Assembly: GCA_937928575.1 (NCBI GenBank)
Contig: CALFWW010000118.1
Span: 1-64,000 of the forward strand
From: an uncultured Saprospiraceae bacterium
GTDB taxonomy: Bacteria; Bacteroidota; Bacteroidia; Chitinophagales; Saprospiraceae
DNA length: 64,000 bases
Direction: 5' to 3'
Under the pieces are notes generated by a model. The model saw only the letters and a program-made list of their open reading frames with translations. It searched no databases and was not told the DNA's origin. The position numbers and the translations under genes are program-made. Shown here piece after piece: positions 1 to 64,000 of the stretch. Each line of letters begins with the position of its first letter. Positions within the stretch are counted from its first letter, which is position 1.

Positions 1-163
1 ATATCTGCGTTGAAAAGCCCTGTCTGCTTGGCGCAGTCAGGCAGGCTCACCGTAACTAAGGCTATGTTTACGTTTTTCGCCTTAATCTCAATAAATTTTT
101 CCTCCATATAATTTGCAAGCCCTTTTGTAGTACAAGCCAGCGCGATTATATAATACAATCTGT
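1..163 (-). repeat. MITE-like element, copy A (cut by window start)
   Basis: Read on the minus strand, this stretch shares a core with the element at 26369-26528, including AACGTAAACATAGCCTTAG and the outer word TATAATCGCG. Copy A has two extra blocks relative to copy B: about 28 bases near its outer end, and a GC-richer block at about 17-50 that contains a partial inverted repeat. It lies just past the 3' end of the giant HYR gene. The other end is outside the window. No open reading frame with a start codon is evident; a short run in the core can be translated in both copies, but nothing shows that it is expressed. Confidence 0.6.
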
Positions 164-239
164 ATAATACTTGTTTTATACAATCACAAATGGGTATAAA
201 CAAGCTATCATAATATAACTACAGCCATACACTTTGGTA

Positions 240-3200
240 TTAAAATTTGGAAATGTGGATCAACTTGATGATCCCATTTCCAAAAGCTGTATTTAGTGAA
301 CACAAGTAAATTCCATCAGGACCTAATTCATCTGCGTGAATTGTAATTTCATTGTTGCCTGGGCTAAATAAGCGGCTTAATGACCATGTCTTTTTGCCAG
401 TAGCATCATATATATTAAGGTCTACCATCATCTGCTCAGGCAAGTAAAATTTGATCTGAGTGGATGCGGTAAATGGATTTGGAGCATTTTGAAAAAAGTG
501 TGTTTTACTCGATGTTGATGCAGTGTCATTTTGTTGAATGAGAATTCCAAATTTCTGGACTTCTGTCTTTTTGTTTTTGTTGTAAACATAGACTTCATTG
601 ACGATTGGATTCTCTTGTATCCAAATATTATCTAAGAGTTGCGTCTTCTTTTTTGCCTTTAATTGAAGCTTGAATAAATAATTTTCAGGTGCTGAGAGCA
701 TCATTGGTTTTGATGGTGTCCAATTAACTAACAATATACCTTCATCTATTTTCGAAAACCCAAAATTATCGATAGTCATATCATCTAAGCCGAATTGGTT
801 GACTTGTAGAAATTCGAAAAGGGTAGGGTCAAAGGCTAATGAGATTTGATATCCTTCTATTTCAACCGATTCCTGTACCTCTATTTTTATATCAATGACT
901 TCATTTTTTTGAACAATTTGATCTTTAATTTTTAAAGGAATGATATGGGTATTCCTTGTGTTGACATTAGATGCATTTCCAAGGTATGTCTGATTGACAT
1001 CTCCAATTTTTATTGCTACAAAATCACTATTTACTTGCGGTGATGTTAGACCGTTGATGGCTATTAATTCAGGGAACGTTGATGTAAATGGATTGTTGTA
1101 ATTTATGAATTCAAAATCGCTTTCTAGGAATCTCCAAGAAGTATTGTTGCTGAATACATCATCAATCTGCAATATAACTCGTTGAATATCAACTATATCT
1201 AAAGTGGTAATGCTTCCGCTATTGTTGGCATCCGCTGCTATTTTTTGATAAGGTGAATCTAAATATGCGATTCCGAGGATGTGTTTTTGTATGGCAATTA
1301 AATCCAAGGTCGTTACTCCATTTGTTACGTCGTCATTTTTGTATGGTTCAATTAAATAATGGTTATTTATGCTACCTTCAAAGTAATAATTACCACTGGA
1401 ATTGGTTTGTAACATTGTTTGGTAACCCTCTATATTTATATCCACATTTGAAAGTGGAATATTATTTTCCGTGCTGATGAGACCACCGACGGCCAAGCCA
1501 GAACAAGGGATGCAATCGCTACAATTATTGTCAAGATCACAAACAAATACATTGCTGGTACATGTTGTTGCATTTCCAAATATATCCGTTAAGGTGAAAG
1601 TGATTTCATTGATGCCGCAATCATCACATGAGAATGAAGTTTGACTGAGTGAACCGGTGCCTTCATTGCAATTAGAAGTCATTCCGATTGATTCAGGAGT
1701 TAATGTTGCGATTCCTGTTTCATCAATTCCTAGGAAAAAAGTTTCGACACAGTTTAGTTCAGAACCTGTTCCATCTACCACTTCTACAATTTGTTGACAC
1801 GCCCCAATATTTCCACATTCATCTTCTACAAAGTAATTAATCGTATGAATTCCAATAGCATAATTATTAGGTGTATTAGTGCCATTGTTGACAATGTCTA
1901 TCGTACCATTTGAGTCATAGTCAATCTCATAAGAGAAGAATAAATTACCATTGCACAAATCAGTTGCGGTAGTTGGTGGTAAAATGATGTTTTCTATGCA
2001 GTCAAGATTCTCATCTATAACGGTTAAGTCTTCTGGACAACTCACTAGCGGAGGTGTCGTGTCTTCAATAATGAAATTAGTAATCAGATTTGTCTTGTTG
2101 TTGCATTCATCCGCAGCTACAAAAACAGTAAATACACTTCCTGCATTAGCACATGTTTTGATGAGACTATTAAAATCGAATGTGAATTCAACTTCACTGC
2201 AAATATCTTCTACGGCAATATTTCCATTAGCTTGAACCCAAGTATTAAATTCCAAAACATTTCCAAAACCATCACATTCAACGACAAATTCTTCAATTGG
2301 GATAAGGACATCAGGTGGTGTCGTATCGATGATTGTAATGAGTCCAGTGGTAACGGTTTGATTGCCGCAGACATCCGTAGCAGTAAAATTTACTAGAGAA
2401 GTTCCAGTGCCACCACAGATAGAATCAATTTTGATAAAATCATTGCTCCACACGATATTGGAACAGACATCTGTCACGTTTGCAAATCCATTGTTATCTA
2501 AATAGTTGTTAATGTCTATTTCATTTCCAAAGCCATCACATTCATAGGTCATATCCATAGCAGGATCAATAATGATCGGTGCAAAATTATCAATCACAGT
2601 ATAGGTGGCACTCACAGAAATACTATTATCACATTCATCAGTAGCTGTAAAAGTTATTTGGATAGCTGTCCCACATTGAGGGATGGTTTGATCAAAATCA
2701 TTTATCCATATTACTTCGCCGCAAAGGTCCGTAGCAACTGCGCCACCATGACTTGAAATCCATGCATCAATTTGTTCTTCAATATTTCCACTTTCACAGG
2801 ACACTTGTATGTCTGAGGGGGTCATCAAAATTTCAGGGGGAGTGTCATCGACTATGGTAATTGTAGAAATAGTAGTAATAGACAATCCGCATTGATCAGT
2901 AGCAGTTGTTATAACTTCGTAGGAGGAACATAGACTTTCAATAGGATTAATCAACTCACTTACTACTTGTACCTCGCTGCATTGCTCGAATACGATGGCT
3001 CCTCCATTGGTTAATAAATAATCGTCAATTTCTTGTTGGATATTGGCTTCACAGGTCATGGTCATATCGATCGGAAGCTGTAGAAATGAAGGCCCAATTG
3101 TATCAATAATGATGAAATTTGCATTGGTTGATACTGCATTTCCACATTGATCTGTTGCTGTAAATATCACTGAGGTACTTCCAGTATTGGCACATAAAAA

Positions 3201-5216
3201 ATCGAAATTTTCAAAATTATTTGTCCAGATTGCTTCGGTACAATTGTCGATTGCGATAGCGCCCCCATTTGACAAAAGCCAATTGTTTAAACTATCTAAA
3301 TCACCTTGCATACAATCTATTATGACATTCTTCGCAGATTCAATCAGGATCGGAGGTAGGGTATCAATTTCAGTAATAATTTGCTCAGATTTGTAAATAG
3401 TGTCCAGGCAATTATCAATAACTTTCCAAATTCTTGTAGTGATTAAATTACAACTACTATCTTGATCCACAGTATCATTTTTGTCGACCAAAAAGCCAGG
3501 ACACATTGCAGTAATCACAGGTTCTCCTACAATAGATAAATCATTACTTGCTCCACAGTTGACGGTGATATCTAGTGGGAATACCACTGCTGGACTATCA
3601 ATTTCGAGGGTAATTAATTGTATGCAACTGATTGTAGATCCATTTTCGAAAACTGAAAAAGTACGATTGATCGTGCCGGCATTGCAAATATTTAAGTCAT
3701 TAACATCCTCAAAAGTTGGCGTGTATTCCTCACAATTATCGCTTGCTAGTGCATTTCCTGTCACTGATAAATCTGTCTGATCTTCATCGCATTTGATGGT
3801 TATATCTGCTGGGCATTCTATTGTTGGGAGTGTACCATCAATGACTGTAATAGTAGCACTGCAAACACTAGTATTCCCACTTTCATCAATGACCATCAAT
3901 GAAGTCGTCACTGGATTATTTAATTGCTCACAAGTCAAAATAACATTTGGCCCAAAAGCTTCCCCAACTGAAATTTGATAATCTGAAATTCCACAATTAT
4001 CGGTGCTGGAGGCATTTAAGAATGTCGCTTCTAAAATATAATTCCCAAATTCGTCTAGTGAGACAACCAAATCGGATTCGCAAATAGCGATTGGCGCTTG
4101 CTGGTCCAATATTTGAATAAAGAAGTCGCACGTACTTTGATTGTTACATTCATCTGATGCAATTGCTGTAATAGGATAAATTCCTATTGGCACTTGCGCT
4201 GCTAAGTTCTCAAATGCCCATTCATACGAGATCGAAAATTCGCTGCAATTGTCAATTGTGTTGACTTCTATTATGCTTACATCTGCAAAACATTCATGCT
4301 GAGCATTGACAAAATAGATTAGCGTATCTCCATTGCAATTTATTTCGGGTGCTTCTGTATCTACAACTTCTATGATTTGATTGTGAATTGTTTCTTCATT
4401 GGAACACCAATCAAGAATTATCCATGTCCTAAATATTTTAAAAGAATTGCTGCATATTGGTGTAGTAACGTCGGTATAGCTAACATTATATTGACAAATT
4501 GAATTATCGATACTTACATTGTCGTAGGTTGGAAATCCTGTTTCATTTGGAGAGCTATCTGGATTTGCGCAATTTTCAATGATAAGATTTGGAGGTAACT
4601 GAATCTCTGCATTTTCAATGGGTTCGAAAAAGATTTGTTGGGTACAAGGTGTTGCTTGATTACCGTGGATATCGGAGACGGTCCATGTTCTATTGATAAT
4701 TTTAATGATACTCGGATCACAAAGCTGGTCAGTAACTTCATCAGAATAATAGGACAGTATATCCGTTCCGCAATTGTCTTCAAAAGTTGGATTTCCAATT
4801 TCAGAAATCGGGATTGAAGAGTTGCAATAGATATAATGGTCTAGGCAATCAATAATTTTTGGAGGAGAATTATCAGTTACTGAAAGGGATGACCAACAGT
4901 TTGCCTGAGTATCCGAGTCCGTAATCTTTGCAATAAATGTTTGTCCATTGTGTGTGCAATTCAGGGTATTATCTTCTATTAATTGACCATTATCAGTTGT
5001 AATCAGTAGCTCTTTTTCACCTATACAATTATCCGAATCAATAATAAATAAGTTTGGAGAAACTATAACAGAACCTGTTTGATCCAAGCTTAATTCAAGG
5101 CTTGAAACACAGTTGATCTGACATTCGCCAAAAAGGGGTGATAATCCTAAAAAAAAATTAGTAAAAATAAAACTGAGTACACACAATCGGACTGTTAGCC
5201 AGTTCGACATGTTCAT
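240..5216 (-). CDS. Giant secreted HYR-like repeat protein with dockerin-like, cohesin-like and T9SS sorting domains
   Basis: A 1658-residue secreted protein. A signal peptide covers roughly residues 1-31. Residues ~110-1210 hold many HYR/Ig-like repeats with a recurring pattern: DTxPP at the start, paired cysteines, and a TDxCGN-type ending. Several repeats also carry a WLxxNGGA-like segment. Residues ~1295-1430 resemble a type I dockerin pair (NGVTTLDLIAIQ and ADANNSGSITTLDI, followed by IKIGDVN). Residues ~1430-1570 look like a cohesin fold, and the last ~84 residues are a T9SS type A sorting domain beginning NAPNPF. It is therefore probably exported by T9SS and held at the surface or released. 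Two ATGs (5216 and 5210) are possible starts. A function beyond adhesion or matrix building cannot be read. The nearest relative in this window is the C-terminal half of the peroxidase at 51961-54873. Confidence 0.85.
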   Translation of the reverse strand: MNMSNWLTVRLCVLSFIFTNFFLGLSPLFGECQINCVSSLELSLDQTGSVIVSPNLFIIDSDNCIGEKELLITTDNGQLIEDNTLNCTHNGQTFIAKITDSDTQANCWSSLSVTDNSPPKIIDCLDHYIYCNSSIPISEIGNPTFEDNCGTDILSYYSDEVTDQLCDPSIIKIINRTWTVSDIHGNQATPCTQQIFFEPIENAEIQLPPNLIIENCANPDSSPNETGFPTYDNVSIDNSICQYNVSYTDVTTPICSNSFKIFRTWIILDWCSNEETIHNQIIEVVDTEAPEINCNGDTLIYFVNAQHECFADVSIIEVNTIDNCSEFSISYEWAFENLAAQVPIGIYPITAIASDECNNQSTCDFFIQILDQQAPIAICESDLVVSLDEFGNYILEATFLNASSTDNCGISDYQISVGEAFGPNVILTCEQLNNPVTTSLMVIDESGNTSVCSATITVIDGTLPTIECPADITIKCDEDQTDLSVTGNALASDNCEEYTPTFEDVNDLNICNAGTINRTFSVFENGSTISCIQLITLEIDSPAVVFPLDITVNCGASNDLSIVGEPVITAMCPGFLVDKNDTVDQDSSCNLITTRIWKVIDNCLDTIYKSEQIITEIDTLPPILIESAKNVIIDCMQGDLDSLNNWLLSNGGAIAIDNCTEAIWTNNFENFDFLCANTGSTSVIFTATDQCGNAVSTNANFIIIDTIGPSFLQLPIDMTMTCEANIQQEIDDYLLTNGGAIVFEQCSEVQVVSELINPIESLCSSYEVITTATDQCGLSITTISTITIVDDTPPEILMTPSDIQVSCESGNIEEQIDAWISSHGGAVATDLCGEVIWINDFDQTIPQCGTAIQITFTATDECDNSISVSATYTVIDNFAPIIIDPAMDMTYECDGFGNEIDINNYLDNNGFANVTDVCSNIVWSNDFIKIDSICGGTGTSLVNFTATDVCGNQTVTTGLITIIDTTPPDVLIPIEEFVVECDGFGNVLEFNTWVQANGNIAVEDICSEVEFTFDFNSLIKTCANAGSVFTVFVAADECNNKTNLITNFIIEDTTPPLVSCPEDLTVIDENLDCIENIILPPTTATDLCNGNLFFSYEIDYDSNGTIDIVNNGTNTPNNYAIGIHTINYFVEDECGNIGACQQIVEVVDGTGSELNCVETFFLGIDETGIATLTPESIGMTSNCNEGTGSLSQTSFSCDDCGINEITFTLTDIFGNATTCTSNVFVCDLDNNCSDCIPCSGLAVGGLISTENNIPLSNVDINIEGYQTMLQTNSSGNYYFEGSINNHYLIEPYKNDDVTNGVTTLDLIAIQKHILGIAYLDSPYQKIAADANNSGSITTLDIVDIQRVILQIDDVFSNNTSWRFLESDFEFINYNNPFTSTFPELIAINGLTSPQVNSDFVAIKIGDVNQTYLGNASNVNTRNTHIIPLKIKDQIVQKNEVIDIKIEVQESVEIEGYQISLAFDPTLFEFLQVNQFGLDDMTIDNFGFSKIDEGILLVNWTPSKPMMLSAPENYLFKLQLKAKKKTQLLDNIWIQENPIVNEVYVYNKNKKTEVQKFGILIQQNDTASTSSKTHFFQNAPNPFTASTQIKFYLPEQMMVDLNIYDATGKKTWSLSRLFSPGNNEITIHADELGPDGIYLCSLNTAFGNGIIKLIHISKF

Positions 5217-5426
5217 TGGAGTTACCGTTTTTTTAGGTTTTTGTAATATCCGTTATCAAAGCATGTATGGAGACACGCATTAATAATTTCAATAATATGT
5301 ATTAATTCCAATTAGACGGAAACTGCTATTATAGTTTTTGTGACATAGTAAATACCTTATTTATAGCTAAATAGCTCTTTAAACTTTGATTAACATTAAA
5401 CAATGTGCTAATAGTCAGCGATTTCC

Positions 5427-5434
5427 TATTTTTG
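5427..5434 (+). promoter_or_regulatory. Possible Bacteroidota -7 promoter element (TATTTTTG)
   Basis: TATTTTTG fits TAnnTTTG and lies 43 bases before the TTG start of the small membrane protein at 5477. No convincing -33 TTG was found. Confidence 0.35.
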
Positions 5435-5476
5435 AAATAGTTTTCCACAATTTTCATAATAACAAAAAGGTTTTCT

Positions 5477-5776
5477 TTGTTTCTAATACTCTTAATTATT
5501 GTAATTGCACTTTTTATTGCAATGCTTTTTCTGAACGTTTACTTTCGTGTAAAGGTTTTTAAGGTATATAAGCGATTAGTAGAAAATCAAGTAGAATTTG
5601 GTGCTGCTCATTTATTCAATGAAGAAAAAATGCAAAAAGAAGTGCTTTCTGTTTATCCCGAACATGAATCTGATATTCTCACATTTTGCAATTATTTGCG
5701 TTATTCTATCAAGATGGCAACCGTACTGATTCTTTTAATAACCATGCTGGGTGCATTATTGATGTATTACAGATAA
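5477..5776 (+). CDS. Small two-helix membrane protein
   Basis: A 99-residue protein with hydrophobic segments at residues ~1-20 and ~78-97 and a charged middle (LVENQVEF...NEEKMQKEV). This fits a small inner-membrane protein with a loop of about 55 residues. The first codon is TTG; the next in-frame ATG would cut into the first helix, so TTG is preferred. The gene lies 22 bases before the lipoprotein at 5799 on the same strand and is probably co-transcribed with it. No family is recognised. Confidence 0.6.
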   Translation: MFLILLIIVIALFIAMLFLNVYFRVKVFKVYKRLVENQVEFGAAHLFNEEKMQKEVLSVYPEHESDILTFCNYLRYSIKMATVLILLITMLGALLMYYR

Positions 5777-5798
5777 TTTTTCAAATAAACTTCCACCC

Positions 5799-6467
5799 GT
5801 GAATTCATTTAAAATAGCCTTTCTATTCTTCCTTACCATTTCATTTTCTTCTTGTTTTGATGTCACAGAGGATATTCTTTTAAATAAAGATGGTTCTGGG
5901 ATTGCGACTGTGATTGTGAATTTAAGTCAATCCAAAGATGATATCGCTGGTTTTATTAATGCTGGAGAAGTAAATGGAAATAAGATCCCTACCATTATTG
6001 AAATCAAGGAAAAAATGGCGGAAGTAGTTGCGGAGGCCAATAAATTGGACGGCATCTCAAACGTCGAATCGATTAGTGATTTCGAGGATTATATTTTTAC
6101 GTTCAAATGTGATTTTGAAAATGTGTATGCACTGAATGATGCCATCAACATTCTTGCAGATCAATATAATGAATCCGGGCAACCGATGATTTTTGAAGAA
6201 AATTATGGATTTGATGTCAGTAGTTTTTACAGATATTTCAATTATCCAATTCCTGAAATTGATTTCGACAAATTGAGTATGATGGAACAGTTCCTATTAG
6301 ACTCAGCTACCTTCACGGGAATTTATAGATTTGAAGAAGCAATCGCAAAGTGTACCAATACAAGTTCTCAAATTTCAAAAAGTAAGAAATCAACCATGTT
6401 GAAAGCTACTTTGAGTGAATTAGTCAAAAAGCAAATTAGTTTAAAAAATGAAGTTATCTTTGAATAA
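5799..6467 (+). CDS. Putative lipoprotein of unknown function
   Basis: A 222-residue protein with a GTG start. A hydrophobic signal segment ends in the lipobox-like FSSC (Cys at about residue 19), so it is probably a lipoprotein. The body has no recognised motif. It opens with DVTEDILLNKDGSGIATVIVNLS, which is typical of beta-rich periplasmic or outer-membrane lipoproteins of Bacteroidota. It sits between the small membrane protein and the DUF4836-like protein, and its 3' end comes close to the next gene (its stop is 38 bases before the ATG at 6505), suggesting one operon of three. Confidence 0.65.
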   Translation: MNSFKIAFLFFLTISFSSCFDVTEDILLNKDGSGIATVIVNLSQSKDDIAGFINAGEVNGNKIPTIIEIKEKMAEVVAEANKLDGISNVESISDFEDYIFTFKCDFENVYALNDAINILADQYNESGQPMIFEENYGFDVSSFYRYFNYPIPEIDFDKLSMMEQFLLDSATFTGIYRFEEAIAKCTNTSSQISKSKKSTMLKATLSELVKKQISLKNEVIFE

Positions 6468-6504
6468 AGCAAGCTCAAATATTACCAATAAATTTTTAAT
6501 CAAA

Positions 6505-8319
6505 ATGAATACATTTAAATCCATTTTTTCTTTCTTAATGGTGGTCTTTCTAACCTCCAATTTATCCGCTCAAGACTTAAAACAATTCATTCCCAAAGAT
6601 GCATTTTTTGTGATGGAAGTGAATACGCAAAGTATGAATAGCAAGTACGATCTTGATAAAATCAAACAATATGATTTCATGAAGATGCTTGAAAAAGAGA
6701 TGCAAGGATCCAACAGCAAAATGAGCGAACTTTACAAAAATCCTAAGTCCGCAGGTATTGCTGAAAATTCAAGCTACGTCATGTTCGGTACCAACAAAGA
6801 AGAAATGATGTATTTCAAAATGTTGATGGAGATTGATGAAAAAGCGAAGTACGCAAAAATGGTTGAAGAATTGAGTGGTGCAGAAATCAAAACAGCAAAA
6901 GATAAGTCTTTCTCTTTTGCTAATTATGAAGGGACAACTTTAGGATGGAACGACAAGTATGCAGTGATTTCATTTCCTCCAACATCACCAACAGCAGAAG
7001 AAGAGATGACACTTGAGGATATGGAAATTGAAATGGAAGAGGAGGAAATAATGGAAGAAGAAATGCCACCTGTAGCTGAGCCACCATCCATTGAAAAGCC
7101 TGAAATGCCAATTAATATATCTCCAAAAATGTTGGAAGCAACGCTTGCAGAGATGAAAACAATGTTTGGAAATACCACAAAAAATTCAATCGTTGCAGAT
7201 CCATCTTTTCTAAAAACCATGACCAAGAAGCATGATATTAAACTATGGATGAGCTATGAAAATGGGATGCCAGGAAGAGGAAGCAAAATAATGAACATGC
7301 CAGGCATGCCTCCTGCAATGACCAATATCATGAAAGACATGTATAAAGGCTACACTGTAGATGCTGGTTTTGATTTTAATGCAGGAGCAGTTGACGTCAC
7401 AATGAATACCAATATGGATGGCGACATGGCCAAGATTTTTAGATCCGCTACTAATAGAACGCTTAATAAGAATTTTGCGAAGTACATCAAAAAAGAAAAT
7501 CTGTTAGGATATTTCTCAATGGCTTATAATATTGATAACACCATAAGCACGATGAAGAAAGTTTTCTCTCCAATGGAAGAAGAAATTGCAGATGCTGAAA
7601 AAGGTTTTGATGGAATGTTGCAAAGTTTTGGAATGGGTATGACCTCTGATGATGTTTATAAATTACTTAGAGGGGATTTTGTTTTGGCAATGACTGGTGT
7701 AAGAGAATTCGAGAAAGAAGTCATTACTTATGAATATGACGACGACTTTAATCGGACAGAAGTAAAGAAAAACATGAAAACTTCTATGCCTGAATTTGTG
7801 ATGCTATTCTCTTCAGATAATCAGGAAAATGTTCAGAAGTTATTTGATATGGGCAAAAATATGTCAATGCTTGCTCAGGGGGATAAATATTATACGGCAG
7901 CCATTCCTGGTTCTCCAATGGACGTCAACATGACTGTGCAAAATGGGATGTTGATCGTATCCAATGATCCAGATCTAATGAACGGAAATTTGAAAAAAGG
8001 ATTGAAAAGAAAAAAGAGAATCGGTAAAAACCATCAAAAAGATTTACTCTTGAATTCACAGACTTTTTTCTGGGACTTAGGTTCGACCATCAATATGGCA
8101 AAAACAATGATGCCGAGTGATCCGACAACTGAAAAAATGATGACTTCCTTAGAAGATTCAATGGAAAGTATCACGATGAATACCAGTAAAATGATCGGAA
8201 ATACTTTAGTTTCAAAAGGAAAAATCTCCTTCAAAAACAAAAAATTAAATAGTATCGAGCAGTTCTTTAATTTATTGAACGAAATGAATATTATCGGCGA
8301 ATCTGGTATGAGAATGTAA
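6505..8319 (+). CDS. Secreted DUF4836-like protein with an acidic Glu/Met insert
   Basis: The start at 6505 gives 604 residues. An earlier in-frame ATG at 6448 lies inside the preceding gene and in front of the signal peptide (MNTFKSIFSFLMVVFLTSNL then SAQ), so 6505 is preferred. The mature N-terminus (FIPKDAFFVMEVN) and overall layout resemble the Bacteroidota family DUF4836; this is a resemblance by eye. Residues ~165-205 form a strongly acidic stretch rich in EEE/EME, followed by prolines, which looks like a flexible linker. The protein is methionine-rich throughout. It is the last gene of the 5477-8319 cluster and is followed by a clear terminator. Function unknown; periplasmic or outer-membrane location is likely. 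Confidence 0.7.
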   Translation: MNTFKSIFSFLMVVFLTSNLSAQDLKQFIPKDAFFVMEVNTQSMNSKYDLDKIKQYDFMKMLEKEMQGSNSKMSELYKNPKSAGIAENSSYVMFGTNKEEMMYFKMLMEIDEKAKYAKMVEELSGAEIKTAKDKSFSFANYEGTTLGWNDKYAVISFPPTSPTAEEEMTLEDMEIEMEEEEIMEEEMPPVAEPPSIEKPEMPINISPKMLEATLAEMKTMFGNTTKNSIVADPSFLKTMTKKHDIKLWMSYENGMPGRGSKIMNMPGMPPAMTNIMKDMYKGYTVDAGFDFNAGAVDVTMNTNMDGDMAKIFRSATNRTLNKNFAKYIKKENLLGYFSMAYNIDNTISTMKKVFSPMEEEIADAEKGFDGMLQSFGMGMTSDDVYKLLRGDFVLAMTGVREFEKEVITYEYDDDFNRTEVKKNMKTSMPEFVMLFSSDNQENVQKLFDMGKNMSMLAQGDKYYTAAIPGSPMDVNMTVQNGMLIVSNDPDLMNGNLKKGLKRKKRIGKNHQKDLLLNSQTFFWDLGSTINMAKTMMPSDPTTEKMMTSLEDSMESITMNTSKMIGNTLVSKGKISFKNKKLNSIEQFFNLLNEMNIIGESGMRM

Positions 8320-8340
8320 CCGCAAAACCTAAGAGAAAAA

Positions 8341-8376
8341 GGGCTTGTTGGCGAAAATGCTGACGAGCCCTTTTTT
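8341..8376 (+). terminator. Rho-independent terminator
   Basis: GGGCTTGTTGGC and GCTGACGAGCCC form a 12-bp stem (with G-T pairs) around the loop GAAAAT, directly followed by TTTTTT. It closes the 5477-8319 gene cluster. Confidence 0.85.
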
Positions 8377-8510
8377 ATTTGGAGTACTGATTAGGTCAGT
8401 TATTAACATTTATCAAATGAAAGTTTGAGCAATTTTTCATTTTTATTTAGAATTACGCTCATACAATTAAATGATATGTCATGAATGCACAAATTTTTCC
8501 GGTCAATACG

Positions 8511-8518
8511 TACATTTG
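8511..8518 (+). promoter_or_regulatory. Possible -7 promoter element (TACATTTG)
   Basis: TACATTTG matches TAnnTTTG, 57 bases before the oxidoreductase start. No clear -33 TTG was found. Confidence 0.35.
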
Positions 8519-8574
8519 TTTTCCAGCTTAGACGTTATTATTTAAACACATTTAGACATATTTAAAGAACAAAC

Positions 8575-9573
8575 ATGCTTAAAATTGGATTGGCTGGTGT
8601 AGGTCATCTGGGTAAAATTCACCTTAAATGTATAAAAGAAGCAGACAACCTTGAATTGGTAGGTTGCTTTGATACCAACATGGAAGCAGCTGAATTAGCA
8701 GCTACCAATTTTGACACCGTTGCCTTTTCCGATTTATCGACTTTATTAAACAAAATTGATATTCTGGATATTGTCACACCGACAATTACGCATTTTGAAT
8801 TGGCCAAAAAAGCCATTGAAAAAGGAAAGCATGTTTTTATAGAAAAACCATTGACACATACTTTAGCGGAAGCAGAGACTTTGGTTAATTTATGTCGCAA
8901 GCATCAAGTGCAAGTACAAGTCGGGCATGTCGAACGTTTCAATCCTGCATTCATTTCCATTGACCAGAAAAAATTAAACCCAAGGTTTGTAGAAGCACAC
9001 CGTTTGGCTACTTTCAATCCGCGTGGAACTGACGTGTCTGTTGTGTTGGATTTAATGATCCATGATTTAGATATTTTATTAAGTTTGGTGGATTCGGAAG
9101 TTAAGACGGTGCAAGCAAGTGGGGTAGCGGTGGTCAGTGAGACTCCTGATATTTGCAATGCACGGATCGAATTTGAAAATGGATGTGTAGCCAATTTGAC
9201 TGCAAGCAGAATTTCTATGAAGCAAATGAGAAAAGTGCGTTTCTTTCAAAAGGATGCTTACATTAGCTTGGATTTTTTGGATAAGAAATCGGAAATCATC
9301 AGACTATATGATGAAGGCAATCCAGATCGACCATCGCAAGAGGGAATGACATTAGATACCAATACCGGTAAAAAACATATTCATTTTGAATCGCCAGCAA
9401 TCGAACCAATAAATGCCATAAAGGAAGAGTTGAGTAGTTTTGCAACTGCTATTGAAAACAATACACTTCCGGCGGTATCAATTTATGATGGCTATAAAGC
9501 CCTGAAATTGGCACATCAAATTATTAATGAAATTGAAAAACGTGGATTCGTTTTGGAAAAGGAAAATTATTAA
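8575..9573 (+). CDS. Gfo/Idh/MocA family NAD(P)-dependent oxidoreductase
   Basis: A 332-residue cytosolic enzyme. The N-terminal Rossmann fold starts KIGLAGVGHLGKIH, with the GxGxxG dinucleotide motif at residues ~7-12. EKPLTHTLAEAE at ~95-106 is the family's EKP motif, whose Lys is the usual catalytic/nucleotide-contact residue. The C-terminal half is the GFO_IDH_MocA substrate domain. Length is typical. Family members oxidise or reduce a sugar carbon, often on nucleotide sugars. Its position upstream of a polyprenyl-phosphate sugar transferase suggests a role in making a surface glycan, but the substrate cannot be read. The gene is 11 bases from the next one, so the two are probably co-transcribed. 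Confidence 0.9.
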   Translation: MLKIGLAGVGHLGKIHLKCIKEADNLELVGCFDTNMEAAELAATNFDTVAFSDLSTLLNKIDILDIVTPTITHFELAKKAIEKGKHVFIEKPLTHTLAEAETLVNLCRKHQVQVQVGHVERFNPAFISIDQKKLNPRFVEAHRLATFNPRGTDVSVVLDLMIHDLDILLSLVDSEVKTVQASGVAVVSETPDICNARIEFENGCVANLTASRISMKQMRKVRFFQKDAYISLDFLDKKSEIIRLYDEGNPDRPSQEGMTLDTNTGKKHIHFESPAIEPINAIKEELSSFATAIENNTLPAVSIYDGYKALKLAHQIINEIEKRGFVLEKENY

Positions 9574-9584
9574 AATTTAAATAT

Positions 9585-10454
9585 ATGAACCTGACTGCCA
9601 CAAAATTAATTGCTGCTTACAGCATCTTGTTGTTAATTTTAATGACTGGTTGTGATGGAAAAGAGGAGGCAATACCTACCTACTTGGAAATTCTACCTTT
9701 TGAGTTAACAACCGATTATAGTCTAGAAGGAAGCGCATCAGAAAAAATTGTAGATGGATGGTTGTATGTTGGAGGTGAATTTTTAGGTGCTTATGAGTTG
9801 CCTGCTACCGTACCGGTACTTGCCTCGGGTTCCACTGAAATCATTCTATTTCCTGGCATTAAATTGAATGGTATTGCCTCTCGTCCTGAAATAAATGATT
9901 TTTATAATAGTTTTACGACAACAGTAGATTTACAAGAGGCAGAGATTACCACCATCCAACCGACTACTGCTTACAGAGACAATGTCGTTTTTCCATTTAT
10001 AGAAAATTTTGATGGCTCACATCAGATCGAGGATGATGAAGATGGCAATCAAGCGACCGCTATATCATTGACCACAGATCAGGCTTTTGAAAATGCATCT
10101 GGATATATCAGACTCACCAATGACAATCCACAAATGGAAGCAGCAACAAATGTTAGATTTGAAGATTTACCACTCAACAATAATAAGGTTTATCTCGAGT
10201 TGGATTATAAAACGGATATTCCATTTGCAATCGGCTTGATTGGACATCAAATCAATGTTCCAGAGGCCAAACAATACATTTTTATTTTCAACCCTAAAGA
10301 AGATTGGAACAAAATTTATATTGACTTATCATCTGAACTTACAGCATCAGGGTTAAGTGAATATCAAATTGTATTAAATGCGATCCTGCCAACGAATTCA
10401 GATGAAAGCTTGGGCAACGTCTATTTAGATAACATGAAGTTGATACACTTTTAG
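9585..10454 (+). CDS. Putative lipoprotein of unknown function
   Basis: A 289-residue protein whose signal peptide ends in LMTGC (Cys about residue 23), so it is a likely lipoprotein. The middle part (VDGWLYVGGEFLGAYELP then VPVLASGSTEIILFPGIKLNG) reads as a carboxypeptidase-regulatory-like or PEGA-like beta domain. The C-terminal half (FIENFDGSHQIEDDEDG... to VYLDNMKLIHF) looks like a carbohydrate-binding-module type jelly roll, typically ending in YLDN. Both are by-eye resemblances. It lies between the oxidoreductase and the sugar transferase on the same strand. Confidence 0.7.
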   Translation: MNLTATKLIAAYSILLLILMTGCDGKEEAIPTYLEILPFELTTDYSLEGSASEKIVDGWLYVGGEFLGAYELPATVPVLASGSTEIILFPGIKLNGIASRPEINDFYNSFTTTVDLQEAEITTIQPTTAYRDNVVFPFIENFDGSHQIEDDEDGNQATAISLTTDQAFENASGYIRLTNDNPQMEAATNVRFEDLPLNNNKVYLELDYKTDIPFAIGLIGHQINVPEAKQYIFIFNPKEDWNKIYIDLSSELTASGLSEYQIVLNAILPTNSDESLGNVYLDNMKLIHF

Positions 10455-10499
10455 TAACTAATACACTCATAAAACCTCACAAGCTCTCTTAATAATAGT

Positions 10500-11918
10500 A
10501 TGAACAAACAACGTCGTAGGGATATGTTTATCTATAGCATGGCTGATTTTGTCATGGCGATGTTGGCGTGGGCTTGTTTCTACGTCTATCGGAAACGAAT
10601 TGAAAATGTGGACATCTCATTTGAGGTTTTCAATGATCGTAATTTTTGGTATGGAATTATTATTATCCCTATCGGTTGGATATTGTTATATTCCATTTTT
10701 GATAAATACAAAGATATCTATCGCTTATCAAGAATGGCGACACTTATCCGAACTTTCTTCTTATCTTTTTTCGGTGTTATCTTTTTGTTTTTTACCTTAA
10801 TTCTCGATGATTTTGTCAGAGATTACACAACTTACTATGCTTCATTTATAGTGCTGTTTGCACTTCACTTTTTCTTTACGGTCACTATGAGGATGATTCT
10901 GCTAACAAGAGCTAGCCGATTATTGAAGAAAGGAGTGGTGACTTACAATACCTTGATTATTGGTGGGGATCAAAATGCGGTAGATTTATACAAAGAAATT
11001 TCTGGTAGAGAAAAAGGATTAGGGAATAATTTTATCGGATTTATAGACACCAACGGAAACAGTAAGAATTATCTATCTGCGGAATTACCCAAGCTTGGTA
11101 AAATCGAAAATATTTTTCAAGTCATCCGAGCACATCAAATTGAGGAGGTGATTATTGCTATTGAAACTTCCGAGCATGGTCGTCTGAAAGAAATTTTAAA
11201 TATTCTATTTGATTTCGGGGATCAAGTATTGTTGAAGATCATCCCGGACATGTATGACATTATGTTGGGGTCTGTACAGATGAATCATGTCTATGGTGCG
11301 GTACTCATTGAAATTCGACAAGATTTGATGCCACGATGGCAAATTTTAATCAAAAGAATTTTTGACATTTCAGTATCTGTTTTAGCGTTTATATTGTTAT
11401 GGCCATTGTATTTATACATTGCGATTAGGGTGAGATTATCTTCCAAAGGACCTATTTTCTTTGCACAAGAAAGAATTGGGCAGTTTGGAAAACCATTCAA
11501 GATTTATAAATTTAGATCAATGGAAATTGGTGCGGAGAAAGATGGACCACAATTGTCACACGAAAACGATCCAAGATGTACAAGTTGGGGAGCAGTCATG
11601 CGGAAGTGGCGATTGGATGAAATCCCACAATTTTGGAATGTTTTAATAGGGGACATGTCGCTGGTAGGACCAAGACCGGAGAGAGCATTTTTTATAGATC
11701 GGATTGTAGAAAAAGCACCACACTATAAGCATTTGCTAAAAGTACGACCAGGGATCACATCTTGGGGACAGGTAAAATATGGGTATGCTTCCAATTTAGA
11801 AGAGATGCTTCAACGGTTAAAGTTCGATATATTATACATTGAAAACATGTCTTTAGCGTTGGATATGAAAATATTATTTTATACCATAGTTGTGTTATTG
11901 CAAGGGAAAGGAAAATGA
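10500..11918 (+). CDS. Polyprenyl-phosphate sugar-1-phosphate transferase (WcaJ/WbaP type, initiating glycan synthesis)
   Basis: A 472-residue inner-membrane enzyme. The N-terminal part has several membrane helices (residues ~10-135), followed by a CoA-binding-like cytosolic domain (LIIGGDQNAVDLYKEI). The C-terminal bacterial sugar transferase domain (~280-472) starts after KRIFDISVSVLAFILLWPL. It has FFAQERIGQFGKPFKIYKFR and DEIPQFWNVLIGDMSLVGPR, the family signatures containing the catalytic Asp-Glu and the phosphate-binding arginine. The enzyme moves a sugar-1-phosphate from a nucleotide sugar onto undecaprenyl phosphate, the first membrane step of exopolysaccharide or O-antigen synthesis. 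A shorter relative without the N-terminal part is at 22406-22999. Confidence 0.92.
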   Translation: MNKQRRRDMFIYSMADFVMAMLAWACFYVYRKRIENVDISFEVFNDRNFWYGIIIIPIGWILLYSIFDKYKDIYRLSRMATLIRTFFLSFFGVIFLFFTLILDDFVRDYTTYYASFIVLFALHFFFTVTMRMILLTRASRLLKKGVVTYNTLIIGGDQNAVDLYKEISGREKGLGNNFIGFIDTNGNSKNYLSAELPKLGKIENIFQVIRAHQIEEVIIAIETSEHGRLKEILNILFDFGDQVLLKIIPDMYDIMLGSVQMNHVYGAVLIEIRQDLMPRWQILIKRIFDISVSVLAFILLWPLYLYIAIRVRLSSKGPIFFAQERIGQFGKPFKIYKFRSMEIGAEKDGPQLSHENDPRCTSWGAVMRKWRLDEIPQFWNVLIGDMSLVGPRPERAFFIDRIVEKAPHYKHLLKVRPGITSWGQVKYGYASNLEEMLQRLKFDILYIENMSLALDMKILFYTIVVLLQGKGK

Positions 11919-11948
11919 TGTAATTTACTATAAAATTAAGCATATATC

Positions 11949-12371
11949 ATGTTCGGCAATTTTGATTCAGACATAGAACGTAAAAGATCAGTCCTAGCTT
12001 TACTGCTGGAAATGGCCAATGCTGATAAAGAAATCGAGCCCATCGAATTACAGTATATTAAAGGTCTCGCTGGCAATATGGGAATGACACAAATGGATAT
12101 CCAAGAAGCAATGGATCATCCAAAGGACTATATTTTCAAAGCTCCTGCCGATGAACATTCTCGAATGACAATCATGTACTACCTTCTTTTCCTAATGCGT
12201 TCTAATGGAGAAATTGATCTTCGCGAGGAGGCAGTCGCATTTAAAGCTGCACTCAAATTAGGTTTCTCGCAAAGCCTTACTCATGATCTTATTAATGTTG
12301 TCAAATTTCATCTTGTCGATGAAATTCCTCCAGACGCAATGCTAAATAATATCAAAAAGTATCTAAATTAA
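11949..12371 (+). CDS. TerB-like helical domain protein
   Basis: A 140-residue soluble protein. The pattern MANADKEIEPIELQYIKGLA, then a second helical block with SNGEIDLREEAVAFKAA, matches the TerB/DjlA-type all-helical domain, where repeated Asp-Gly/Asp-Lys-Glu-Ile turns are typical. There is no signal peptide. It lies 30 bases after the sugar transferase and is probably the last gene of that operon. TerB-family proteins are linked to stress responses and membrane-associated complexes; its specific role here is unknown. Confidence 0.65.
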   Translation: MFGNFDSDIERKRSVLALLLEMANADKEIEPIELQYIKGLAGNMGMTQMDIQEAMDHPKDYIFKAPADEHSRMTIMYYLLFLMRSNGEIDLREEAVAFKAALKLGFSQSLTHDLINVVKFHLVDEIPPDAMLNNIKKYLN

Positions 12372-12472
12372 TAGGCCTAGTTCTTTAACTCCCCATATTG
12401 GAAACAGAATTTTGCGCTAATTTTATCCCTTCCTGATTTAAGAAACCCTCCTTAAGTTCTATAAAAAAATAA

Positions 12473-12518
12473 GACCTAGTAAGTCGCTCACGTTCTCACG
12501 TCTTCACGCTACTAGGTC
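12473..12518. terminator. Palindrome between convergent genes, likely bidirectional terminator
   Basis: GACCTAGTA at 12473-12481 pairs exactly with TACTAGGTC at 12510-12518 across a 28-base loop made of CACG words. On the minus strand the stem is followed by a T-rich run (TTATTTTTTT), so it can end the thiolase transcript. On the plus strand the T-run is weaker. Confidence 0.6.
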
Positions 12519-12611
12519 AATTTAAAATTTTACATTTTCAATTTATAATTCCCCCACGTCCTAGATCCTATTTATAATTTTGCATTTATAATTTTTAATT
12601 TTGCGCAGCGA

Positions 12612-13790
12612 TCACATCTTTTCCAAAACAATCGCAGAAGCACCACCTCCACCATTACAAAGTGTTGCCAAACCAATTTTTCCATCTTTTTTATGCAAGA
12701 CAGAATTTAAGGTTGTAACAATACGTGCACCAGAAGCGCCAAGTGGGTGGCCCAATGATACTGCACCTCCAAATACATTTACCTTATCTTCTGATAACTT
12801 GAAAGTTTGGTTGAATGCCATGGTCACTACAGCAAAAGCTTCATTGACTTCAAAGAAATCAACATCATCCATCTTTAGACCTGCTCTTTCCAATGCGATT
12901 GGAGCAGCTTTGGTTGGAGCAGTGGTAAACCATTTAGGTTCGTGTGCTGCATCAGCGAAGGATAATATTTTTGCAACAGGTTTGACGCCTAATGCTTCCG
13001 CTTTTTCTTTGCTACATAATATTAGACAGGCGGCTCCATCATTGATAGTAGAGGCATTAGCGGCAGTGACTGTTCCGTCTTTTGAAAATGCCGGTCGTAA
13101 TTTTGGTACTTTTTCAAACATCACTTTTTTGTACTCCTCATCTTCCGACATTACAATGGGATCCCCTTTTCTTTGAGGGATAGTGATTGGGATAATTTCT
13201 TCTTTAAAATTCCCAGCCTCCGTGGAAGTGGCGGCTCTTTTGTAAGATTGAATGGCGTAAGTGTCTTGTTGTTCACGAGAGATATTGTGCTTCGTTGCAG
13301 TTGCATCCGCACAGACACCCATTGCACATTGATCATAGACATCCACCAATCCATCTTTTTGCAAACCATCCACTACTTCACCAGCACCGAATTTCATTCC
13401 CCATCTTGCTTTTGGTAAATAAAAAGGAATGTTTGACATACTTTCCATACCACCTGTTACGACCAAATCATTATGTCCAACCATGATCGATTGTGCACCC
13501 AACATAATTGATTTCATCCCAGAAGAACACACTTTATTGATGGTTGTGCAAGGAACGGTGTCGCTGATACCCGCACCTAACGCAGCCTGTCTAGCTGGTG
13601 CTTGTCCTAAATTGGCGGAACAAACATTTCCGAAATAAACTTCATTGACATGCTTGGCATCAATACCCGTTTTTTCTAAGGCTCCTTTGATCGCCAAGGT
13701 ACCTAACTGTGTTGCCGAAAATCCTTTCAATTGTCCTCCCCAACTTCCCATCGGTGTACGGACGGCAGCTAAAATATATACTTCTTTCAT
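12612..13790 (-). CDS. Acetyl-CoA C-acetyltransferase (thiolase)
   Basis: A 392-residue enzyme from the start at 13790 (MKEVYILAAVRTPMGSWGG). The longer start at 13832 overlaps the promoter element at 13830-13837 and is rejected. Motifs: NKVCSSGMKS with the nucleophilic Cys at 88; NEAFAVV; GHPLGASGARIV with the His; and CNGGGGASAIV carrying the second catalytic Cys. It condenses two acetyl-CoA to acetoacetyl-CoA or runs the reverse cleavage, in the cytosol, for fatty-acid/amino-acid breakdown or ketone and isoprenoid supply. It is transcribed alone. Length is normal and all catalytic residues are present. Confidence 0.95.
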   Translation of the reverse strand: MKEVYILAAVRTPMGSWGGQLKGFSATQLGTLAIKGALEKTGIDAKHVNEVYFGNVCSANLGQAPARQAALGAGISDTVPCTTINKVCSSGMKSIMLGAQSIMVGHNDLVVTGGMESMSNIPFYLPKARWGMKFGAGEVVDGLQKDGLVDVYDQCAMGVCADATATKHNISREQQDTYAIQSYKRAATSTEAGNFKEEIIPITIPQRKGDPIVMSEDEEYKKVMFEKVPKLRPAFSKDGTVTAANASTINDGAACLILCSKEKAEALGVKPVAKILSFADAAHEPKWFTTAPTKAAPIALERAGLKMDDVDFFEVNEAFAVVTMAFNQTFKLSEDKVNVFGGAVSLGHPLGASGARIVTTLNSVLHKKDGKIGLATLCNGGGGASAIVLEKM

Positions 13791-13829
13791 CGTTAATTTT
13801 TTATGATTAAATGGTTTGAAAATTTGAGA

Positions 13830-13837
13830 CAAAGGTA
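13830..13837 (-). promoter_or_regulatory. Bacteroidota -7 promoter element of the thiolase gene (TACCTTTG)
   Basis: On the minus strand TACCTTTG is a very close match to the consensus TAnnTTTG. It lies about 40 bases upstream of the preferred start codon at 13790. Confidence 0.65.
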
Positions 13838-13883
13838 AGGAAAAATGGGGTTAGATGCACAGCATTCTTGCGAGCGCGTAGCT

Positions 13884-13934
13884 CCCGTTCGAGAGCTTGA
13901 GTCTTGACCCTGAGCCAAGCTGCTCTCGAACGGG
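13884..13934. repeat. REP palindrome pair upstream of the RAYT gene
   Basis: CCCGTTCGAGAGC (13884-13896) and its reverse complement GCTCTCGAACGGG (13922-13934) flank 25 bases. The same two words make up the array downstream of the transposase gene. Both arrays are preceded by a related GCGCGTAGC word, so the two flanks are homologous. Confidence 0.8.
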
Positions 13935-13981
13935 TTTAGTAGAGTCCACCAAAAGTCAAATATTTTTCATAATTTTCCTTT

Positions 13982-14644
13982 ATGAGAAAATTCACGGATA
14001 CCTTTTATCATAATCGTTACTACCATGTATTCAATAGGACGAATAACAAAGAGAAATTATTCAAACAACGAAAAAATAAAACCTACTTTTTAAATTTAAT
14101 AAATGATAAACTTACTGGGTACGTCAAAATTTATGCGTATGCATTGTTGGGAACTCACTTTCATCTTTTGATATCCGTTCGAAATGAGGAAGAAATTATT
14201 CATCATGTTCAAAATTTACCGAAAGTAAAACGAAAAAAAGTAGACTTCACTTATTTGGAAGCAACGAAAGAAGCGCGAGATATAAATCAACTTGTCATTG
14301 GACAGTTTGCTGGATTATTTAATAGTTATTCACAAGCCATTAATAAAGCTTACAAGAGAGATGGAAATTTGTTTCATAAAACTTTCAAGAGAGTAGAGGT
14401 TAAATTTCAATCAAAATTTTCTTGGCTCATTTATTACCATCATCACAACAGTAGACATCATAATTTAATCCAAGATTTTTTGAAAGATCCATGGCATAGT
14501 TATCATGAAATTATTTCTAATGAAGAATCATTTCTAGAAAGAGAATTTGTTTTAGATTGGTTTGGAGGAAAAGAAGATTTTATAAAATATCATCAAAGAA
14601 GAATTCTAGACAGAGACTACAAAAATCTCGCAGAAATCGAGTAA
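13982..14644 (+). CDS. REP-associated tyrosine transposase (RAYT, IS200/IS605-like Y1 transposase)
   Basis: A 220-residue single-domain protein. The N-terminal beta strand and helix (FYHNRYYHVFNRTNNKEKLF) and the HUH metal motif GTHFHLLI (His59 and His61) identify the Y1 transposase fold. The probable nucleophile Tyr lies in the helix around NSYSQAINKAYKRDGNLF, which is the usual position in this Bacteroidota subgroup. Such enzymes cut and rejoin single-stranded REP hairpins. The gene is bracketed by REP palindromes (13884-13934 and 14669-14840), as expected. It looks intact. Single-copy RAYTs are usually thought domesticated, serving REP spread rather than their own transposition. Confidence 0.88.
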   Translation: MRKFTDTFYHNRYYHVFNRTNNKEKLFKQRKNKTYFLNLINDKLTGYVKIYAYALLGTHFHLLISVRNEEEIIHHVQNLPKVKRKKVDFTYLEATKEARDINQLVIGQFAGLFNSYSQAINKAYKRDGNLFHKTFKRVEVKFQSKFSWLIYYHHHNSRHHNLIQDFLKDPWHSYHEIISNEESFLEREFVLDWFGGKEDFIKYHQRRILDRDYKNLAEIE

Positions 14645-14668
14645 ATATCCGTTCGCGTGCGCGTAGCA

Positions 14669-14840
14669 CCCGTTCGAGAGCTTGAGCCAAAGCCCATTGC
14701 GCCTAGCCGCTCTCGAACGGGTTGCGTCTAGCCGCTCTCGAACGGGTTGCGTCTAGCCGCTCTCGAACGGGTTGCGTCTAGCCAGCTCTCGAACGGGTTG
14801 CGTCTAGCCAGCTCTCGAACGGGTTGCGTCTAAGCCGCTC
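14669..14840. repeat. REP array: one inverted unit and five full plus one partial direct copies
   Basis: An inverted unit CCCGTTCGAGAGC (14669-14681) is followed by direct copies of a 25-26 base unit containing GCTCTCGAACGGGTTGCG. The copies are at 14699-14723, 14724-14748, 14749-14773, 14774-14799 and 14800-14825, plus a partial one to 14840. Copies 4 and 5 have one extra A. The array stops 7 bases before the stop codon of the convergent sugar dehydrogenase gene. Confidence 0.9.
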
Positions 14841-14846
14841 AAATCA

Positions 14847-16238
14847 CTACTGCACCACAAAAGTCTTCGTAATAAATCCTTCCTTATTCTCCGCCTTGAT
14901 GTAATACATACCAGCAGGCAACTTAGCAGTAGAAATTTCTTCCGTTGTTTGAACGATTGTTTTTTTCATCACCACTTCACCGTTGAAACTGATTACTTCA
15001 TATTCAGAACCGATAAAGTTTTCTGAGAAAGTAAAAGTACCCGTTGCTTTCATTGGATTCGGAAATACTTTGATGAATTGGTTGTTCTCAACTTCAGGAG
15101 TATTGCTGATGACATATTCCTCATTGGTGTATTGCACAATTCTATTCGGTCCACTTCCAGGATATTGAGGGCCATTGGTCGCTACATAAATAGAGCCGTC
15201 ATAGGGATTGATACAAATATCACGCAGTCTTCCAAGATTATTCATGTAATTGTTTTGTTCGATAACGCTCAATCCATCAGCACTCATCTTTAACTGAGTT
15301 ATTCTTTCAGCACCACCACTTAATCCACCAAGTACCGCCATTAAAACGGAATTCTGTAATTCAGGAATGGCAGGATGGTCATAATACTCAACTCCATTTA
15401 CTGCAATACAAGGAGAATATTCTGTCAATGGTTCCCGTACATCATTTGCATTGCAGAATGCCAACTCAGCAGTGGTATTGCATTGACCTTGAACAAACGG
15501 CCATCCATAATTTCTTCCTTTTTCAATCACATTGAATTCATCAGAAGATTGTGCACCATGTTCTGAACTATAAATAATTCCATTAGGTCCATTACAAAGT
15601 CCTTGTGCATTTCTATGACCATACGACCATACATAACTATTCGGATCCGGATTGTCCGCAGGAATGGTCCCATCTAAATTCATGCGAATGGTTTTCCCGG
15701 ACAAGCTATTCATATCTTGAGAGATGGAACTATCTCCACCATCACCGGTCGTTGCCATCATCGTGTTATCAGGTAGTATTAGTAGTCGGGTTCCATTATG
15801 AATTCCTCCACCAATGATATCTTCCAGTATGGTGTTTTCATTAATTAGTTCTGTTCCATTCCATTCAAAACTTGAAATTCTAATTTTCACATTCCAACCT
15901 TCTGCATACGTGTACGCTAAATAAACCAAAGGACTATTTGCAAAATCAGGATGTAAAGCCATCCCTAGAAGTCCAGGTTCGCCACCACTTTCAACTTGCG
16001 ATTGAATATTAAGAATAGTTTCTGTATTTCCATTGTTAGGATCAACTCTTAAAACACGTCCTCTTCTTTCTGTTATCCAGATATGATCATCTGCTCCCCA
16101 TAAAATTTCCCATGGAATTTGGATGCCAGTAACTAAATTGCTTTGAGTCAATGTGGTATTGCCAATAGTGACATCTTGCGCGTTTGTATATTGTATACAC
16201 CCAAAACAAAATGCAAAAAGTAGTAATAGATTTTTCAT
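14847..16238 (-). CDS. Secreted PQQ-dependent sugar dehydrogenase-like protein (GSDH) with T9SS sorting domain
   Basis: A 463-residue protein with a signal peptide (residues 1-20, ending TNAQ). Residues ~30-370 are a soluble aldose/sorbosone dehydrogenase beta-propeller: IPWEILWGADDHIWITERRG, then GEPGLLGMALHPDF, SYGHRNAQGLC and SSEHGAQSSDEFNVI are the usual blade motifs holding the catalytic His and Arg/PQQ site. The last ~80 residues (FPNPMKATGTF to the end) are a T9SS type A sorting domain. It probably oxidises sugars outside the outer membrane using PQQ. The REP array ends just past its stop codon, so the repeats lie in its 3' untranslated region. Confidence 0.9.
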   Translation of the reverse strand: MKNLLLLFAFCFGCIQYTNAQDVTIGNTTLTQSNLVTGIQIPWEILWGADDHIWITERRGRVLRVDPNNGNTETILNIQSQVESGGEPGLLGMALHPDFANSPLVYLAYTYAEGWNVKIRISSFEWNGTELINENTILEDIIGGGIHNGTRLLILPDNTMMATTGDGGDSSISQDMNSLSGKTIRMNLDGTIPADNPDPNSYVWSYGHRNAQGLCNGPNGIIYSSEHGAQSSDEFNVIEKGRNYGWPFVQGQCNTTAELAFCNANDVREPLTEYSPCIAVNGVEYYDHPAIPELQNSVLMAVLGGLSGGAERITQLKMSADGLSVIEQNNYMNNLGRLRDICINPYDGSIYVATNGPQYPGSGPNRIVQYTNEEYVISNTPEVENNQFIKVFPNPMKATGTFTFSENFIGSEYEVISFNGEVVMKKTIVQTTEEISTAKLPAGMYYIKAENKEGFITKTFVVQ

Positions 16239-16257
16239 TTCTAATTTTTAGTTTCAT

Positions 16258-16265
16258 CAAATATA
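16258..16265 (-). promoter_or_regulatory. -7 promoter element of the sugar dehydrogenase gene (TATATTTG)
   Basis: TATATTTG on the minus strand matches TAnnTTTG and lies 20 bases before the ATG, giving a very short leader. Confidence 0.5.
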
Positions 16266-16322
16266 CGACTAACGAGAGTAAAGTCCTATGTGATTTGTGT
16301 AATATCCTTTGCATATGTCATC

Positions 16323-16985
16323 TTATAAATGCTCCAATATTTCTGCGACACTAGCTCTGTTTTTATAATTCGGATCATAAAATGTTTTGGCAATTTTTCC
16401 ATTTTGGTCGATGATATAAGTTGCTGGGACAGGAAGGGTCGCATCTGTTTTACCATTATTGCTGGAGATATCGTGGCGCAAAAATGTTTTGATTTTTTTC
16501 TGATATTCATCCGTTACTTCAAATGCTACTTTGTAATTTTTCATAATAGATTCATCTTCATCATAAATGACTGGAATAGTAAGCTCATCTTTCTCTACCG
16601 TTTTTTCCACAAACTCAAATTGCTCTGGAGTAATTGCTACCACAGAAAATTGTTTTTCTTTTTTCGCTTCTGTCAAATCTTCCTGAAATTGACTTAGATG
16701 TTTATGGCATACAGGACACCAATATCCTCGATAAAAAATAACAACGACCGGACTTTTTTGCAACTCATTTTGAAGGTTAAAATTGGACCCAAGATGAGTT
16801 GGTTTATCAAATAAAGGAGCAGTAGTCCCGGCACTCAATCCTCCTAACTCATAATTCGGATTTTCTTTTATCCCTAACTTTTTCAATTCCTTTGGTTTCT
16901 CATTCATTTGTAGTTTACTTTTTTGATTGCAAGTTAAACTTAGAAGTATCAAAATTGTTGTAACAAATAGTGTATTCAAATTCAT
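16323..16985 (-). CDS. Exported peroxiredoxin-like thiol protein (AhpC/TSA redoxin)
   Basis: A 220-residue protein. The hydrophobic N-terminus ends in LSLTCNQ, giving a poor lipobox (Thr before Cys), so it is a lipoprotein or anchored protein with moderate certainty. The redoxin domain covers ~45-220 and contains VVIFYRGYWCPVCHKHL, a CxxC active site in the thioredoxin/peroxiredoxin fold, and later the cis-Pro region LPVPATYIIDQNGKI. It probably reduces peroxides or disulfides in the periplasm. It is divergent from the M14 carboxypeptidase gene, with about 120 bases between them for two promoters. Confidence 0.85.
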   Translation of the reverse strand: MNLNTLFVTTILILLSLTCNQKSKLQMNEKPKELKKLGIKENPNYELGGLSAGTTAPLFDKPTHLGSNFNLQNELQKSPVVVIFYRGYWCPVCHKHLSQFQEDLTEAKKEKQFSVVAITPEQFEFVEKTVEKDELTIPVIYDEDESIMKNYKVAFEVTDEYQKKIKTFLRHDISSNNGKTDATLPVPATYIIDQNGKIAKTFYDPNYKNRASVAEILEHL

Positions 16986-17106
16986 GCTTTTAAAAGTTTA
17001 TTGTTTGCAAAGTATACGTTTATCATGCTTGTTTAACGACAAAAATTACCGCAAATATTTATTAATTTTAGGGTAGAGAATTTAACAAAAAAATAAAATT
17101 AACGAT

Positions 17107-19503
17107 ATGGTCAGGAATGTTCTACTATTCATTTTTCTATTTAGCTTTTCGTTGTTGTCAGGACAAAATGCCAATGAGGTGTATTCTAAAGTTCAAATTT
17201 CATTGGTAGGGAAAAATATTCAAGATTTGGTGGCGCTAGGAGTTGCATGCGATTGTGGTGTCAGACATGCGCATGGTCAATTTTTGGAAGGTGTTTATTC
17301 TGCTTCTGAATTACAATTATTGGATGAAAATGAATGGACTTATGAAATGTTGATTGAAAACTTGGCTTTGTATAATCAACAAAATGCAAATACTCCAATA
17401 AGTTTTAGAGATGCTTGTGATGGTTCTAGTTCGGAATTCGAATATCCAATTCCAGAAAATTTTGAGTTAGGTAGTTTGGGTGGTTTTCTGACTTATCAAG
17501 AAATGTTGGACAATCTAGATGCAATGGCTGATCAATATCCAGATTTGATAACTGTCAGAGAACCGATTGGTCCAATATTAACACATGAAGGTCGTCCAAT
17601 TTATTGGGTGAAAATTTCTGACAATCCAACTCAAGATGAAACGGAACCTGAAGTTTTTTATAATGCAATAACACATGCACGTGAACCAGGCGGTTTGATA
17701 CAAATGATTTATTACATGTGGTATTTGTTGGAGAATTATGAAGACAACCCTGAGATGCAATATCTAATTAATAATACAGAAATGTATTTCGTACCAATGA
17801 TTAATCCAGACGGATATATTTACAATGAAGAAAATTACGCAAGTGGAGATGTTTTCTGGAGAAAAAATCGTCGCGATAATGGTGATGGAACATTTGGAGT
17901 TGATTTGAATAGAAATTATGGATACGAATGGGGATTTGATAACAATGGTTCTTCACCCAATACAGAATCTCAAACTTATAGAGGTACTGCTCCATTTTCA
18001 GAACCAGAAACACAAAACGTACGTGATTTTTGTAACGCGCATGAATTTCAAATTTGTATGAATTATCACACCTATGGAAACCTGTTGATTTATCCATGGG
18101 GATATTCAGATACGCCAACAGTGGATGCTGACATCTTTGATAACATGACAGAAGCGATGACTCGAGAGAATAATTATTTTGCAGGAACCGGTAGTCAAAC
18201 AGTTGGATATACCGTCAATGGAGATGCAGATGATTGGATGTATGGTGAGACAATTACAAAACCATTGAGCTATTCGATGACACCAGAAGTTGGACCAGGC
18301 TCACAGGGATTTTGGCCGAATGAAGGTCAAATCTTGGATATTATTCAAACGACCGTTCAGCAAAATTTGACGACAGCACATCTTGTTTTAAATATGGGAT
18401 TGGCAGAAGTGCAAAATGGAATTAATACAGCCACAACAATTGGTGAAATTTCCTATAATTTGAAAAAATATGGACTACAAGATGGACCGATTACGGTGTC
18501 ACTTGCTGCTATTTCTAACAATATAAACGCAGTTGGTGCAGTAAATACGCATGACCTTACAATGGGAGAAGATGTGACGGATGTGATCGGTTATACTTTG
18601 AATGCTAATATTGCAGATGGCGATGAAATAATAATGGAGTTGTTGGTTGACAATGGTTCATTTATCCGTAGACAAACACTGACGGCGATTTATGGAGAAG
18701 GAGGCGCTTCCGGTATACCATTGTTTACAGATGAAGGAGATAATTTTGATAATTGGACTAATATTCAAGGGAATTCTTGGAATCTTACCTATGATGAATA
18801 CGTTTCTATTCCTTCGAGTCTTACAGACTCACCAAATGGGAACTATCAAAACAACGCATATAACATCATGGAGTTAGCTACTGTTATTGATTTAGCCGAC
18901 GCTACATCTGCTAGCTTAAATTTCTGGTCAAAATGGGAAGTGGAACAAGGATATGACTATGTGCAAATAATGTTATCATCTGATGGAAATAACTGGACTC
19001 CTGGTTGTGGTACTTACTCGGTACTAGGACAAGGCTTTCAAAATTTCGATGAACCTATCTGGGAAGGTGTCCAAAATGATTGGGTAGAAGAATCAGTTGA
19101 TTTAGAAGATTATCTTGGAGGTGAAATATATGTTCAGTTTCAATTGATTTCAGATGGTGGATTGAGACAAGATGGTTTTTACATCGATGATTTTGTAATT
19201 CGTGCGGAAGGAGATATAGTTGAAACCATTGAGATTGATGCGGATGATTTTGTCATTTATCAAAATCGCCCTAATCCTGCTTCCGATTATACTTTAATTG
19301 AACTAGACAACATTTCGAATTTGCAAAACGCCAATTTGATTATCCATAATGCGGTTGGTCAACAAGTGTATAATGCACCCGTTGCGTCCCATCTACAAAC
19401 TGTGAATTTGAATACCAGTATCTGGAGTACAGGTGTTTATTTTTATAGAGTAGAGGCTGGTGAAGAAGTGACTAAGACGATGCGTATGGAGGTTGTTAGA
19501 TGA
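17107..19503 (+). CDS. Secreted M14 zinc carboxypeptidase with T9SS sorting domain
   Basis: A 798-residue protein. The signal peptide ends LLSGQ (about residue 20). The M14 peptidase domain covers ~135-430. Zinc ligands are His190 and Glu193 in THAREPGG and His321 in NYHTYGN; the catalytic Glu is 394 in SMTPEVG. The order and spacing match carboxypeptidase T-like enzymes, which release C-terminal residues from peptides. A domain at ~540-700 looks like a MAM/jelly-roll binding domain (LNFWSKWEVEQGYDYVQIML). The tail from ~718 (QNRPNPASDYT) is a T9SS sorting domain. It is convergent with the DUF3179 gene across a large palindrome. Confidence 0.93.
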   Translation: MVRNVLLFIFLFSFSLLSGQNANEVYSKVQISLVGKNIQDLVALGVACDCGVRHAHGQFLEGVYSASELQLLDENEWTYEMLIENLALYNQQNANTPISFRDACDGSSSEFEYPIPENFELGSLGGFLTYQEMLDNLDAMADQYPDLITVREPIGPILTHEGRPIYWVKISDNPTQDETEPEVFYNAITHAREPGGLIQMIYYMWYLLENYEDNPEMQYLINNTEMYFVPMINPDGYIYNEENYASGDVFWRKNRRDNGDGTFGVDLNRNYGYEWGFDNNGSSPNTESQTYRGTAPFSEPETQNVRDFCNAHEFQICMNYHTYGNLLIYPWGYSDTPTVDADIFDNMTEAMTRENNYFAGTGSQTVGYTVNGDADDWMYGETITKPLSYSMTPEVGPGSQGFWPNEGQILDIIQTTVQQNLTTAHLVLNMGLAEVQNGINTATTIGEISYNLKKYGLQDGPITVSLAAISNNINAVGAVNTHDLTMGEDVTDVIGYTLNANIADGDEIIMELLVDNGSFIRRQTLTAIYGEGGASGIPLFTDEGDNFDNWTNIQGNSWNLTYDEYVSIPSSLTDSPNGNYQNNAYNIMELATVIDLADATSASLNFWSKWEVEQGYDYVQIMLSSDGNNWTPGCGTYSVLGQGFQNFDEPIWEGVQNDWVEESVDLEDYLGGEIYVQFQLISDGGLRQDGFYIDDFVIRAEGDIVETIEIDADDFVIYQNRPNPASDYTLIELDNISNLQNANLIIHNAVGQQVYNAPVASHLQTVNLNTSIWSTGVYFYRVEAGEEVTKTMRMEVVR

Positions 19504-19507
19504 AATT

Positions 19508-19762
19508 AGACCGCCTTCGGCTTTAAGACCGCTAGCGCGCTTTCAGACCACTGCGTTTTCAGACCGCTATCGCTTTAAGACTGCTTCTCGTGAGGATTAA
19601 CCTGAATTTCATATAAAACTTGCACAACGGGAAGTAATAGATTGAACTACAAGTTTAGTTATCATGAGAAGCAGTCTTAAAGGCAAAGTGGTCTAAAAAG
19701 CCAGGGGCGGTCTTAAAGCGTCAGCGGTCTTAAAACAACAAGCAAAGCAAGTTGTGGTCTAA
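19508..19762. repeat. Large imperfect palindrome of tandem AGACCGC...CTTTA units
   Basis: The left arm (19508-19596) contains five tandem units beginning AGACCGC, AGACCAC or AGACTGC and mostly ending CTTT/TTTTC. The right arm (19661-19762) carries the same words inverted. The innermost stem, CTTTAAGACTGCTTCTC at 19573-19589 extended by four bases, matches 20 of 21 bases with the complement of 19662-19682. The stretch fills the space between two convergent genes. It may act as a bidirectional terminator or be a mobile palindromic repeat. Confidence 0.8.
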
Positions 19763-19766
19763 CTAA

Positions 19767-20798
19767 CTACTCATAAATCTCCACATCATAAAAAGCAGCC
19801 AAGGAAAAGTAATAACCAATAAATGAATTCATCGCCTTCAATTGCGTTCCTTGCAATGGGCCATTCACCACCGTTCCATCAAGAGCAATCGTATTCCCAT
19901 TTTGAGCAGTAGCAACGATTGGAAGTCCTTGACTCGTTGCAGTAGTAACTTGGGACAGACTTCCTTTCTCATATGCAACGATGTAGTTGTCTTGTTTTGA
20001 ACCCATAACAATGATATCCACACCATCTATATTATCTTCAATAACACGGCGATCATCAAAAAGTTCGATACTATAAACTCTTTGCGTTTGATCCGAAATG
20101 ACAATTAATGCACGCTCTTTTGCAGGTAATCTATCGTCCATTGGTGATACTGAAAATAGAAAATTGTTATGATTCGTTCGATAATCACCATAAGGATAAG
20201 CGCTGTAATTTCGATTAAATCCTGTCGATAAATTCATAACAGAAGAATTCGGATAAGCCGCTTTCCAAGTTGCCCAAGTAGTTTCAATGACTGGTACCGT
20301 CTCTATGACGGTATTAATATTTTCTCCATTGACACAATCCAATCTGATTTGTGACCAATAACTATCTGTCGCACGATCATACGGTAATAAATTGGTATTG
20401 TACAATTTGCCACTCACACCAAATGTAGTTGTTGTACCATTCACTTCTCGATTCCAGGCAATCCCCGTTCCTGTCAATGGGCAATAGGTCAAGGCATAAT
20501 TCACACCAGATAAATTGTCATTAACAATCTCATGCCAATCCAAAATACGGTGAGGATAAGCTTTGGCTGCACCATCGTGAACGATACCGACTACCAAATC
20601 CTGATCGTTTAAGTAAGTATTGTCAGTGGCGATATCAAATTGTGGATTTTCAATGGAAGGGATCCCATCTTTTCCGGGTCCGCCATCGACTACTTCATCT
20701 GAAGGAATCAGCCAATCAGCAGAGCTGCCGTTGTTATCATCTTTACTGCAACCCAAAAGTGCAAGCATTACTAGAAATAATAAATTTTTCATTCTCAT
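19767..20798 (-). CDS. DUF3179 domain lipoprotein
   Basis: A 343-residue protein with a signal peptide ending LALLGCS, giving a lipoprotein Cys. MRMKN offers two ATGs six bases apart. The body carries the DUF3179 signature: AYPHRILDWHEIVND, then ALTYCPLTGTGIAWNR and, later, YWSQIRLDCVNG. The family is widespread in marine bacteria with no established activity; the conserved Cys and His suggest a metal or redox site, but that is inference. Its start codon directly follows the stop of the outer-membrane protein gene (TAA then ATG), so the two are translationally coupled. Confidence 0.88.
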   Translation of the reverse strand: MRMKNLLFLVMLALLGCSKDDNNGSSADWLIPSDEVVDGGPGKDGIPSIENPQFDIATDNTYLNDQDLVVGIVHDGAAKAYPHRILDWHEIVNDNLSGVNYALTYCPLTGTGIAWNREVNGTTTTFGVSGKLYNTNLLPYDRATDSYWSQIRLDCVNGENINTVIETVPVIETTWATWKAAYPNSSVMNLSTGFNRNYSAYPYGDYRTNHNNFLFSVSPMDDRLPAKERALIVISDQTQRVYSIELFDDRRVIEDNIDGVDIIVMGSKQDNYIVAYEKGSLSQVTTATSQGLPIVATAQNGNTIALDGTVVNGPLQGTQLKAMNSFIGYYFSLAAFYDVEIYE

Positions 20799-21773
20799 TT
20801 AATTTAATAATGATTCTTTTATGTTTTGAAAAATATAGTTAAGTTGAATTCCGAATTTATAGTTGGTGGATATTTGCAATCCATCGAGGTTTTGATAAAT
20901 CGGAAATTCTGCAGTTAACGCAATTGATTTTTTATTGTCAGGTGTAAAAGAAATGCCTAGAGGTACACTCATCCAATACCCACCGCTATTAGGCGCTTCG
21001 ACATTTTGTTCTGTATTACTATCCGCCCACCTAAATTTTAATCCAAGATCAGGATTGAGAAATCCATTTTTTAGGGTGATTAGATAGCGAAGACCCGCTT
21101 GAGAAGTGGATTCATTGCCAAAGGAAAATCTTCTTCCGGCAAATGTTGGAGTCGCACCAAAGCTGTCATTGGTTCCATTTATTCTAAAAGTACTACTTAT
21201 ATATGCGGATAAAAATGGCGTCCAGAAATTTGATTTTGTATGTGCAATTCTAAATAAAAAATCATATGTCCCCGAACCACTTTGCATATCAGGTGAAAGC
21301 AATATACCTGAGTTACCACGATGATTGGTTTGGCCAATCGGAATTTTCACACCAGCGGAAATATTGAGATTAATAAAAGCATCATTAACTAGGCTGTATT
21401 GTGTTATAAAAATCAAGTCGCCCAATCCTAAACTCGTTTGCTTTTCTGAAAATGTACTTCTAGCTTGTTGAACAAAAGGTAAAATAGCAGAAAAAGCCAA
21501 TTTTCTATTGAGCGAATAATCCATTTTAAATGAAGTACTTTGTCCAAATCTTGAACGAGGATCATTTTTTATTCTTTCGTTGTTGTCCACAAGTAAATTG
21601 ATACTGTTGTACTCATACCCAATTTGAAACGACCACATTTTTTTATCTGTATTTTGGATAGCTAAGTAAGAGCCTACTGGAGCTCCTGCGGTGCAACATG
21701 TTTGTGCGCACAAGGCTGTAGTCATCAAAAACAAGAAAACGAAGCTGATTATATTTTTTAGGAACAATTCCAT
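20799..21773 (-). CDS. Putative outer-membrane beta-barrel protein
   Basis: A 324-residue protein with a signal peptide ending TALCAQ and then a Cys-Cys pair (TCCTAGAPVG). The remainder alternates hydrophobic and polar residues in strand-length stretches (SFQIGYEYNSINLLV, AFSAILPFVQQARS, ISAGVKIPIGQTN), as in the transporter/MetA-type barrels of Bacteroidota. It is the first gene of a two-gene operon with the DUF3179 lipoprotein. Function is not readable; the pairing suggests the two act together at the outer membrane. Confidence 0.7.
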   Translation of the reverse strand: MELFLKNIISFVFLFLMTTALCAQTCCTAGAPVGSYLAIQNTDKKMWSFQIGYEYNSINLLVDNNERIKNDPRSRFGQSTSFKMDYSLNRKLAFSAILPFVQQARSTFSEKQTSLGLGDLIFITQYSLVNDAFINLNISAGVKIPIGQTNHRGNSGILLSPDMQSGSGTYDFLFRIAHTKSNFWTPFLSAYISSTFRINGTNDSFGATPTFAGRRFSFGNESTSQAGLRYLITLKNGFLNPDLGLKFRWADSNTEQNVEAPNSGGYWMSVPLGISFTPDNKKSIALTAEFPIYQNLDGLQISTNYKFGIQLNYIFQNIKESLLN

Positions 21774-21938
21774 ACTGAATTTAAGAACTTAATTTTCTTT
21801 CGAATATGGTATTGGCTTATGCAATTTTGGATAATTATGTCCTGTTGGTGACCTTATTTATTACTAGATGTCGTAAAGGTATCAATCAAATTTGAAGCTA
21901 ACTAGAAAGTAATTCTTTCAAATCTTATTTACCCATTT

Positions 21939-22357
21939 TTAGATTTTTAGAAATTTCATAGCGCGGTTGATACGGGTGTCGATGTTTTTTGCTGTGTTGA
22001 TATAATGGATGAGCGAACGTTGTTTTCCAAGTGATATTTGATGGAATCTTTCTTCCGCAATGATATCGGTTTTCAACACTTCTTCCAATTCTTTGGACAT
22101 TTCGATTTGGTATTTTGAATCGTCTTTTAGGATTTCGAATTTAATTTTTTGGTCGAAGTTGATCTTGAATTTTTTTCGGGATGCTTTACTAATACTGTTT
22201 TGAATAGCGCAATGGATTTGTTCTCCATTAATTTTTAGTAAGATTCGCTTGCCAAATTTTTCAATAATGATTTTCCCTTCTTTTGCTAGGATGGGAATAT
22301 GGTAGCTCCAAGTACCAGATAATATTTATTAAGTTCAATTGCAGTAGTAATTTTATG
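21939..22357 (-). pseudogene. Decayed YdeI/OmpD-associated (DUF1905-like) gene
   Basis: The minus strand reads KITTAIELNKYY in one frame, and then, after a single-base shift around 22320, continues LSGTWSYHIPILAKEGK and runs to a stop at 21939, ending KNIDTRINRAMKFLKI. Joined, this looks like a YdeI/DUF1905 protein with its C-terminal OmdA part (KDDSKYQIEMSKELEEVL, then RFHQISLGKQRSLIHYI). The corrected reading has no ATG at a sensible place, and the segment between HCAIQ and SISKASRKK seems shorter than usual. It is therefore a remnant. No intact open frame covers this 630-base gap. Confidence 0.7.
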
Positions 22358-22405
22358 AGATGCACATTTATTGCCAATGCTATTTTGGGTAAAATCAATG
22401 TTTAT

Positions 22406-22999
22406 TTACTTTCCCACCAAAATCTTCATACAAGTTCGAAAAATTATTTTCAAATCCGTCATAAAACTTTGCTCTTGAATATACGCTAAGCTTAGCTTTA
22501 ATTTCTGAGGAAGAATTTCTTCGATGTAAGTCTTTTCAGGATTATTGCTTTTAGATAACAATGCTCCTTCATCAATAAAATCGAATGAAGCATAATCAGT
22601 GATGCCTGGTTTGACATCCAAAACTTTTTTTTGCTGATCATTATATAAGCGAACATATTTTGCAACTTCCGGACGTGGTCCAACAATACTCATTTCACCT
22701 TTTAAGACATTCCAAAGTTGTGGAAACTCATCCAACTTATATTTACGTAGAAAGCGACCAATTTTAGTAACCCGACTATCTTCATTTCCAATCGTCAACA
22801 ATCCTTTTTTATCAGAACCTGTTGCCATCGTTCTAAACTTACACATCTTAAAAGGAATACTGTTTCTACCAATTCGATTTTGCCAATAAAAAATACCACC
22901 ACGAGAATCAATTGAAATGAGAATTCCTATCAACAAGAAGATTGGAAAGAAAAATACCAATACCAAAAGAGAAGTGCAGATATCAAAAACCCTTTTCAT
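22406..22999 (-). CDS. Short sugar-1-phosphate transferase (initiating glycosyltransferase, PglC/WcaJ-core type)
   Basis: A 197-residue membrane enzyme containing only the catalytic bacterial sugar transferase domain. One N-terminal hydrophobic hairpin ([20 protein letters not shown]) is followed by [20 protein letters not shown] and [20 protein letters not shown], with the Asp-Glu pair and the GPRP motif. It transfers a sugar phosphate onto undecaprenyl phosphate. Its ATG immediately follows the TAA of the DegT aminotransferase gene, so the pair is coupled and probably makes and attaches an amino sugar. Confidence 0.92.
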
Positions 23000-24241
23000 T
23001 TAGTGTGTAGGCTGTTTATTGTTTGATAAAACTTGTTGGACAGATTCAGCAACTACGTTGACCACATATTCCACATCTTCATCAGTTAAGTCGTAATAAA
23101 CAGGTAAAGTAATAACTCGATTAAATGCATCTTGAGCAGTAGGGTAGTCCTCCATTTGATACCCCCTATTTTTATAGACACTCAACAACGGAAGTGGTTT
23201 GTAATGTACGTTGACAGAAACTCCTTTTGCAAAAATCTCATTTATGATTTGATTGCGTAGCTCGTAATTTACATTTTTAATTCTCAACAAATAAAGGTGG
23301 TAAGAGGAGATCCGATTTTCATCTTCATAAACCGGAAGTTCTGCCCAATCAAATTTAGCAAGTAAATTGTTATATAAATCGAAAATTTCCTTTCTTCTTT
23401 CTAAGGTTTCTCGATACCGCTCAATTTCAACCAAACCAATAGAAGCCAAAATATCAGGCATATTGCATTTCCAACCTGCTTCCACAATATCATATTCCCA
23501 GGAATTATCCTTGAACTTCGCCATCGCATCTTTATTCTGACCATGAAGGGATTTAGTGTTGAGTGTTTTGTAGATTTCATCCGCATCAAAACCTCTTGGC
23601 AAATTGATACAAATAGCGCCACCTTCGGCAGTTGTCAAATTCTTAACCGCATGAAAAGAGAACACTGCGAAATCAGTAAAAGTAGCTGCAGGTTTATTGT
23701 TGTAAAAAGCGCCAATAGAATGTGCCGCGTCAGCAACAATAGCAATTCGTCCTAATTGTTGTTGCCGATCATTGTTAGGAACAAATGAAGTCATCACCTC
23801 ATTTTTATTTACTAATTTTTGAAGGGCTTTATAATCCACTGGCATGCCACCGATATCCACGGGCATAATCACTTTCGTCTTAGGAGTTATCGCTTTTTCA
23901 ATCGCATCCATATCAATCGTAAAGTCCTCCCGAATCATATCCACCATCACTGGCTTCGCTCCACAATGCACCACCACATTCGCGGTCGCACAATACGTAT
24001 ACGCAGGCACGATCACCTCATCACCTTCCTGTATGCCCAACCATCTCAACACCAACTCCATCCCGCTCGTCGCAGAATTGACACAAAGTACCCGAGGGAC
24101 TTGCACCATTTCCTCTACCTTCTTTTCCAGTTTTTTGGTTTTCGGACCCGTCGTTATCCATCCCGACCACAAGGTGGCAGCGACCTCATCAACAATTTTT
24201 TGATCCATGCGAGGAGGGGAGAAAGGAATTTTTTTCATCAA
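23000..24241 (-). CDS. DegT/DnrJ/EryC1/StrS family PLP-dependent sugar aminotransferase
   Basis: A 413-residue cytosolic enzyme. N-terminal IPFSPPRMDQKIVDEV is typical. VLCVNSATSGMELVL binds the cofactor phosphate, VADAAHSIGAFY carries the Asp that contacts the pyridine N, and FSFHAVKNLTTAEGG contains the PLP-binding Lys (residue 200). It transfers an amino group to a keto-sugar nucleotide. An insertion at ~140-165 (NEVMTSFVPNNDRQQQLGR) makes it slightly longer than common members. It is coupled to the sugar transferase downstream and divergent from the tRNA gene. Confidence 0.93.
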   Translation of the reverse strand: MMKKIPFSPPRMDQKIVDEVAATLWSGWITTGPKTKKLEKKVEEMVQVPRVLCVNSATSGMELVLRWLGIQEGDEVIVPAYTYCATANVVVHCGAKPVMVDMIREDFTIDMDAIEKAITPKTKVIMPVDIGGMPVDYKALQKLVNKNEVMTSFVPNNDRQQQLGRIAIVADAAHSIGAFYNNKPAATFTDFAVFSFHAVKNLTTAEGGAICINLPRGFDADEIYKTLNTKSLHGQNKDAMAKFKDNSWEYDIVEAGWKCNMPDILASIGLVEIERYRETLERRKEIFDLYNNLLAKFDWAELPVYEDENRISSYHLYLLRIKNVNYELRNQIINEIFAKGVSVNVHYKPLPLLSVYKNRGYQMEDYPTAQDAFNRVITLPVYYDLTDEDVEYVVNVVAESVQQVLSNNKQPTH

Positions 24242-24341
24242 ATAGGAACTGTAAACTATATAAAGCTGTCCATCAAACAGAACAATAGTTCTAAATTACA
24301 GCTATTTCCTCAATTCATGTGCAATAATAAAACTTGAAAAG

Positions 24342-24372
24342 TTGTGAGAATATCAAGGAAATACTATTTTTG
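24342..24372 (+). promoter_or_regulatory. Promoter of the tRNA(fMet) gene (TTG ... TATTTTTG)
   Basis: TTG at 24342-24344 and TATTTTTG at 24365-24372 are separated by 20 bases, which fits the Bacteroidota -33/-7 layout. The tRNA begins about 78 bases further on, so a leader must be removed. Confidence 0.5.
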
Positions 24373-24482
24373 CACACCAATTGACGACTTATGATGATAA
24401 GTCCAGTCAAAAAAGTAGCAAAACAAAGTCTTAGACTTTAAAAATATATCGCGGAGTGGAGCAGTTGGTAGCTCGTCGGGCT

Positions 24483-25154
24483 CAGCATATTCAAAAGCTG
24501 CTAAGATTATTGACTTATGGAAAATACAAAGCTCAAAGGGGATATTGCCGAACAGCAATTACTCTAAAAGCACTAAAACATGGATGGGAAGTTTTAAAAC
24601 CAATTGGTGACAGACTTCCTTATGATATTGTTTTTGATGTCAATGGTTTTTTGATTAAAATACAAGTAAAAAGTGCTTGGCTTGATGCCAAGAAAAATAA
24701 TTACGTTGTTGATAATCGGAAAACTAAAACAAATCGTCGTAATGTAAAACATTATACTTACGAATCTTCGGATTTCGATTTTGCTATTCTTTACATTGAA
24801 GATTTAGATGTCAGTTACATTATGCCATGTGATGTTTTCCTCAGTTACGGTTCCGAAATACACTTAGTCGTAACCGACAAGCGTCAACGAAAACCCAAGT
24901 CATGGGAATATAGAGATGCTTGGAATTTAATCTTGCAAAGGGCTGCTTTGATGGAAACATCGGAGTGAATTCTGTCAAATTCGGGGAAGCCTTTAGTATG
25001 GTAATCCCGAGCCAAGTTCTGAAATTAAATCAGAAAAGGTGTAGAGACTTGACGGCAGACATCTAACCTCATTTTTGATGAGTATGATGAAGAGAAAGTC
25101 CAGACCACAAATTACACCAAATGGGTGTAAGCAGCGAAAGCTGTAGTTGGTACG
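24483..25154 (+). ncRNA. Group I self-splicing intron (672 bases) inside tRNA-fMet
   Basis: The 5' splice site follows U33 and the intron ends in G before C34, as group I chemistry demands. Core elements, in order, after the ORF: P3 5' strand TCTGTC (24971-24976); P element AAATTCGGGGAAGCC (24977-24991); Q element AATCCCGAGCCAAG (25003-25016), with P4 formed by TCGGG/CCCGA; P6a hairpin TTCTGA/TCAGAA (25017-25035); R element around GTAGAGACTTGACGG (25038-25060), with P7 GACT and P3' GGCAGA (25054-25059); P8 hairpin (25060-25089); S element AGAGAAAGTCCAGACC, with P7' AGTC (25097-25100); P9 hairpin TTACACC/GGTGTAA (25112-25130); and a CAGC-GAAA-GCTG tetraloop hairpin (25132-25143). P1 and its internal guide could not be fixed by eye. 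The endonuclease gene fills the part 5' of P3. Confidence 0.92.
24517..24968 (+). CDS. Intron-encoded homing endonuclease, I-Ssp6803I-like PD-(D/E)XK type, with a one-base frameshift
   Basis: The ATG at 24517 gives MENTKLKGDIAE in one frame. The rest of the protein (TAITLKALKHGWEVLKPIGD to RRAALMETSE and the stop at 24968) is one frame over. Adding one A to GAACA at about 24550-24554 (GAA ACA) restores a continuous protein of 150 residues. Active-site residues then line up as in the PDDEXK_5/I-Ssp6803I family: Glu12 in KGDIAE, Asp37 in PYDIVFDV, and the unusual Gln50-Val-Lys52 in IKIQVKSAW. C-terminal KRQRKPKSWEYRDAWNLI is also typical. The enzyme would cut intronless tRNA(fMet) genes to spread the intron. 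An alternative open frame starting in the tRNA exon exists but lacks the catalytic Glu. The shift may be real decay or a base-call error in an A run. Confidence 0.82.
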
Positions 25155-25174
25155 CATAACCCGAAGGTCGTAGG

Positions 25175-25197
25175 TTCAAGTCCTGCCTCCGCTACTA
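25175..25197 (+). repeat. Possible attachment repeat, left copy (3' end of tRNA-fMet)
   Basis: The 23 bases TTCAAGTCC...CGCTACTA from the T loop to just past the tRNA end are repeated exactly at 37372-37394 in the same orientation. Confidence 0.7.
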
Positions 25198-25204
25198 AGC
25201 AAGC

Positions 25205-25240
25205 AACCCTTATCAATGTGTAATTGGTAAGGGTTTTGTT
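25205..25240 (+). terminator. Rho-independent terminator of tRNA-fMet
   Basis: AACCCTTATCAA (25205-25216) pairs with TTGGTAAGGGTT (25224-25235) with one wobble, followed by TTGTTGTTT. Confidence 0.75.
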
Positions 25241-25621
25241 GTTTCAGATAGCGACCTATCTCCATTCTCCACCGCCAAGCAGAATTTACTACAGTTTCTT
25301 TTCATTTTACCCACGATATATTGTTGTTACCAAAGTTAATCAGAGCTACATTTTGAATACCATTTTACCTTATTCGATAAATGAATTGGAATTGTCTTAT
25401 TTTAAATGCAAATGAATAAAAAAATCATTCTTTTTTATTAATTTTATTATGATCCACCTGTAGGAGCTACTTCCCAAATTTCCCTTTTTGATTAAGTGCG
25501 ACAATTGATTTAAAATTTGTTTTTTAATGACGTAACAATTTAACAATTGTTAAGACTTATAATAAAGTAGAATAGCTAACTGGTTCTGGTCACACCTTTC
25601 AGAATCATAAATACACTCATA
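25241..25621. other. Non-coding leader region of the LytTR regulator
   Basis: I see no convincing gene here. The notable piece is a perfect inverted repeat, TAACAATT-TAAC-AATTGTTA at 25533-25552, about 70 bases before the regulator's start codon. It has the size of a dimer binding site and could be an operator, possibly for the LytTR protein itself. The stretch is otherwise AT-rich without clear -7 consensus. Confidence 0.4.
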
Positions 25622-26368
25622 ATGACAAAGGCCATCATCATCGAAGATGAGATGGATGCAAAGCAATTGCTCAGCCGCATCCTTTCAGACTATTGCCCAA
25701 CCGTAAAATTAATTGGTACTGCCTCAAATCTCAACAAAGGTGAACAACTAATTAATGAATTAGAACCCGATTTAGTTTTTATGGACATTCAATTAGGAGA
25801 CCAGACTGGTTTTCAATTGATGGATCGATTGGAGAAAAAATCTTTCAAATTAATCATAACCACTGCTTATGAGGAATTTGCTTTAAAAGCATTTAAGTAT
25901 GAGGCAATTGATTACATTTTGAAACCGTATAGTCCAAAATCAATCATTGCCGCAATTGGAAGGGTGACAAAAGCTTATCACGATTCTGCCGTCTATCGTC
26001 GATTGGATAGTTTACTTAACAATAAAAAGACATCCAAAAAAATCAGTCTGCCAACCTCAGAAGGAATACTTTTAATCAATATCAATGACATTCTTCATAT
26101 TGAAGCGGACCGTTCTTACAGCAACGTGTATCTGGAAAACAATACAAAACAAGTTATTAGCAAGTCATTAAAAGATCTCCAGGAGCTATTGCCAAAAAGT
26201 GATTTTTTCCGAATCCACACTTCCTATTTGATCAATTTAAATAAAATTGAACGATACAGTAATGAAGATGGTGGTGCTGTCATCATGTCTGATAAAAAAC
26301 GAGTCCCAATTGCGAGAAGAAGGAAAAATGAATTTATGGAATTAATTAAAAGTGGGACTGGTTTTTAA
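25622..26368 (+). CDS. LytTR-type response regulator (LytR/AlgR family)
   Basis: A 248-residue cytosolic regulator. The receiver domain (~3-120) has acidic residues Glu8/Asp9, the phospho-acceptor Asp55 in VFMDIQLGD, and the conserved Lys in YILKPYS. The LytTR DNA-binding domain (~140-245) has ILHIEADRSYSNVYLEN and FFRIHTSYLINLNKI, then KKRVPIARRRKNEF, the usual ending. It should be phosphorylated by a His_kinase-type sensor; the kinase gene lies downstream at 26593, separated by a MITE-like element. The pair is the classic Bacteroidota LytTR/His_kinase system. Confidence 0.95.
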   Translation: MTKAIIIEDEMDAKQLLSRILSDYCPTVKLIGTASNLNKGEQLINELEPDLVFMDIQLGDQTGFQLMDRLEKKSFKLIITTAYEEFALKAFKYEAIDYILKPYSPKSIIAAIGRVTKAYHDSAVYRRLDSLLNNKKTSKKISLPTSEGILLININDILHIEADRSYSNVYLENNTKQVISKSLKDLQELLPKSDFFRIHTSYLINLNKIERYSNEDGGAVIMSDKKRVPIARRRKNEFMELIKSGTGF

Positions 26369-26528
26369 TACAAATTGTAAACTATAATCGCGGATATTAT
26401 ATAGAAGAAAAAAATTTTGAGATCAAGGCGGAAAACGTAAACATAGCCTTAGCTACGGTGAGGCTTTCTAACGAAGATATCGGAAATTTTTTCTTATTGA
26501 ATACCGCTATTATAGATTAAAATTTGTA
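26369..26528 (+). repeat. MITE-like element, copy B, with ~50-base terminal inverted repeats
   Basis: The ends are imperfect inverted repeats: left TACAAATTGTAAACTATAAT and GCGGATATTATATAGAAG, right (complement) TACAAATTTTAATCTATAAT and GCGGTATTCAATAAG, each then running into an A-rich AAAAAATTT and a GATAT/GAGAT word. The ~60-base centre holds AACGTAAACATAGCCTTAG, shared with 1-163. There is no transposase. It starts right after the regulator's stop codon and lies between it and the kinase gene. Confidence 0.8.
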
Positions 26529-26592
26529 TAAGACCTAACAACGAATATACAAAATTTAACATACTCAACAAGCAGCTTACAACGCCGTCCTA

Positions 26593-29550
26593 ATGCGTTA
26601 CTTTCTTTTCAGTCTTTTTTTTATTTTGACTATTAATACAACAATTTTTAGTCAGGCTCCTCAATTTAATCAAGTGAATTTCACAATTGAAGATGGACTG
26701 CCAAGTAACGAATGTCATGATATTCTTCAAGATAGTACTGGCTATATTTGGATTGCCACCGACCGCGGACTTGTTCGATATGATGGCTATGAATTTAAAA
26801 CCTATGGGGTTCCTGAAGGATTGACGGATATATCTTGTTTGGATATTGAGTTTGATCAGGAACAAAATATTTGGATCAATACTTTAAGTGGTCGGATTTT
26901 TATTTATGATCAGAAAATGGATCGGATTCATTTGTATGAACATCAAGCAATCATTGATTCTTTTTTGGTTTGTAGTCGACTTAAAGATTTGGCAGTCTCA
27001 AAGGACAATAAATTGGCACTTGTAATGCTGAGTATTGGATTTCTAATAATCGATAATAAGTCTGGAGATTTTATCTTGAAAAGAGCGGAAGACAAGGAAG
27101 GTTCAATTGAATTTACACTTACAATAGATGAAAGGCAATTAATTTCAAATGATACCAGAGGTCAGCATTTGGAATATCTTGAATGTTTGGAAAAGGTCTA
27201 TTCCCATTCGATTAACAATTGGTACTGTCAGTATTACATTGATCACAATAGTAAACGCTATCAAGGAATCTTTAGCGATGTTTCTAATTCACTTAGCTCT
27301 GACAGACTAGCATTTAAAATTGCACCTGACATAATGTATATCTATACAAGTGGCACGAGCTATTTTTTCTCAGAAGATCAATTGGTTTCTTATAGAGCGG
27401 ATAATCAATATTATTTAGATCTTTTATCATATTCAGAAGGTAGTTTTTTTGCAGGGATGCATAACCGAGGTGGGTTAAAATATTATCTAACCTTAAAAGA
27501 TTTTCAATTGGATCATGCTTCGTCAATTATTGAAAATGTTTCTATTAGCAGAATTTTAAAAGATAATAATGGTGATCTATGGTGTACAAGTTTGGAAAAA
27601 GGAATCTATTATTTAAAGAATGAAGAGATAACGACTAATTCATTTCCAGAATTATCAACATCTAATATCAAAAATATAGAGACAGGAGAAAATGAACTTT
27701 ATTGTCTGGAAGAAAAGCAAAAATTATACAAGATTTCAAATAATGAGATTGTTCTTGTATTGAATGAAAAACAAAAGGAACTCAAGTCAATAAAATATTC
27801 TTATTCATATAATGGTATAATTGTTTCCTCTAATTCTACTGAACTTTTATCTGGACCTAATCATGATTCTTATGAACTTAAATTGATAGCTTATGATAAT
27901 GAGATCAGTTTATATTCTAATTCATTCTTTGAATTTGATCCTGACGAAATTTTCTTTTCTACTTCAAGCGCTCTGATTGCAAAAACACACCTTGATTCTG
28001 CACAAGTTTATCATTCTTATGACGATCAAAACATGCGTATTCGTGTAATAGCTGTTGAAAAAGTGGCGAAAGATGACTTTTTGCTTGGTACTACTAAAGG
28101 CTTGAAAAAATATGGTAACAAAACAATTACAGATATCGAAGATTATCCCACAGAGCTACAACTAAGAATCAATTCCATCAAAAAAATAAATGAATGGTAT
28201 GCTTTCGGTACTCAAGGAAATGGATTGGTGTTTTGGGATTTGCAGGATTCGGTATTCACTATTCAGCAGCAAGATGGTCTAATTTCTAACAATATAGAGT
28301 CAATTTTTAAAAGTGATGAAGAGCAATTATATTTATCAACTAAATCTGGCCTATCTAAAGTATGGTTTGATGAGCAACAACAAGTCCGTGTTAAAAATTA
28401 CACCACCTTCCACGGTCTTCCCTCTAATGAAGTCAATGATGTGGATCAATTAGGAGATACGATTTATATAGCAACAGGCAAAGGTATTGCGACATTAGTA
28501 GAAGATCCGGCTCCTTCAAGTTTGCATCAACCTTTTTTTACAAACATTCAAATCAATGAGACGATTTATCAAGCTGACAGCATTCCAAGTTCACTTCATT
28601 ATAAAGAAAATAATATTCGAATTGCATTCAAAACAATTGACTTCAAAATGCAAGGAGCAATTCCCTATCGATATCTACTCAACGATAATGATTGGCAAAA
28701 CACCTCTGCGACTGAAATAAATTATCCATCGCTTCCTCCTGGCAACTATACTTTCCGATTGCAGTCCAAAAACATTGATGATGCATGGTCTACACCAATT
28801 ACCTTGGATTTTGAAATACGACTTCCTTGGTGGCGTACCTCTTGGTTTTGGGTATTGTGTGGGTTATTAATGTTTTTCTGTGCAGGCTATTATTCAAAGT
28901 TTCGAACCGATCAGTTAAAAAAAGAAGTCGCCATCGAAAATGAAATGAGAGAACTCGAACGTGCTGCACTCCAAGCGCAAATGAATCCACACTTTATCTT
29001 TAATTGTCTAAATTCTATTCAAAACTTCATCATGGCCAATGACAAAGAAAATGCCATGGAATATCTCGTCAAATTTGCAAAGCTCATTCGTCAATCTCTT
29101 AATTTTTCCACCACTTCCAAAATTCCCTTGGATCAGGAAATTTCCATGTTATCCAATTACATCGATTTGGAACAACTACGTTTCAAAAATAAATTCAATT
29201 ACCACATTGTCGTTTCTAGTGAACTCACGCCGGAAGAAATTAAAATCCCAACACTACTCATACAACCTTTTGTAGAAAATGCAATCATCCACGGTCTCAA
29301 AGACATTCAAAAAGATGGTTTGATCGAAGTGTTGTTTATTAAAAATGATGAAACCAGTATCCGTGCAATTATACGTGATAATGGTAATGGTCTGGCAAAG
29401 TCCAATAAGTTGAATGGCCATAAGTCTCTTGGGATGTCTATTACGAGTAAGCGAATTGCACATAATAATAATGTGATAGATGGCTCCTATTCCATTACTC
29501 CAGAGCATACCTCATCTGGGACTGAGATTGATATTGTTATTCAATTGTAG
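26593..29550 (+). CDS. Sensor histidine kinase with beta-propeller, Y_Y_Y and His_kinase domains
   Basis: A 985-residue inner-membrane sensor. A signal peptide or anchor covers ~1-21. Residues ~25-640 form periplasmic propeller repeats of the reg_prop type (DGLPSNECHDILQDSTGYIW, then YTTFHGLPSNEVNDVDQLGD). A Y_Y_Y Ig-like domain at ~690-745 ends PPGNYTFRLQSKNIDDAWS. One helix (WFWVLCGLLMFFCAGYY) crosses the membrane at ~755-772. The kinase part has ALQAQMNPHFIFNCLNSIQN, with the phospho-His in NPHFIFN (PF06580), and an ATPase with IQPFVENAIIHGL and DNGNGL. It probably senses a periplasmic ligand, often glycan-related in such proteins, and signals to the LytTR regulator upstream. Confidence 0.93.
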   Translation: MRYFLFSLFFILTINTTIFSQAPQFNQVNFTIEDGLPSNECHDILQDSTGYIWIATDRGLVRYDGYEFKTYGVPEGLTDISCLDIEFDQEQNIWINTLSGRIFIYDQKMDRIHLYEHQAIIDSFLVCSRLKDLAVSKDNKLALVMLSIGFLIIDNKSGDFILKRAEDKEGSIEFTLTIDERQLISNDTRGQHLEYLECLEKVYSHSINNWYCQYYIDHNSKRYQGIFSDVSNSLSSDRLAFKIAPDIMYIYTSGTSYFFSEDQLVSYRADNQYYLDLLSYSEGSFFAGMHNRGGLKYYLTLKDFQLDHASSIIENVSISRILKDNNGDLWCTSLEKGIYYLKNEEITTNSFPELSTSNIKNIETGENELYCLEEKQKLYKISNNEIVLVLNEKQKELKSIKYSYSYNGIIVSSNSTELLSGPNHDSYELKLIAYDNEISLYSNSFFEFDPDEIFFSTSSALIAKTHLDSAQVYHSYDDQNMRIRVIAVEKVAKDDFLLGTTKGLKKYGNKTITDIEDYPTELQLRINSIKKINEWYAFGTQGNGLVFWDLQDSVFTIQQQDGLISNNIESIFKSDEEQLYLSTKSGLSKVWFDEQQQVRVKNYTTFHGLPSNEVNDVDQLGDTIYIATGKGIATLVEDPAPSSLHQPFFTNIQINETIYQADSIPSSLHYKENNIRIAFKTIDFKMQGAIPYRYLLNDNDWQNTSATEINYPSLPPGNYTFRLQSKNIDDAWSTPITLDFEIRLPWWRTSWFWVLCGLLMFFCAGYYSKFRTDQLKKEVAIENEMRELERAALQAQMNPHFIFNCLNSIQNFIMANDKENAMEYLVKFAKLIRQSLNFSTTSKIPLDQEISMLSNYIDLEQLRFKNKFNYHIVVSSELTPEEIKIPTLLIQPFVENAIIHGLKDIQKDGLIEVLFIKNDETSIRAIIRDNGNGLAKSNKLNGHKSLGMSITSKRIAHNNNVIDGSYSITPEHTSSGTEIDIVIQL

Positions 29551-29808
29551 TGCTTTCCTACCATCTTTATTTACTTCAATACTCCATTACCAACAGGAAG
29601 ATTACACCTACCATTTTGTGGGAATACCTGACCGCTGGGAAGTTAGGTCATTCTTAGACCTAGACAACTAAGTACATTTGATTATGAGAATATGAGCTAA
29701 CCAATTTATGGGATTCAATCGTAAGGAAGGGATAAACAATATTGTGAAATTTCATTCTCAAATCTAAATGGAATTGTTGACCAACTTCCTATATAAAAAA
29801 GTAGAATT

Positions 29809-31641
29809 ATGAAAAAACAATTAGCAGCCGACGCACTCAATTTTAAATTCTTTCTGCCTTTCATTTTTTGTGGTTTACTATTTCAAACTTCTTTCTCGCA
29901 AACCGAAGTTGTTGAGCAAAACACGATCAATCAAGCGCCATCTAATTTTCAATTGAGACTTAATAGTGGTTACGATTTTATACCCTCCTACACGAGTGAG
30001 TTCACTTATTATGATGTCAAAGGAGGTCCAAAATTCGGACTAGGTGCAGATTATTATTTTGGGAAGATTATTGGTGTCGGTTTAGATGCTGATTTTTTAA
30101 TCAATAAACCTATCTCTCTTCTTGATGGTGATTATTATGTTAGTGCTAACAATTCATTTGTAGCTGCAGATTTACAAACAGATGTTCAGAATATTAATCG
30201 AATATTTGTTGGATTAGGGCCATCCTTTCGTATTCCGATGGACAAGTTTCAATTATCCTTTGCGGCAAGAGTCGGGATGACAAAAATCAAAGGTGGTGAA
30301 CTAGCATCTTTTACTGAATCAAATGGATCTAAAGATTATCATCTACTTTTCTCTGGATTCGATGAAACGGTATTAAGTTATAAAGGAAGTGTGGATTTAA
30401 GCTTTTCAATTGCTAAAAATCTAAATTTGGGATTGGGTGTTTATTATCTACGCCATTCAAATCTACATCCAGATCAATCATTCAGTCTTGTAAATGTCAC
30501 TGATCCCACAATGATTTATGGTCACTCATCAATTACACAGGAAAGAGATGGGCAAATCAAAGCGTTAGGCCAGGAAAATGCCTATATGGTAAAGGCAAAT
30601 GTCGAGGAAATTCCTTGTGCTACTTATAGTTCTATCGGAGCAACTATTGGATTATTATACAAATTCGGTAAAAAAACCAAAAAGGAAAAACCTATCGAAC
30701 CAATAGAAACTTGTAAAGATTGTAAGTGTCCAAATGATGGGCACAAGGTCGTCGTAACTGTAAGAGATGAACAATCCAACAAAGTAATTCCAGATGCTGA
30801 CGTTGCTATTAGAGATAGTAAAAACAACATCATTGCGACCGGAAGGACCAACACATTTGGTGTCGTAGATTTTGGAGAAATACCACACGGTAATTACACG
30901 ATTGTTGGAAATGTTTATGGTATGGAAACTCCGATAACCAGAATGACTGAAGAAGAATTTTTGCCAAACGCAATCTTACAAAAAGTAGTCATCTACAATG
31001 ATCTTCGCTTTATATTAAAAGGATCCGTAGTTAATAAATCAACAGGATTATCAGAATCAAATGTCGTTGTTAGCTTAACGAATACCAGTACTGGAGCAGT
31101 CGTCCAGAACACGTCAAATGAGAAAGGACAATTCAACTTCCGTCTTGATAAAAATTCAAGTTATGAATTAGTGGGTATTAAAGAAAATAGATTGTCAGAT
31201 GTGGGCAGGACATCAACAATTGGGCTAAATAGAAGTGCAACGTTATTTGTCAATTTGATTTTGGGTGTTGAAGACTTTGAATGTAACAGAGGAATGGTAC
31301 TTGATATAAAATACGAATTTGATAAAGACAATTTGCTGTCCGAATCCATGTTTGATCTCGACAAACTGGTTAGATATCTTCAAGCTCACAAACGATCTAA
31401 AGTAGAACTATCTTCTCATACAGATAGTCGAGGTAGCAATTCCTATAACATGGATCTTTCTCAACGACGAGCTCAATCAGCTGTAAACTATATTATGTCA
31501 AAAGGAATCAATCGATCAAGAATCACAGCGCTCGGCTATGGAGAAACTAAATTGAAAAATCATTGTGCAGATGGTATTGATTGTTCAGAAGATGAACATC
31601 GTACAAATCGTAGAACGGAAGCAAAATTAATTTGTAACTAA
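29809..31641 (+). CDS. OmpA-family outer-membrane protein with carboxypeptidase-regulatory-like domains
   Basis: A 610-residue protein. The signal peptide ends SFSQ (about residue 31). Residues ~40-285 look like a small outer-membrane barrel (YDFIPSYTSEFTYYDVKGG, then GLGADYYFGKIIGVGLD). Two beta-sandwich carboxypeptidase regulatory-like domains follow (~305-390 and ~398-485). The C-terminal OmpA peptidoglycan-binding domain (~500-610) has YEFDKDNLLSESMFDLDKL, SHTDSRGSNSYNMDLSQRRA and ALGYGETKL. It ties the outer membrane to the wall. There is a Cys cluster at CKDCKCP just after the barrel. It is 15 bases before the next lipoprotein gene. Confidence 0.9.
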   Translation: MKKQLAADALNFKFFLPFIFCGLLFQTSFSQTEVVEQNTINQAPSNFQLRLNSGYDFIPSYTSEFTYYDVKGGPKFGLGADYYFGKIIGVGLDADFLINKPISLLDGDYYVSANNSFVAADLQTDVQNINRIFVGLGPSFRIPMDKFQLSFAARVGMTKIKGGELASFTESNGSKDYHLLFSGFDETVLSYKGSVDLSFSIAKNLNLGLGVYYLRHSNLHPDQSFSLVNVTDPTMIYGHSSITQERDGQIKALGQENAYMVKANVEEIPCATYSSIGATIGLLYKFGKKTKKEKPIEPIETCKDCKCPNDGHKVVVTVRDEQSNKVIPDADVAIRDSKNNIIATGRTNTFGVVDFGEIPHGNYTIVGNVYGMETPITRMTEEEFLPNAILQKVVIYNDLRFILKGSVVNKSTGLSESNVVVSLTNTSTGAVVQNTSNEKGQFNFRLDKNSSYELVGIKENRLSDVGRTSTIGLNRSATLFVNLILGVEDFECNRGMVLDIKYEFDKDNLLSESMFDLDKLVRYLQAHKRSKVELSSHTDSRGSNSYNMDLSQRRAQSAVNYIMSKGINRSRITALGYGETKLKNHCADGIDCSEDEHRTNRRTEAKLICN

Positions 31642-31655
31642 TAAAATTAAAAAAA

Positions 31656-32963
31656 ATGAAATTCATAAAGTTGATAACATTTGCACTGGTAATTTTACTT
31701 ACTCAATCCTGTGAAAAATGTGATAAAGTTTTAGTTTCTCCATGCGATGATGTTATTCCTAATTCGGAATATTGTGGTTGGGCGGTTGCAACCTGTTATG
31801 GCGAGGACGGAGCTGCGGATGTGGGTGTAATTTACAATACATCTCAAAATAGTTCAGCGCCTATAGGAGATGACTGGGGGGCAACAATCCAAACCATACA
31901 CCCAACGAATTGGAACTATAGAGATATTGGGCAAATATTTGGAATCGCAATCGATGATGATGAAAATATCTATTTAGGTTCATCTGACATTTATTTTTAT
32001 GACGGCTTCGGTATTCCAGCTTCTTCAAATGTAAATCGTCCTTTTCCATGTGGTCAAATTTTCAAGTGCGCTCCTCCAACTTGGGATGCAATTCCTTTTG
32101 TTACTCTTCCATCGGGATGTGAGTCATATTTAGGGGTTGGAAATATTGCATATGACAAATCCAATAATCAGCTATTTGCAAGCAATTTAGACGATGGAAA
32201 AATTTATAGAATTGATATTGCAAGTGCTTCAATTTTAGAATCTTTTGATCCATGGCAACCTGATTCTGGGGCTGCTGGCATCGATAAAGAACAAGAGCTC
32301 GTATGGGGATTGGCAGTTTCTAAAGAAAGTAATCCAGTGAAAATATACTTTACAAAACCAAATGTATCTCCTACGACTACTGTAGAATTGTATTCTGTTT
32401 CTCTCTCAAATGGATCTTTCGATGGGAGTGAATCTTTAGAAAACTTGAATGTAGACCTTCAAACATCCAATCAAATAACTAAAGTAACGGACATTTCGAT
32501 ATCAGATGATGGTACTAAAATGTTGGTTGCACAAAGAGGTGGACCGCATTCAAGCACAGTCATTAAATTAGAATCTGATGGTAATTCTTGGAATGTAGAT
32601 CAAACGAAATATTACATCGGAGGATTCTCAGGGGAAAATGTTGCTGGTGGCGTAGATTTTGGTTACAAAAGTTCAAATGAAAGCCAAAGTGAAATATGTA
32701 ATGAACACTTTTGGATTTCGTCTAACTATATGTTTGCAAGAAATTCAACATTAGATCGCCTGTATGGAATTACCATGACATCGTTGGCTGGTAATAATTC
32801 AGTGGATTCAAATCCCCCATCAGCAAATCAGGATACAGACCTTTTTATTGATTTTGATGGATTGGACGGAACTGGACCAAAAGGGCATCTTGGGGATGTT
32901 GAAATTATTGATTGTTCTGAATGCGGTGATCCTTGTAAGTTAAATGATTTAATCGTCAATTAA
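31656..32963 (+). CDS. Putative lipoprotein with a beta-propeller-like body
   Basis: A 435-residue protein with a lipobox-like LTQSC (Cys about 19). The body has repeated blade-like segments (IFGIAIDDDENIYLGSS, VGNIAYDKSNNQLFASN, ITKVTDISISDDGTKMLVAQ) that resemble NHL/SMP-30 or T9SS-associated SdrD-type propellers. It is Cys-rich at both ends. No catalytic motif was recognised. Tight spacing to the OmpA-family gene (15 bases) suggests one transcript and a shared surface role. Confidence 0.65.
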   Translation: MKFIKLITFALVILLTQSCEKCDKVLVSPCDDVIPNSEYCGWAVATCYGEDGAADVGVIYNTSQNSSAPIGDDWGATIQTIHPTNWNYRDIGQIFGIAIDDDENIYLGSSDIYFYDGFGIPASSNVNRPFPCGQIFKCAPPTWDAIPFVTLPSGCESYLGVGNIAYDKSNNQLFASNLDDGKIYRIDIASASILESFDPWQPDSGAAGIDKEQELVWGLAVSKESNPVKIYFTKPNVSPTTTVELYSVSLSNGSFDGSESLENLNVDLQTSNQITKVTDISISDDGTKMLVAQRGGPHSSTVIKLESDGNSWNVDQTKYYIGGFSGENVAGGVDFGYKSSNESQSEICNEHFWISSNYMFARNSTLDRLYGITMTSLAGNNSVDSNPPSANQDTDLFIDFDGLDGTGPKGHLGDVEIIDCSECGDPCKLNDLIVN

Positions 32964-33014
32964 AACATGTTTGAAAAAAGAAAAATCTATTAACAAAATT
33001 CAATTGATATTATT

Positions 33015-33677
33015 ATGAAAAACCTGTTAAGTTTTATTTTAATCGCAACAATATGTTTGCTTATATCATCATGTAGCTCTACAAAGTCAAAAACATTTGA
33101 CGATGACACATCAATGCATCAGAGGATTGCAGTTCTCCCTTTTCAATCAAAATTAAAATTGACTACAAAGCAAAAAGAGTCTGTCTCAGATTACAAAGTC
33201 AAAGAAGTTGAACTTGCCCAAGGAATTGATGTGCAAAATGCCGTTGAGTCCTATCTCGCTGGCAAAAACTTAAGAGTTAAAGTGCAGTCAGGTAATATGA
33301 CCAATTCGAAATTGAGAAATGCCGGATATGATCTCAGTACTGTCCACGAAAAAGATTATACCGCATTGTGCAAGCTGTTAGGTGTTGATGCAATCGTGGC
33401 TGGATATATTGAAACAGAAAAGCCGATGGATGAAAAGTTAGCTATGGGCCTAAATGTGGCCAAAAAAGTAGAAGGTGCATTGTTAGGAACTGCTTTTGGA
33501 GCAGGCGTGAAAACAAGCACCAATAGAGGTACATGCAGAGTTAGCATATTTGAAGGAAAAAATGGGGATAGACTTTGGTCTTATTCAGAAGAAATTGAAA
33601 TGGGAGTTGGAAGTACTACCCAGGATATTGTCAACGCCTTAATGCGAAAAGGAGCAAGGAAATTTCCTTATAAATAA
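33015..33677 (+). CDS. Putative lipoprotein, CsgG/TolB-N-like fold
   Basis: A 220-residue protein with a lipobox LISSCSS (Cys about 20). IAVLPFQSKLKLTTK followed by VESYLAGKNLRVKVQ, LLGVDAIVAGYIETE and a strand of the type GTCRVSIFEGKNGDRLWSYSE is the pattern of CsgG/TolB-N-like lipoproteins that assemble at the outer membrane. The Gly/Ala-rich stretch GALLGTAFGAGV in the middle could be a membrane-touching hairpin. By-eye assignment only. Confidence 0.6.
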   Translation: MKNLLSFILIATICLLISSCSSTKSKTFDDDTSMHQRIAVLPFQSKLKLTTKQKESVSDYKVKEVELAQGIDVQNAVESYLAGKNLRVKVQSGNMTNSKLRNAGYDLSTVHEKDYTALCKLLGVDAIVAGYIETEKPMDEKLAMGLNVAKKVEGALLGTAFGAGVKTSTNRGTCRVSIFEGKNGDRLWSYSEEIEMGVGSTTQDIVNALMRKGARKFPYK

Positions 33678-33750
33678 TCTAAAAGAAGTACAAGTGCCTT
33701 AAATGACCTGCGATAAAATCACCGCCAAAACCATTTAAAGTAAGCTGAAT

Positions 33751-34029
33751 ATGAAAGCAATATTGTGGGACGGACAGAAACAAATTAAAGGCGAACTTAT
33801 TATCGATAAAAAGCGGTTAAAATTTAAATTATCTGATTTTTCTGAAACTGATTTGGATTTTGATTTAGCTTATCAAGAAATCAAGGAAGTCCAGTATTAC
33901 AAACTTTACAAAGTATCAAATGTGGGACTTGAAATTATTTCTGACAATGAAAAACGAAATGTATTCATTGTGGAACAACCTCGAGAAGTTAAAAAAGCTA
34001 TTGAGATCCGAATAGGATTGTATCATTAA
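33751..34029 (+). CDS. Small hypothetical protein (PH/GRAM-like)
   Basis: A 92-residue protein without signal peptide. MKAILWDGQKQIKGELIIDK begins a beta-rich chain, and EIKEVQYYKLYKVSNVGLEII resembles the central strands of bacterial PH/GRAM-like domains. It ends RIGLYH. Probably cytosolic. No family is firmly recognised. Confidence 0.5.
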   Translation: MKAILWDGQKQIKGELIIDKKRLKFKLSDFSETDLDFDLAYQEIKEVQYYKLYKVSNVGLEIISDNEKRNVFIVEQPREVKKAIEIRIGLYH

Positions 34030-34040
34030 ACCGTGTTAAA

Positions 34041-34139
34041 ATGGAATTATACAAACAGTATTTATCATCAATTATTGCATTGACAATCTTTTGCTATGGG
34101 AAAGCTGATGCTCTAAATGGTAGACCTACCTTGTATTGA
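34041..34139 (+). CDS. Possible 32-residue secreted microprotein or truncated gene start
   Basis: An ATG at 34041 opens 32 codons reading MELYKQYLSSIIALTIFCYG and ending NGRPTLY before TGA. The N-terminus has the shape of a signal peptide. The gap to the next gene (193 bases) is otherwise empty. It may be a real small peptide or the left-over start of a lost gene. Confidence 0.25.
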   Translation: MELYKQYLSSIIALTIFCYGKADALNGRPTLY

Positions 34140-34222
34140 TAGAATTCAAACATCAAATACACCTCATGATTGGCGACATGAAATTATCTATCAAAGTTTA
34201 AATATTTAAATAAAACAACAAA

Positions 34223-34672
34223 ATGAAAAATCAAAATTTTTTACTCTTATTCGTAATTATTTTAACAACACTTGCATTTTTTAGTTGCAAAAAGGAAGAA
34301 CCTAAAGAAGAACCTGAATTACAATGTGTTCCTAGTTGTGAGAATATTGATGGTACTGGTGACAATATCTGTATCGATGGAAATTGTGAATGCGAAACTA
34401 ATAACTGGACTTACATAGAGTGGACGGTAAAGTGCACAAATTGCTCTAATGTTGTAAGTGAATTGTTTTGTGATTTATATATTAATAACAATAAAATTAC
34501 GGATTTAACATTGGCAAGTAGTTCGTTTCAGAATGCGATATTCAAAAAGCTAATAAATTCCTCTGGCCAAGTGCCTTATAAAATTATTTCGGGTTCGGTC
34601 ACATTAGAAGAAGGCTTTTTTAATCTTACAAATTGCGAAAGGTTTTCAACAACTTCAAATATTCAAATTTAG
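34223..34672 (+). CDS. Small Cys-rich lipoprotein
   Basis: A 149-residue protein. The signal peptide ends FFSCKK (Cys about 22), followed by a charged linker KKEEPKEEPE. The middle, CVPSCENIDGTGDNICIDGN then CECETNNW, has a tight Cys spacing like a short EGF-like or metal-binding knot. The C-terminal half is beta-rich. No family recognised. It is preceded by a 193-base gap and followed at 80 bases by a longer Cys-rich lipoprotein that shares the EGF-like style. Confidence 0.6.
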   Translation: MKNQNFLLLFVIILTTLAFFSCKKEEPKEEPELQCVPSCENIDGTGDNICIDGNCECETNNWTYIEWTVKCTNCSNVVSELFCDLYINNNKITDLTLASSSFQNAIFKKLINSSGQVPYKIISGSVTLEEGFFNLTNCERFSTTSNIQI

Positions 34673-34751
34673 AGATCAATTCAGTATAAGTCCTTGAAGA
34701 GAATAAAAGGAAGAAAATTTCTATACAAAAACCATTACAAACAATCTTAAA

Positions 34752-35921
34752 ATGAAAAATTTAAAATTTATAATTATTCTTTTTTCCCTTTCTGTTTTTA
34801 TGATGACTGTATATTCATGCAGTAAAGATGATGATAACAGTCCTCCTCCAAATCCAGATAACAATACAACTTGCACTGATGGCATTCAAAATGGAAATGA
34901 GACAGGAGTTGATTGTGGAGGTGATTGCGAAGCTTGTGTTAGTTGTATAGACGGCATCCAAAATGGAAATGAAACTGGAATTGATTGTGGAGGCGATTGT
35001 CCGGATTGTCCACCAACAAAAGCAGAAGCAATTATTGGTATTTGGGAAGTTACGGAATTATCACTCAACGGAAATGATTACTTCAGCGAATTCGGTGTAA
35101 GGAAATTGTACTTCAATTTTAGAGCAGATATGTCGTATGAGAGTTTTATTATCAATAAAAATGGGGATTCAGATCTAAATCCTTCAACTTATCAACCTGG
35201 AGCCAATGCTGATATTGAAATCGCCAATTCCGCCGGTAGTGATTTTTATAACTGTGAGTTTTCAAATAATTACATGACGGTCACATTAACAGGAAACAAT
35301 GCTTTTGAGACTGTCGCATTGTTACAAAAAGTTACAGAAGATTTATGTGCTAATAATTCATGTGTGAATACTGTTGAATGTCTTTATGGTCACTGTATTT
35401 GTGCAACAGGTTTTATTGGTGAAGATTGTTCTGGTAAATTAGGACCAGCAGGAGGAATACAAATTTATGATCGAGGGGATAACACTGGACCATTCAGGTA
35501 TATTGAAGTTTCGAGAGTCCCATTTTCGGCTGCAAGTGTTGCATGTCCACAGGGTGGTTTCTTTGATATTTCAGGTCAGCTGGGATATGGTGCTGCAAAT
35601 TGTTTAGATATCCTTTTAACCTGTGGTGAACTAGCAAATGAAGCAGTAACTATCTCTGTAAATCATGAGCAAAATGGTTTTGATGATTGGCATTTGCCAT
35701 CTTCAGAGGAATTGCAATTGGCTATGCCATATGTCAATGAAATCTTTGGTTGTCCAGATAATGGAACAACTCTACTCACTTCAACTCAATCTAATAACAT
35801 TTCTCAATTCTATGCTTATACGAGAAATTGTTTTGATAATGCAGATGACAATAATTGGGGATGGACTACAGTAGAAATGGACCCAGGTGCAGAATTTGTA
35901 GTGGTTCGATATTATAATTGA
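34752..35921 (+). CDS. Lipoprotein with tandem Cys-repeat, EGF-like and DUF1566-like domains
   Basis: A 389-residue protein. The signal peptide ends VYSCSK (Cys about 23). Two near-identical repeats (CTDGIQNGNETGVDCGGDCE and CIDGIQNGNETGIDCGGDCP) are a common Bacteroidota Cys-rich repeat. The next ~110 residues look like a lipocalin-like beta domain (AIIGIWEVTELSLNGN...). An EGF-like segment (CVNTVECLYGHCICATGFIG) follows. The last ~160 residues resemble a DUF1566 domain (FDDWHLPSSEELQLAM and WGWTTVE). The DNA of the two Cys repeats is also nearly identical, so they arose recently. Confidence 0.7.
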   Translation: MKNLKFIIILFSLSVFMMTVYSCSKDDDNSPPPNPDNNTTCTDGIQNGNETGVDCGGDCEACVSCIDGIQNGNETGIDCGGDCPDCPPTKAEAIIGIWEVTELSLNGNDYFSEFGVRKLYFNFRADMSYESFIINKNGDSDLNPSTYQPGANADIEIANSAGSDFYNCEFSNNYMTVTLTGNNAFETVALLQKVTEDLCANNSCVNTVECLYGHCICATGFIGEDCSGKLGPAGGIQIYDRGDNTGPFRYIEVSRVPFSAASVACPQGGFFDISGQLGYGAANCLDILLTCGELANEAVTISVNHEQNGFDDWHLPSSEELQLAMPYVNEIFGCPDNGTTLLTSTQSNNISQFYAYTRNCFDNADDNNWGWTTVEMDPGAEFVVVRYYN

Positions 35922-35986
35922 TAATCCACCAAATTTTATTTTAAGCAAATAAAACGAATTAAGAGTCAAATTTAAGTTTAAGAAAT

Positions 35987-36634
35987 ATGTATACTTCAAA
36001 ATTAATACCCAACCTTTTCGCTATTATACTGCTTCTGGCATTTGCCTTTTCATGTGGCAAAGATAATGAGGATCCAACCCCAACTTATGTCAACCATGAA
36101 GTCGCATTCTTCATTGATCATCAAAGTGTGGTAATTGCACCTCCAGTGTATGAAACAGTAACATATCAAAGACTTTCAAAACCTGAACATAAAGATGGAG
36201 CTACCTTTGAAACTACGACAGAGCAGGTCTTAGTCAAAGAACAGAGTATGGAATATTCCATTTCTAGCGATCATGTTTTCAGCATTATTACCAACATGGA
36301 AAGTGGAGCTACTTCGGATGTCACTTGTAGATCATTTCTTGATGCTATGGATATTGAAGTGACAATTATTCCTGCTGAATATGCAACAGTGGAAAAAGAG
36401 ATAATTGTCCAAGATGGAACTGGTTCTATAATTCCAGCACAATATAGTAGCTATCAAATCGATATCGTAGATTCCGAGGCATCATACACAATTCAACCGA
36501 ACCCAAATCGTAATTCAGAGATTGTCACTTTCAGATTAGAATCAGGTATTTCGGTAAATGATCATATCCAAAGTGAATTAGCTATTCAATCAATTACGGG
36601 ATGTTTAAATGGTGATAGTTATTTGATTCAATAA
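35987..36634 (+). CDS. Putative lipoprotein with PxxYxxV repeat motif
   Basis: A 215-residue protein; the signal peptide ends FAFSCGK (Cys about 24). Three related segments occur: VIAPPVYETVTYQRLSK, IIPAEYATVEKEIIVQDG and IIPAQYSSYQIDIVD. Related PAxYxxV repeats occur in surface proteins of Bacteroidota. Function unknown. Same-strand neighbour of other lipoproteins. Confidence 0.55.
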   Translation: MYTSKLIPNLFAIILLLAFAFSCGKDNEDPTPTYVNHEVAFFIDHQSVVIAPPVYETVTYQRLSKPEHKDGATFETTTEQVLVKEQSMEYSISSDHVFSIITNMESGATSDVTCRSFLDAMDIEVTIIPAEYATVEKEIIVQDGTGSIIPAQYSSYQIDIVDSEASYTIQPNPNRNSEIVTFRLESGISVNDHIQSELAIQSITGCLNGDSYLIQ

Positions 36635-36693
36635 AATTACACTTCTTTTCCTGAAAGTATCGTTTAAAATTTAATAATAAAAAAATATCAATC

Positions 36694-37305
36694 ATGAAAA
36701 ATATTTTCTTTTTAATTGTAGCTGTTTCATTTTTGACAGCCTTCAAATCAAATTCAGAATCGAATCAAATTTTGTCGAATCCAACATTAGAATTACAACA
36801 AAATAAAGAATGTATTAATTATGAAAACTACGTTCGTAAATTTATTACCTATTTGATAAAAGCTCCATTGTCGACAGCTTCCAACGGTGGTATCATTGTA
36901 AAAACTACCCCGGATTTTTCGCATTCAGCTGTTCTTGACAAGTATTCAAGAAAACATCTAATACATTTTCAAGCTATTTCTGGTAAAAATAAATCTGCAA
37001 AAAGAGTGGCATTTACAAAAGAGGTTACTAGTAATAACTCAAAAGTTGAAGTTAAAATTAGTCCTTCAGATATTAAAGAATATAGGAAACGGGCTTTCCA
37101 AGTAAATCTAATAGTTCCAAATATTGATTATTCCAACGTAAGGCATGTTAAAGATATTTATCTAAATCCTTCAAATAATAAAAGGTATATGAAAGTTGTA
37201 ACATTTCAAGGAATAGAATCTATTCACGAAATAGTACTTAGTGAAGGTTCCGCAACTGGTCAAAACTTAGATTATATTGGGTGGAATTATAGATGTTTGG
37301 AGTAA
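36694..37305 (+). CDS. Hypothetical secreted protein
   Basis: A 203-residue protein with a signal-like N-terminus (MKNIFFLIVAVSFLTAFKSN). Lys-rich with beta-strand-like stretches and no recognised motif. It is the last gene before the tRNA-end repeat at 37372, and AT-rich codons are prominent. Confidence 0.5.
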   Translation: MKNIFFLIVAVSFLTAFKSNSESNQILSNPTLELQQNKECINYENYVRKFITYLIKAPLSTASNGGIIVKTTPDFSHSAVLDKYSRKHLIHFQAISGKNKSAKRVAFTKEVTSNNSKVEVKISPSDIKEYRKRAFQVNLIVPNIDYSNVRHVKDIYLNPSNNKRYMKVVTFQGIESIHEIVLSEGSATGQNLDYIGWNYRCLE

Positions 37306-37371
37306 CTAAAATCTTATTTAGGGAGTTAGAGTCATTCATTTGTGACCATAAAGTGTTGATTATCACAGCCT

Positions 37372-37394
37372 TTCAAGTCCTGCCTCCGCTACTA
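37372..37394 (+). repeat. Possible attachment repeat, right copy (tRNA-fMet 3' end fragment)
   Basis: An exact copy of 25175-25197 (TTCAAGTCC...CGCTACTA). No tRNA can be folded from the sequence upstream of it. It is directly followed by a terminator, as a tRNA end would be. Confidence 0.75.
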
Positions 37395-37395
37395 C

Positions 37396-37429
37396 AAAAG
37401 CCTTGTACATTTTTGTGTAAGGCTTTTTT
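37396..37429 (+). terminator. Rho-independent terminator after the tRNA-end fragment
   Basis: AAAAGCCTTGTAC (37396-37408) pairs with GTGTAAGGCTTTT (37415-37427, one wobble), followed by T residues. It was probably the original terminator of the tRNA gene. Confidence 0.75.
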
Positions 37430-37520
37430 AATTAAAACAAAAGAGCGAATGATGTCGCCTATTGAATTCGGAACCGTATAATTGACTCCTATCCACTGAT
37501 AGTGACTGTAGGTTCCAAAT

Positions 37521-37529
37521 CCCCCCCCC
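37521..37529 (+). repeat. C9 homopolymer tract upstream of the CHAT gene
   Basis: Nine consecutive C in AT-rich DNA, 78 bases before the CHAT protein start. Tracts of this kind can change length by slippage and may affect expression. Confidence 0.5.
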
Positions 37530-37607
37530 ACTAAAATTTTAAGATTCTCCCAACTTTATGATTACGTTTTGTATATTTAGGGGACTAACATACAAATTAA
37601 ATCTAAT

Positions 37608-40484
37608 ATGAGAATTCTTCTAGTACTACTTTTACTTTTAGTCCTGTCTATTGATGTCCATGCATATAATGGGGAAGTTGAAAAATTATTGGATCGAGCA
37701 GCATCCTATCTAGAGGGAAATAAACCTAACAAAGCATTGTTTTATATCAAAAAAGCGGAACGGGTTACCAAGCAATCAGCCAATTTTTCTGAACAAGATT
37801 TATTTCCAATATTTATAACATACAGTAGTTGTTATTTGGAATTAAAAGACGTGGAAAAATCTGCGATCAATATAGAGAAAGCGAATGCTATTTTGGAAGT
37901 TAATCCAACAATGGAAATACGAGATAAGGCTGATTTGTGGAATGAGTATGCTAAATTGTATACAGCAAAGAGGGAGTGGGAGCAAGCTGGAGAATTTTAT
38001 TTGAAATATTGTGATGAGGTGCAGGAAGTCTATAAAGGTGATGAGGATATCGAAGCGCTTTATTTGAAGAATAAGATTGAAGTTGGTACTTGCCACTTGA
38101 GAATGGGTAGGATTGTCAGAGCTATCGATATATATGAATGCACATTACCTTTATTTCCTAAAAAAAAATATGTACGGACAAAATATATTACACTTTCGAA
38201 CCTAGGTTATTGTTATGATGAATTAGGTGAGTTTGAAAAGGCTATTGAAAAGTGGGAAAATTGTGAGATATTAAATAGAGATAATAATTTAAAACTGACT
38301 TTATCCACCAACAACCTAGGTGGCTTATACTACGTCACCAAAAAAGATTTTGAAAAGGCAGAGTATTATTTCAAAAAAGTCATAAAAATTATCGACGGTG
38401 ATAAAACTGCGGACAAAGGAATTTATGCGTATGCAGCGAAAAATCTTTGTACCATTTATTTTCAAAATAAAGAATACGATAAAGCTTTCTGGTACATAAA
38501 CATTGCGCTAAAAAGTGCCATGGAAAATTATGGACCCGAATTTGAATTAACCAACGAAATTCTCTCAGAAAAAGGAAGAATTTTAATGATGCGCGGAGAA
38601 ATTGTAGAGGCCGAAAAACTCTTTGCAAAAGCCAATAAAAATCTTGCTATTGATCCCCACGATAAAAGTACTTACGAGAACATTGGATACATCCCTCAAC
38701 TACACAATGTTTTGTCACACCAATCAAAAGCGTATATGGAATTGTATGAGCGCACGAAAGATCTATCCGCATTAAAGCAAGGCAACTTTCTTTCTGATAT
38801 AAATCTTACCATCATAAATAGTGCACGATCTTCTCTTTCAAATGCTGATTCAAAACGAGGTTTAATGTGGTCAGCAAGCGCAGTTTTTCAAGTGAAAATA
38901 AAAATACTGGAATTGTTGTATAAGGAAACAAGTGATAAAAAATATTTAAGTGATGCTTTTGAACTATTTGAAAAGACCAACAACTTTATATTGTTAGAAG
39001 CTGTTTTGAAAGATGAAGTCGCGAATCAGCTAGGCTTGCCACAAGAATTATTGGATCAAGAAATAAATCTGAAATCAAAATTGGCAGAAGCGGAATCAAC
39101 ATTGTATGATGTAGAAACTAAGTATTCAAAAGATACCACAAAAATTAAAGCAGCAGAAGCATTAGTACTGAAGTTCAAATCGAATTATCATGCTTTTTTA
39201 GATACTTTGAAAGTAAACTATTCCAATTATTTTAAATTGAATTATGGAGAAGAAGTCGTTGATATCGATAAATTACAAAATAGCTTTTTGAAGTCAGACC
39301 AAACCTTGATACATTATTACATGTCTGAAGATGAAGTTCATTGTATCGCTATTAATAAAAATGAAGTTGACTTTTTTCATGTTCCAAATACAAAATCTGT
39401 AATTGATAATATTGAAACTTTCAGAGCGGGAATTTTAAAAGCTCATACGGATAGAAATTCTGCTACGGGTCTTGAATCCTTGACAACAGCTAGCCATCAA
39501 CTTTACAACTCCCTAATCAAACCAATCAAGATTCCATTGAATGAGAAACTGATAGTTATTCCAATGGGAGAATTATCGTACATTCCATTTGATGTGTTAT
39601 TGAAAAGTAAGCCTGAAAAGCTCTCAGAATTTTATGATTATCAATTTTTGCTCAGAGATCATGCAATCAGCTATGGGTACAGTTCCACACTTTTATATGA
39701 TGCTGCGAAAAGAAATCATACAAATGCGACTATAGATTTTGTTGGATTTGCTCCGGAATTTAACTCGACAAAAATTGCATCCAATAGATCGGAGTTGGTT
39801 TCATTAGCGCATAATGAATCGGAGGTTAAAAGTATCAATGAAATAATAGGAGGGGATGTATTTGTGGACGAAGAAGCATCAAGAGAAAAATTTGTGGAGG
39901 TATGTAAAGATTACAAAATTCTTCATTTAGCTACTCATGGCGTTTCTAATGCGGATAAGGGAGAAAATAGTTATTTAGCATTTTCAGAATCGCTTCCAGG
40001 AAATGAAAACAGTTTGTTATATGCCAGGGATATTTATAATTTAAAACTCGACGCAGATATGGTCGTGCTAAGTGCATGTGAAACAGCAATTGGAGAAATC
40101 CAACTAGGAGAGGGGATCATAAGTTTGGCTAGAGCATTCACCTACGCCGGAGCACGTAGTAGTCTAACAACACTGTGGCAAGTCAATGATGAAGCAGCAA
40201 GTATCTTAATGCAAAATTTTTATGATGAATTGAAACAAGGAATTCCTAAAGACGAAGCACTAAGAAATGCAAAAGAAGCCTATCTCGAAAAAAGTATGAA
40301 CGAATTTGCACACCCATTTTATTGGTCCGCGTTTATTCCTGTTGGTGATATGAGCGCAATTGAGATAGCGGATAAATCTATTGTTGCTCAATTTGGATTT
40401 ATGGGTATAAGTGGGTTTTTAATGTTAGGAGTTGCTGGTTATTTGTTCTTCAAACGAGATAGAACACTAAAATTCGCAGCATAA
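37608..40484 (+). CDS. TPR-CHAT domain protein (caspase-like protease)
   Basis: A 958-residue protein. The N-terminus is a signal peptide (MRILLVLLLLLVLSIDVHA), followed by ~10 TPR-like repeats at residues ~25-400 (e.g. NLGYCYDELGEFEKAIEKWE and FEKAEYYFKKVIKII). The C-terminal CHAT domain (~600-930) has LATHG with the catalytic His777 and VVLSACETA with the Cys824, plus LARAFTYAGARSSLTTLWQV. A final helix (FMGISGFLMLGVAGYLFF) anchors it, leaving the protease in the periplasm or facing the cytosol depending on topology. CHAT proteins act in proteolytic cascades, including defence. The next gene is convergent. It lies just outside the putative island. Confidence 0.92.
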   Translation: MRILLVLLLLLVLSIDVHAYNGEVEKLLDRAASYLEGNKPNKALFYIKKAERVTKQSANFSEQDLFPIFITYSSCYLELKDVEKSAINIEKANAILEVNPTMEIRDKADLWNEYAKLYTAKREWEQAGEFYLKYCDEVQEVYKGDEDIEALYLKNKIEVGTCHLRMGRIVRAIDIYECTLPLFPKKKYVRTKYITLSNLGYCYDELGEFEKAIEKWENCEILNRDNNLKLTLSTNNLGGLYYVTKKDFEKAEYYFKKVIKIIDGDKTADKGIYAYAAKNLCTIYFQNKEYDKAFWYINIALKSAMENYGPEFELTNEILSEKGRILMMRGEIVEAEKLFAKANKNLAIDPHDKSTYENIGYIPQLHNVLSHQSKAYMELYERTKDLSALKQGNFLSDINLTIINSARSSLSNADSKRGLMWSASAVFQVKIKILELLYKETSDKKYLSDAFELFEKTNNFILLEAVLKDEVANQLGLPQELLDQEINLKSKLAEAESTLYDVETKYSKDTTKIKAAEALVLKFKSNYHAFLDTLKVNYSNYFKLNYGEEVVDIDKLQNSFLKSDQTLIHYYMSEDEVHCIAINKNEVDFFHVPNTKSVIDNIETFRAGILKAHTDRNSATGLESLTTASHQLYNSLIKPIKIPLNEKLIVIPMGELSYIPFDVLLKSKPEKLSEFYDYQFLLRDHAISYGYSSTLLYDAAKRNHTNATIDFVGFAPEFNSTKIASNRSELVSLAHNESEVKSINEIIGGDVFVDEEASREKFVEVCKDYKILHLATHGVSNADKGENSYLAFSESLPGNENSLLYARDIYNLKLDADMVVLSACETAIGEIQLGEGIISLARAFTYAGARSSLTTLWQVNDEAASILMQNFYDELKQGIPKDEALRNAKEAYLEKSMNEFAHPFYWSAFIPVGDMSAIEIADKSIVAQFGFMGISGFLMLGVAGYLFFKRDRTLKFAA

Positions 40485-40523
40485 AAAAATCCCCATCTCG
40501 AATCAACGAAATGGGGATTTTTT
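40484..40523. terminator. Bidirectional terminator between the CHAT and metzincin genes
   Basis: AAAAAATCCCCAT (40484-40496) and ATGGGGATTTTTT (40511-40523) form a perfect 13-bp stem with A/T runs on both sides, suited to both strands. Confidence 0.88.
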
Positions 40524-40539
40524 AATTTATAAATGAGTG

Positions 40540-43500
40540 CTATTGCACGGTAATCTTACCACTAAAAATTCCTTCATCCGTCGTTACTTTCACAAAGTAA
40601 ATTCCAGAAGGCAATTCTTTTCCACCAATCTTGATGGTTTCGTTAGCTTGCGTAAAATTCTGAGAAATCACTTCCTGACCTTGTACATTCAATACTTTCA
40701 CATTCAACTTACCATTGATGGCTTTGTCAAATAGGATATTGAAGTCGTTGGTAGTTGGATTCGGGAATAAAGTAATATTATTGTTGTCTTCCAGATCATA
40801 GGTATTCACTGGTGCATTTGGATCAATCTCAATATCAAACGTCAAAATTCCTAACCATCCACCTTCTTGATCAGATACATTGAAAGTGAAGTTGTCTTCT
40901 GTCACTGCAGATCCATCTTGCAGGTATGCTACTCTAAAGTCATTGATCGCTCCTTGTGTAAACTGTGTTCCAGGTACAACAGGATTTCCATCAAACAATA
41001 AAGTTCCGTAGAGTGGTACATCAATAATGGTGTATAACAAATCATTTGCAGTGTTGTTGTTATCTTCACAAAGCAACAAGTTTTTAACAATCGAGGAAGT
41101 CGCTGAAGGAGGTGTAACTAGAGGATCATTGTTTACCAAAAATGGAGGACTCAATGCTACATTCGAACAAAAATCCAAAGACCAATCGGTCAAATTCCCA
41201 CCTTCTCCATCTGTATCCACGACAGCCATTTTTAAAGTCCAAGTACCCATCGTCGATTCACCATTGAAAGCAGACAATGGGTTTTGAGGTTTGTGAGCTT
41301 GTTGTGTAATCGGAGGACATGGTATGTCAAAAGGTGCTTCATCATCCATCCCAAAATTAAAGGTAGTAGTATTTCCACATAAGTCAGAAAACAACAATAC
41401 TTCTGTTCCAGCCGGACTTGTCAAGGAAACATCAAGGTGTTTCACCAAGTTGTGGTTTCCAATAAAAGAAGCAACGTTTAAATCATTAATCTCCCCGTCT
41501 GTCAAAACAGTAATTGTAGATTCTATAGTCGGCGTACCTTGAAACGGAATATTGATTGGCACATTGTCACTTTCTATATTATTGCAGCTTAAGGACTCGG
41601 TATGGAATGCACCGATTGCCGTCCATTCACCTTCTCCGCAAATATTGCTAGGACGAACTCTCCAGTAATGGATGGTGTTAATATCTAACAATACAGTCAC
41701 ATCATAAAAAGAATTTGTGAAACCGTAATTTTCATCTACTATATCGTTTGGACCAAAAGCTGGATTGGTCGCAATTTGAATATCATAAAACTGTGCATCG
41801 GGTACATCCACCCACTCAAAAGTAGGTGTACCAGCAACACCAGATGTACCTGTAGCAGGACCAGTTAATGCTAAATTGCTAAAATCATTTGAGATGGTCT
41901 CCAATGAAATGGTTCTGTAAGCAGTATCTGCTCCATTCCCCGTAATGATGAAATTGATATCAAAACTTCCTGCGCTTACAACATTTGTTAAATCCAAACT
42001 CAAGTCGATATCTGTACCTGGTGTAACTCCATTGTTGACGAATGTTGGAACTGCTGCAGCTGGTAAACCATCTACAATTTCCACCGTTAATATATCATCA
42101 TAACCATTAAGTGCAAAGGTGCTGAAGGTAATATCCGTAGTCGTCGGTAAACAAAGTTGCTGATAAACAGGACTTACATTTGCTGCGAAAGTAGTATCTG
42201 TTGTCGGTACGATATCAAAATTCGAGTTGGAGATATCAAAAAAGATATTGTCCGCAGCTTCAACTCTGATACGTGCAGTTCCTGTTGAAACATTAGGTAC
42301 CGTAACAAATGCGTTCCCGTCATTTGGTGTATTTTCAACTAATGTGAAAGGATAGGTATAACCTCCATCAGTAGATAATTTTATATTGACAAATTTACAA
42401 TTGACAGGTGCAGCATCGGTGTTGGCAATATCCCACACTACTTCCGTGTATTCTCCAGCTGTCCACGTTGTATCTGTGTTCGGATGTGACACCAAGAAAG
42501 GACCAGCATTTGCAGTCGCATGAAAGGCAACTTCTTCCCATATAGAACCTCCGCCATCTATTCGGTTATCTCTGGCAGTCATTCTAAAGTTCAAATCTCT
42601 CGTGTAGGTAGGAAGTACCTCTGTATTATCATAATTGTTGGTAACAATTTTTTGAAGTCGGGGAAATACTCTGTTGAATTCTTCAGTAGGAGGGAAAGAT
42701 CTAAAAATAGGAGCGTTCCCAGTTGGTGATCCTAAATCACTAAGTGGACCAGTATTGTATTGCTCCCAACAATATGTCAGCGCATCTCCATCAGGATCTA
42801 TCGCTTCAGCAGCTAACTCAAATGGTGTGCTGATAGGAATAAAAAATCCATCTGTATAATTCCAGTCAATCTCTGGATAATTATTTCCATTGGTAATAAT
42901 TTCTCCACAGGTAGCTCCGCCAGCCACCGTTACAAATGACTGTACTTGATCCAAGGATTGTACGTGATAGTATTGAGTACTACCACTGGATATATTTTGA
43001 TTTCCACAAGCACCTGAGTAGGACAAAATAGTCGTTCCACTTCCTGGTTCAAAAGCACTCTCGGAAGCACGTTGTTGTAACGCTCCAGGGCAATTGTCCC
43101 ATGTATGAGAAGCAGAGAATTGGTGAGCAATCTCGTGCGTTAAGATGTTGACTACCGCATTTGTAACAGAACCACCACTACCAAAACAAGTTAGACCAGC
43201 TCCTTTATTATTGGAACATACCGCACCACCTGCAACTCCACCAATTGGAAAATCATCACTAGGATCATTTGGATTGTTGTAAATAACGCAAGGACTACGT
43301 GTAAATAAGTGTCCAATGTCATAATTAGAAGCACCAATATTTGAGTTAAGTGCATCGACATTCAATCCCAACATTAAGGAAGAATCGTCAATATTAAAGT
43401 AAGGATCATCATTTGGATCTAAGAAAATTAATAGGTCGTTATCTTCTGCCAGTGTAAACTTCACAGCGTGCTCTGGCTCAAAATAAGAATTCAAAAGATT

Positions 43501-44223
43501 TGCAGCAGTAACAATATTTGCAAACACTGCATCGAAAGTTTGACCATAAGATTGTGCCCATTCTCCAGAGCAAGCAATTGCTGCGACATATTCTCTTCTT
43601 TGTACGATACCGATAGAGCCGCTTCGCATTTCAATGGCAGGTTTGTCTGCTTTATCCATTGGCATAGAAGCAATGGTGCTCTCCGGAAACACACTACTAT
43701 GTGTTCCACATGAGAAAGTAGTTTCGCTCGGGTGATCTCCCGTCCAATAAGAAATGACGTGACCCGGATGTTTGAATGCATAAGGAGAAATAAAAACAGT
43801 TCCTTCATTTGTTCTCACAGAAGCATGGAATCCATTTACAGAAACATCGAATCGAATGAACTTTGTTCTGTCAGCACTTCTACCCATGTAACATCTTATT
43901 GACGGATATTTCGCAGCAAGAACAGGAGGCATCACCGGATCATAGATCACATCAAAAATTTCATTGGTTCCATCTGGCATTGGAATTTCTAACTGAAGTG
44001 CTTCACCTGCTTCCAATGAATTGGAGTGTGGTGCATTCGCTAGAAAGTTTTCCATATTCTCTTTATCAAATTGAAGCGTACGATATTTAGTCGGTACAAT
44101 ATCTCTACGTGCTTCCGGCGCAAGATTGATATCATTTTCATTTACATCTTGCCAAAAACTAGATTGAGAATAACTTAATTGAATTGAAAAGAGGAATAAT
44201 AAAAGGGGTAATACTCTGTGCAT
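40540..44223 (-). CDS. Secreted metzincin metalloprotease with P-domain and T9SS sorting domain
   Basis: A 1227-residue protein. The signal peptide ends LSYSQ. A reprolysin-like catalytic domain follows: zinc motif HEIAHQFSASH with His363, Glu364, His367, His373. Further on are a fibronectin/Ig-like part (e.g. VEWVDVPDAQFYDIQIATNP region ~800-880), a proprotein convertase P-domain (~900-1010; LKHLDVSLTSPAGTEVLL type, ending TDWSLDFCSN), a cadherin-like region and a C-terminal T9SS sorting domain (LFPNPTTNDF to the end, ~1140-1227). It probably cleaves proteins outside the cell. The gene is single, with ~217 bases of upstream non-coding DNA. Confidence 0.92.
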   Translation of the reverse strand: MHRVLPLLLFLFSIQLSYSQSSFWQDVNENDINLAPEARRDIVPTKYRTLQFDKENMENFLANAPHSNSLEAGEALQLEIPMPDGTNEIFDVIYDPVMPPVLAAKYPSIRCYMGRSADRTKFIRFDVSVNGFHASVRTNEGTVFISPYAFKHPGHVISYWTGDHPSETTFSCGTHSSVFPESTIASMPMDKADKPAIEMRSGSIGIVQRREYVAAIACSGEWAQSYGQTFDAVFANIVTAANLLNSYFEPEHAVKFTLAEDNDLLIFLDPNDDPYFNIDDSSLMLGLNVDALNSNIGASNYDIGHLFTRSPCVIYNNPNDPSDDFPIGGVAGGAVCSNNKGAGLTCFGSGGSVTNAVVNILTHEIAHQFSASHTWDNCPGALQQRASESAFEPGSGTTILSYSGACGNQNISSGSTQYYHVQSLDQVQSFVTVAGGATCGEIITNGNNYPEIDWNYTDGFFIPISTPFELAAEAIDPDGDALTYCWEQYNTGPLSDLGSPTGNAPIFRSFPPTEEFNRVFPRLQKIVTNNYDNTEVLPTYTRDLNFRMTARDNRIDGGGSIWEEVAFHATANAGPFLVSHPNTDTTWTAGEYTEVVWDIANTDAAPVNCKFVNIKLSTDGGYTYPFTLVENTPNDGNAFVTVPNVSTGTARIRVEAADNIFFDISNSNFDIVPTTDTTFAANVSPVYQQLCLPTTTDITFSTFALNGYDDILTVEIVDGLPAAAVPTFVNNGVTPGTDIDLSLDLTNVVSAGSFDINFIITGNGADTAYRTISLETISNDFSNLALTGPATGTSGVAGTPTFEWVDVPDAQFYDIQIATNPAFGPNDIVDENYGFTNSFYDVTVLLDINTIHYWRVRPSNICGEGEWTAIGAFHTESLSCNNIESDNVPINIPFQGTPTIESTITVLTDGEINDLNVASFIGNHNLVKHLDVSLTSPAGTEVLLFSDLCGNTTTFNFGMDDEAPFDIPCPPITQQAHKPQNPLSAFNGESTMGTWTLKMAVVDTDGEGGNLTDWSLDFCSNVALSPPFLVNNDPLVTPPSATSSIVKNLLLCEDNNNTANDLLYTIIDVPLYGTLLFDGNPVVPGTQFTQGAINDFRVAYLQDGSAVTEDNFTFNVSDQEGGWLGILTFDIEIDPNAPVNTYDLEDNNNITLFPNPTTNDFNILFDKAINGKLNVKVLNVQGQEVISQNFTQANETIKIGGKELPSGIYFVKVTTDEGIFSGKITVQ

Positions 44224-44440
44224 AATATTAAGTGTTTTGTCCTATTTTAAAAAAAACGCATTGATAGACTAAAGATACACACTTGCCATACATCAAAAAA
44301 GTAAGGAGCGCTAAGTTTGTCGTTAATTTGCCGCTTTATGGCGAAAAATAAGTCAGCATTTACATTTCATTCACATTTTCAACCATTCAATGTGGGCATA
44401 TGGCGCATTTTTATGAAGGTCAGCTTTCAAATATCACGAT

Positions 44441-47400
44441 TTAAAATGTAGCTCTCACTTGAGCGCGACCGACGTGAATGACATCCGTAGCTCCAGTTTT
44501 GCGTCCTTCATAACTGATGCTGAGCTGAATATTTTTTGCAATTTTTTTGTCGAAGGTTAAATTCCAAAGATAATTTCGACCATTCTGAAGACCTTCCAGC
44601 ATCGCATATTCTACAGGTGTATTTTTTTGACCAACAAATTGAATGTCGACATAGGAAATTTTAAATCGAAAAGAAGTATTCGACTTTTGATTATAAGTGG
44701 TCTCAATATTGATATCATTGATGGTTGCAGTTTCACCATCCTCCATCAGCTCATTTGAACTTTTCTGGTATTTGTAATTCAAAATGCTTCGAATTTTTTT
44801 GGAGAAAAAGTAAGTGATTCTAGGTTCCAACTTTTGAAATTGAATTTTATAATCTCGATTGTCAAAAAATTCAGAGTCAGCGATTCTTGTTCCAGTACTG
44901 ACTTTACATTCCGCACTCAATTTCTTGTTCAAATTCAATCTACCTTTTACAAATTGCTCTTCATTGTTGATACTTTCAAATCCTGTTGTCAAAATCCTGC
45001 GATTTCTACTATCAAACATTCCCAGTTGAAAATCATATTTTGGATCCGCTCGATTGAAAAATAATGTATTTCTAATGACAGAAGAAGTAGTCACCAAAGA
45101 AGTATCCGCGATACTCAATTGAAACGGATTCCATGCCAAGACTTCATCTGATTCTAATGTTCTTCTATTGATTTGCAAAGTGGATTGGGAGGAAAATTTG
45201 CTCAATGATTTTTTAATTCCCTTTTCTTTATACCATACCGATCTTGGGTCTAATCGCAAACTTTGATTGAATTGAATATTGTTGGTGCGGATAAATTCAT
45301 TGGTGAAAATCGTGAAGCGAGATAAATTTGCCTGATCTTGAAAGACTGCAACTTCTACCTCATCTAATTGAACAGCACCGTCTTCATTGCGATCATTCCA
45401 AAAATAAATACCTTCACCATCTGGTACGGGTACATATTGGTACTCAATTTTAGGTTCTTGACCAGAGCCGATTTCGTAAACAGTACTCGATCGGACCACT
45501 CCTTTCAACAATTTCAAATGGTGTTCTAATCTTCCTAAATAAGTTTCTTCGGGCTTTTGTTCTGTCAAATTATCATTGATTATTTCTAACTGTCTAACAG
45601 TGAAATTCCATCTTAATCTTGAAGCTTTTTTCGTATTCCAAGTACCAAAGATATTGATATCATCAGAAGAAGTGCTTGCAGAAAATTTATCCACCAATGG
45701 ACCGTAATCATTTCGATGCGTATAATTGGCACCAAAAGAAAACTGTTTAGTCACCGGACTTTCCAGATACACTCTATACAAATCGTAGTTGAAACTCGTG
45801 AAATTTAAAGTATCGGTGGCGATGTCTGTTCTCGTATTTACTTCCTGCTCACCAAGGACGCCAAGTGTCCACCCATTTAATTTTTTAAACGATTTGGATA
45901 TGTCAATTTTGGGTCTGAAGAAAGACGTGCTTTCAATGTTGGTTTTTGTGGTAAGAAGGCTTCCATGGAGGTCTAGTTTATATCCATTTTTATTGATTCT
46001 TGATATTACACTATGCTTGAAGCCTTCATAATTATTTGCCCTCAAAAAAGTACCAAAAGCATATTGTAAGTCCCCAAATTTTAGTTTTTGCAGTTTCAGA
46101 CTTACACTTCCCAATTGCTCAGCGGCTCTTTCTATTTCTTTGTCTGAAGTAACGCCATTTTGCACTTTCGATAAATTCCAGTCACGGGTAAATTCAGTAG
46201 GTCGATAGGGGTTGACTCTGCTAAAATTTTCATCGACATATTCATAGTTTAATTTGGTTTCAAACAGCCATTTGTGACTCGTTTTACCAGTGGTATCTCT
46301 GACAGCTCCAAAAGATTTTTTATTCACCAAATTGGTATACATTGCGATCCCTTTGTTATTTTGAGAATTGACATCTGAAAATCGATTCGGGTCATTATTG
46401 CTGTAGGCGAACTCCGCGCCCACCGTTGTTTTTTTGGTCAAATCATAAGTTCCACCTACTGTAATCAATTGCTTCTTATTGGGGGCAATTAACTTTTTAA
46501 TGGGTTCGAAGTTTCCTTGTAACATACCATTTACATCGGGTCCGATCCATTGGTAAACCGGTCCATTTGCTTCAGAAGGCACTCGAATGTAATTGCCTTG
46601 CCCTTGATCAACTTGCAAAAAAGTAGCAGTATAAAGTGCACTATCCGGATTGGTGGAAAAGACCAAGATAGGGTAGATCAATCCAAACGAAGTCGTATCT
46701 ATTAATTTATATTTGACCCGAAATTCACTAAATTCATCCAAGGTGTCAATTCCAGAAATAAAGGCCTGATCGATGTCGTCTCCGATGTCAGCGAGCAGTT
46801 GTTTTTCCTCTACAGAAAGCTCTTGTGCACCACCCGAATTTTTACTGTCTTGTTCAGCATATACATTGAAATAGAAACTGCTTTTTTCTTGCTGATAATG
46901 CGTATTCACCGCATACATCGAACGCAAATAATTTTGATCGGCATATTCAAATTCGACAACAATCCGACTGTCTTTTGAGATCAACCGACGGGCTGTAAAA
47001 GTAATGTCTCCACGGTTGTAATCAACAATGTAATCCTGCTCGATTCCACGCGTCATTTTGACACCATCGATGTAAACTTTTTCAGTACCAGCCAGTACAA
47101 TAATGAACTGTTCGCCATCCGTTCCGACCAATTTATAAGGACCTTGATTTCCTTCAATAGTTGTCAAAATATTTCTCGAAAAACGACCTCTTGCAATGGC
47201 TACACTTGCTTTAGAATTTAGCGTTCCTTTATCGAATAATTCACTGGTATTTTCAAAAGTGGCACCTTGTAGTTTTTTATAATAATTGAGGAAATAACCA
47301 GTAGGTTTTTTGATTTCATAATCACCCGCAATTAGCTTACTATTTTTTCTTTTGAGTTGAATAAATATCTTGTCAAATTCTTGAAGTTGTTGTGTATTTC

Positions 47401-47977
47401 CTTCTGGTTGCAATGGAATATTATTGTCTGTGATTGCAGCCAATACTTCTACATCATCTCCTAAATTTCCAGCCATCTGTAAATTGAAACTAGAGTTCAA
47501 AACCAGATTTTGGTTATTTCCAAAAGATATGCCGCGCGCAAAACTTCCATTATAGTCCAGTCCTTTCAGATCTCCGAGGCTACCTGGTTCGGCGTATGGA
47601 TTGTAATCGTAACCAATGTAAGTACCATCATCCGCTTTTTTTATTTTGGTAGCATCCAGATGACTACGGGAAGCTGAGAGATCGTATGGCATGACCCGAT
47701 ATTGGATCGTTGCAGAATCATTGTTAGATAATAAACTTTCGGGATTGAGGAAATAGAGATAGTTGTTGGAAAAAGTAAATTGACTCTTATCTAGCTGTTT
47801 ATTTTCTTGATCATAAATTTCAATAGAGCTAGGAAGGATGGTCAGTGAATCCAAGAAAATTTGAGTGGCACCAATTTTCACTTTTGTGCTGCGCAAATTA
47901 CTCAACTGATCTATTTGGGCGATTAGTTGATGACAGGAAAAGAACAGCAATAATATGGTAAATAACTGCTTATACAT
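44441..47977 (-). CDS. Very large outer-membrane beta-barrel-like protein
   Basis: A 1178-residue protein. The signal peptide ends HQLIAQ. Residues ~25-110 form a short beta domain, then GISFGNNQNLVLNSSFNLQM, LAAITDNNIPLQPEGNTQQL and EFDKIFIQLKRKNSKLIAGD open a long run of amphipathic strands. The protein ends VGRAQVRATF, with a final Phe as in outer-membrane barrels. The layout resembles large Bacteroidota barrels of the SprA-like/uncharacterised type, but no specific family could be proven by eye. It may be a surface porin or secretion-associated barrel. Confidence 0.65.
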   Translation of the reverse strand: MYKQLFTILLLFFSCHQLIAQIDQLSNLRSTKVKIGATQIFLDSLTILPSSIEIYDQENKQLDKSQFTFSNNYLYFLNPESLLSNNDSATIQYRVMPYDLSASRSHLDATKIKKADDGTYIGYDYNPYAEPGSLGDLKGLDYNGSFARGISFGNNQNLVLNSSFNLQMAGNLGDDVEVLAAITDNNIPLQPEGNTQQLQEFDKIFIQLKRKNSKLIAGDYEIKKPTGYFLNYYKKLQGATFENTSELFDKGTLNSKASVAIARGRFSRNILTTIEGNQGPYKLVGTDGEQFIIVLAGTEKVYIDGVKMTRGIEQDYIVDYNRGDITFTARRLISKDSRIVVEFEYADQNYLRSMYAVNTHYQQEKSSFYFNVYAEQDSKNSGGAQELSVEEKQLLADIGDDIDQAFISGIDTLDEFSEFRVKYKLIDTTSFGLIYPILVFSTNPDSALYTATFLQVDQGQGNYIRVPSEANGPVYQWIGPDVNGMLQGNFEPIKKLIAPNKKQLITVGGTYDLTKKTTVGAEFAYSNNDPNRFSDVNSQNNKGIAMYTNLVNKKSFGAVRDTTGKTSHKWLFETKLNYEYVDENFSRVNPYRPTEFTRDWNLSKVQNGVTSDKEIERAAEQLGSVSLKLQKLKFGDLQYAFGTFLRANNYEGFKHSVISRINKNGYKLDLHGSLLTTKTNIESTSFFRPKIDISKSFKKLNGWTLGVLGEQEVNTRTDIATDTLNFTSFNYDLYRVYLESPVTKQFSFGANYTHRNDYGPLVDKFSASTSSDDINIFGTWNTKKASRLRWNFTVRQLEIINDNLTEQKPEETYLGRLEHHLKLLKGVVRSSTVYEIGSGQEPKIEYQYVPVPDGEGIYFWNDRNEDGAVQLDEVEVAVFQDQANLSRFTIFTNEFIRTNNIQFNQSLRLDPRSVWYKEKGIKKSLSKFSSQSTLQINRRTLESDEVLAWNPFQLSIADTSLVTTSSVIRNTLFFNRADPKYDFQLGMFDSRNRRILTTGFESINNEEQFVKGRLNLNKKLSAECKVSTGTRIADSEFFDNRDYKIQFQKLEPRITYFFSKKIRSILNYKYQKSSNELMEDGETATINDINIETTYNQKSNTSFRFKISYVDIQFVGQKNTPVEYAMLEGLQNGRNYLWNLTFDKKIAKNIQLSISYEGRKTGATDVIHVGRAQVRATF

Positions 47978-48107
47978 TGAAATTTGAATAACAACAGCAA
48001 TTATAACGGAAAAAAGGTGGCTTTGGGTACATTTCTGGTAACGTTCCGCGGACTTTACCGCTAGTTCTTTGATTTATTGTGTGGACCTGCATGTAGAAAC
48101 GAAAAAA

Positions 48108-48135
48108 AGCGGGAGCGACACTTGTCACTCCCGCT
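48108..48135 (-). terminator. Rho-independent terminator of the Ig-repeat gene
   Basis: AGCGGGAGCGACA (48108-48120) and TGTCACTCCCGCT (48123-48135) pair with one wobble; the minus strand continues TTTTTTTC. Confidence 0.85.
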
Positions 48136-48152
48136 TCGTTTCATATGGACCA

Positions 48153-51100
48153 TTAGAAGTTATGGTTCTTGGTTACCAACGTAGTTCCTGAGGAATTAGT
48201 CGCTTCAATTCTTATGGAATTTGTCCCGTCAATAATATCAAATTTATGGGTCAAAGTACCTTTTGAAGAATCGAAAGAGAAATTACTCACATTTTGACCA
48301 TTAATTCTCAACTTTATTTGACTCTTCTTATTGACTAATTTTATGGTAGCGAGCAATGTACTTTGCAAAGGACCTGGATTAAACGGATCCGATGTTGGTT
48401 GTCCAATCGAGTTGATAGTAACAACTGGCTTTTTGATATTTGGAATGCTAGTCGAAGCATATTTTATGTTCAAGCTTTTTTCAGCTTTACCTACTTCATT
48501 AGTAGCAACAATAGTGATGTTATTATTCCCTTCTTTTAGGGTCATACTTGCTGTCAACATTTTGGTTGAAGGAGCATAACTAAATGCGCTAAAACTTTTT
48601 CCGTTTATCATCAACCTGATATTGCTCTTGGATTTTACATGTTCCACTTTTGCTTGTAAACTAATCTTCGATTTTTTGACAGTACTTATTTTTGGGGAAA
48701 TAATGGTAATGATTGGTTTTAGTGCACGGTATGTTACAATAGAAGTTGCTTCATCCGAACCAGCAGTATTAGTACCTTTCACTTTAATCGTATTTTTACC
48801 TGACTTTAGTGTTAATGTTGCAGTTACATTTCCGCGACTAAAGTTGAAAGAAGAAACATTTTTCCCATTCAGCATCACCCTCACATCACTTTTTTTAGTA
48901 ATATTTTTGACAATAGATTTTAAGTTGACTATCTGTTTGTCAGTTGTAGAATTGGTTTTTGGAGCTGTAATTATAACATCAGGTTTACTTACCGTATTTA
49001 GTGTGACTTTTACTTGATCCGAATCTGAGCCACCATCATTTGTAGCAACTACCTTAATGGTGTTGCTGCCAGATTTTAAGGTGATATTTGCAGACAATTC
49101 TCTGGTCAATCTATTGTAACTGAAATTTGAAATATTATTTCCATTCAAAGTCAACTTGATCTCCTCTTTTCCTGCTACTTCTTTTACTTTCGCCTTTACA
49201 GTTGCATTCTTATCAGAGGTTGTAGTATTGTTGTTAGGAGTTGTAATATCTACATCTGGTTTTTTGGTAATGTTACCTACATCACTTATGCGACGAATTC
49301 TAACATTATCCGACGTAGTACCGTATCTGTTTTGTCCAGTTATCTTTACTGTATTTCTACCTGCATTCAATGGTACCGTCGCCATTACAATCTGGCTTGA
49401 AGTATTATAAGTAAAACTGAAAGGAGTTCCATTTAAAGTGAATCCAATATCACTTTTGCTAGCTACTTTTCTTACAAATGCTTTTATCGTTGCAGTAGTT
49501 TCAGAGGTCGTTGAACTTGAAGAATTGGGTCTTGTAATTTCAACTTCAGGTTTTAATCCTGAATTATCAGGTTCTTGCTCTTCTTCAATTTCTTCCGTTA
49601 TATAAATTACCGTCGTTTGATCAGCTGCTTTTCCTCGATCATTCTTTACTTTAATTTCAATGGTATTGCTTCCTTCTTTCAAATAAACGGTTGCTTCTAC
49701 TTTTTCTCTTGAAGTATTAAAACTAAAGTCATTGGTTGCACGTCCATTGACGATGAAGTCAATATCAGATTTGCTGTCGACATAGGTGGTGATCGCACTG
49801 ACATTTACTCTGCTACCAGACGTCTCGTAAGGATTGGCACTTGGCGATTTAATGTTGACAGTAGGGTTGTTGATATCTTGGTATCCTAAAATAATCGTCC
49901 GATCATCTTGATCTTGTCCTGCTGAATTTCTTGCGATAATTTTGACTGTATTTCTACCTTTTGTCAAATTAATTTGCGCGTCCAACCGACCCGTTCTTGT
50001 ATTGTAATCAAAACGCTTTTGGTAACCATTGACGAAAAATTCGATATCCGATTTACGCTCAATATGTTCTATTGTAGCTTTTACATCAAAAGTAGGGTCA
50101 CTTGTTTGATAGTCATCATAGCTCGGGCGTGTGATTTTTACATCAGGTCTGTAAGTAACTACTGGTGGAGGCGGTGGTGCCGTTATTTCATCACAGAAAA
50201 TAACAACAGTCTCACGATCAGTTCCAGCTTCATTTCTGGCAAAAATATCTACCACATTTTTACCTGGTCTTAACGGGAAATCGGCTGAAAAACTTTCACC
50301 TCTAAAATCATAAGCAGTTGGTCTTCCATTTACTTTAAAATCGATGTCGGCTGCATTTCTTACATACTTGATTGTCGCATGTACGTCGCCATCACAATTA
50401 ATCGAAGTATATGGTGATCTATTTGGTTTAGTGACATCAATAATTGGTTCTTGGATTTTCTTTTGACGTGGGGTCAAGATCCATCTCAAATCCAGATTGG
50501 TATAATGATGTAGGTCATTGTTTTCAGAAACAGTATTATCATTGTTCCAAAGTTGACCGTCTAAATTATCATTTCTGGGAATGGTAACTTTATGCCCAAC
50601 ACCGATAGAAAATCTTTTCGTCAAATTATATTCTAAATCAAAACCTACACCTGGCATAAGACCAAGTTTGCCCCTATTTTTAAAATCGTGCGCATTGGTC
50701 TCATAGACACCATCCAGAATATTATTCTTAAGTTGGGTACGTATTGTTGATTTTTTAGCCTCTGTATCAATTTCAGTATATGGATAATTTCCAGCACTGT
50801 TTTGTTGATCTGTTTTCACTTTATACCAATCCAAACCAATTCCACCATACAGCGATAAGTCAAAACGAGTACGTTCGCGAAGTCGATTGAAATGGAGTAC
50901 CCCCTCAGCGCCAAGTTCAGCCATTCTGGTGTGATGATTGGCGAAGACAAAACCAGACTCCCCACTTTCTGTCGTATAATCTAATTTGCCTGTTCCATTT
51001 AAAGCATCATTATTGTCGATACCATAAGATCTTTCGAAATCGAGCCCATAACTTTCATCATATAAAAGTCTACCTCTTACATCAAAAGCAAAAGGAGCAC

Positions 51101-51320
51101 CTGGTTGGTAGTAAAGATTTTTTGCCAGTGTCATTCCAACTCCCCATCCGTCGTAGACATTTTTTACATCACTTGATAGGTACGAAAAACCCGTATTGAG
51201 TCCTAGTGTATAATAGCCTTGTTTCCGCTCACTTGTTGATCTGATTTCCTGTGCGATTAAATTCGAAGTCGAAAAAAGCACCACTGAAAGGATCCATAAA
51301 TTTCTGATTATCTTTTTCAT
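48153..51320 (-). CDS. Outer-membrane barrel fused to eight Ig-like repeats
   Basis: The start at 51320 (MKKIIRNLWILSVVLFSTSN, SP ending LIAQ) is preferred; a longer frame from 51392 adds 24 charged residues before the signal peptide. Residues ~25-275 resemble an outer-membrane barrel with strands such as YYTLGLNTGFSYLSSDVK, ending LDLRWILTPRQKK. Then eight repeats of ~85-95 residues follow. Each begins PxVxIxxP and contains a SDIxFxVNGxxxxxF-like core and an LKxGxNTIxIxAxNxxG end. They look like bacterial Ig-like adhesion repeats. The protein ends NHNF. It probably displays adhesin-like domains from a barrel anchor. Confidence 0.78.
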   Translation of the reverse strand: MKKIIRNLWILSVVLFSTSNLIAQEIRSTSERKQGYYTLGLNTGFSYLSSDVKNVYDGWGVGMTLAKNLYYQPGAPFAFDVRGRLLYDESYGLDFERSYGIDNNDALNGTGKLDYTTESGESGFVFANHHTRMAELGAEGVLHFNRLRERTRFDLSLYGGIGLDWYKVKTDQQNSAGNYPYTEIDTEAKKSTIRTQLKNNILDGVYETNAHDFKNRGKLGLMPGVGFDLEYNLTKRFSIGVGHKVTIPRNDNLDGQLWNNDNTVSENNDLHHYTNLDLRWILTPRQKKIQEPIIDVTKPNRSPYTSINCDGDVHATIKYVRNAADIDFKVNGRPTAYDFRGESFSADFPLRPGKNVVDIFARNEAGTDRETVVIFCDEITAPPPPPVVTYRPDVKITRPSYDDYQTSDPTFDVKATIEHIERKSDIEFFVNGYQKRFDYNTRTGRLDAQINLTKGRNTVKIIARNSAGQDQDDRTIILGYQDINNPTVNIKSPSANPYETSGSRVNVSAITTYVDSKSDIDFIVNGRATNDFSFNTSREKVEATVYLKEGSNTIEIKVKNDRGKAADQTTVIYITEEIEEEQEPDNSGLKPEVEITRPNSSSSTTSETTATIKAFVRKVASKSDIGFTLNGTPFSFTYNTSSQIVMATVPLNAGRNTVKITGQNRYGTTSDNVRIRRISDVGNITKKPDVDITTPNNNTTTSDKNATVKAKVKEVAGKEEIKLTLNGNNISNFSYNRLTRELSANITLKSGSNTIKVVATNDGGSDSDQVKVTLNTVSKPDVIITAPKTNSTTDKQIVNLKSIVKNITKKSDVRVMLNGKNVSSFNFSRGNVTATLTLKSGKNTIKVKGTNTAGSDEATSIVTYRALKPIITIISPKISTVKKSKISLQAKVEHVKSKSNIRLMINGKSFSAFSYAPSTKMLTASMTLKEGNNNITIVATNEVGKAEKSLNIKYASTSIPNIKKPVVTINSIGQPTSDPFNPGPLQSTLLATIKLVNKKSQIKLRINGQNVSNFSFDSSKGTLTHKFDIIDGTNSIRIEATNSSGTTLVTKNHNF

Positions 51321-51960
51321 AGCAAACTCTTTTTTTTGTTTAAAAATTGATTCCAAAAAGGTGCTCGATACTTTTTGAATTTTTCGTTGCAATTTATTTT
51401 ATAGCGCTATTACTACTAAAACGAATTGTTTTCATCAATGTAACCACAAATTAGACCAATGCAAACTATATGATTTTCAATATGTTAAGGGATAAAATAC
51501 AATTACTAAGGTCGAATTATGAAAATGTATAATTTAATAAGTGTTAAAATTATATAATATAAATTATTGATTGTCAATTTAATATGAATTTTAAATATTA
51601 TAATAAAAGATTGTTCATTAATAAGTTAAAGTATTTACTAATATGTTAAAAAGTAATACCTTTGTGTTCAGGTTTAACGATACTTTAATGGCCTTTTTTC
51701 ATTTCGTTAATTGGAAACGAGAAAAAGTAAAGGGTTTAACTTTAGGGTATATTCTAGTATTTATTGATTGAAAAAGTGCTTTTACAGGTCCAATCCGTTA
51801 TATTTACTATATATTCCCCATGAGCCTTTTTAAGTGAGTTTGACCTGAACATATCCATCCCCTAGAAGATCGTTTATTTGTTGCTTTTCAATTAAATTTT
51901 TAATTGACAACAGAGCTTTAGTTTTGAACAAATTATAAACACAAGTTTAATGTCGCTCCC
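51321..51960 (+). other. Long intergenic region between divergent genes
   Basis: About 640 bases with no convincing gene. It holds the TACCTTTG element at 51657-51664, a perfect -7 consensus that would give the peroxidase gene a leader of ~290 bases. The first ~70 bases are the longer possible start of the barrel gene. Otherwise only AT-rich spacer is seen. Confidence 0.5.
51657..51664 (+). promoter_or_regulatory. -7 promoter element of the peroxidase gene (TACCTTTG)
   Basis: TACCTTTG matches TAnnTTTG exactly. A -33 TTG at the usual distance was not found. The predicted leader is about 290 bases. Confidence 0.45.
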
Positions 51961-54873
51961 ATGAACGCGAAAACAAAAACAAATTTATTTATTGTTGTAT
52001 TAGGTCTTTTGATATTGCCTTTCGTTATGAATGCTCAAAGTTCGTATAGGTCAATTGATGGGACTTATAATAATGTGAGTGTTCCTCAATTAGGAGCAAC
52101 TCATTCTCCATTGCGACAATTTACAACGTCAGGATTCATGGACGGCATTTCTGATCCTAGTCTTCCAAACAATCCTAATCCAAGAACAATAAGTAATAAC
52201 ATCTTTGCTCAAAGTGGATTGGTCAACGATCCATTGCAGTTGAGTGATTTCACTTGGGTTTTTGGTCAGTTTCTAGATCATGATATCACATTGGTAGGAG
52301 ATAATCATGGGGAACCATTGTTTATAAATGTTCCAAGTGGAGATCAATGGTTTGATCCGTTTTTTCAAGGAACTGCAATTATCCCATTGTTTAGATCTGC
52401 AACTCATCCAGGATCGGGATCCTCTCAAAGTAATCCAAGACTTTATAGTAATGAAATTACGCATTGGATTGATGGTTCAAATGTTTATGGTTCTGATAGC
52501 CAACGTGGATACTGGCTTCGTACATTGAGTGATGGGAAAATGAAAACATCTGCAGGAAATTTACTGCCTTACAATACAATCACAGGAGAGATAAATGATC
52601 CTATTGATCCTAATGCACCAGCGATGGATAACGCAGTAGGAATTGAACAATATTTATTTGTTGCAGGAGATGCAAGAGCAAATGAAAATATATTGTTGAT
52701 TGCAATGCACACCTTGTTCGTTAGAGAGCACAATCGTATTTGCGATGAAATAAACTCACTTACGCCAGGACTACCAGACGAAATTGTTTATCAAACGGCC
52801 CGTAAGAAAGTAGGAGCTATTCTACAATCAATTGTCTTTAATGAGTGGTTGCCTGCGATGGGGATTCATTTACCTTATTACTCTGGGTATGATCCAACGG
52901 TAGATCCTTCTATCACCAATGTTTTTTCTGCAGCAGCTTTTCGTATGGGGCACACCCTGTTGAATAGTAATATCATGCGTGTTGGAAATGATGGTAATGT
53001 AATTCCGGAAGGCAATGTTACACTGCAAGAAGCTTTTTTCAGACCTTCACTAATTCAGGAAGGTGGCATCTCACCATTATTTAAAGGAATGGGAGTTCAA
53101 GTAGAACAAAACTTAGATGGTAAAATTGTAGATGATGTAAGAAACTTTTTATTTGGACCTCCGGGAGCTGGTGGTTTAGATTTAGCAGCCATAAATATCC
53201 AAAGAGGAAGAGAGCGAGGATTATCTGATTTTAATACCATTAGAGAAGATTTTTTCTTAGCGCGCTACAATAGTTTTTCTGATGTAAACTCAGATCCAAA
53301 TGTACTGTATGCCCTTCAAGATTTATATGCAACAGTAGATGATATTGACCCATGGGTTGGTATGTTGGTCGAGGAGCATATGCCTGGTGCATTGGTCGGT
53401 GAAACGATCATGGAAATTATAACAAGACAATTTCAATCTTTGAGAGATGGAGATCGTTTTTACTTTGAAGATGATCCATTGTTTACAACTCAAGATATAG
53501 CAGAGATTAAAAACACCTCTCTTGGTGATATCATCAAAAGGAATACAGACATTGCTTTGATGCAAGACAATGTTTTTGAAGCAATGCCTCATGATCAGAT
53601 TTGTCCTGCCCCTGCACCTTATGCTGATTTGTTAGTTCAAATTAATACAGAAGATGGTGAAAACATTAATGGTGCTCTAGTTACCGTGAGTAACAATGGC
53701 ACTGATCTTAATTCTATTTCAACACTAACAAACGGGCTTTCAACTTTCGATAATTTGGAAACTTGTCTGTCTTATGAAATTGCCGCCGCAAAGAATGATA
53801 ATCATGTCAACGGAGTGACTGCATTAGATTTAGCATTGATCCAAAGACATATTCTTCAAATCGTGCCTTTAAATTCTCCCTATAAAATAATTGCTGCGGA
53901 TGCGAATAATTCGGGGACGATTACTACCATCGATTTAGTTGAAATTCAGCAATTGATTTTGGGTATCAATTCTGAATATCAAAACAATACTTCTTGGAAA
54001 TTTGTTGAATCAGACTATACTTTCAATAATCCAACGAATCCATTTTTAGATAATTATGATAACTTAATGGAGATTGATTTTCTGACCAACAACACCAATG
54101 TCAACTATACTGGAATTAAGATTGGTGATGTCAATGGAAGTGTAAATGGTGAAGGAATGGGAGTAGGAAGCGTCACCAGAAGTGATCAGCAGATTGTATT
54201 GTCAACTCAAGATCAAAAATTTGAGAAAGGTGCAACAGTTGAAGTGCCAATTACGGCAGCTAATTTAAATGAGTTGATTGGATATCAGTTTTCATTGAAT
54301 TACGGAACTGCGTTGACTTTAAATCAGATTATACCTGGAGAGATCGATGGACTTACTGCCAATAATTTTGCACATTTTGATAACGCTAGAATTATTACTT
54401 CGACTTGGTATGGAGATATTGCTAAGGAAAAAGAGCAGGTTTTATTTACACTAATTTTTGATGCCAATGAAGCAGGAAATGTAAGTGAGTTGTTGCAAAT
54501 TTCATCTGATATCACAACAGCTGCTGCGTACAATAATAAATACGACCAATTGGATGTTCAACTATCATTTGAGGCTGAAACTACAGCGTTGACTTATGAT
54601 AATATCCAATTGAATCAGAATACACCTAATCCTTTCATCAACCAAACAACAATAGGGTTTGTACTTCCAGAACCAGGGCAAGCAAGCCTTTCTATATATG
54701 ATGTCAATGGGAAAGTGATTAAAGCAATAAACGATAACTATACAGAAGGCTATCATGAAGTACTACTAGATAGAAAAGACTTCAACGCAAGTGGATTGTT
54801 GTATTATACACTAAGTTCAGAATTTGGAACAACCACTCGTAAAATGATCCTTATTGATAAGACTATTCCATAA
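51961..54873 (+). CDS. Secreted animal-type heme peroxidase with dockerin-like, cohesin-like and T9SS domains
   Basis: A 970-residue protein. The signal peptide ends VMNAQS. The An_peroxidase domain covers ~30-540, with distal His107 in FGQFLDHDITL, WIDGSNVYGS, LFVREHNRICDEI and the proximal His331 in FRMGHTLLNSN. Residues ~610-730 carry a dockerin-type pair (NGVTALDLALIQRHILQI, ADANNSGTITTIDLVEIQ and IKIGDVNG). A cohesin-like domain at ~745-870 and a T9SS sorting domain (NTPNPFINQTT to end, ~880-970) follow. This tail is closely similar in order and sequence to that of the HYR-repeat protein at 240-5216. The enzyme probably oxidises halides or phenols using peroxide outside the cell. Confidence 0.93.
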   Translation: MNAKTKTNLFIVVLGLLILPFVMNAQSSYRSIDGTYNNVSVPQLGATHSPLRQFTTSGFMDGISDPSLPNNPNPRTISNNIFAQSGLVNDPLQLSDFTWVFGQFLDHDITLVGDNHGEPLFINVPSGDQWFDPFFQGTAIIPLFRSATHPGSGSSQSNPRLYSNEITHWIDGSNVYGSDSQRGYWLRTLSDGKMKTSAGNLLPYNTITGEINDPIDPNAPAMDNAVGIEQYLFVAGDARANENILLIAMHTLFVREHNRICDEINSLTPGLPDEIVYQTARKKVGAILQSIVFNEWLPAMGIHLPYYSGYDPTVDPSITNVFSAAAFRMGHTLLNSNIMRVGNDGNVIPEGNVTLQEAFFRPSLIQEGGISPLFKGMGVQVEQNLDGKIVDDVRNFLFGPPGAGGLDLAAINIQRGRERGLSDFNTIREDFFLARYNSFSDVNSDPNVLYALQDLYATVDDIDPWVGMLVEEHMPGALVGETIMEIITRQFQSLRDGDRFYFEDDPLFTTQDIAEIKNTSLGDIIKRNTDIALMQDNVFEAMPHDQICPAPAPYADLLVQINTEDGENINGALVTVSNNGTDLNSISTLTNGLSTFDNLETCLSYEIAAAKNDNHVNGVTALDLALIQRHILQIVPLNSPYKIIAADANNSGTITTIDLVEIQQLILGINSEYQNNTSWKFVESDYTFNNPTNPFLDNYDNLMEIDFLTNNTNVNYTGIKIGDVNGSVNGEGMGVGSVTRSDQQIVLSTQDQKFEKGATVEVPITAANLNELIGYQFSLNYGTALTLNQIIPGEIDGLTANNFAHFDNARIITSTWYGDIAKEKEQVLFTLIFDANEAGNVSELLQISSDITTAAAYNNKYDQLDVQLSFEAETTALTYDNIQLNQNTPNPFINQTTIGFVLPEPGQASLSIYDVNGKVIKAINDNYTEGYHEVLLDRKDFNASGLLYYTLSSEFGTTTRKMILIDKTIP

Positions 54874-54892
54874 TAGTATTGTAATTATAAGC

Positions 54893-54927
54893 AAAGGACC
54901 ATTCAATTCATTTTGAGTGGTCCTTTT
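54893..54927 (+). terminator. Rho-independent terminator of the peroxidase gene
   Basis: AAAGGACCATTCA (54893-54905) pairs with TGAGTGGTCCTTT (54914-54926), then TTT. Confidence 0.85.
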
Positions 54928-54972
54928 TTATTGGAAAGCTATCGTTCTTAAATAATTCGTCCAAGCTCCAAA

Positions 54973-55026
54973 GGAGCGATATCAAACAACCTAGTGCGAT
55001 AGCGCTAGGTTGTTTGATATCGCTCC
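54973..55026. repeat. Perfect 22-bp stem palindrome between convergent genes
   Basis: GGAGCGATATCAAACAAC plus CTAG (54973-54994) is exactly complementary to 55005-55026, with a 10-base spacer TGCGATAGCG. The arms are longer than a usual terminator and lie 46 bases past the one at 54893. No A/T tail follows, so it is not a typical terminator; it may be a mobile palindrome or structural element. Confidence 0.85.
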
Positions 55027-55109
55027 GTGTGTTTTGGCGCGTATTTTTGTGTCAAAAATCGTGACAAAACACTTATTCAGATTTAAACAACTAGCAGGAA
55101 AATTTAACT

Positions 55110-55982
55110 TCAAACACCACGTTTACGCTTCCATCTCCGATGTGACCAAAGCCAACTCTCAGGCCGCTCCTTTATAATCCTTTCCAATTCACTAGCATAT
55201 AATCGAGTCACCTCTTGCTCATTTAAATTGCCAGGATCATCCACCAATTTTTTAAAAGTAATTTCATACTGACCCCGGCCGACTCTTTTGATATCAGTAT
55301 TAAAAATTGGATAACCCGTTTTTTTGGCAATCTTATCCACACCATGTAAAAACGGTGTATCCTGATTAAGAAATTCAAACCAATGCGCATTTTGAACATC
55401 AGAAGGAGTTTGATCTGCAATGAAAACAAAAACAGTTGGATCGTTTTTTCTTTTAATGATGATGCGACCAGTCTGTGCCATACTCGTCAATTCTAACCCG
55501 AACTTTTTTCGTTTATTATTATAATAGGTGTCAACAAATTTATTATTCAGAGGTTTATAGACACCAATCACTTGTGCTTTAGTCCAAAAATTAAATGACA
55601 ATACGCCCCATTCCCAATTAGCGAGATGGCTGGCAACAACAATTGCGCTTTTACCTTTTTCAAATTCCTGATTCACGATGTCCACATTTAGATACTTAAA
55701 TCTTTTTTCAAGATTAGACTTTGACATGGATAGGCCTTTGATGCCTTCTAAAATGATGTCAGATAAATTTTTGTAAAACTTCTTTTGAATACGCTGAATC
55801 TCAACTTCACTTTTTTCAGGAAATGCGTTTTTAAGATTTGATTGGACAACCTTTCCTCTGTACTTAATAATGTCATGTAGCAAAAACGCAATCCCATCTG
55901 AAATCAGATAAATGATTTTCATCGGGATCAATGAAAACAGGAAGGCAAAAAATCTCAGAAAAAGGTATGCGATAAAATTCAT
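55110..55982 (-). CDS. Lysophospholipid/lipid A acyltransferase (LpxL/HtrB family)
   Basis: A 290-residue inner-membrane enzyme. The hydrophobic N-terminus (residues ~1-35) is a membrane anchor. ASHLANWEWG carries the HX4E catalytic motif (His119, Glu124); FVFIADQTPSD and RPESWLWSHRRWK are the substrate-binding region and conserved C-terminal motif. It adds an acyl chain to a lipid A precursor or a related lipid from acyl-ACP. The gene is single and convergent with the peroxidase gene across the large palindrome. Length is typical. Confidence 0.92.
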   Translation of the reverse strand: MNFIAYLFLRFFAFLFSLIPMKIIYLISDGIAFLLHDIIKYRGKVVQSNLKNAFPEKSEVEIQRIQKKFYKNLSDIILEGIKGLSMSKSNLEKRFKYLNVDIVNQEFEKGKSAIVVASHLANWEWGVLSFNFWTKAQVIGVYKPLNNKFVDTYYNNKRKKFGLELTSMAQTGRIIIKRKNDPTVFVFIADQTPSDVQNAHWFEFLNQDTPFLHGVDKIAKKTGYPIFNTDIKRVGRGQYEITFKKLVDDPGNLNEQEVTRLYASELERIIKERPESWLWSHRRWKRKRGV

Positions 55983-56001
55983 TCCAATCGTTCGTTCCCG
56001 A

Positions 56002-56009
56002 CAAATTTA
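56002..56009 (-). promoter_or_regulatory. -7 promoter element of the acyltransferase gene (TAAATTTG)
   Basis: TAAATTTG on the minus strand fits TAnnTTTG and lies 20 bases before the start codon. Confidence 0.45.
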
Positions 56010-56186
56010 GTTATTTGAAATTCTAAATGATATTTTTATAAGTACTTAATTAGAATTCAAATTGTACCTATAATTGCCATCTAATACAATGATATCGTAC
56101 AGGTCGAGTTCAGTTGGCAACCTAAATTAACCGAAGCGCAATTCCCCTAGGATTTCAATTATTCTATAAAAATGTTAACTTGAAAT

Positions 56187-57161
56187 ATGAATTCAAGAAG
56201 AAAATTTATCAAAAAAAGCACTATTACTACTTTTGGTTTACCGCTGATAGGATTGAATAAAAATGGATGTATGCAATCAGAGGTAGGGTTGGACAAAATA
56301 TTTCCTTCCGTTATTTCGACGTGGAATAATCGAAAGGCGAATGAAGCTGCTTGGAAATTTATAACTACTGGTGGAAGTGCATTGGATGCAGTAGAGCAAG
56401 GTGTCCGCGTACCAGAGGCGGATCCGGAAGATCAATCGGTGGGGTATGGTGGCCGACCAGATCGTAAAGGTATTGTTACATTAGATGCTTGCATTATGGA
56501 TTCAAATGGAAACGCGGGTTCTGTAAGTTTTCTACAAGGGATTAAGCATCCTATTTCAGTCGCCAGAAAAGTAATGGAAGATACGCCACATGTCATGCTT
56601 ACGGGAGCTGGTGCTACTCAATTTGCAATTGACAACGGTTTTGAACAAACGAATTTATTAACCGAAAAATCAAAACAAGAATTTGAGGAGTGGAAGAAAA
56701 CATCCAAGTATAAACCAGTCATCAATATTGAGCAACACGATACGATTGGAATGATTGCCATTGATCGGAAGGGGGATATCGCAGGAGCCTGCACTACAAG
56801 TGGATTGGCGTACAAAATGCATGGAAGAGTAGGGGACTCGCCAATTATCGGAGCAGGAATGTTTGTTGACAATGAAGTAGGTGGTGCAGCTGCTACGGGA
56901 ATGGGAGAAGCCGTTTTGAAATCGTTAGGTTCTTTTTTAGTAGTCGAATTAATGAGACAAGGCAGAACTCCCTTTGAAGCATGTAAAGAAGCAGTAATGC
57001 GAATCATTAATAAACAACAGTTTGAAGATATTCAGGTGGGGTATGTTGCGATTAACAAAAAAGGAGAACATGGTGCTTTTTCCATCCAGAAAGGTTTTAA
57101 TTATGTGATTACTCAAAATGAAGAGACACAACTTATTGATGGACAATTCTTTAGAAAATAA
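56187..57161 (+). CDS. Exported N4-(beta-N-acetylglucosaminyl)-L-asparaginase/isoaspartyl peptidase-like hydrolase
   Basis: A 324-residue Ntn-hydrolase. The N-terminus NSRRKFIKKSTITTFGLPLI is Tat-like. GGSALDAVEQGVRVPEADPE and GYGGRPDRKGIVTLDA are conserved near the active site; HDTIGMIAIDRKGDIAG holds the autocleavage Thr (residue 186), the N-terminal nucleophile after self-processing. GDSPIIGAGMFVDNEVGGAA is the glycine-rich binding loop. It removes N-linked sugars from Asn (glycosylasparaginase) or cleaves isoaspartyl bonds. Given the export signal, a role on external glycopeptides is plausible. Confidence 0.9.
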   Translation: MNSRRKFIKKSTITTFGLPLIGLNKNGCMQSEVGLDKIFPSVISTWNNRKANEAAWKFITTGGSALDAVEQGVRVPEADPEDQSVGYGGRPDRKGIVTLDACIMDSNGNAGSVSFLQGIKHPISVARKVMEDTPHVMLTGAGATQFAIDNGFEQTNLLTEKSKQEFEEWKKTSKYKPVINIEQHDTIGMIAIDRKGDIAGACTTSGLAYKMHGRVGDSPIIGAGMFVDNEVGGAAATGMGEAVLKSLGSFLVVELMRQGRTPFEACKEAVMRIINKQQFEDIQVGYVAINKKGEHGAFSIQKGFNYVITQNEETQLIDGQFFRK

Positions 57162-57210
57162 CTACCCTAGAAAATGTAGTATTTGCATATACAAAATCAA
57201 TATATTTTCT

Positions 57211-57218
57211 TATATTTG
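57211..57218 (+). promoter_or_regulatory. Possible promoter of the NarL-type regulator (TATATTTG)
   Basis: TATATTTG matches TAnnTTTG, 237 bases before the regulator's start. The 293-base gap 57162-57454 holds no gene. Confidence 0.35.
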
Positions 57219-57454
57219 ATCAACAAATTCCATGAACAGTACACATATGTTTACAAAGACTTCCCATTAACAAGTTTGGTGCATAGGTCACATGCATTTC
57301 CCTCGCATTGATCTGTTTCCACTCTTCAATTTTCCTGAACCGATTTCATTAGTTAGACGAAGCACTGCTTGGTAAGGTGGTTTTAAATCACTCTACATCG
57401 TTGGTGTGTACTTTATTTTTGTATTGTGGCATTGGATTTGTATAAAATACTAAT

Positions 57455-58210
57455 ATGTTTCAGGATAACAACAATATAAATAAAGACAGATTGAATACGT
57501 TAAGCAATTCAACAATTGAAAGCCAAGCTATTACAAATGATAGCGCGCTACAAATCGTAAAGGTCATCATCGCTGAGGATCATTTGCTTTTTATAGAAGG
57601 GCTAAAATCCGTACTAAAGCAATCGGAGAAATTTGATTTCGATATTACGAATATTGCAAATACAGGTCCTCAATTGGAGGAAATGTTGAAAACGACAGAT
57701 GCAGAATTATTGCTTCTTGACTTAAACATGCCTGATAAAGATGGCTTAAACGTATTGGCGGATATCAAAGGAAAATACAAAGACCTTAAGATACTCGCTT
57801 TGACAAATTACGACGAAGTCAAATTAGTCAAGTCAGCATTCAAATCTGGAGTTGACGGGTACATCCTCAAAAATATTGGTATTCACGATCTTCACAACGC
57901 AATAGATGTGGTGATGGATGGTAGAACTTATGTTGGAGAAGGTGTAGAATTAGTCAATAATGGGATCAAGCCATTGACACCGGAAATGAAAGCTTATCAA
58001 GATAAATTCTTGAAAAAGTACAATTTAACAAAAAGAGAAATGGAGATTCTGTCACTTATCGCACAAGCTTTGAGTAACAAGGAAATCGCAAGTGAATTAT
58101 ACATTAGCGACCAGACAGTAAGTGTCCATAGAAAAAATATCATGCGTAAATTAGGAGTAAGCAATGCTGCTGCCCTCATTAAAATCGCATATGAAAATGA
58201 TCTGATTTAG
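57455..58210 (+). CDS. NarL/LuxR-type response regulator
   Basis: A 251-residue cytosolic regulator. An unusual ~34-residue N-terminal extension rich in Asn and Ser precedes the receiver (~36-160), which has Glu41/Asp42 and the phospho-acceptor Asp89 in LLLDLNMPDKDG, and a Lys in YILKNIG. A LuxR-type helix-turn-helix (~190-250) reads LTKREMEILSLIAQALSNKE then ISDQTVSVHRKNIMRKLGVS. No kinase gene is next to it, so its partner must lie elsewhere. The giant adhesin genes downstream could be among its targets. Confidence 0.93.
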   Translation: MFQDNNNINKDRLNTLSNSTIESQAITNDSALQIVKVIIAEDHLLFIEGLKSVLKQSEKFDFDITNIANTGPQLEEMLKTTDAELLLLDLNMPDKDGLNVLADIKGKYKDLKILALTNYDEVKLVKSAFKSGVDGYILKNIGIHDLHNAIDVVMDGRTYVGEGVELVNNGIKPLTPEMKAYQDKFLKKYNLTKREMEILSLIAQALSNKEIASELYISDQTVSVHRKNIMRKLGVSNAAALIKIAYENDLI

Positions 58211-58350
58211 TCGGTCAGTTCTATTTAAAATCCACACGACTATAGCTTACCACATCAAACGGTTTTTAAAAGAGGATATATACTATTTGAAAAAATGGAT
58301 AGAAGGTAATTCTATTGTAGAATTTGCCCTTTTGAAGGATTAGAATGGTA

Positions 58351-58380
58351 TTGAGTTGAAATAATATTTTCGTATATTTG
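58351..58380 (+). promoter_or_regulatory. Promoter TTG-N19-TATATTTG
   Basis: TTG at 58351-58353 and TATATTTG at 58373-58380 are 19 bases apart, matching the Bacteroidota -33/-7 layout well. The next coding start is ~580 bases downstream. Confidence 0.5.
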
Positions 58381-58516
58381 TATTGACTAATATTAATATG
58401 AAAATATCGTTTCTACCCTAATTATGCTGGATTATGTTTCCTAAAGAGTGAAATCAATCAAGTTTGTCATGCTAATATTACCTCATATTTGGTATACATG
58501 GCATAATTAATTAGCG

Positions 58517-58524
58517 TATATTTG
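58517..58524 (+). promoter_or_regulatory. Second -7 element (TATATTTG)
   Basis: TATATTTG again, in the same CGTATATTTGT context as the first. A matching -33 element at the usual spacing was not found; TTTG lies 25 bases upstream. Confidence 0.35.
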
Positions 58525-58958
58525 TTTTAAATTATAACCGAAGTTCCCGAATTTTAGCGGAAACTCAGAACAAAACTTAATCCCAATTGCTTTTAATTTG
58601 AGATAGAAAAAATCCCGTGAGCATTATCAACGCGATCCCTAAAGATTGCATCTTGTCTCCCACAATTTCCATGATCTGGATTTTTTTTACTTTATCTTAT
58701 CAGCTGTGTATTTTTTTACGTAATCCTGAACACTCAGTAAACTTAATCTCGTGTATTGCTACTGATACGTCTTACTAAGTATCAAATTATAACTTACCTA
58801 GCTACACTTTATATCAAAATTAACCGCCGAGATTAATTATCCTATCTAGTATTCCCATAGGAAAAATTTTACGTTCAGGTCAGTTCAAAAGGGTTATTTA
58901 CAAATTCTTAAAGAAATTAGTATGTCTGGTTTTCAGACTGATTAATCATTTGATTAAA

Positions 58959-59744
58959 ATGAATAGTATGATTAAATACTTACAGTGTATATTTTGTTAT
59001 CTAATCGCTTGTGGTACTGTGGTAGCACAACCGACTTTTACGACCTCATCAGTTGATGCTGCTCCAGGAGAAGTGTTTACCATTCAAGTTTCAGCCGAAA
59101 ATTTGGTAAATATTGTATCCATGCAATTTTCACTTGACTGGGATCCAGATGTGGTCTCTTTCCAAGAAGTGAAAGATTTTGCGATTCCAGATCTCGGTTC
59201 AGGAAATTTTGGAGCGCAAGAAGCAGATCAAGGAAGACTAGGCATGAATTGGTTTGACAATTCTTCTTCCGTCGGTATCACACATACTTCAACTGATCTT
59301 TTCAAAGTCGAGTTTAGAGCCAACGAACAAATTGTTCAAGCAAGTACCGCCGTTTCATTTTCAGGCGCACCTGTTGCAATTGAAGTGGCAGATACTTCTT
59401 TTATGGACATCGGAATGATTCCAGTAAATGGTGTAATCACGGTGTTAGATCCTAATAATTTGACCAATCTCGATAAAGCGCCAATTACAATCGGCCAAAA
59501 TATTCCCAATCCTTTTTGCGAAGATACTTTCATCCCTGTTGAAGTAACAGAAAGCAATGATTTAAAAATAGAAATTATAAATCTTACCGGTGCTCAAATT
59601 TATGAGCATACGGAATTTATTCATCCCGGACTACATAAAATCAATATTCCCGGAGATATTTTTCCAGCCAATGGAACCTATCTATGTTCTGTATTGATTG
59701 GAGAAAAGAAAGTAGCTAAAAAGTTATTTTATAATGGTAAATAA
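58959..59744 (+). CDS. Cohesin-domain protein with T9SS sorting domain
   Basis: About 261 residues from the ATG at 58959; ATG 58968 is also possible, and a TTG at 58950 only adds three residues. A signal peptide ends GTVVAQ. Residues ~25-165 form a cohesin domain (VSAENLVNIVSMQFSLDWDP, then VVSFQEV...). The last ~85 residues (NIPNPFCEDTF to the end) are a T9SS type A sorting domain. It is 31 bases before the giant gene, whose repeats contain the same VNIVSMQFxLxxDP-type words, so both are probably co-transcribed. Confidence 0.85.
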   Translation: MNSMIKYLQCIFCYLIACGTVVAQPTFTTSSVDAAPGEVFTIQVSAENLVNIVSMQFSLDWDPDVVSFQEVKDFAIPDLGSGNFGAQEADQGRLGMNWFDNSSSVGITHTSTDLFKVEFRANEQIVQASTAVSFSGAPVAIEVADTSFMDIGMIPVNGVITVLDPNNLTNLDKAPITIGQNIPNPFCEDTFIPVEVTESNDLKIEIINLTGAQIYEHTEFIHPGLHKINIPGDIFPANGTYLCSVLIGEKKVAKKLFYNGK

Positions 59745-59775
59745 TATTTTTTCACATCCCACATTCCATGGACAA

Positions 59776-62700
59776 ATGAAAAAGCTAATAACACTTATGT
59801 TTTTGGGTTGCTTTGCAGCGACAACGATGTTTGGACAACTGACCATATCAACATCGTTTCCCAACCCAGCACCCGGAGCCACTGCAACCGTCGACTTTAC
59901 AGTGACTGGATTTACAGATATTGTAAGTTCGCAGTTTACGCTCAATTATGATCCTGCAGTTTTGCAGTACAGTTCAATCAGTTACACCAATCCAGCTTTT
60001 AATGGATTGAATGCTGCCGCTTTTGGGGCACCCCCGAATACTTCACCAGGGACGATTACGTTTTCTTGGTTTGATAATTCTTTGTCGGGAGTTACCGTTG
60101 CGGATGGCACATTGATGTTTTCAATAGACTTTGTTGCTATAGGTAGCAATGGTTCTAGCTCTGCTATTACTTTTGGAAACTCACCAACACCAATTGAATT
60201 TAGTGACAACAATTTCCAAACATTACCTCCTGGTGATTTTACACTCATCGATGGAAACGTTCCAGTAGGTACAGGTGGAAATAATAATGGCCCACTGAGT
60301 ACTGCATTCAATTGTCCTTCCGGCGCAACTGGCGACAACATTTGTGTCGATGTAGCAGTATCCGATTTCGATTTAATTCAAGGATTTCAATACACGATAT
60401 CCTACGATCCTTCTGTTTTACAGTTTACGGGAGCATCTGGTTTTAATTTGGTCGATCTATCTACTGGAAACTTTGGTGATGTAAGTCCTGGAGTTTTGAC
60501 CGTATCCTGGAATGATGTCTCTTCCGGATCTGGTGTTACAGTTGCTGATGGAACTGTTATTTTTCAAATTTGCTTCAATGTTGTTGGAGCAGGAGGAACA
60601 AGTAGTTCTATCAGTGTGACGAGTTCGCCAACAGCTGCGGAAGCCTACAATGCAGGTTCTCCAGGAACCAATATTGGATTAAATGGTACACCTTGTACCT
60701 TCACTACCTCTGGTACTGGCGGAAGTGCATTATCCGTCCAAGCTGGTTCTGTTACAGGTCAACCAGGATCTTTAGTCTGTGTACCTTATACAGTGACTAA
60801 TTTTAATGACATTGTAAGTATGCAGTATGTTATGAACTATGACAATACTGTTTTATCATTCAATTCAATTTCTAATATCAATCCTAGTATCAATGGGCTT
60901 TCTTCAAGTTCTTTCAATAGTGCGACTCCTGGTACCATCAATTTTAGTTGGTTCGACAACACTATTATGGGAGTTACGGTACCTGATGGAACCGTCATAT
61001 ATGAAGTTTGCTATGATATTATCGGTTCTCTCGGACAATCAAGTACCCTTAGTTATTCTGGATTGATAGAAGCTTCACAAAATCAAAATGGTTCAACCAA
61101 CACAGTTCCATTAACAACATTACCAGGAAATGTAAGTGTTGTTGGAGCTCCTGGAGCGAACTTTACAATAGATGCAGATGAAGTAAATAGTGATGGCGCA
61201 ACAAACGTATGTGTTCCAGTAACTGTTTTAAATTTTTCTCAAATTGTAAGTATGCAATTTGATATTACCTATGATGCAACCCACTTGGATTTTACGGGAC
61301 CAGGAAATTTAACTTTAACCGGATTACAGACCAATAATTTTAATGAAACAAATGACGGGAATATTAGACTATCATGGGTAACACCTAATATCGCTGCAGG
61401 GGAAACATTACCTAACGGTACAGCTATATTTGAATTATGTTTTGACAAATTGGGTACGACTGGCTCAAGTAGCGTAATCAGCTACAATATGAATGCAGTC
61501 AATGAAATTTCAGATGTCAATGGAGAAGTTACATTGAAGGATTTCCTAGATGGTAGTGTTACTTGTACAACGGGTGCGCAACCATTAGATGTCACTTCAA
61601 TTGCACCAGTAGTTACACAAATTGATTGTAACGGAAATACTAATGGAGCAATCGATGTATCGACGCAAGGTGGAGTTGCACCCATTACTTACTCATGGGA
61701 TGATCCAGCTGGTTCAACAACAGAAGATTTGACCAACTTAGGTCCTGGAACTTATACCTTGACAGCAATGGATGCAAATGGAGCTACGGCTTCAACAAAT
61801 GCCATTACCATTAATGCCGCACCAAGTGCAATTACTGCAACCAATATGGTGACAGATGAAACAGCTGCTGGAGCAAATGATGGAGCCATTGATTTGACAC
61901 CATCAGGAGGAACACCTGGATACACATTCCTTTGGGACGATCCGGCTGGTTCAACAACAGAAGATATTTCAGGATTAGTACCTGGTGATTACAATGTTAC
62001 AATAACAGATGCTAATATGTGTACCATGACGGTGGGACCATTTACAGTTGCAGCTTTCATGGCACCTTTAACGATTACAGATAACGCTTCAAGTGTGGTT
62101 GATGTAGTTTGTTTTGGAGAAGCAACTGGTTCAATTACAGTTGCAGTTTCTGGAGGAACAGAACCATATACATATGCTTGGAGTAATGGTCAAAATGGTA
62201 CAACTGCCAATCCAATATTGAATTTAGGAGCTGGTACTTATAATGTTACAATAACAGATAGTAGCACACCACAACAGAGTGCTTCTAGCTCTTTTGTTAT
62301 AAATGAAATAGCAACTGCAGCATTGGACTGTTCAGTTGCAATTATCACCGATGCTATGGGAGGCAACAACGGTGCAGTCGACTTAGTACCATCAGGAGGA
62401 ACGGCTCCATATACTTTCATGTGGAGTAATAATCAAACAACAGAGGACATTTCATCACTTGCAGCGGGACTTTACAATGTTACCGTCACAGATGATAATG
62501 GTTGTCAACAGTTCTGCTCTCATACGGTTAACCAAGCGACGGATCCATTAGAGATTGATGAAACTCAATCTACAGTTACGGATGCAGCTTGTGCAGGGAT
62601 AAACAGTGGTTCCATAAATGTGGTTGTAACCGGTGGTTGCACACCATATATATACGCTTGGAGTAATGGAATGTCCACTCAAAATATTGCAGCTCTAAAT

Positions 62701-64000
62701 GCTGGAGATTACATACTGACGGTAACAGATGATTGTGGAGATACGGATCAAGCAACTTTCACAGTGGGTGAACCAACTACGGCTGTTTCAGTTGCTATTG
62801 TATCATTTAATGATGAATCTGCTCCAGGTGCAAATGATGGAAGTATTACAGCAAGTGCTGCAGGTGGTACATCACCACATACTTATGTATGGAGTAATGG
62901 TGCAACCACTCCGGTTATCAGTGGATTAACAGGAGGTACGTATTGTGTCACGGTTACAGATGCAACAGGTGTATGTAATGCGGATATTTGTCAAACGGTT
63001 AACACCGTAGTTCCGAATCCAATGGTTTTGGATTTTACAATATCTGATCCTGCATGTGATGGTGGGACTGGTGGAATTGGAGTGACGGTTACAGGTGGTA
63101 CACCGATGTACACCTATACGTGGAGTGATGGACTTTTCCCTGGGCCAAATGTAAGTGCACCAGCAGGAACATATTCCGTTACAGTAGAAGATGCGAATGG
63201 AGTACAAGCGTTTGGGAATGCTACACTTACAGCACCATCAGCAATTGTACTAAATGGAATTGCTATGAGTTCGGGTGGCAACGATGGATCTATAGATTTA
63301 ACAATAACAGGTGGTAATCCAGCATACTCGACTTCTTGGACAGGGCCAAATAATTTCACCGCAACCACAGAAGATATTTCAAATTTAGCACCTGGTCAGT
63401 ATTGTGTAGAAACAATGGATGCCAATGGATGTACGGCAAATGCTTGTTATAATGTTGGTACAACTTCAAATCCTCCAATACTAACGGGTGGACCAAACAA
63501 CAATGGTTTAGTGGGTACCAACTTGACTTGTAATGGAGACAACACTGGAGCAATTGATTTGACAGTATCTGGTGGAGTTGGAGATTTAGAATACTTATGG
63601 TCACCGAGTGGCTTGACAACTCAAGATATTAGTGGACTTGCAGCTGGGACTTACACAGTTGTTGTTACAGATCAGAATAATGATTCTGCAACGGCTACAA
63701 TAACACTATCGGAACCATCAGCAATCAACACTACAGGTATGTTGACTCCAGAAATGGCTGGTAGTGATGGTGCAATTGATATCGACGTAACAGGCGGAAG
63801 TGGAATAGGCTATACCTATTCTTGGACAGGTCTAGGTGGCTTCACAGCAAGTACACAAGATATTTCAGGATTGGTTGCAGGTCAATACATTGTCAATATT
63901 CAAGATAGTAATGGATGTACTGCAGTTGGTATCTACACAGTGATGCAATCATCAAATGCTGCACCGACGGTAGCAATAGCTAACATGATACCTGCAGATT
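59776..64000 (+). CDS. Giant surface adhesin with four cohesin-like domains and at least ten SprB repeats (3' end beyond window)
   Basis: The ORF starts with ATG at 59776 (MKKLITLMFLGCFAATTMFG, a signal peptide) and stays open for the remaining 1408 codons. The first ~600 residues hold four cohesin-like domains of ~140 residues (FTDIVSSQFTLNYDP, LIQGFQYTISYDP, FNDIVSMQYVMNYDN, FSQIVSMQFDITYDA). From about 61580 on come ten SprB repeats. Each is 75-85 residues with a GGTxPYTYxWSNG core, a DISxLxAGTYxVTVTDxNG end and DCNG/C-type starts. SprB proteins are gliding/adhesion surface filaments moved by the T9SS/gliding machinery in Flavobacteria; here adhesion is likely. A T9SS domain would be expected at the missing end. 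Confidence 0.9.
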   Translation, partial: MKKLITLMFLGCFAATTMFGQLTISTSFPNPAPGATATVDFTVTGFTDIVSSQFTLNYDPAVLQYSSISYTNPAFNGLNAAAFGAPPNTSPGTITFSWFDNSLSGVTVADGTLMFSIDFVAIGSNGSSSAITFGNSPTPIEFSDNNFQTLPPGDFTLIDGNVPVGTGGNNNGPLSTAFNCPSGATGDNICVDVAVSDFDLIQGFQYTISYDPSVLQFTGASGFNLVDLSTGNFGDVSPGVLTVSWNDVSSGSGVTVADGTVIFQICFNVVGAGGTSSSISVTSSPTAAEAYNAGSPGTNIGLNGTPCTFTTSGTGGSALSVQAGSVTGQPGSLVCVPYTVTNFNDIVSMQYVMNYDNTVLSFNSISNINPSINGLSSSSFNSATPGTINFSWFDNTIMGVTVPDGTVIYEVCYDIIGSLGQSSTLSYSGLIEASQNQNGSTNTVPLTTLPGNVSVVGAPGANFTIDADEVNSDGATNVCVPVTVLNFSQIVSMQFDITYDATHLDFTGPGNLTLTGLQTNNFNETNDGNIRLSWVTPNIAAGETLPNGTAIFELCFDKLGTTGSSSVISYNMNAVNEISDVNGEVTLKDFLDGSVTCTTGAQPLDVTSIAPVVTQIDCNGNTNGAIDVSTQGGVAPITYSWDDPAGSTTEDLTNLGPGTYTLTAMDANGATASTNAITINAAPSAITATNMVTDETAAGANDGAIDLTPSGGTPGYTFLWDDPAGSTTEDISGLVPGDYNVTITDANMCTMTVGPFTVAAFMAPLTITDNASSVVDVVCFGEATGSITVAVSGGTEPYTYAWSNGQNGTTANPILNLGAGTYNVTITDSSTPQQSASSSFVINEIATAALDCSVAIITDAMGGNNGAVDLVPSGGTAPYTFMWSNNQTTEDISSLAAGLYNVTVTDDNGCQQFCSHTVNQATDPLEIDETQSTVTDAACAGINSGSINVVVTGGCTPYIYAWSNGMSTQNIAALNAGDYILTVTDDCGDTDQATFTVGEPTTAVSVAIVSFNDESAPGANDGSITASAAGGTSPHTYVWSNGATTPVISGLTGGTYCVTVTDATGVCNADICQTVNTVVPNPMVLDFTISDPACDGGTGGIGVTVTGGTPMYTYTWSDGLFPGPNVSAPAGTYSVTVEDANGVQAFGNATLTAPSAIVLNGIAMSSGGNDGSIDLTITGGNPAYSTSWTGPNNFTATTEDISNLAPGQYCVETMDANGCTANACYNVGTTSNPPILTGGPNNNGLVGTNLTCNGDNTGAIDLTVSGGVGDLEYLWSPSGLTTQDISGLAAGTYTVVVTDQNNDSATATITLSEPSAINTTGMLTPEMAGSDGAIDIDVTGGSGIGYTYSWTGLGGFTASTQDISGLVAGQYIVNIQDSNGCTAVGIYTVMQSSNAAPTVAIANMIPAD

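Follow-up and report, generated by a model that had tools for sequence, protein, structure and literature searches.

The window, a 64,000-nucleotide stretch of DNA from an uncultured Saprospiraceae bacterium, contains at positions 24450 to 25194 an initiator tRNA gene in which a group I intron of 672 nt separates U33 from C34. Very probably it belongs to the tRNA-fMet intron lineage described from Synechocystis, in which the family endonuclease lies in the intron or just downstream; this copy is probably immobile but still spliceable.

Split initiator tRNA gene, ribozyme core, and intron-encoded endonuclease

The 5' exon (24450 to 24482, forward strand) covers tRNA positions 1 to 33 and ends in U33, and the 3' exon (25155 to 25194, forward strand) runs from C34 to A73, CCA not being encoded; both were assigned from the sequence and by family comparison. 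Read from the window, the spliced exons give CGCGGAGTGGAGCAGTTGGTAGCTCGTCGGGCT|CATAACCCGAAGGTCGTAGGTTCAAGTCCTGCCTCCGCTA, and the joined 73 nt are 100% identical to intact tRNA-fMet genes in many genomes of the same family. They display the features of a bacterial initiator tRNA, namely, the C1xU72 mismatch, the A11:U24 pair, and a GGG:CCC anticodon stem; the identity to intact genes bears out the earlier note, which had rebuilt an initiator with the 1:72 mismatch and the three G-C pairs. ARAGORN detected no tRNA in the window because the anticodon loop is split by the intron. The insert can also be delimited from outside, since a relative of the same genus (G001:C111) has an intronless site at the same chromosomal locus, with 2 kb of upstream sequence 84% identical; the insertion between U33 and C34, its length of 672 nt, and its terminal G thus agree with what the same note had proposed. 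Two candidates were set aside: the apparent split gene of G142 is a contig gap with a run of N, and a second 3' exon at L155, considered as a duplication, is a separate tRNA-Met.

The intron (24483 to 25154, forward strand; first nucleotide C, last nucleotide G) matches the Rfam model RF00028 with 60 bits (gathering score, 50; E = 1.5e-13), the sole match in the 5.35-Mb genome. Its catalytic core, P2 to P8, occupies 24945 to 25125 of the forward strand, with P2 at 24945 to 24966, and was placed by RF00028, alignment and folding, and covariation. Over 43 homologous cores, 97% of cells are paired in P2, P3, P4-P6, P7, P8, and P9, with 383 compensatory cells versus 107 expected by shuffling; the covariation score is 0.50, compared with 0.19 for shuffled alignments and at most 0.11 when the register was slid. 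P3 (24971-24976 with 25054-25059) has changes on both sides in all six of its pairs. The pseudoknotted P7 (25046-25050 with 25096-25100) has one varying pair, found as T-A, G-C, or C-G, with 14 compensatory sequences and none broken among the 43. RNAalifold paired the guide sequence with a P7 strand, but this pairing had no covariation and the known P7 was used instead. The P9 region, with its GAAA loop and the 3' splice site (25125 to 25154, forward strand), was defined by folding and covariation; GAAA loops are present in both P2 and P9, and the window core folds with z = -4.0. A U before the 5' splice site and a G at the 3' end are found in all 75 delimited homologous introns and in the window. 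The suggestion of a group I intron, based on P3/P7 pairings and a GAAA loop and offered with an RF00028 search as its check, is therefore confirmed at the level of sequence by the model match and the covariation.

The internal guide sequence GGGCU, the 3' strand of P1 (24940 to 24944, forward strand), lies within the endonuclease frame, and its GGGC is kept in nearly all homologues. As read from the sequence, it is predicted to pair with the end of the exon and to place U33 opposite G (C24483-G24940, U33.G24941, C32-G24942, G31-C24943, and G30.U24944). In the first step of splicing, an external guanosine would attack after U33, held in the U.G wobble with the guide; in the second, the attack of U33 behind the terminal G would ligate the exons and yield a mature initiator tRNA.

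The endonuclease gene is housed in the loop of P1 and at its 3' end runs over into the guide sequence and P2. Its likely start is the ATG at 24517, since the N terminus read from there, MENTKLKGDIAEQ, is that of the intact gene in G001. This frame (24517 to 24567, forward strand) ends at a TAA stop at 24565-24567, and the rest of the protein, from AITLKALK to METSE and the stop codon, is encoded in another frame (24555 to 24968, forward strand); compared with the intact same-genus gene, one base is missing near 24553-24558. A mechanically listed frame at 24456-24968 is an artifact that begins within the tRNA exon. The remainder matches the PD-(D/E)XK domain family PF11645 (143 bits; E = 7e-42; cutoff, 26.1) and the structure of I-Ssp6803I, 2OST (E = 2.7e-58), and the endonuclease type named in the earlier note therefore stands, although the frame is broken by 1 nt. 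The frameshift severs the conserved E12 of the first catalytic motif from D37, Q50, and K52 (G001 numbering), so no single frame carries all of these residues and the window copy is probably immobile. We take the catalytic roles of the four residues to be those of Zhao et al. 2007.

The 3' end of the tRNA gene also borders what looks like an inserted island of 12.2 kb (25175 to 37394). It is bounded by a 23-nt direct repeat, on the left the tRNA 3' end (25175 to 25197, forward strand) and on the right 37372 to 37394 of the same strand, after which the ancestral tRNA terminator follows (59 nt, 93% to the intronless relative). The island genes include a LytTR regulator, a histidine kinase, OmpA, and unknowns, with no recombinase visible among them.

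Position of the endonuclease among relatives

The gene is split at the identical position in at least 20 of 150 genomes of the host family. The endonuclease is intact within the intron in G001, G120, G194, G181, and G149, and it is broken there in the window copy, in G076 (early stop), and in G011 (internal deletion). In G158, G083, G016, and G015 it lies outside, downstream of the tRNA, and the intron is 300 to 325 nt long; in G080 the downstream gene is truncated and the intron is 294 nt. Introns without an adjoining endonuclease are found in G007, G164, G021, G141, and G071, as well as in G170 and G169, where the contig ends are reached; G164, which appears to be Neolewinella agarilytica, has its endonuclease elsewhere, behind a displaced tRNA end. 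In G076 (L237, contig C146), a degenerate second copy of the last intron bases and the 3' exon, about 120 nt past the start of the 3' exon, is a local duplication. The family also has ORF-less group I introns in other tRNA genes, one in tRNA-Leu(UAA) of G001 (L060, 1627-1848, reverse strand) and one probably in tRNA-Arg(UCU) of G016 (L061, 1497-1709, reverse strand).

A wider survey covered 80 named endonuclease loci, with one genome per species. The gene lies inside the tRNA-fMet intron in 37 loci, downstream in another 37, and upstream in 1, while 5 were unplaced. Downstream endonucleases are free-standing, mostly within 250 nt of the tRNA, and sit beside an ORF-less intron; none of the 80 loci has an endonuclease beside an uninterrupted tRNA-fMet. 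Copies within the intron span more than 10 phyla, among them Chloroflexota, Nitrospirota, Thermodesulfobacteriota, Acidobacteriota, Elusimicrobiota, Armatimonadota, Methylomirabilota, Bacteroidota, and Cyanobacteriota, a list that binning errors may inflate, although the Desulfococcaceae locus L128 has its own CCA-encoding exons and neighbors. In two of the unplaced loci, L174 (2915-2932, Cytophagales) and L179 (2904-2919, Neolewinella agarilytica), the free-standing endonuclease follows a tRNA-fMet 3' end and terminator that have been displaced, and the vicinity lacks a whole tRNA; there, the insertion of islands at tRNA-fMet seems to have parted tRNA and endonuclease. The survey thus offers a natural series, with the endonuclease inside the intron, broken inside, deleted, or free-standing outside, and with the intron alone.

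These architectures do not form single clades. On a tree with the variable tail trimmed, which has few columns, weak deep forks, and a root hanging on a long viral branch, the AU test rejected a single clade for the downstream form (p = 3.4e-5) and for the in-intron form (p = 0.0011), and the architecture changed at least seven times. The direction of one step, which can usually only be inferred, is revealed by the 3' ends of several free-standing Nostocales genes, which consist of 40 to 65 nt of the core of their own intron. In L160, 50 nt are colinear with guide-P2-P3-P4 of the intron beside it (score 40 versus 31 for the best of 300 shuffles), and the 3' ends of L162, L180, L187, and L197 are likewise colinear with their own cores (0 of 300 shuffles each); in other free-standing Nostocales copies the test was weaker or negative. 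The scar translates as tails like VRSPVQFQEAGF, near the VRTPVKFGEA tails of genes inside introns, and the VRSPVQFGEAGF-like tail of the free-standing Nostocales genes is translated ribozyme sequence from P3-P4. Judged by these ribozyme-derived tails, the endonuclease left its intron in Nostocales, opposite to the proposed textbook route, which argues that exit from introns is open to endonucleases, and not invasion alone. The same test was negative for the free-standing genes of Bacteroidota, and no scar was found outside Nostocales. An endonuclease-like stretch upstream of the guide in ORF-less introns was unusable for direction because it equally represents a P1 extension.

It is doubtful, though the best placed of the alternatives, that the free-standing endonuclease is ancestral and that it entered introns later, as in the collaborative-homing route proposed for phages. 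Some Bacteroidota free-standing copies do branch early in the full tree, which is rooted on the long viral branch, but the tails in Nostocales are explained only by exit from an intron and contradict this order for that group. Purifying selection acts on the free-standing genes (dN/dS mostly 0.05 to 0.19, with one pair at 0.33) and seems to keep them intact. Divergence among the endonucleases is correlated with divergence among the introns (Mantel r = 0.55 for the inside form and 0.88 downstream). Shared vertical ancestry can itself raise r; the downstream value is what joint travel or joint inheritance of the free-standing gene and the neighboring intron should produce. In our estimate the chances are about even that, in bacterial chromosomes, the endonuclease repeatedly exits its intron and settles downstream to form a two-part unit, and that back-up initiators persist mainly with resistant, altered arms. 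In such a unit the intron would supply immunity and the outside gene the homing; it would spread by co-conversion of flanking DNA.

Initiator supply, origin, and mobility of the window copy

The earlier note had reasoned that if the split gene were the only initiator gene, all translation would depend on splicing. This does not carry over to the window genome, which is only 93.6% complete and has a second, intronless initiator-like tRNA (G000:C152:4607-4679). The genome search proposed with that claim thus did return a candidate, though one with an altered anticodon arm that is not typical of an initiator: it has C1xU72 and A11:U24, but also a G31.U39 wobble, U32, U38, and an unusual loop, and a covariance model built from 16 initiators gives it 79.7 bits, where typical initiators reach about 100. 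Its contig belongs to the genus, as a 273-aa protein encoded on it is 80% identical to G001 and at most 42% to others. Given this tRNA, the split gene could be dispensable. Elsewhere in the same genome, eleven tRNA genes lie within 2 kb in a phage-like arrangement (C259:1-2000, L053).

That the split gene is a relic and the intronless tRNA performs all initiation nevertheless appears unlikely. The initiator features of the C152 tRNA, its genuine contig, and the broken endonuclease would fit such a relic; against it, the split gene has kept its core pairs and its two exons unbroken, the latter matching intact family genes exactly, and tRNAs of the C152 type, with G31.U39, U32, and U38, are rare among relatives. 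A spliceable resident is the reading we retain. No intact initiator was found in the split-gene relatives G007, G080, G141, G021, G076, G181, G194, and G120, which are 97 to 100% complete and whose best other tRNAs score at elongator level (at most 70 bits), and only elongator-level scores were likewise obtained for Cylindrospermum, Nostoc carneum, Calothrix brevissima, Spirosoma fluviale, S. oryzae, and Arcicella rosea. In all of these genomes, the initiator may come from the split gene alone; for the near-complete relatives, the entire translation would then rest on a ribozyme.

Intronless initiator-like tRNAs in intron-bearing genomes have anticodon arms that deviate from the canonical GGGCUCAUAACCC in the window genome, A. 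aurantiaca, two Spirosoma, and Neolewinella agarilytica. In these five cases, the altered arms could, hypothetically, confer resistance to the endonuclease. The exception is G001, possibly a mixed bin. Its contig C144 (L127) carries the intron with an intact endonuclease and C111 (L236) is intronless, the flanks being 82% identical to each other; the two loci reflect either a mixed bin or paralogues. An intact endonuclease together with an uncut tRNA-fMet fits poorly with our reading unless two strains or species are mixed.

The earlier note had also pointed to lateral transfer. Spread between phyla is supported by the tree, which mixes phyla, and by one of the nearest relatives of the window endonuclease, which lies in the tRNA-fMet of a desulfobacterium, within exons of that organism's own CCA type; a direct link to cyanobacteria is not supported. 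In the full tree, Desulfococcaceae HSG9 and the same-genus gene share a group with the window copy (bootstrap/SH-aLRT, 95/85); the trimmed tree places that copy, weakly supported, within the Saprospiraceae. In both trees, I-Ssp6803I is paired with Snowella and lies a long way from the window copy. A direct cyanobacterial donor would account for the tRNA, site, and enzyme family shared with Synechocystis and for the many relatives in cyanobacteria, but it is very improbable in view of this grouping and of the intron's presence in at least 20 of 150 family genomes and in more than 10 phyla. Plasmids yielded no relative, and phage records gave weak, partial matches only (26 to 39% identity). In the viral contig L207 (3004-3517), an endonuclease with 52% identity lies immediately upstream of a phage tRNA-Met in which GGCTCATAACC occurs, and the contig is a possible vehicle for spread.

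Extrapolating from I-Ssp6803I, the endonuclease encoded in the P1 loop would cleave tRNA-fMet genes that lack the intron, at the conserved anticodon region, after which the intron would be copied in by repair. The low dN/dS of the window remainder versus relatives (0.13 to 0.19) indicates that the break is recent; the endonuclease is probably dead, and the copy has probably lost self-driven mobility while remaining a spliceable resident. The frameshift lies outside any homopolymer, although it could be an assembly error. That ribosomal frameshifting still yields a full-length enzyme is scarcely credible, for although a recent break and low dN/dS would suit it, no in-phase slippery heptamer is seen by eye at the break and almost all other full-length family members have a single uninterrupted frame. 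A distant endonuclease relative (27%) lies elsewhere in the window genome (G000:C12:22651-22965, L045).

Comparison with known systems

The tRNA-fMet group I intron of Synechocystis PCC 6803 is 655 nt long and encodes the 150-aa I-Ssp6803I (PMC1995217). The window element has the same host tRNA and the same endonuclease family and size, and in the Snowella relative, the closest to I-Ssp6803I, the site is likewise U33|C34 and the gene lies within the intron, as in the window. The window copy differs in its phylum and branch, in its frameshifted endonuclease, and in the second initiator-like tRNA of its genome. By its sequence it belongs with the Synechocystis intron, and it would work in the same way; it falls short of that type solely in the integrity of the endonuclease.

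Another structural RNA gene, that of tmRNA, is also known to contain group I introns, across many phyla including Saprospiraceae, with LAGLIDADG endonucleases in about 4% of them (PMC11915505). They are comparable in their wide distribution but differ in gene, site, and endonuclease type. In the collaborative, or trans, homing of phages, the free-standing F-CphI, for example, acts with the psbA intron (PMC3984707, PMC6083498). The window's own gene, inside the intron, does not fit this arrangement; in its relatives G158, G083, G016, and G015, as read from their sequences, an ORF-less intron is accompanied by a free-standing endonuclease. Unlike the phage case, the setting is a bacterial chromosomal tRNA and the enzyme is of the PD-(D/E)XK family and homologous to copies within introns; in Nostocales it derives from the intron rather than heading into one. 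We found no literature on a free-standing endonuclease for a bacterial tRNA-fMet or from Bacteroidota in the sources searched, most subscription journals lying outside them. Relocation of the endonuclease would be what is new in the relatives. The window locus brings Saprospiraceae into the range of a classic cyanobacterial intron that sits in the one tRNA required for every protein, and by the survey this range widens to more than 10 phyla.
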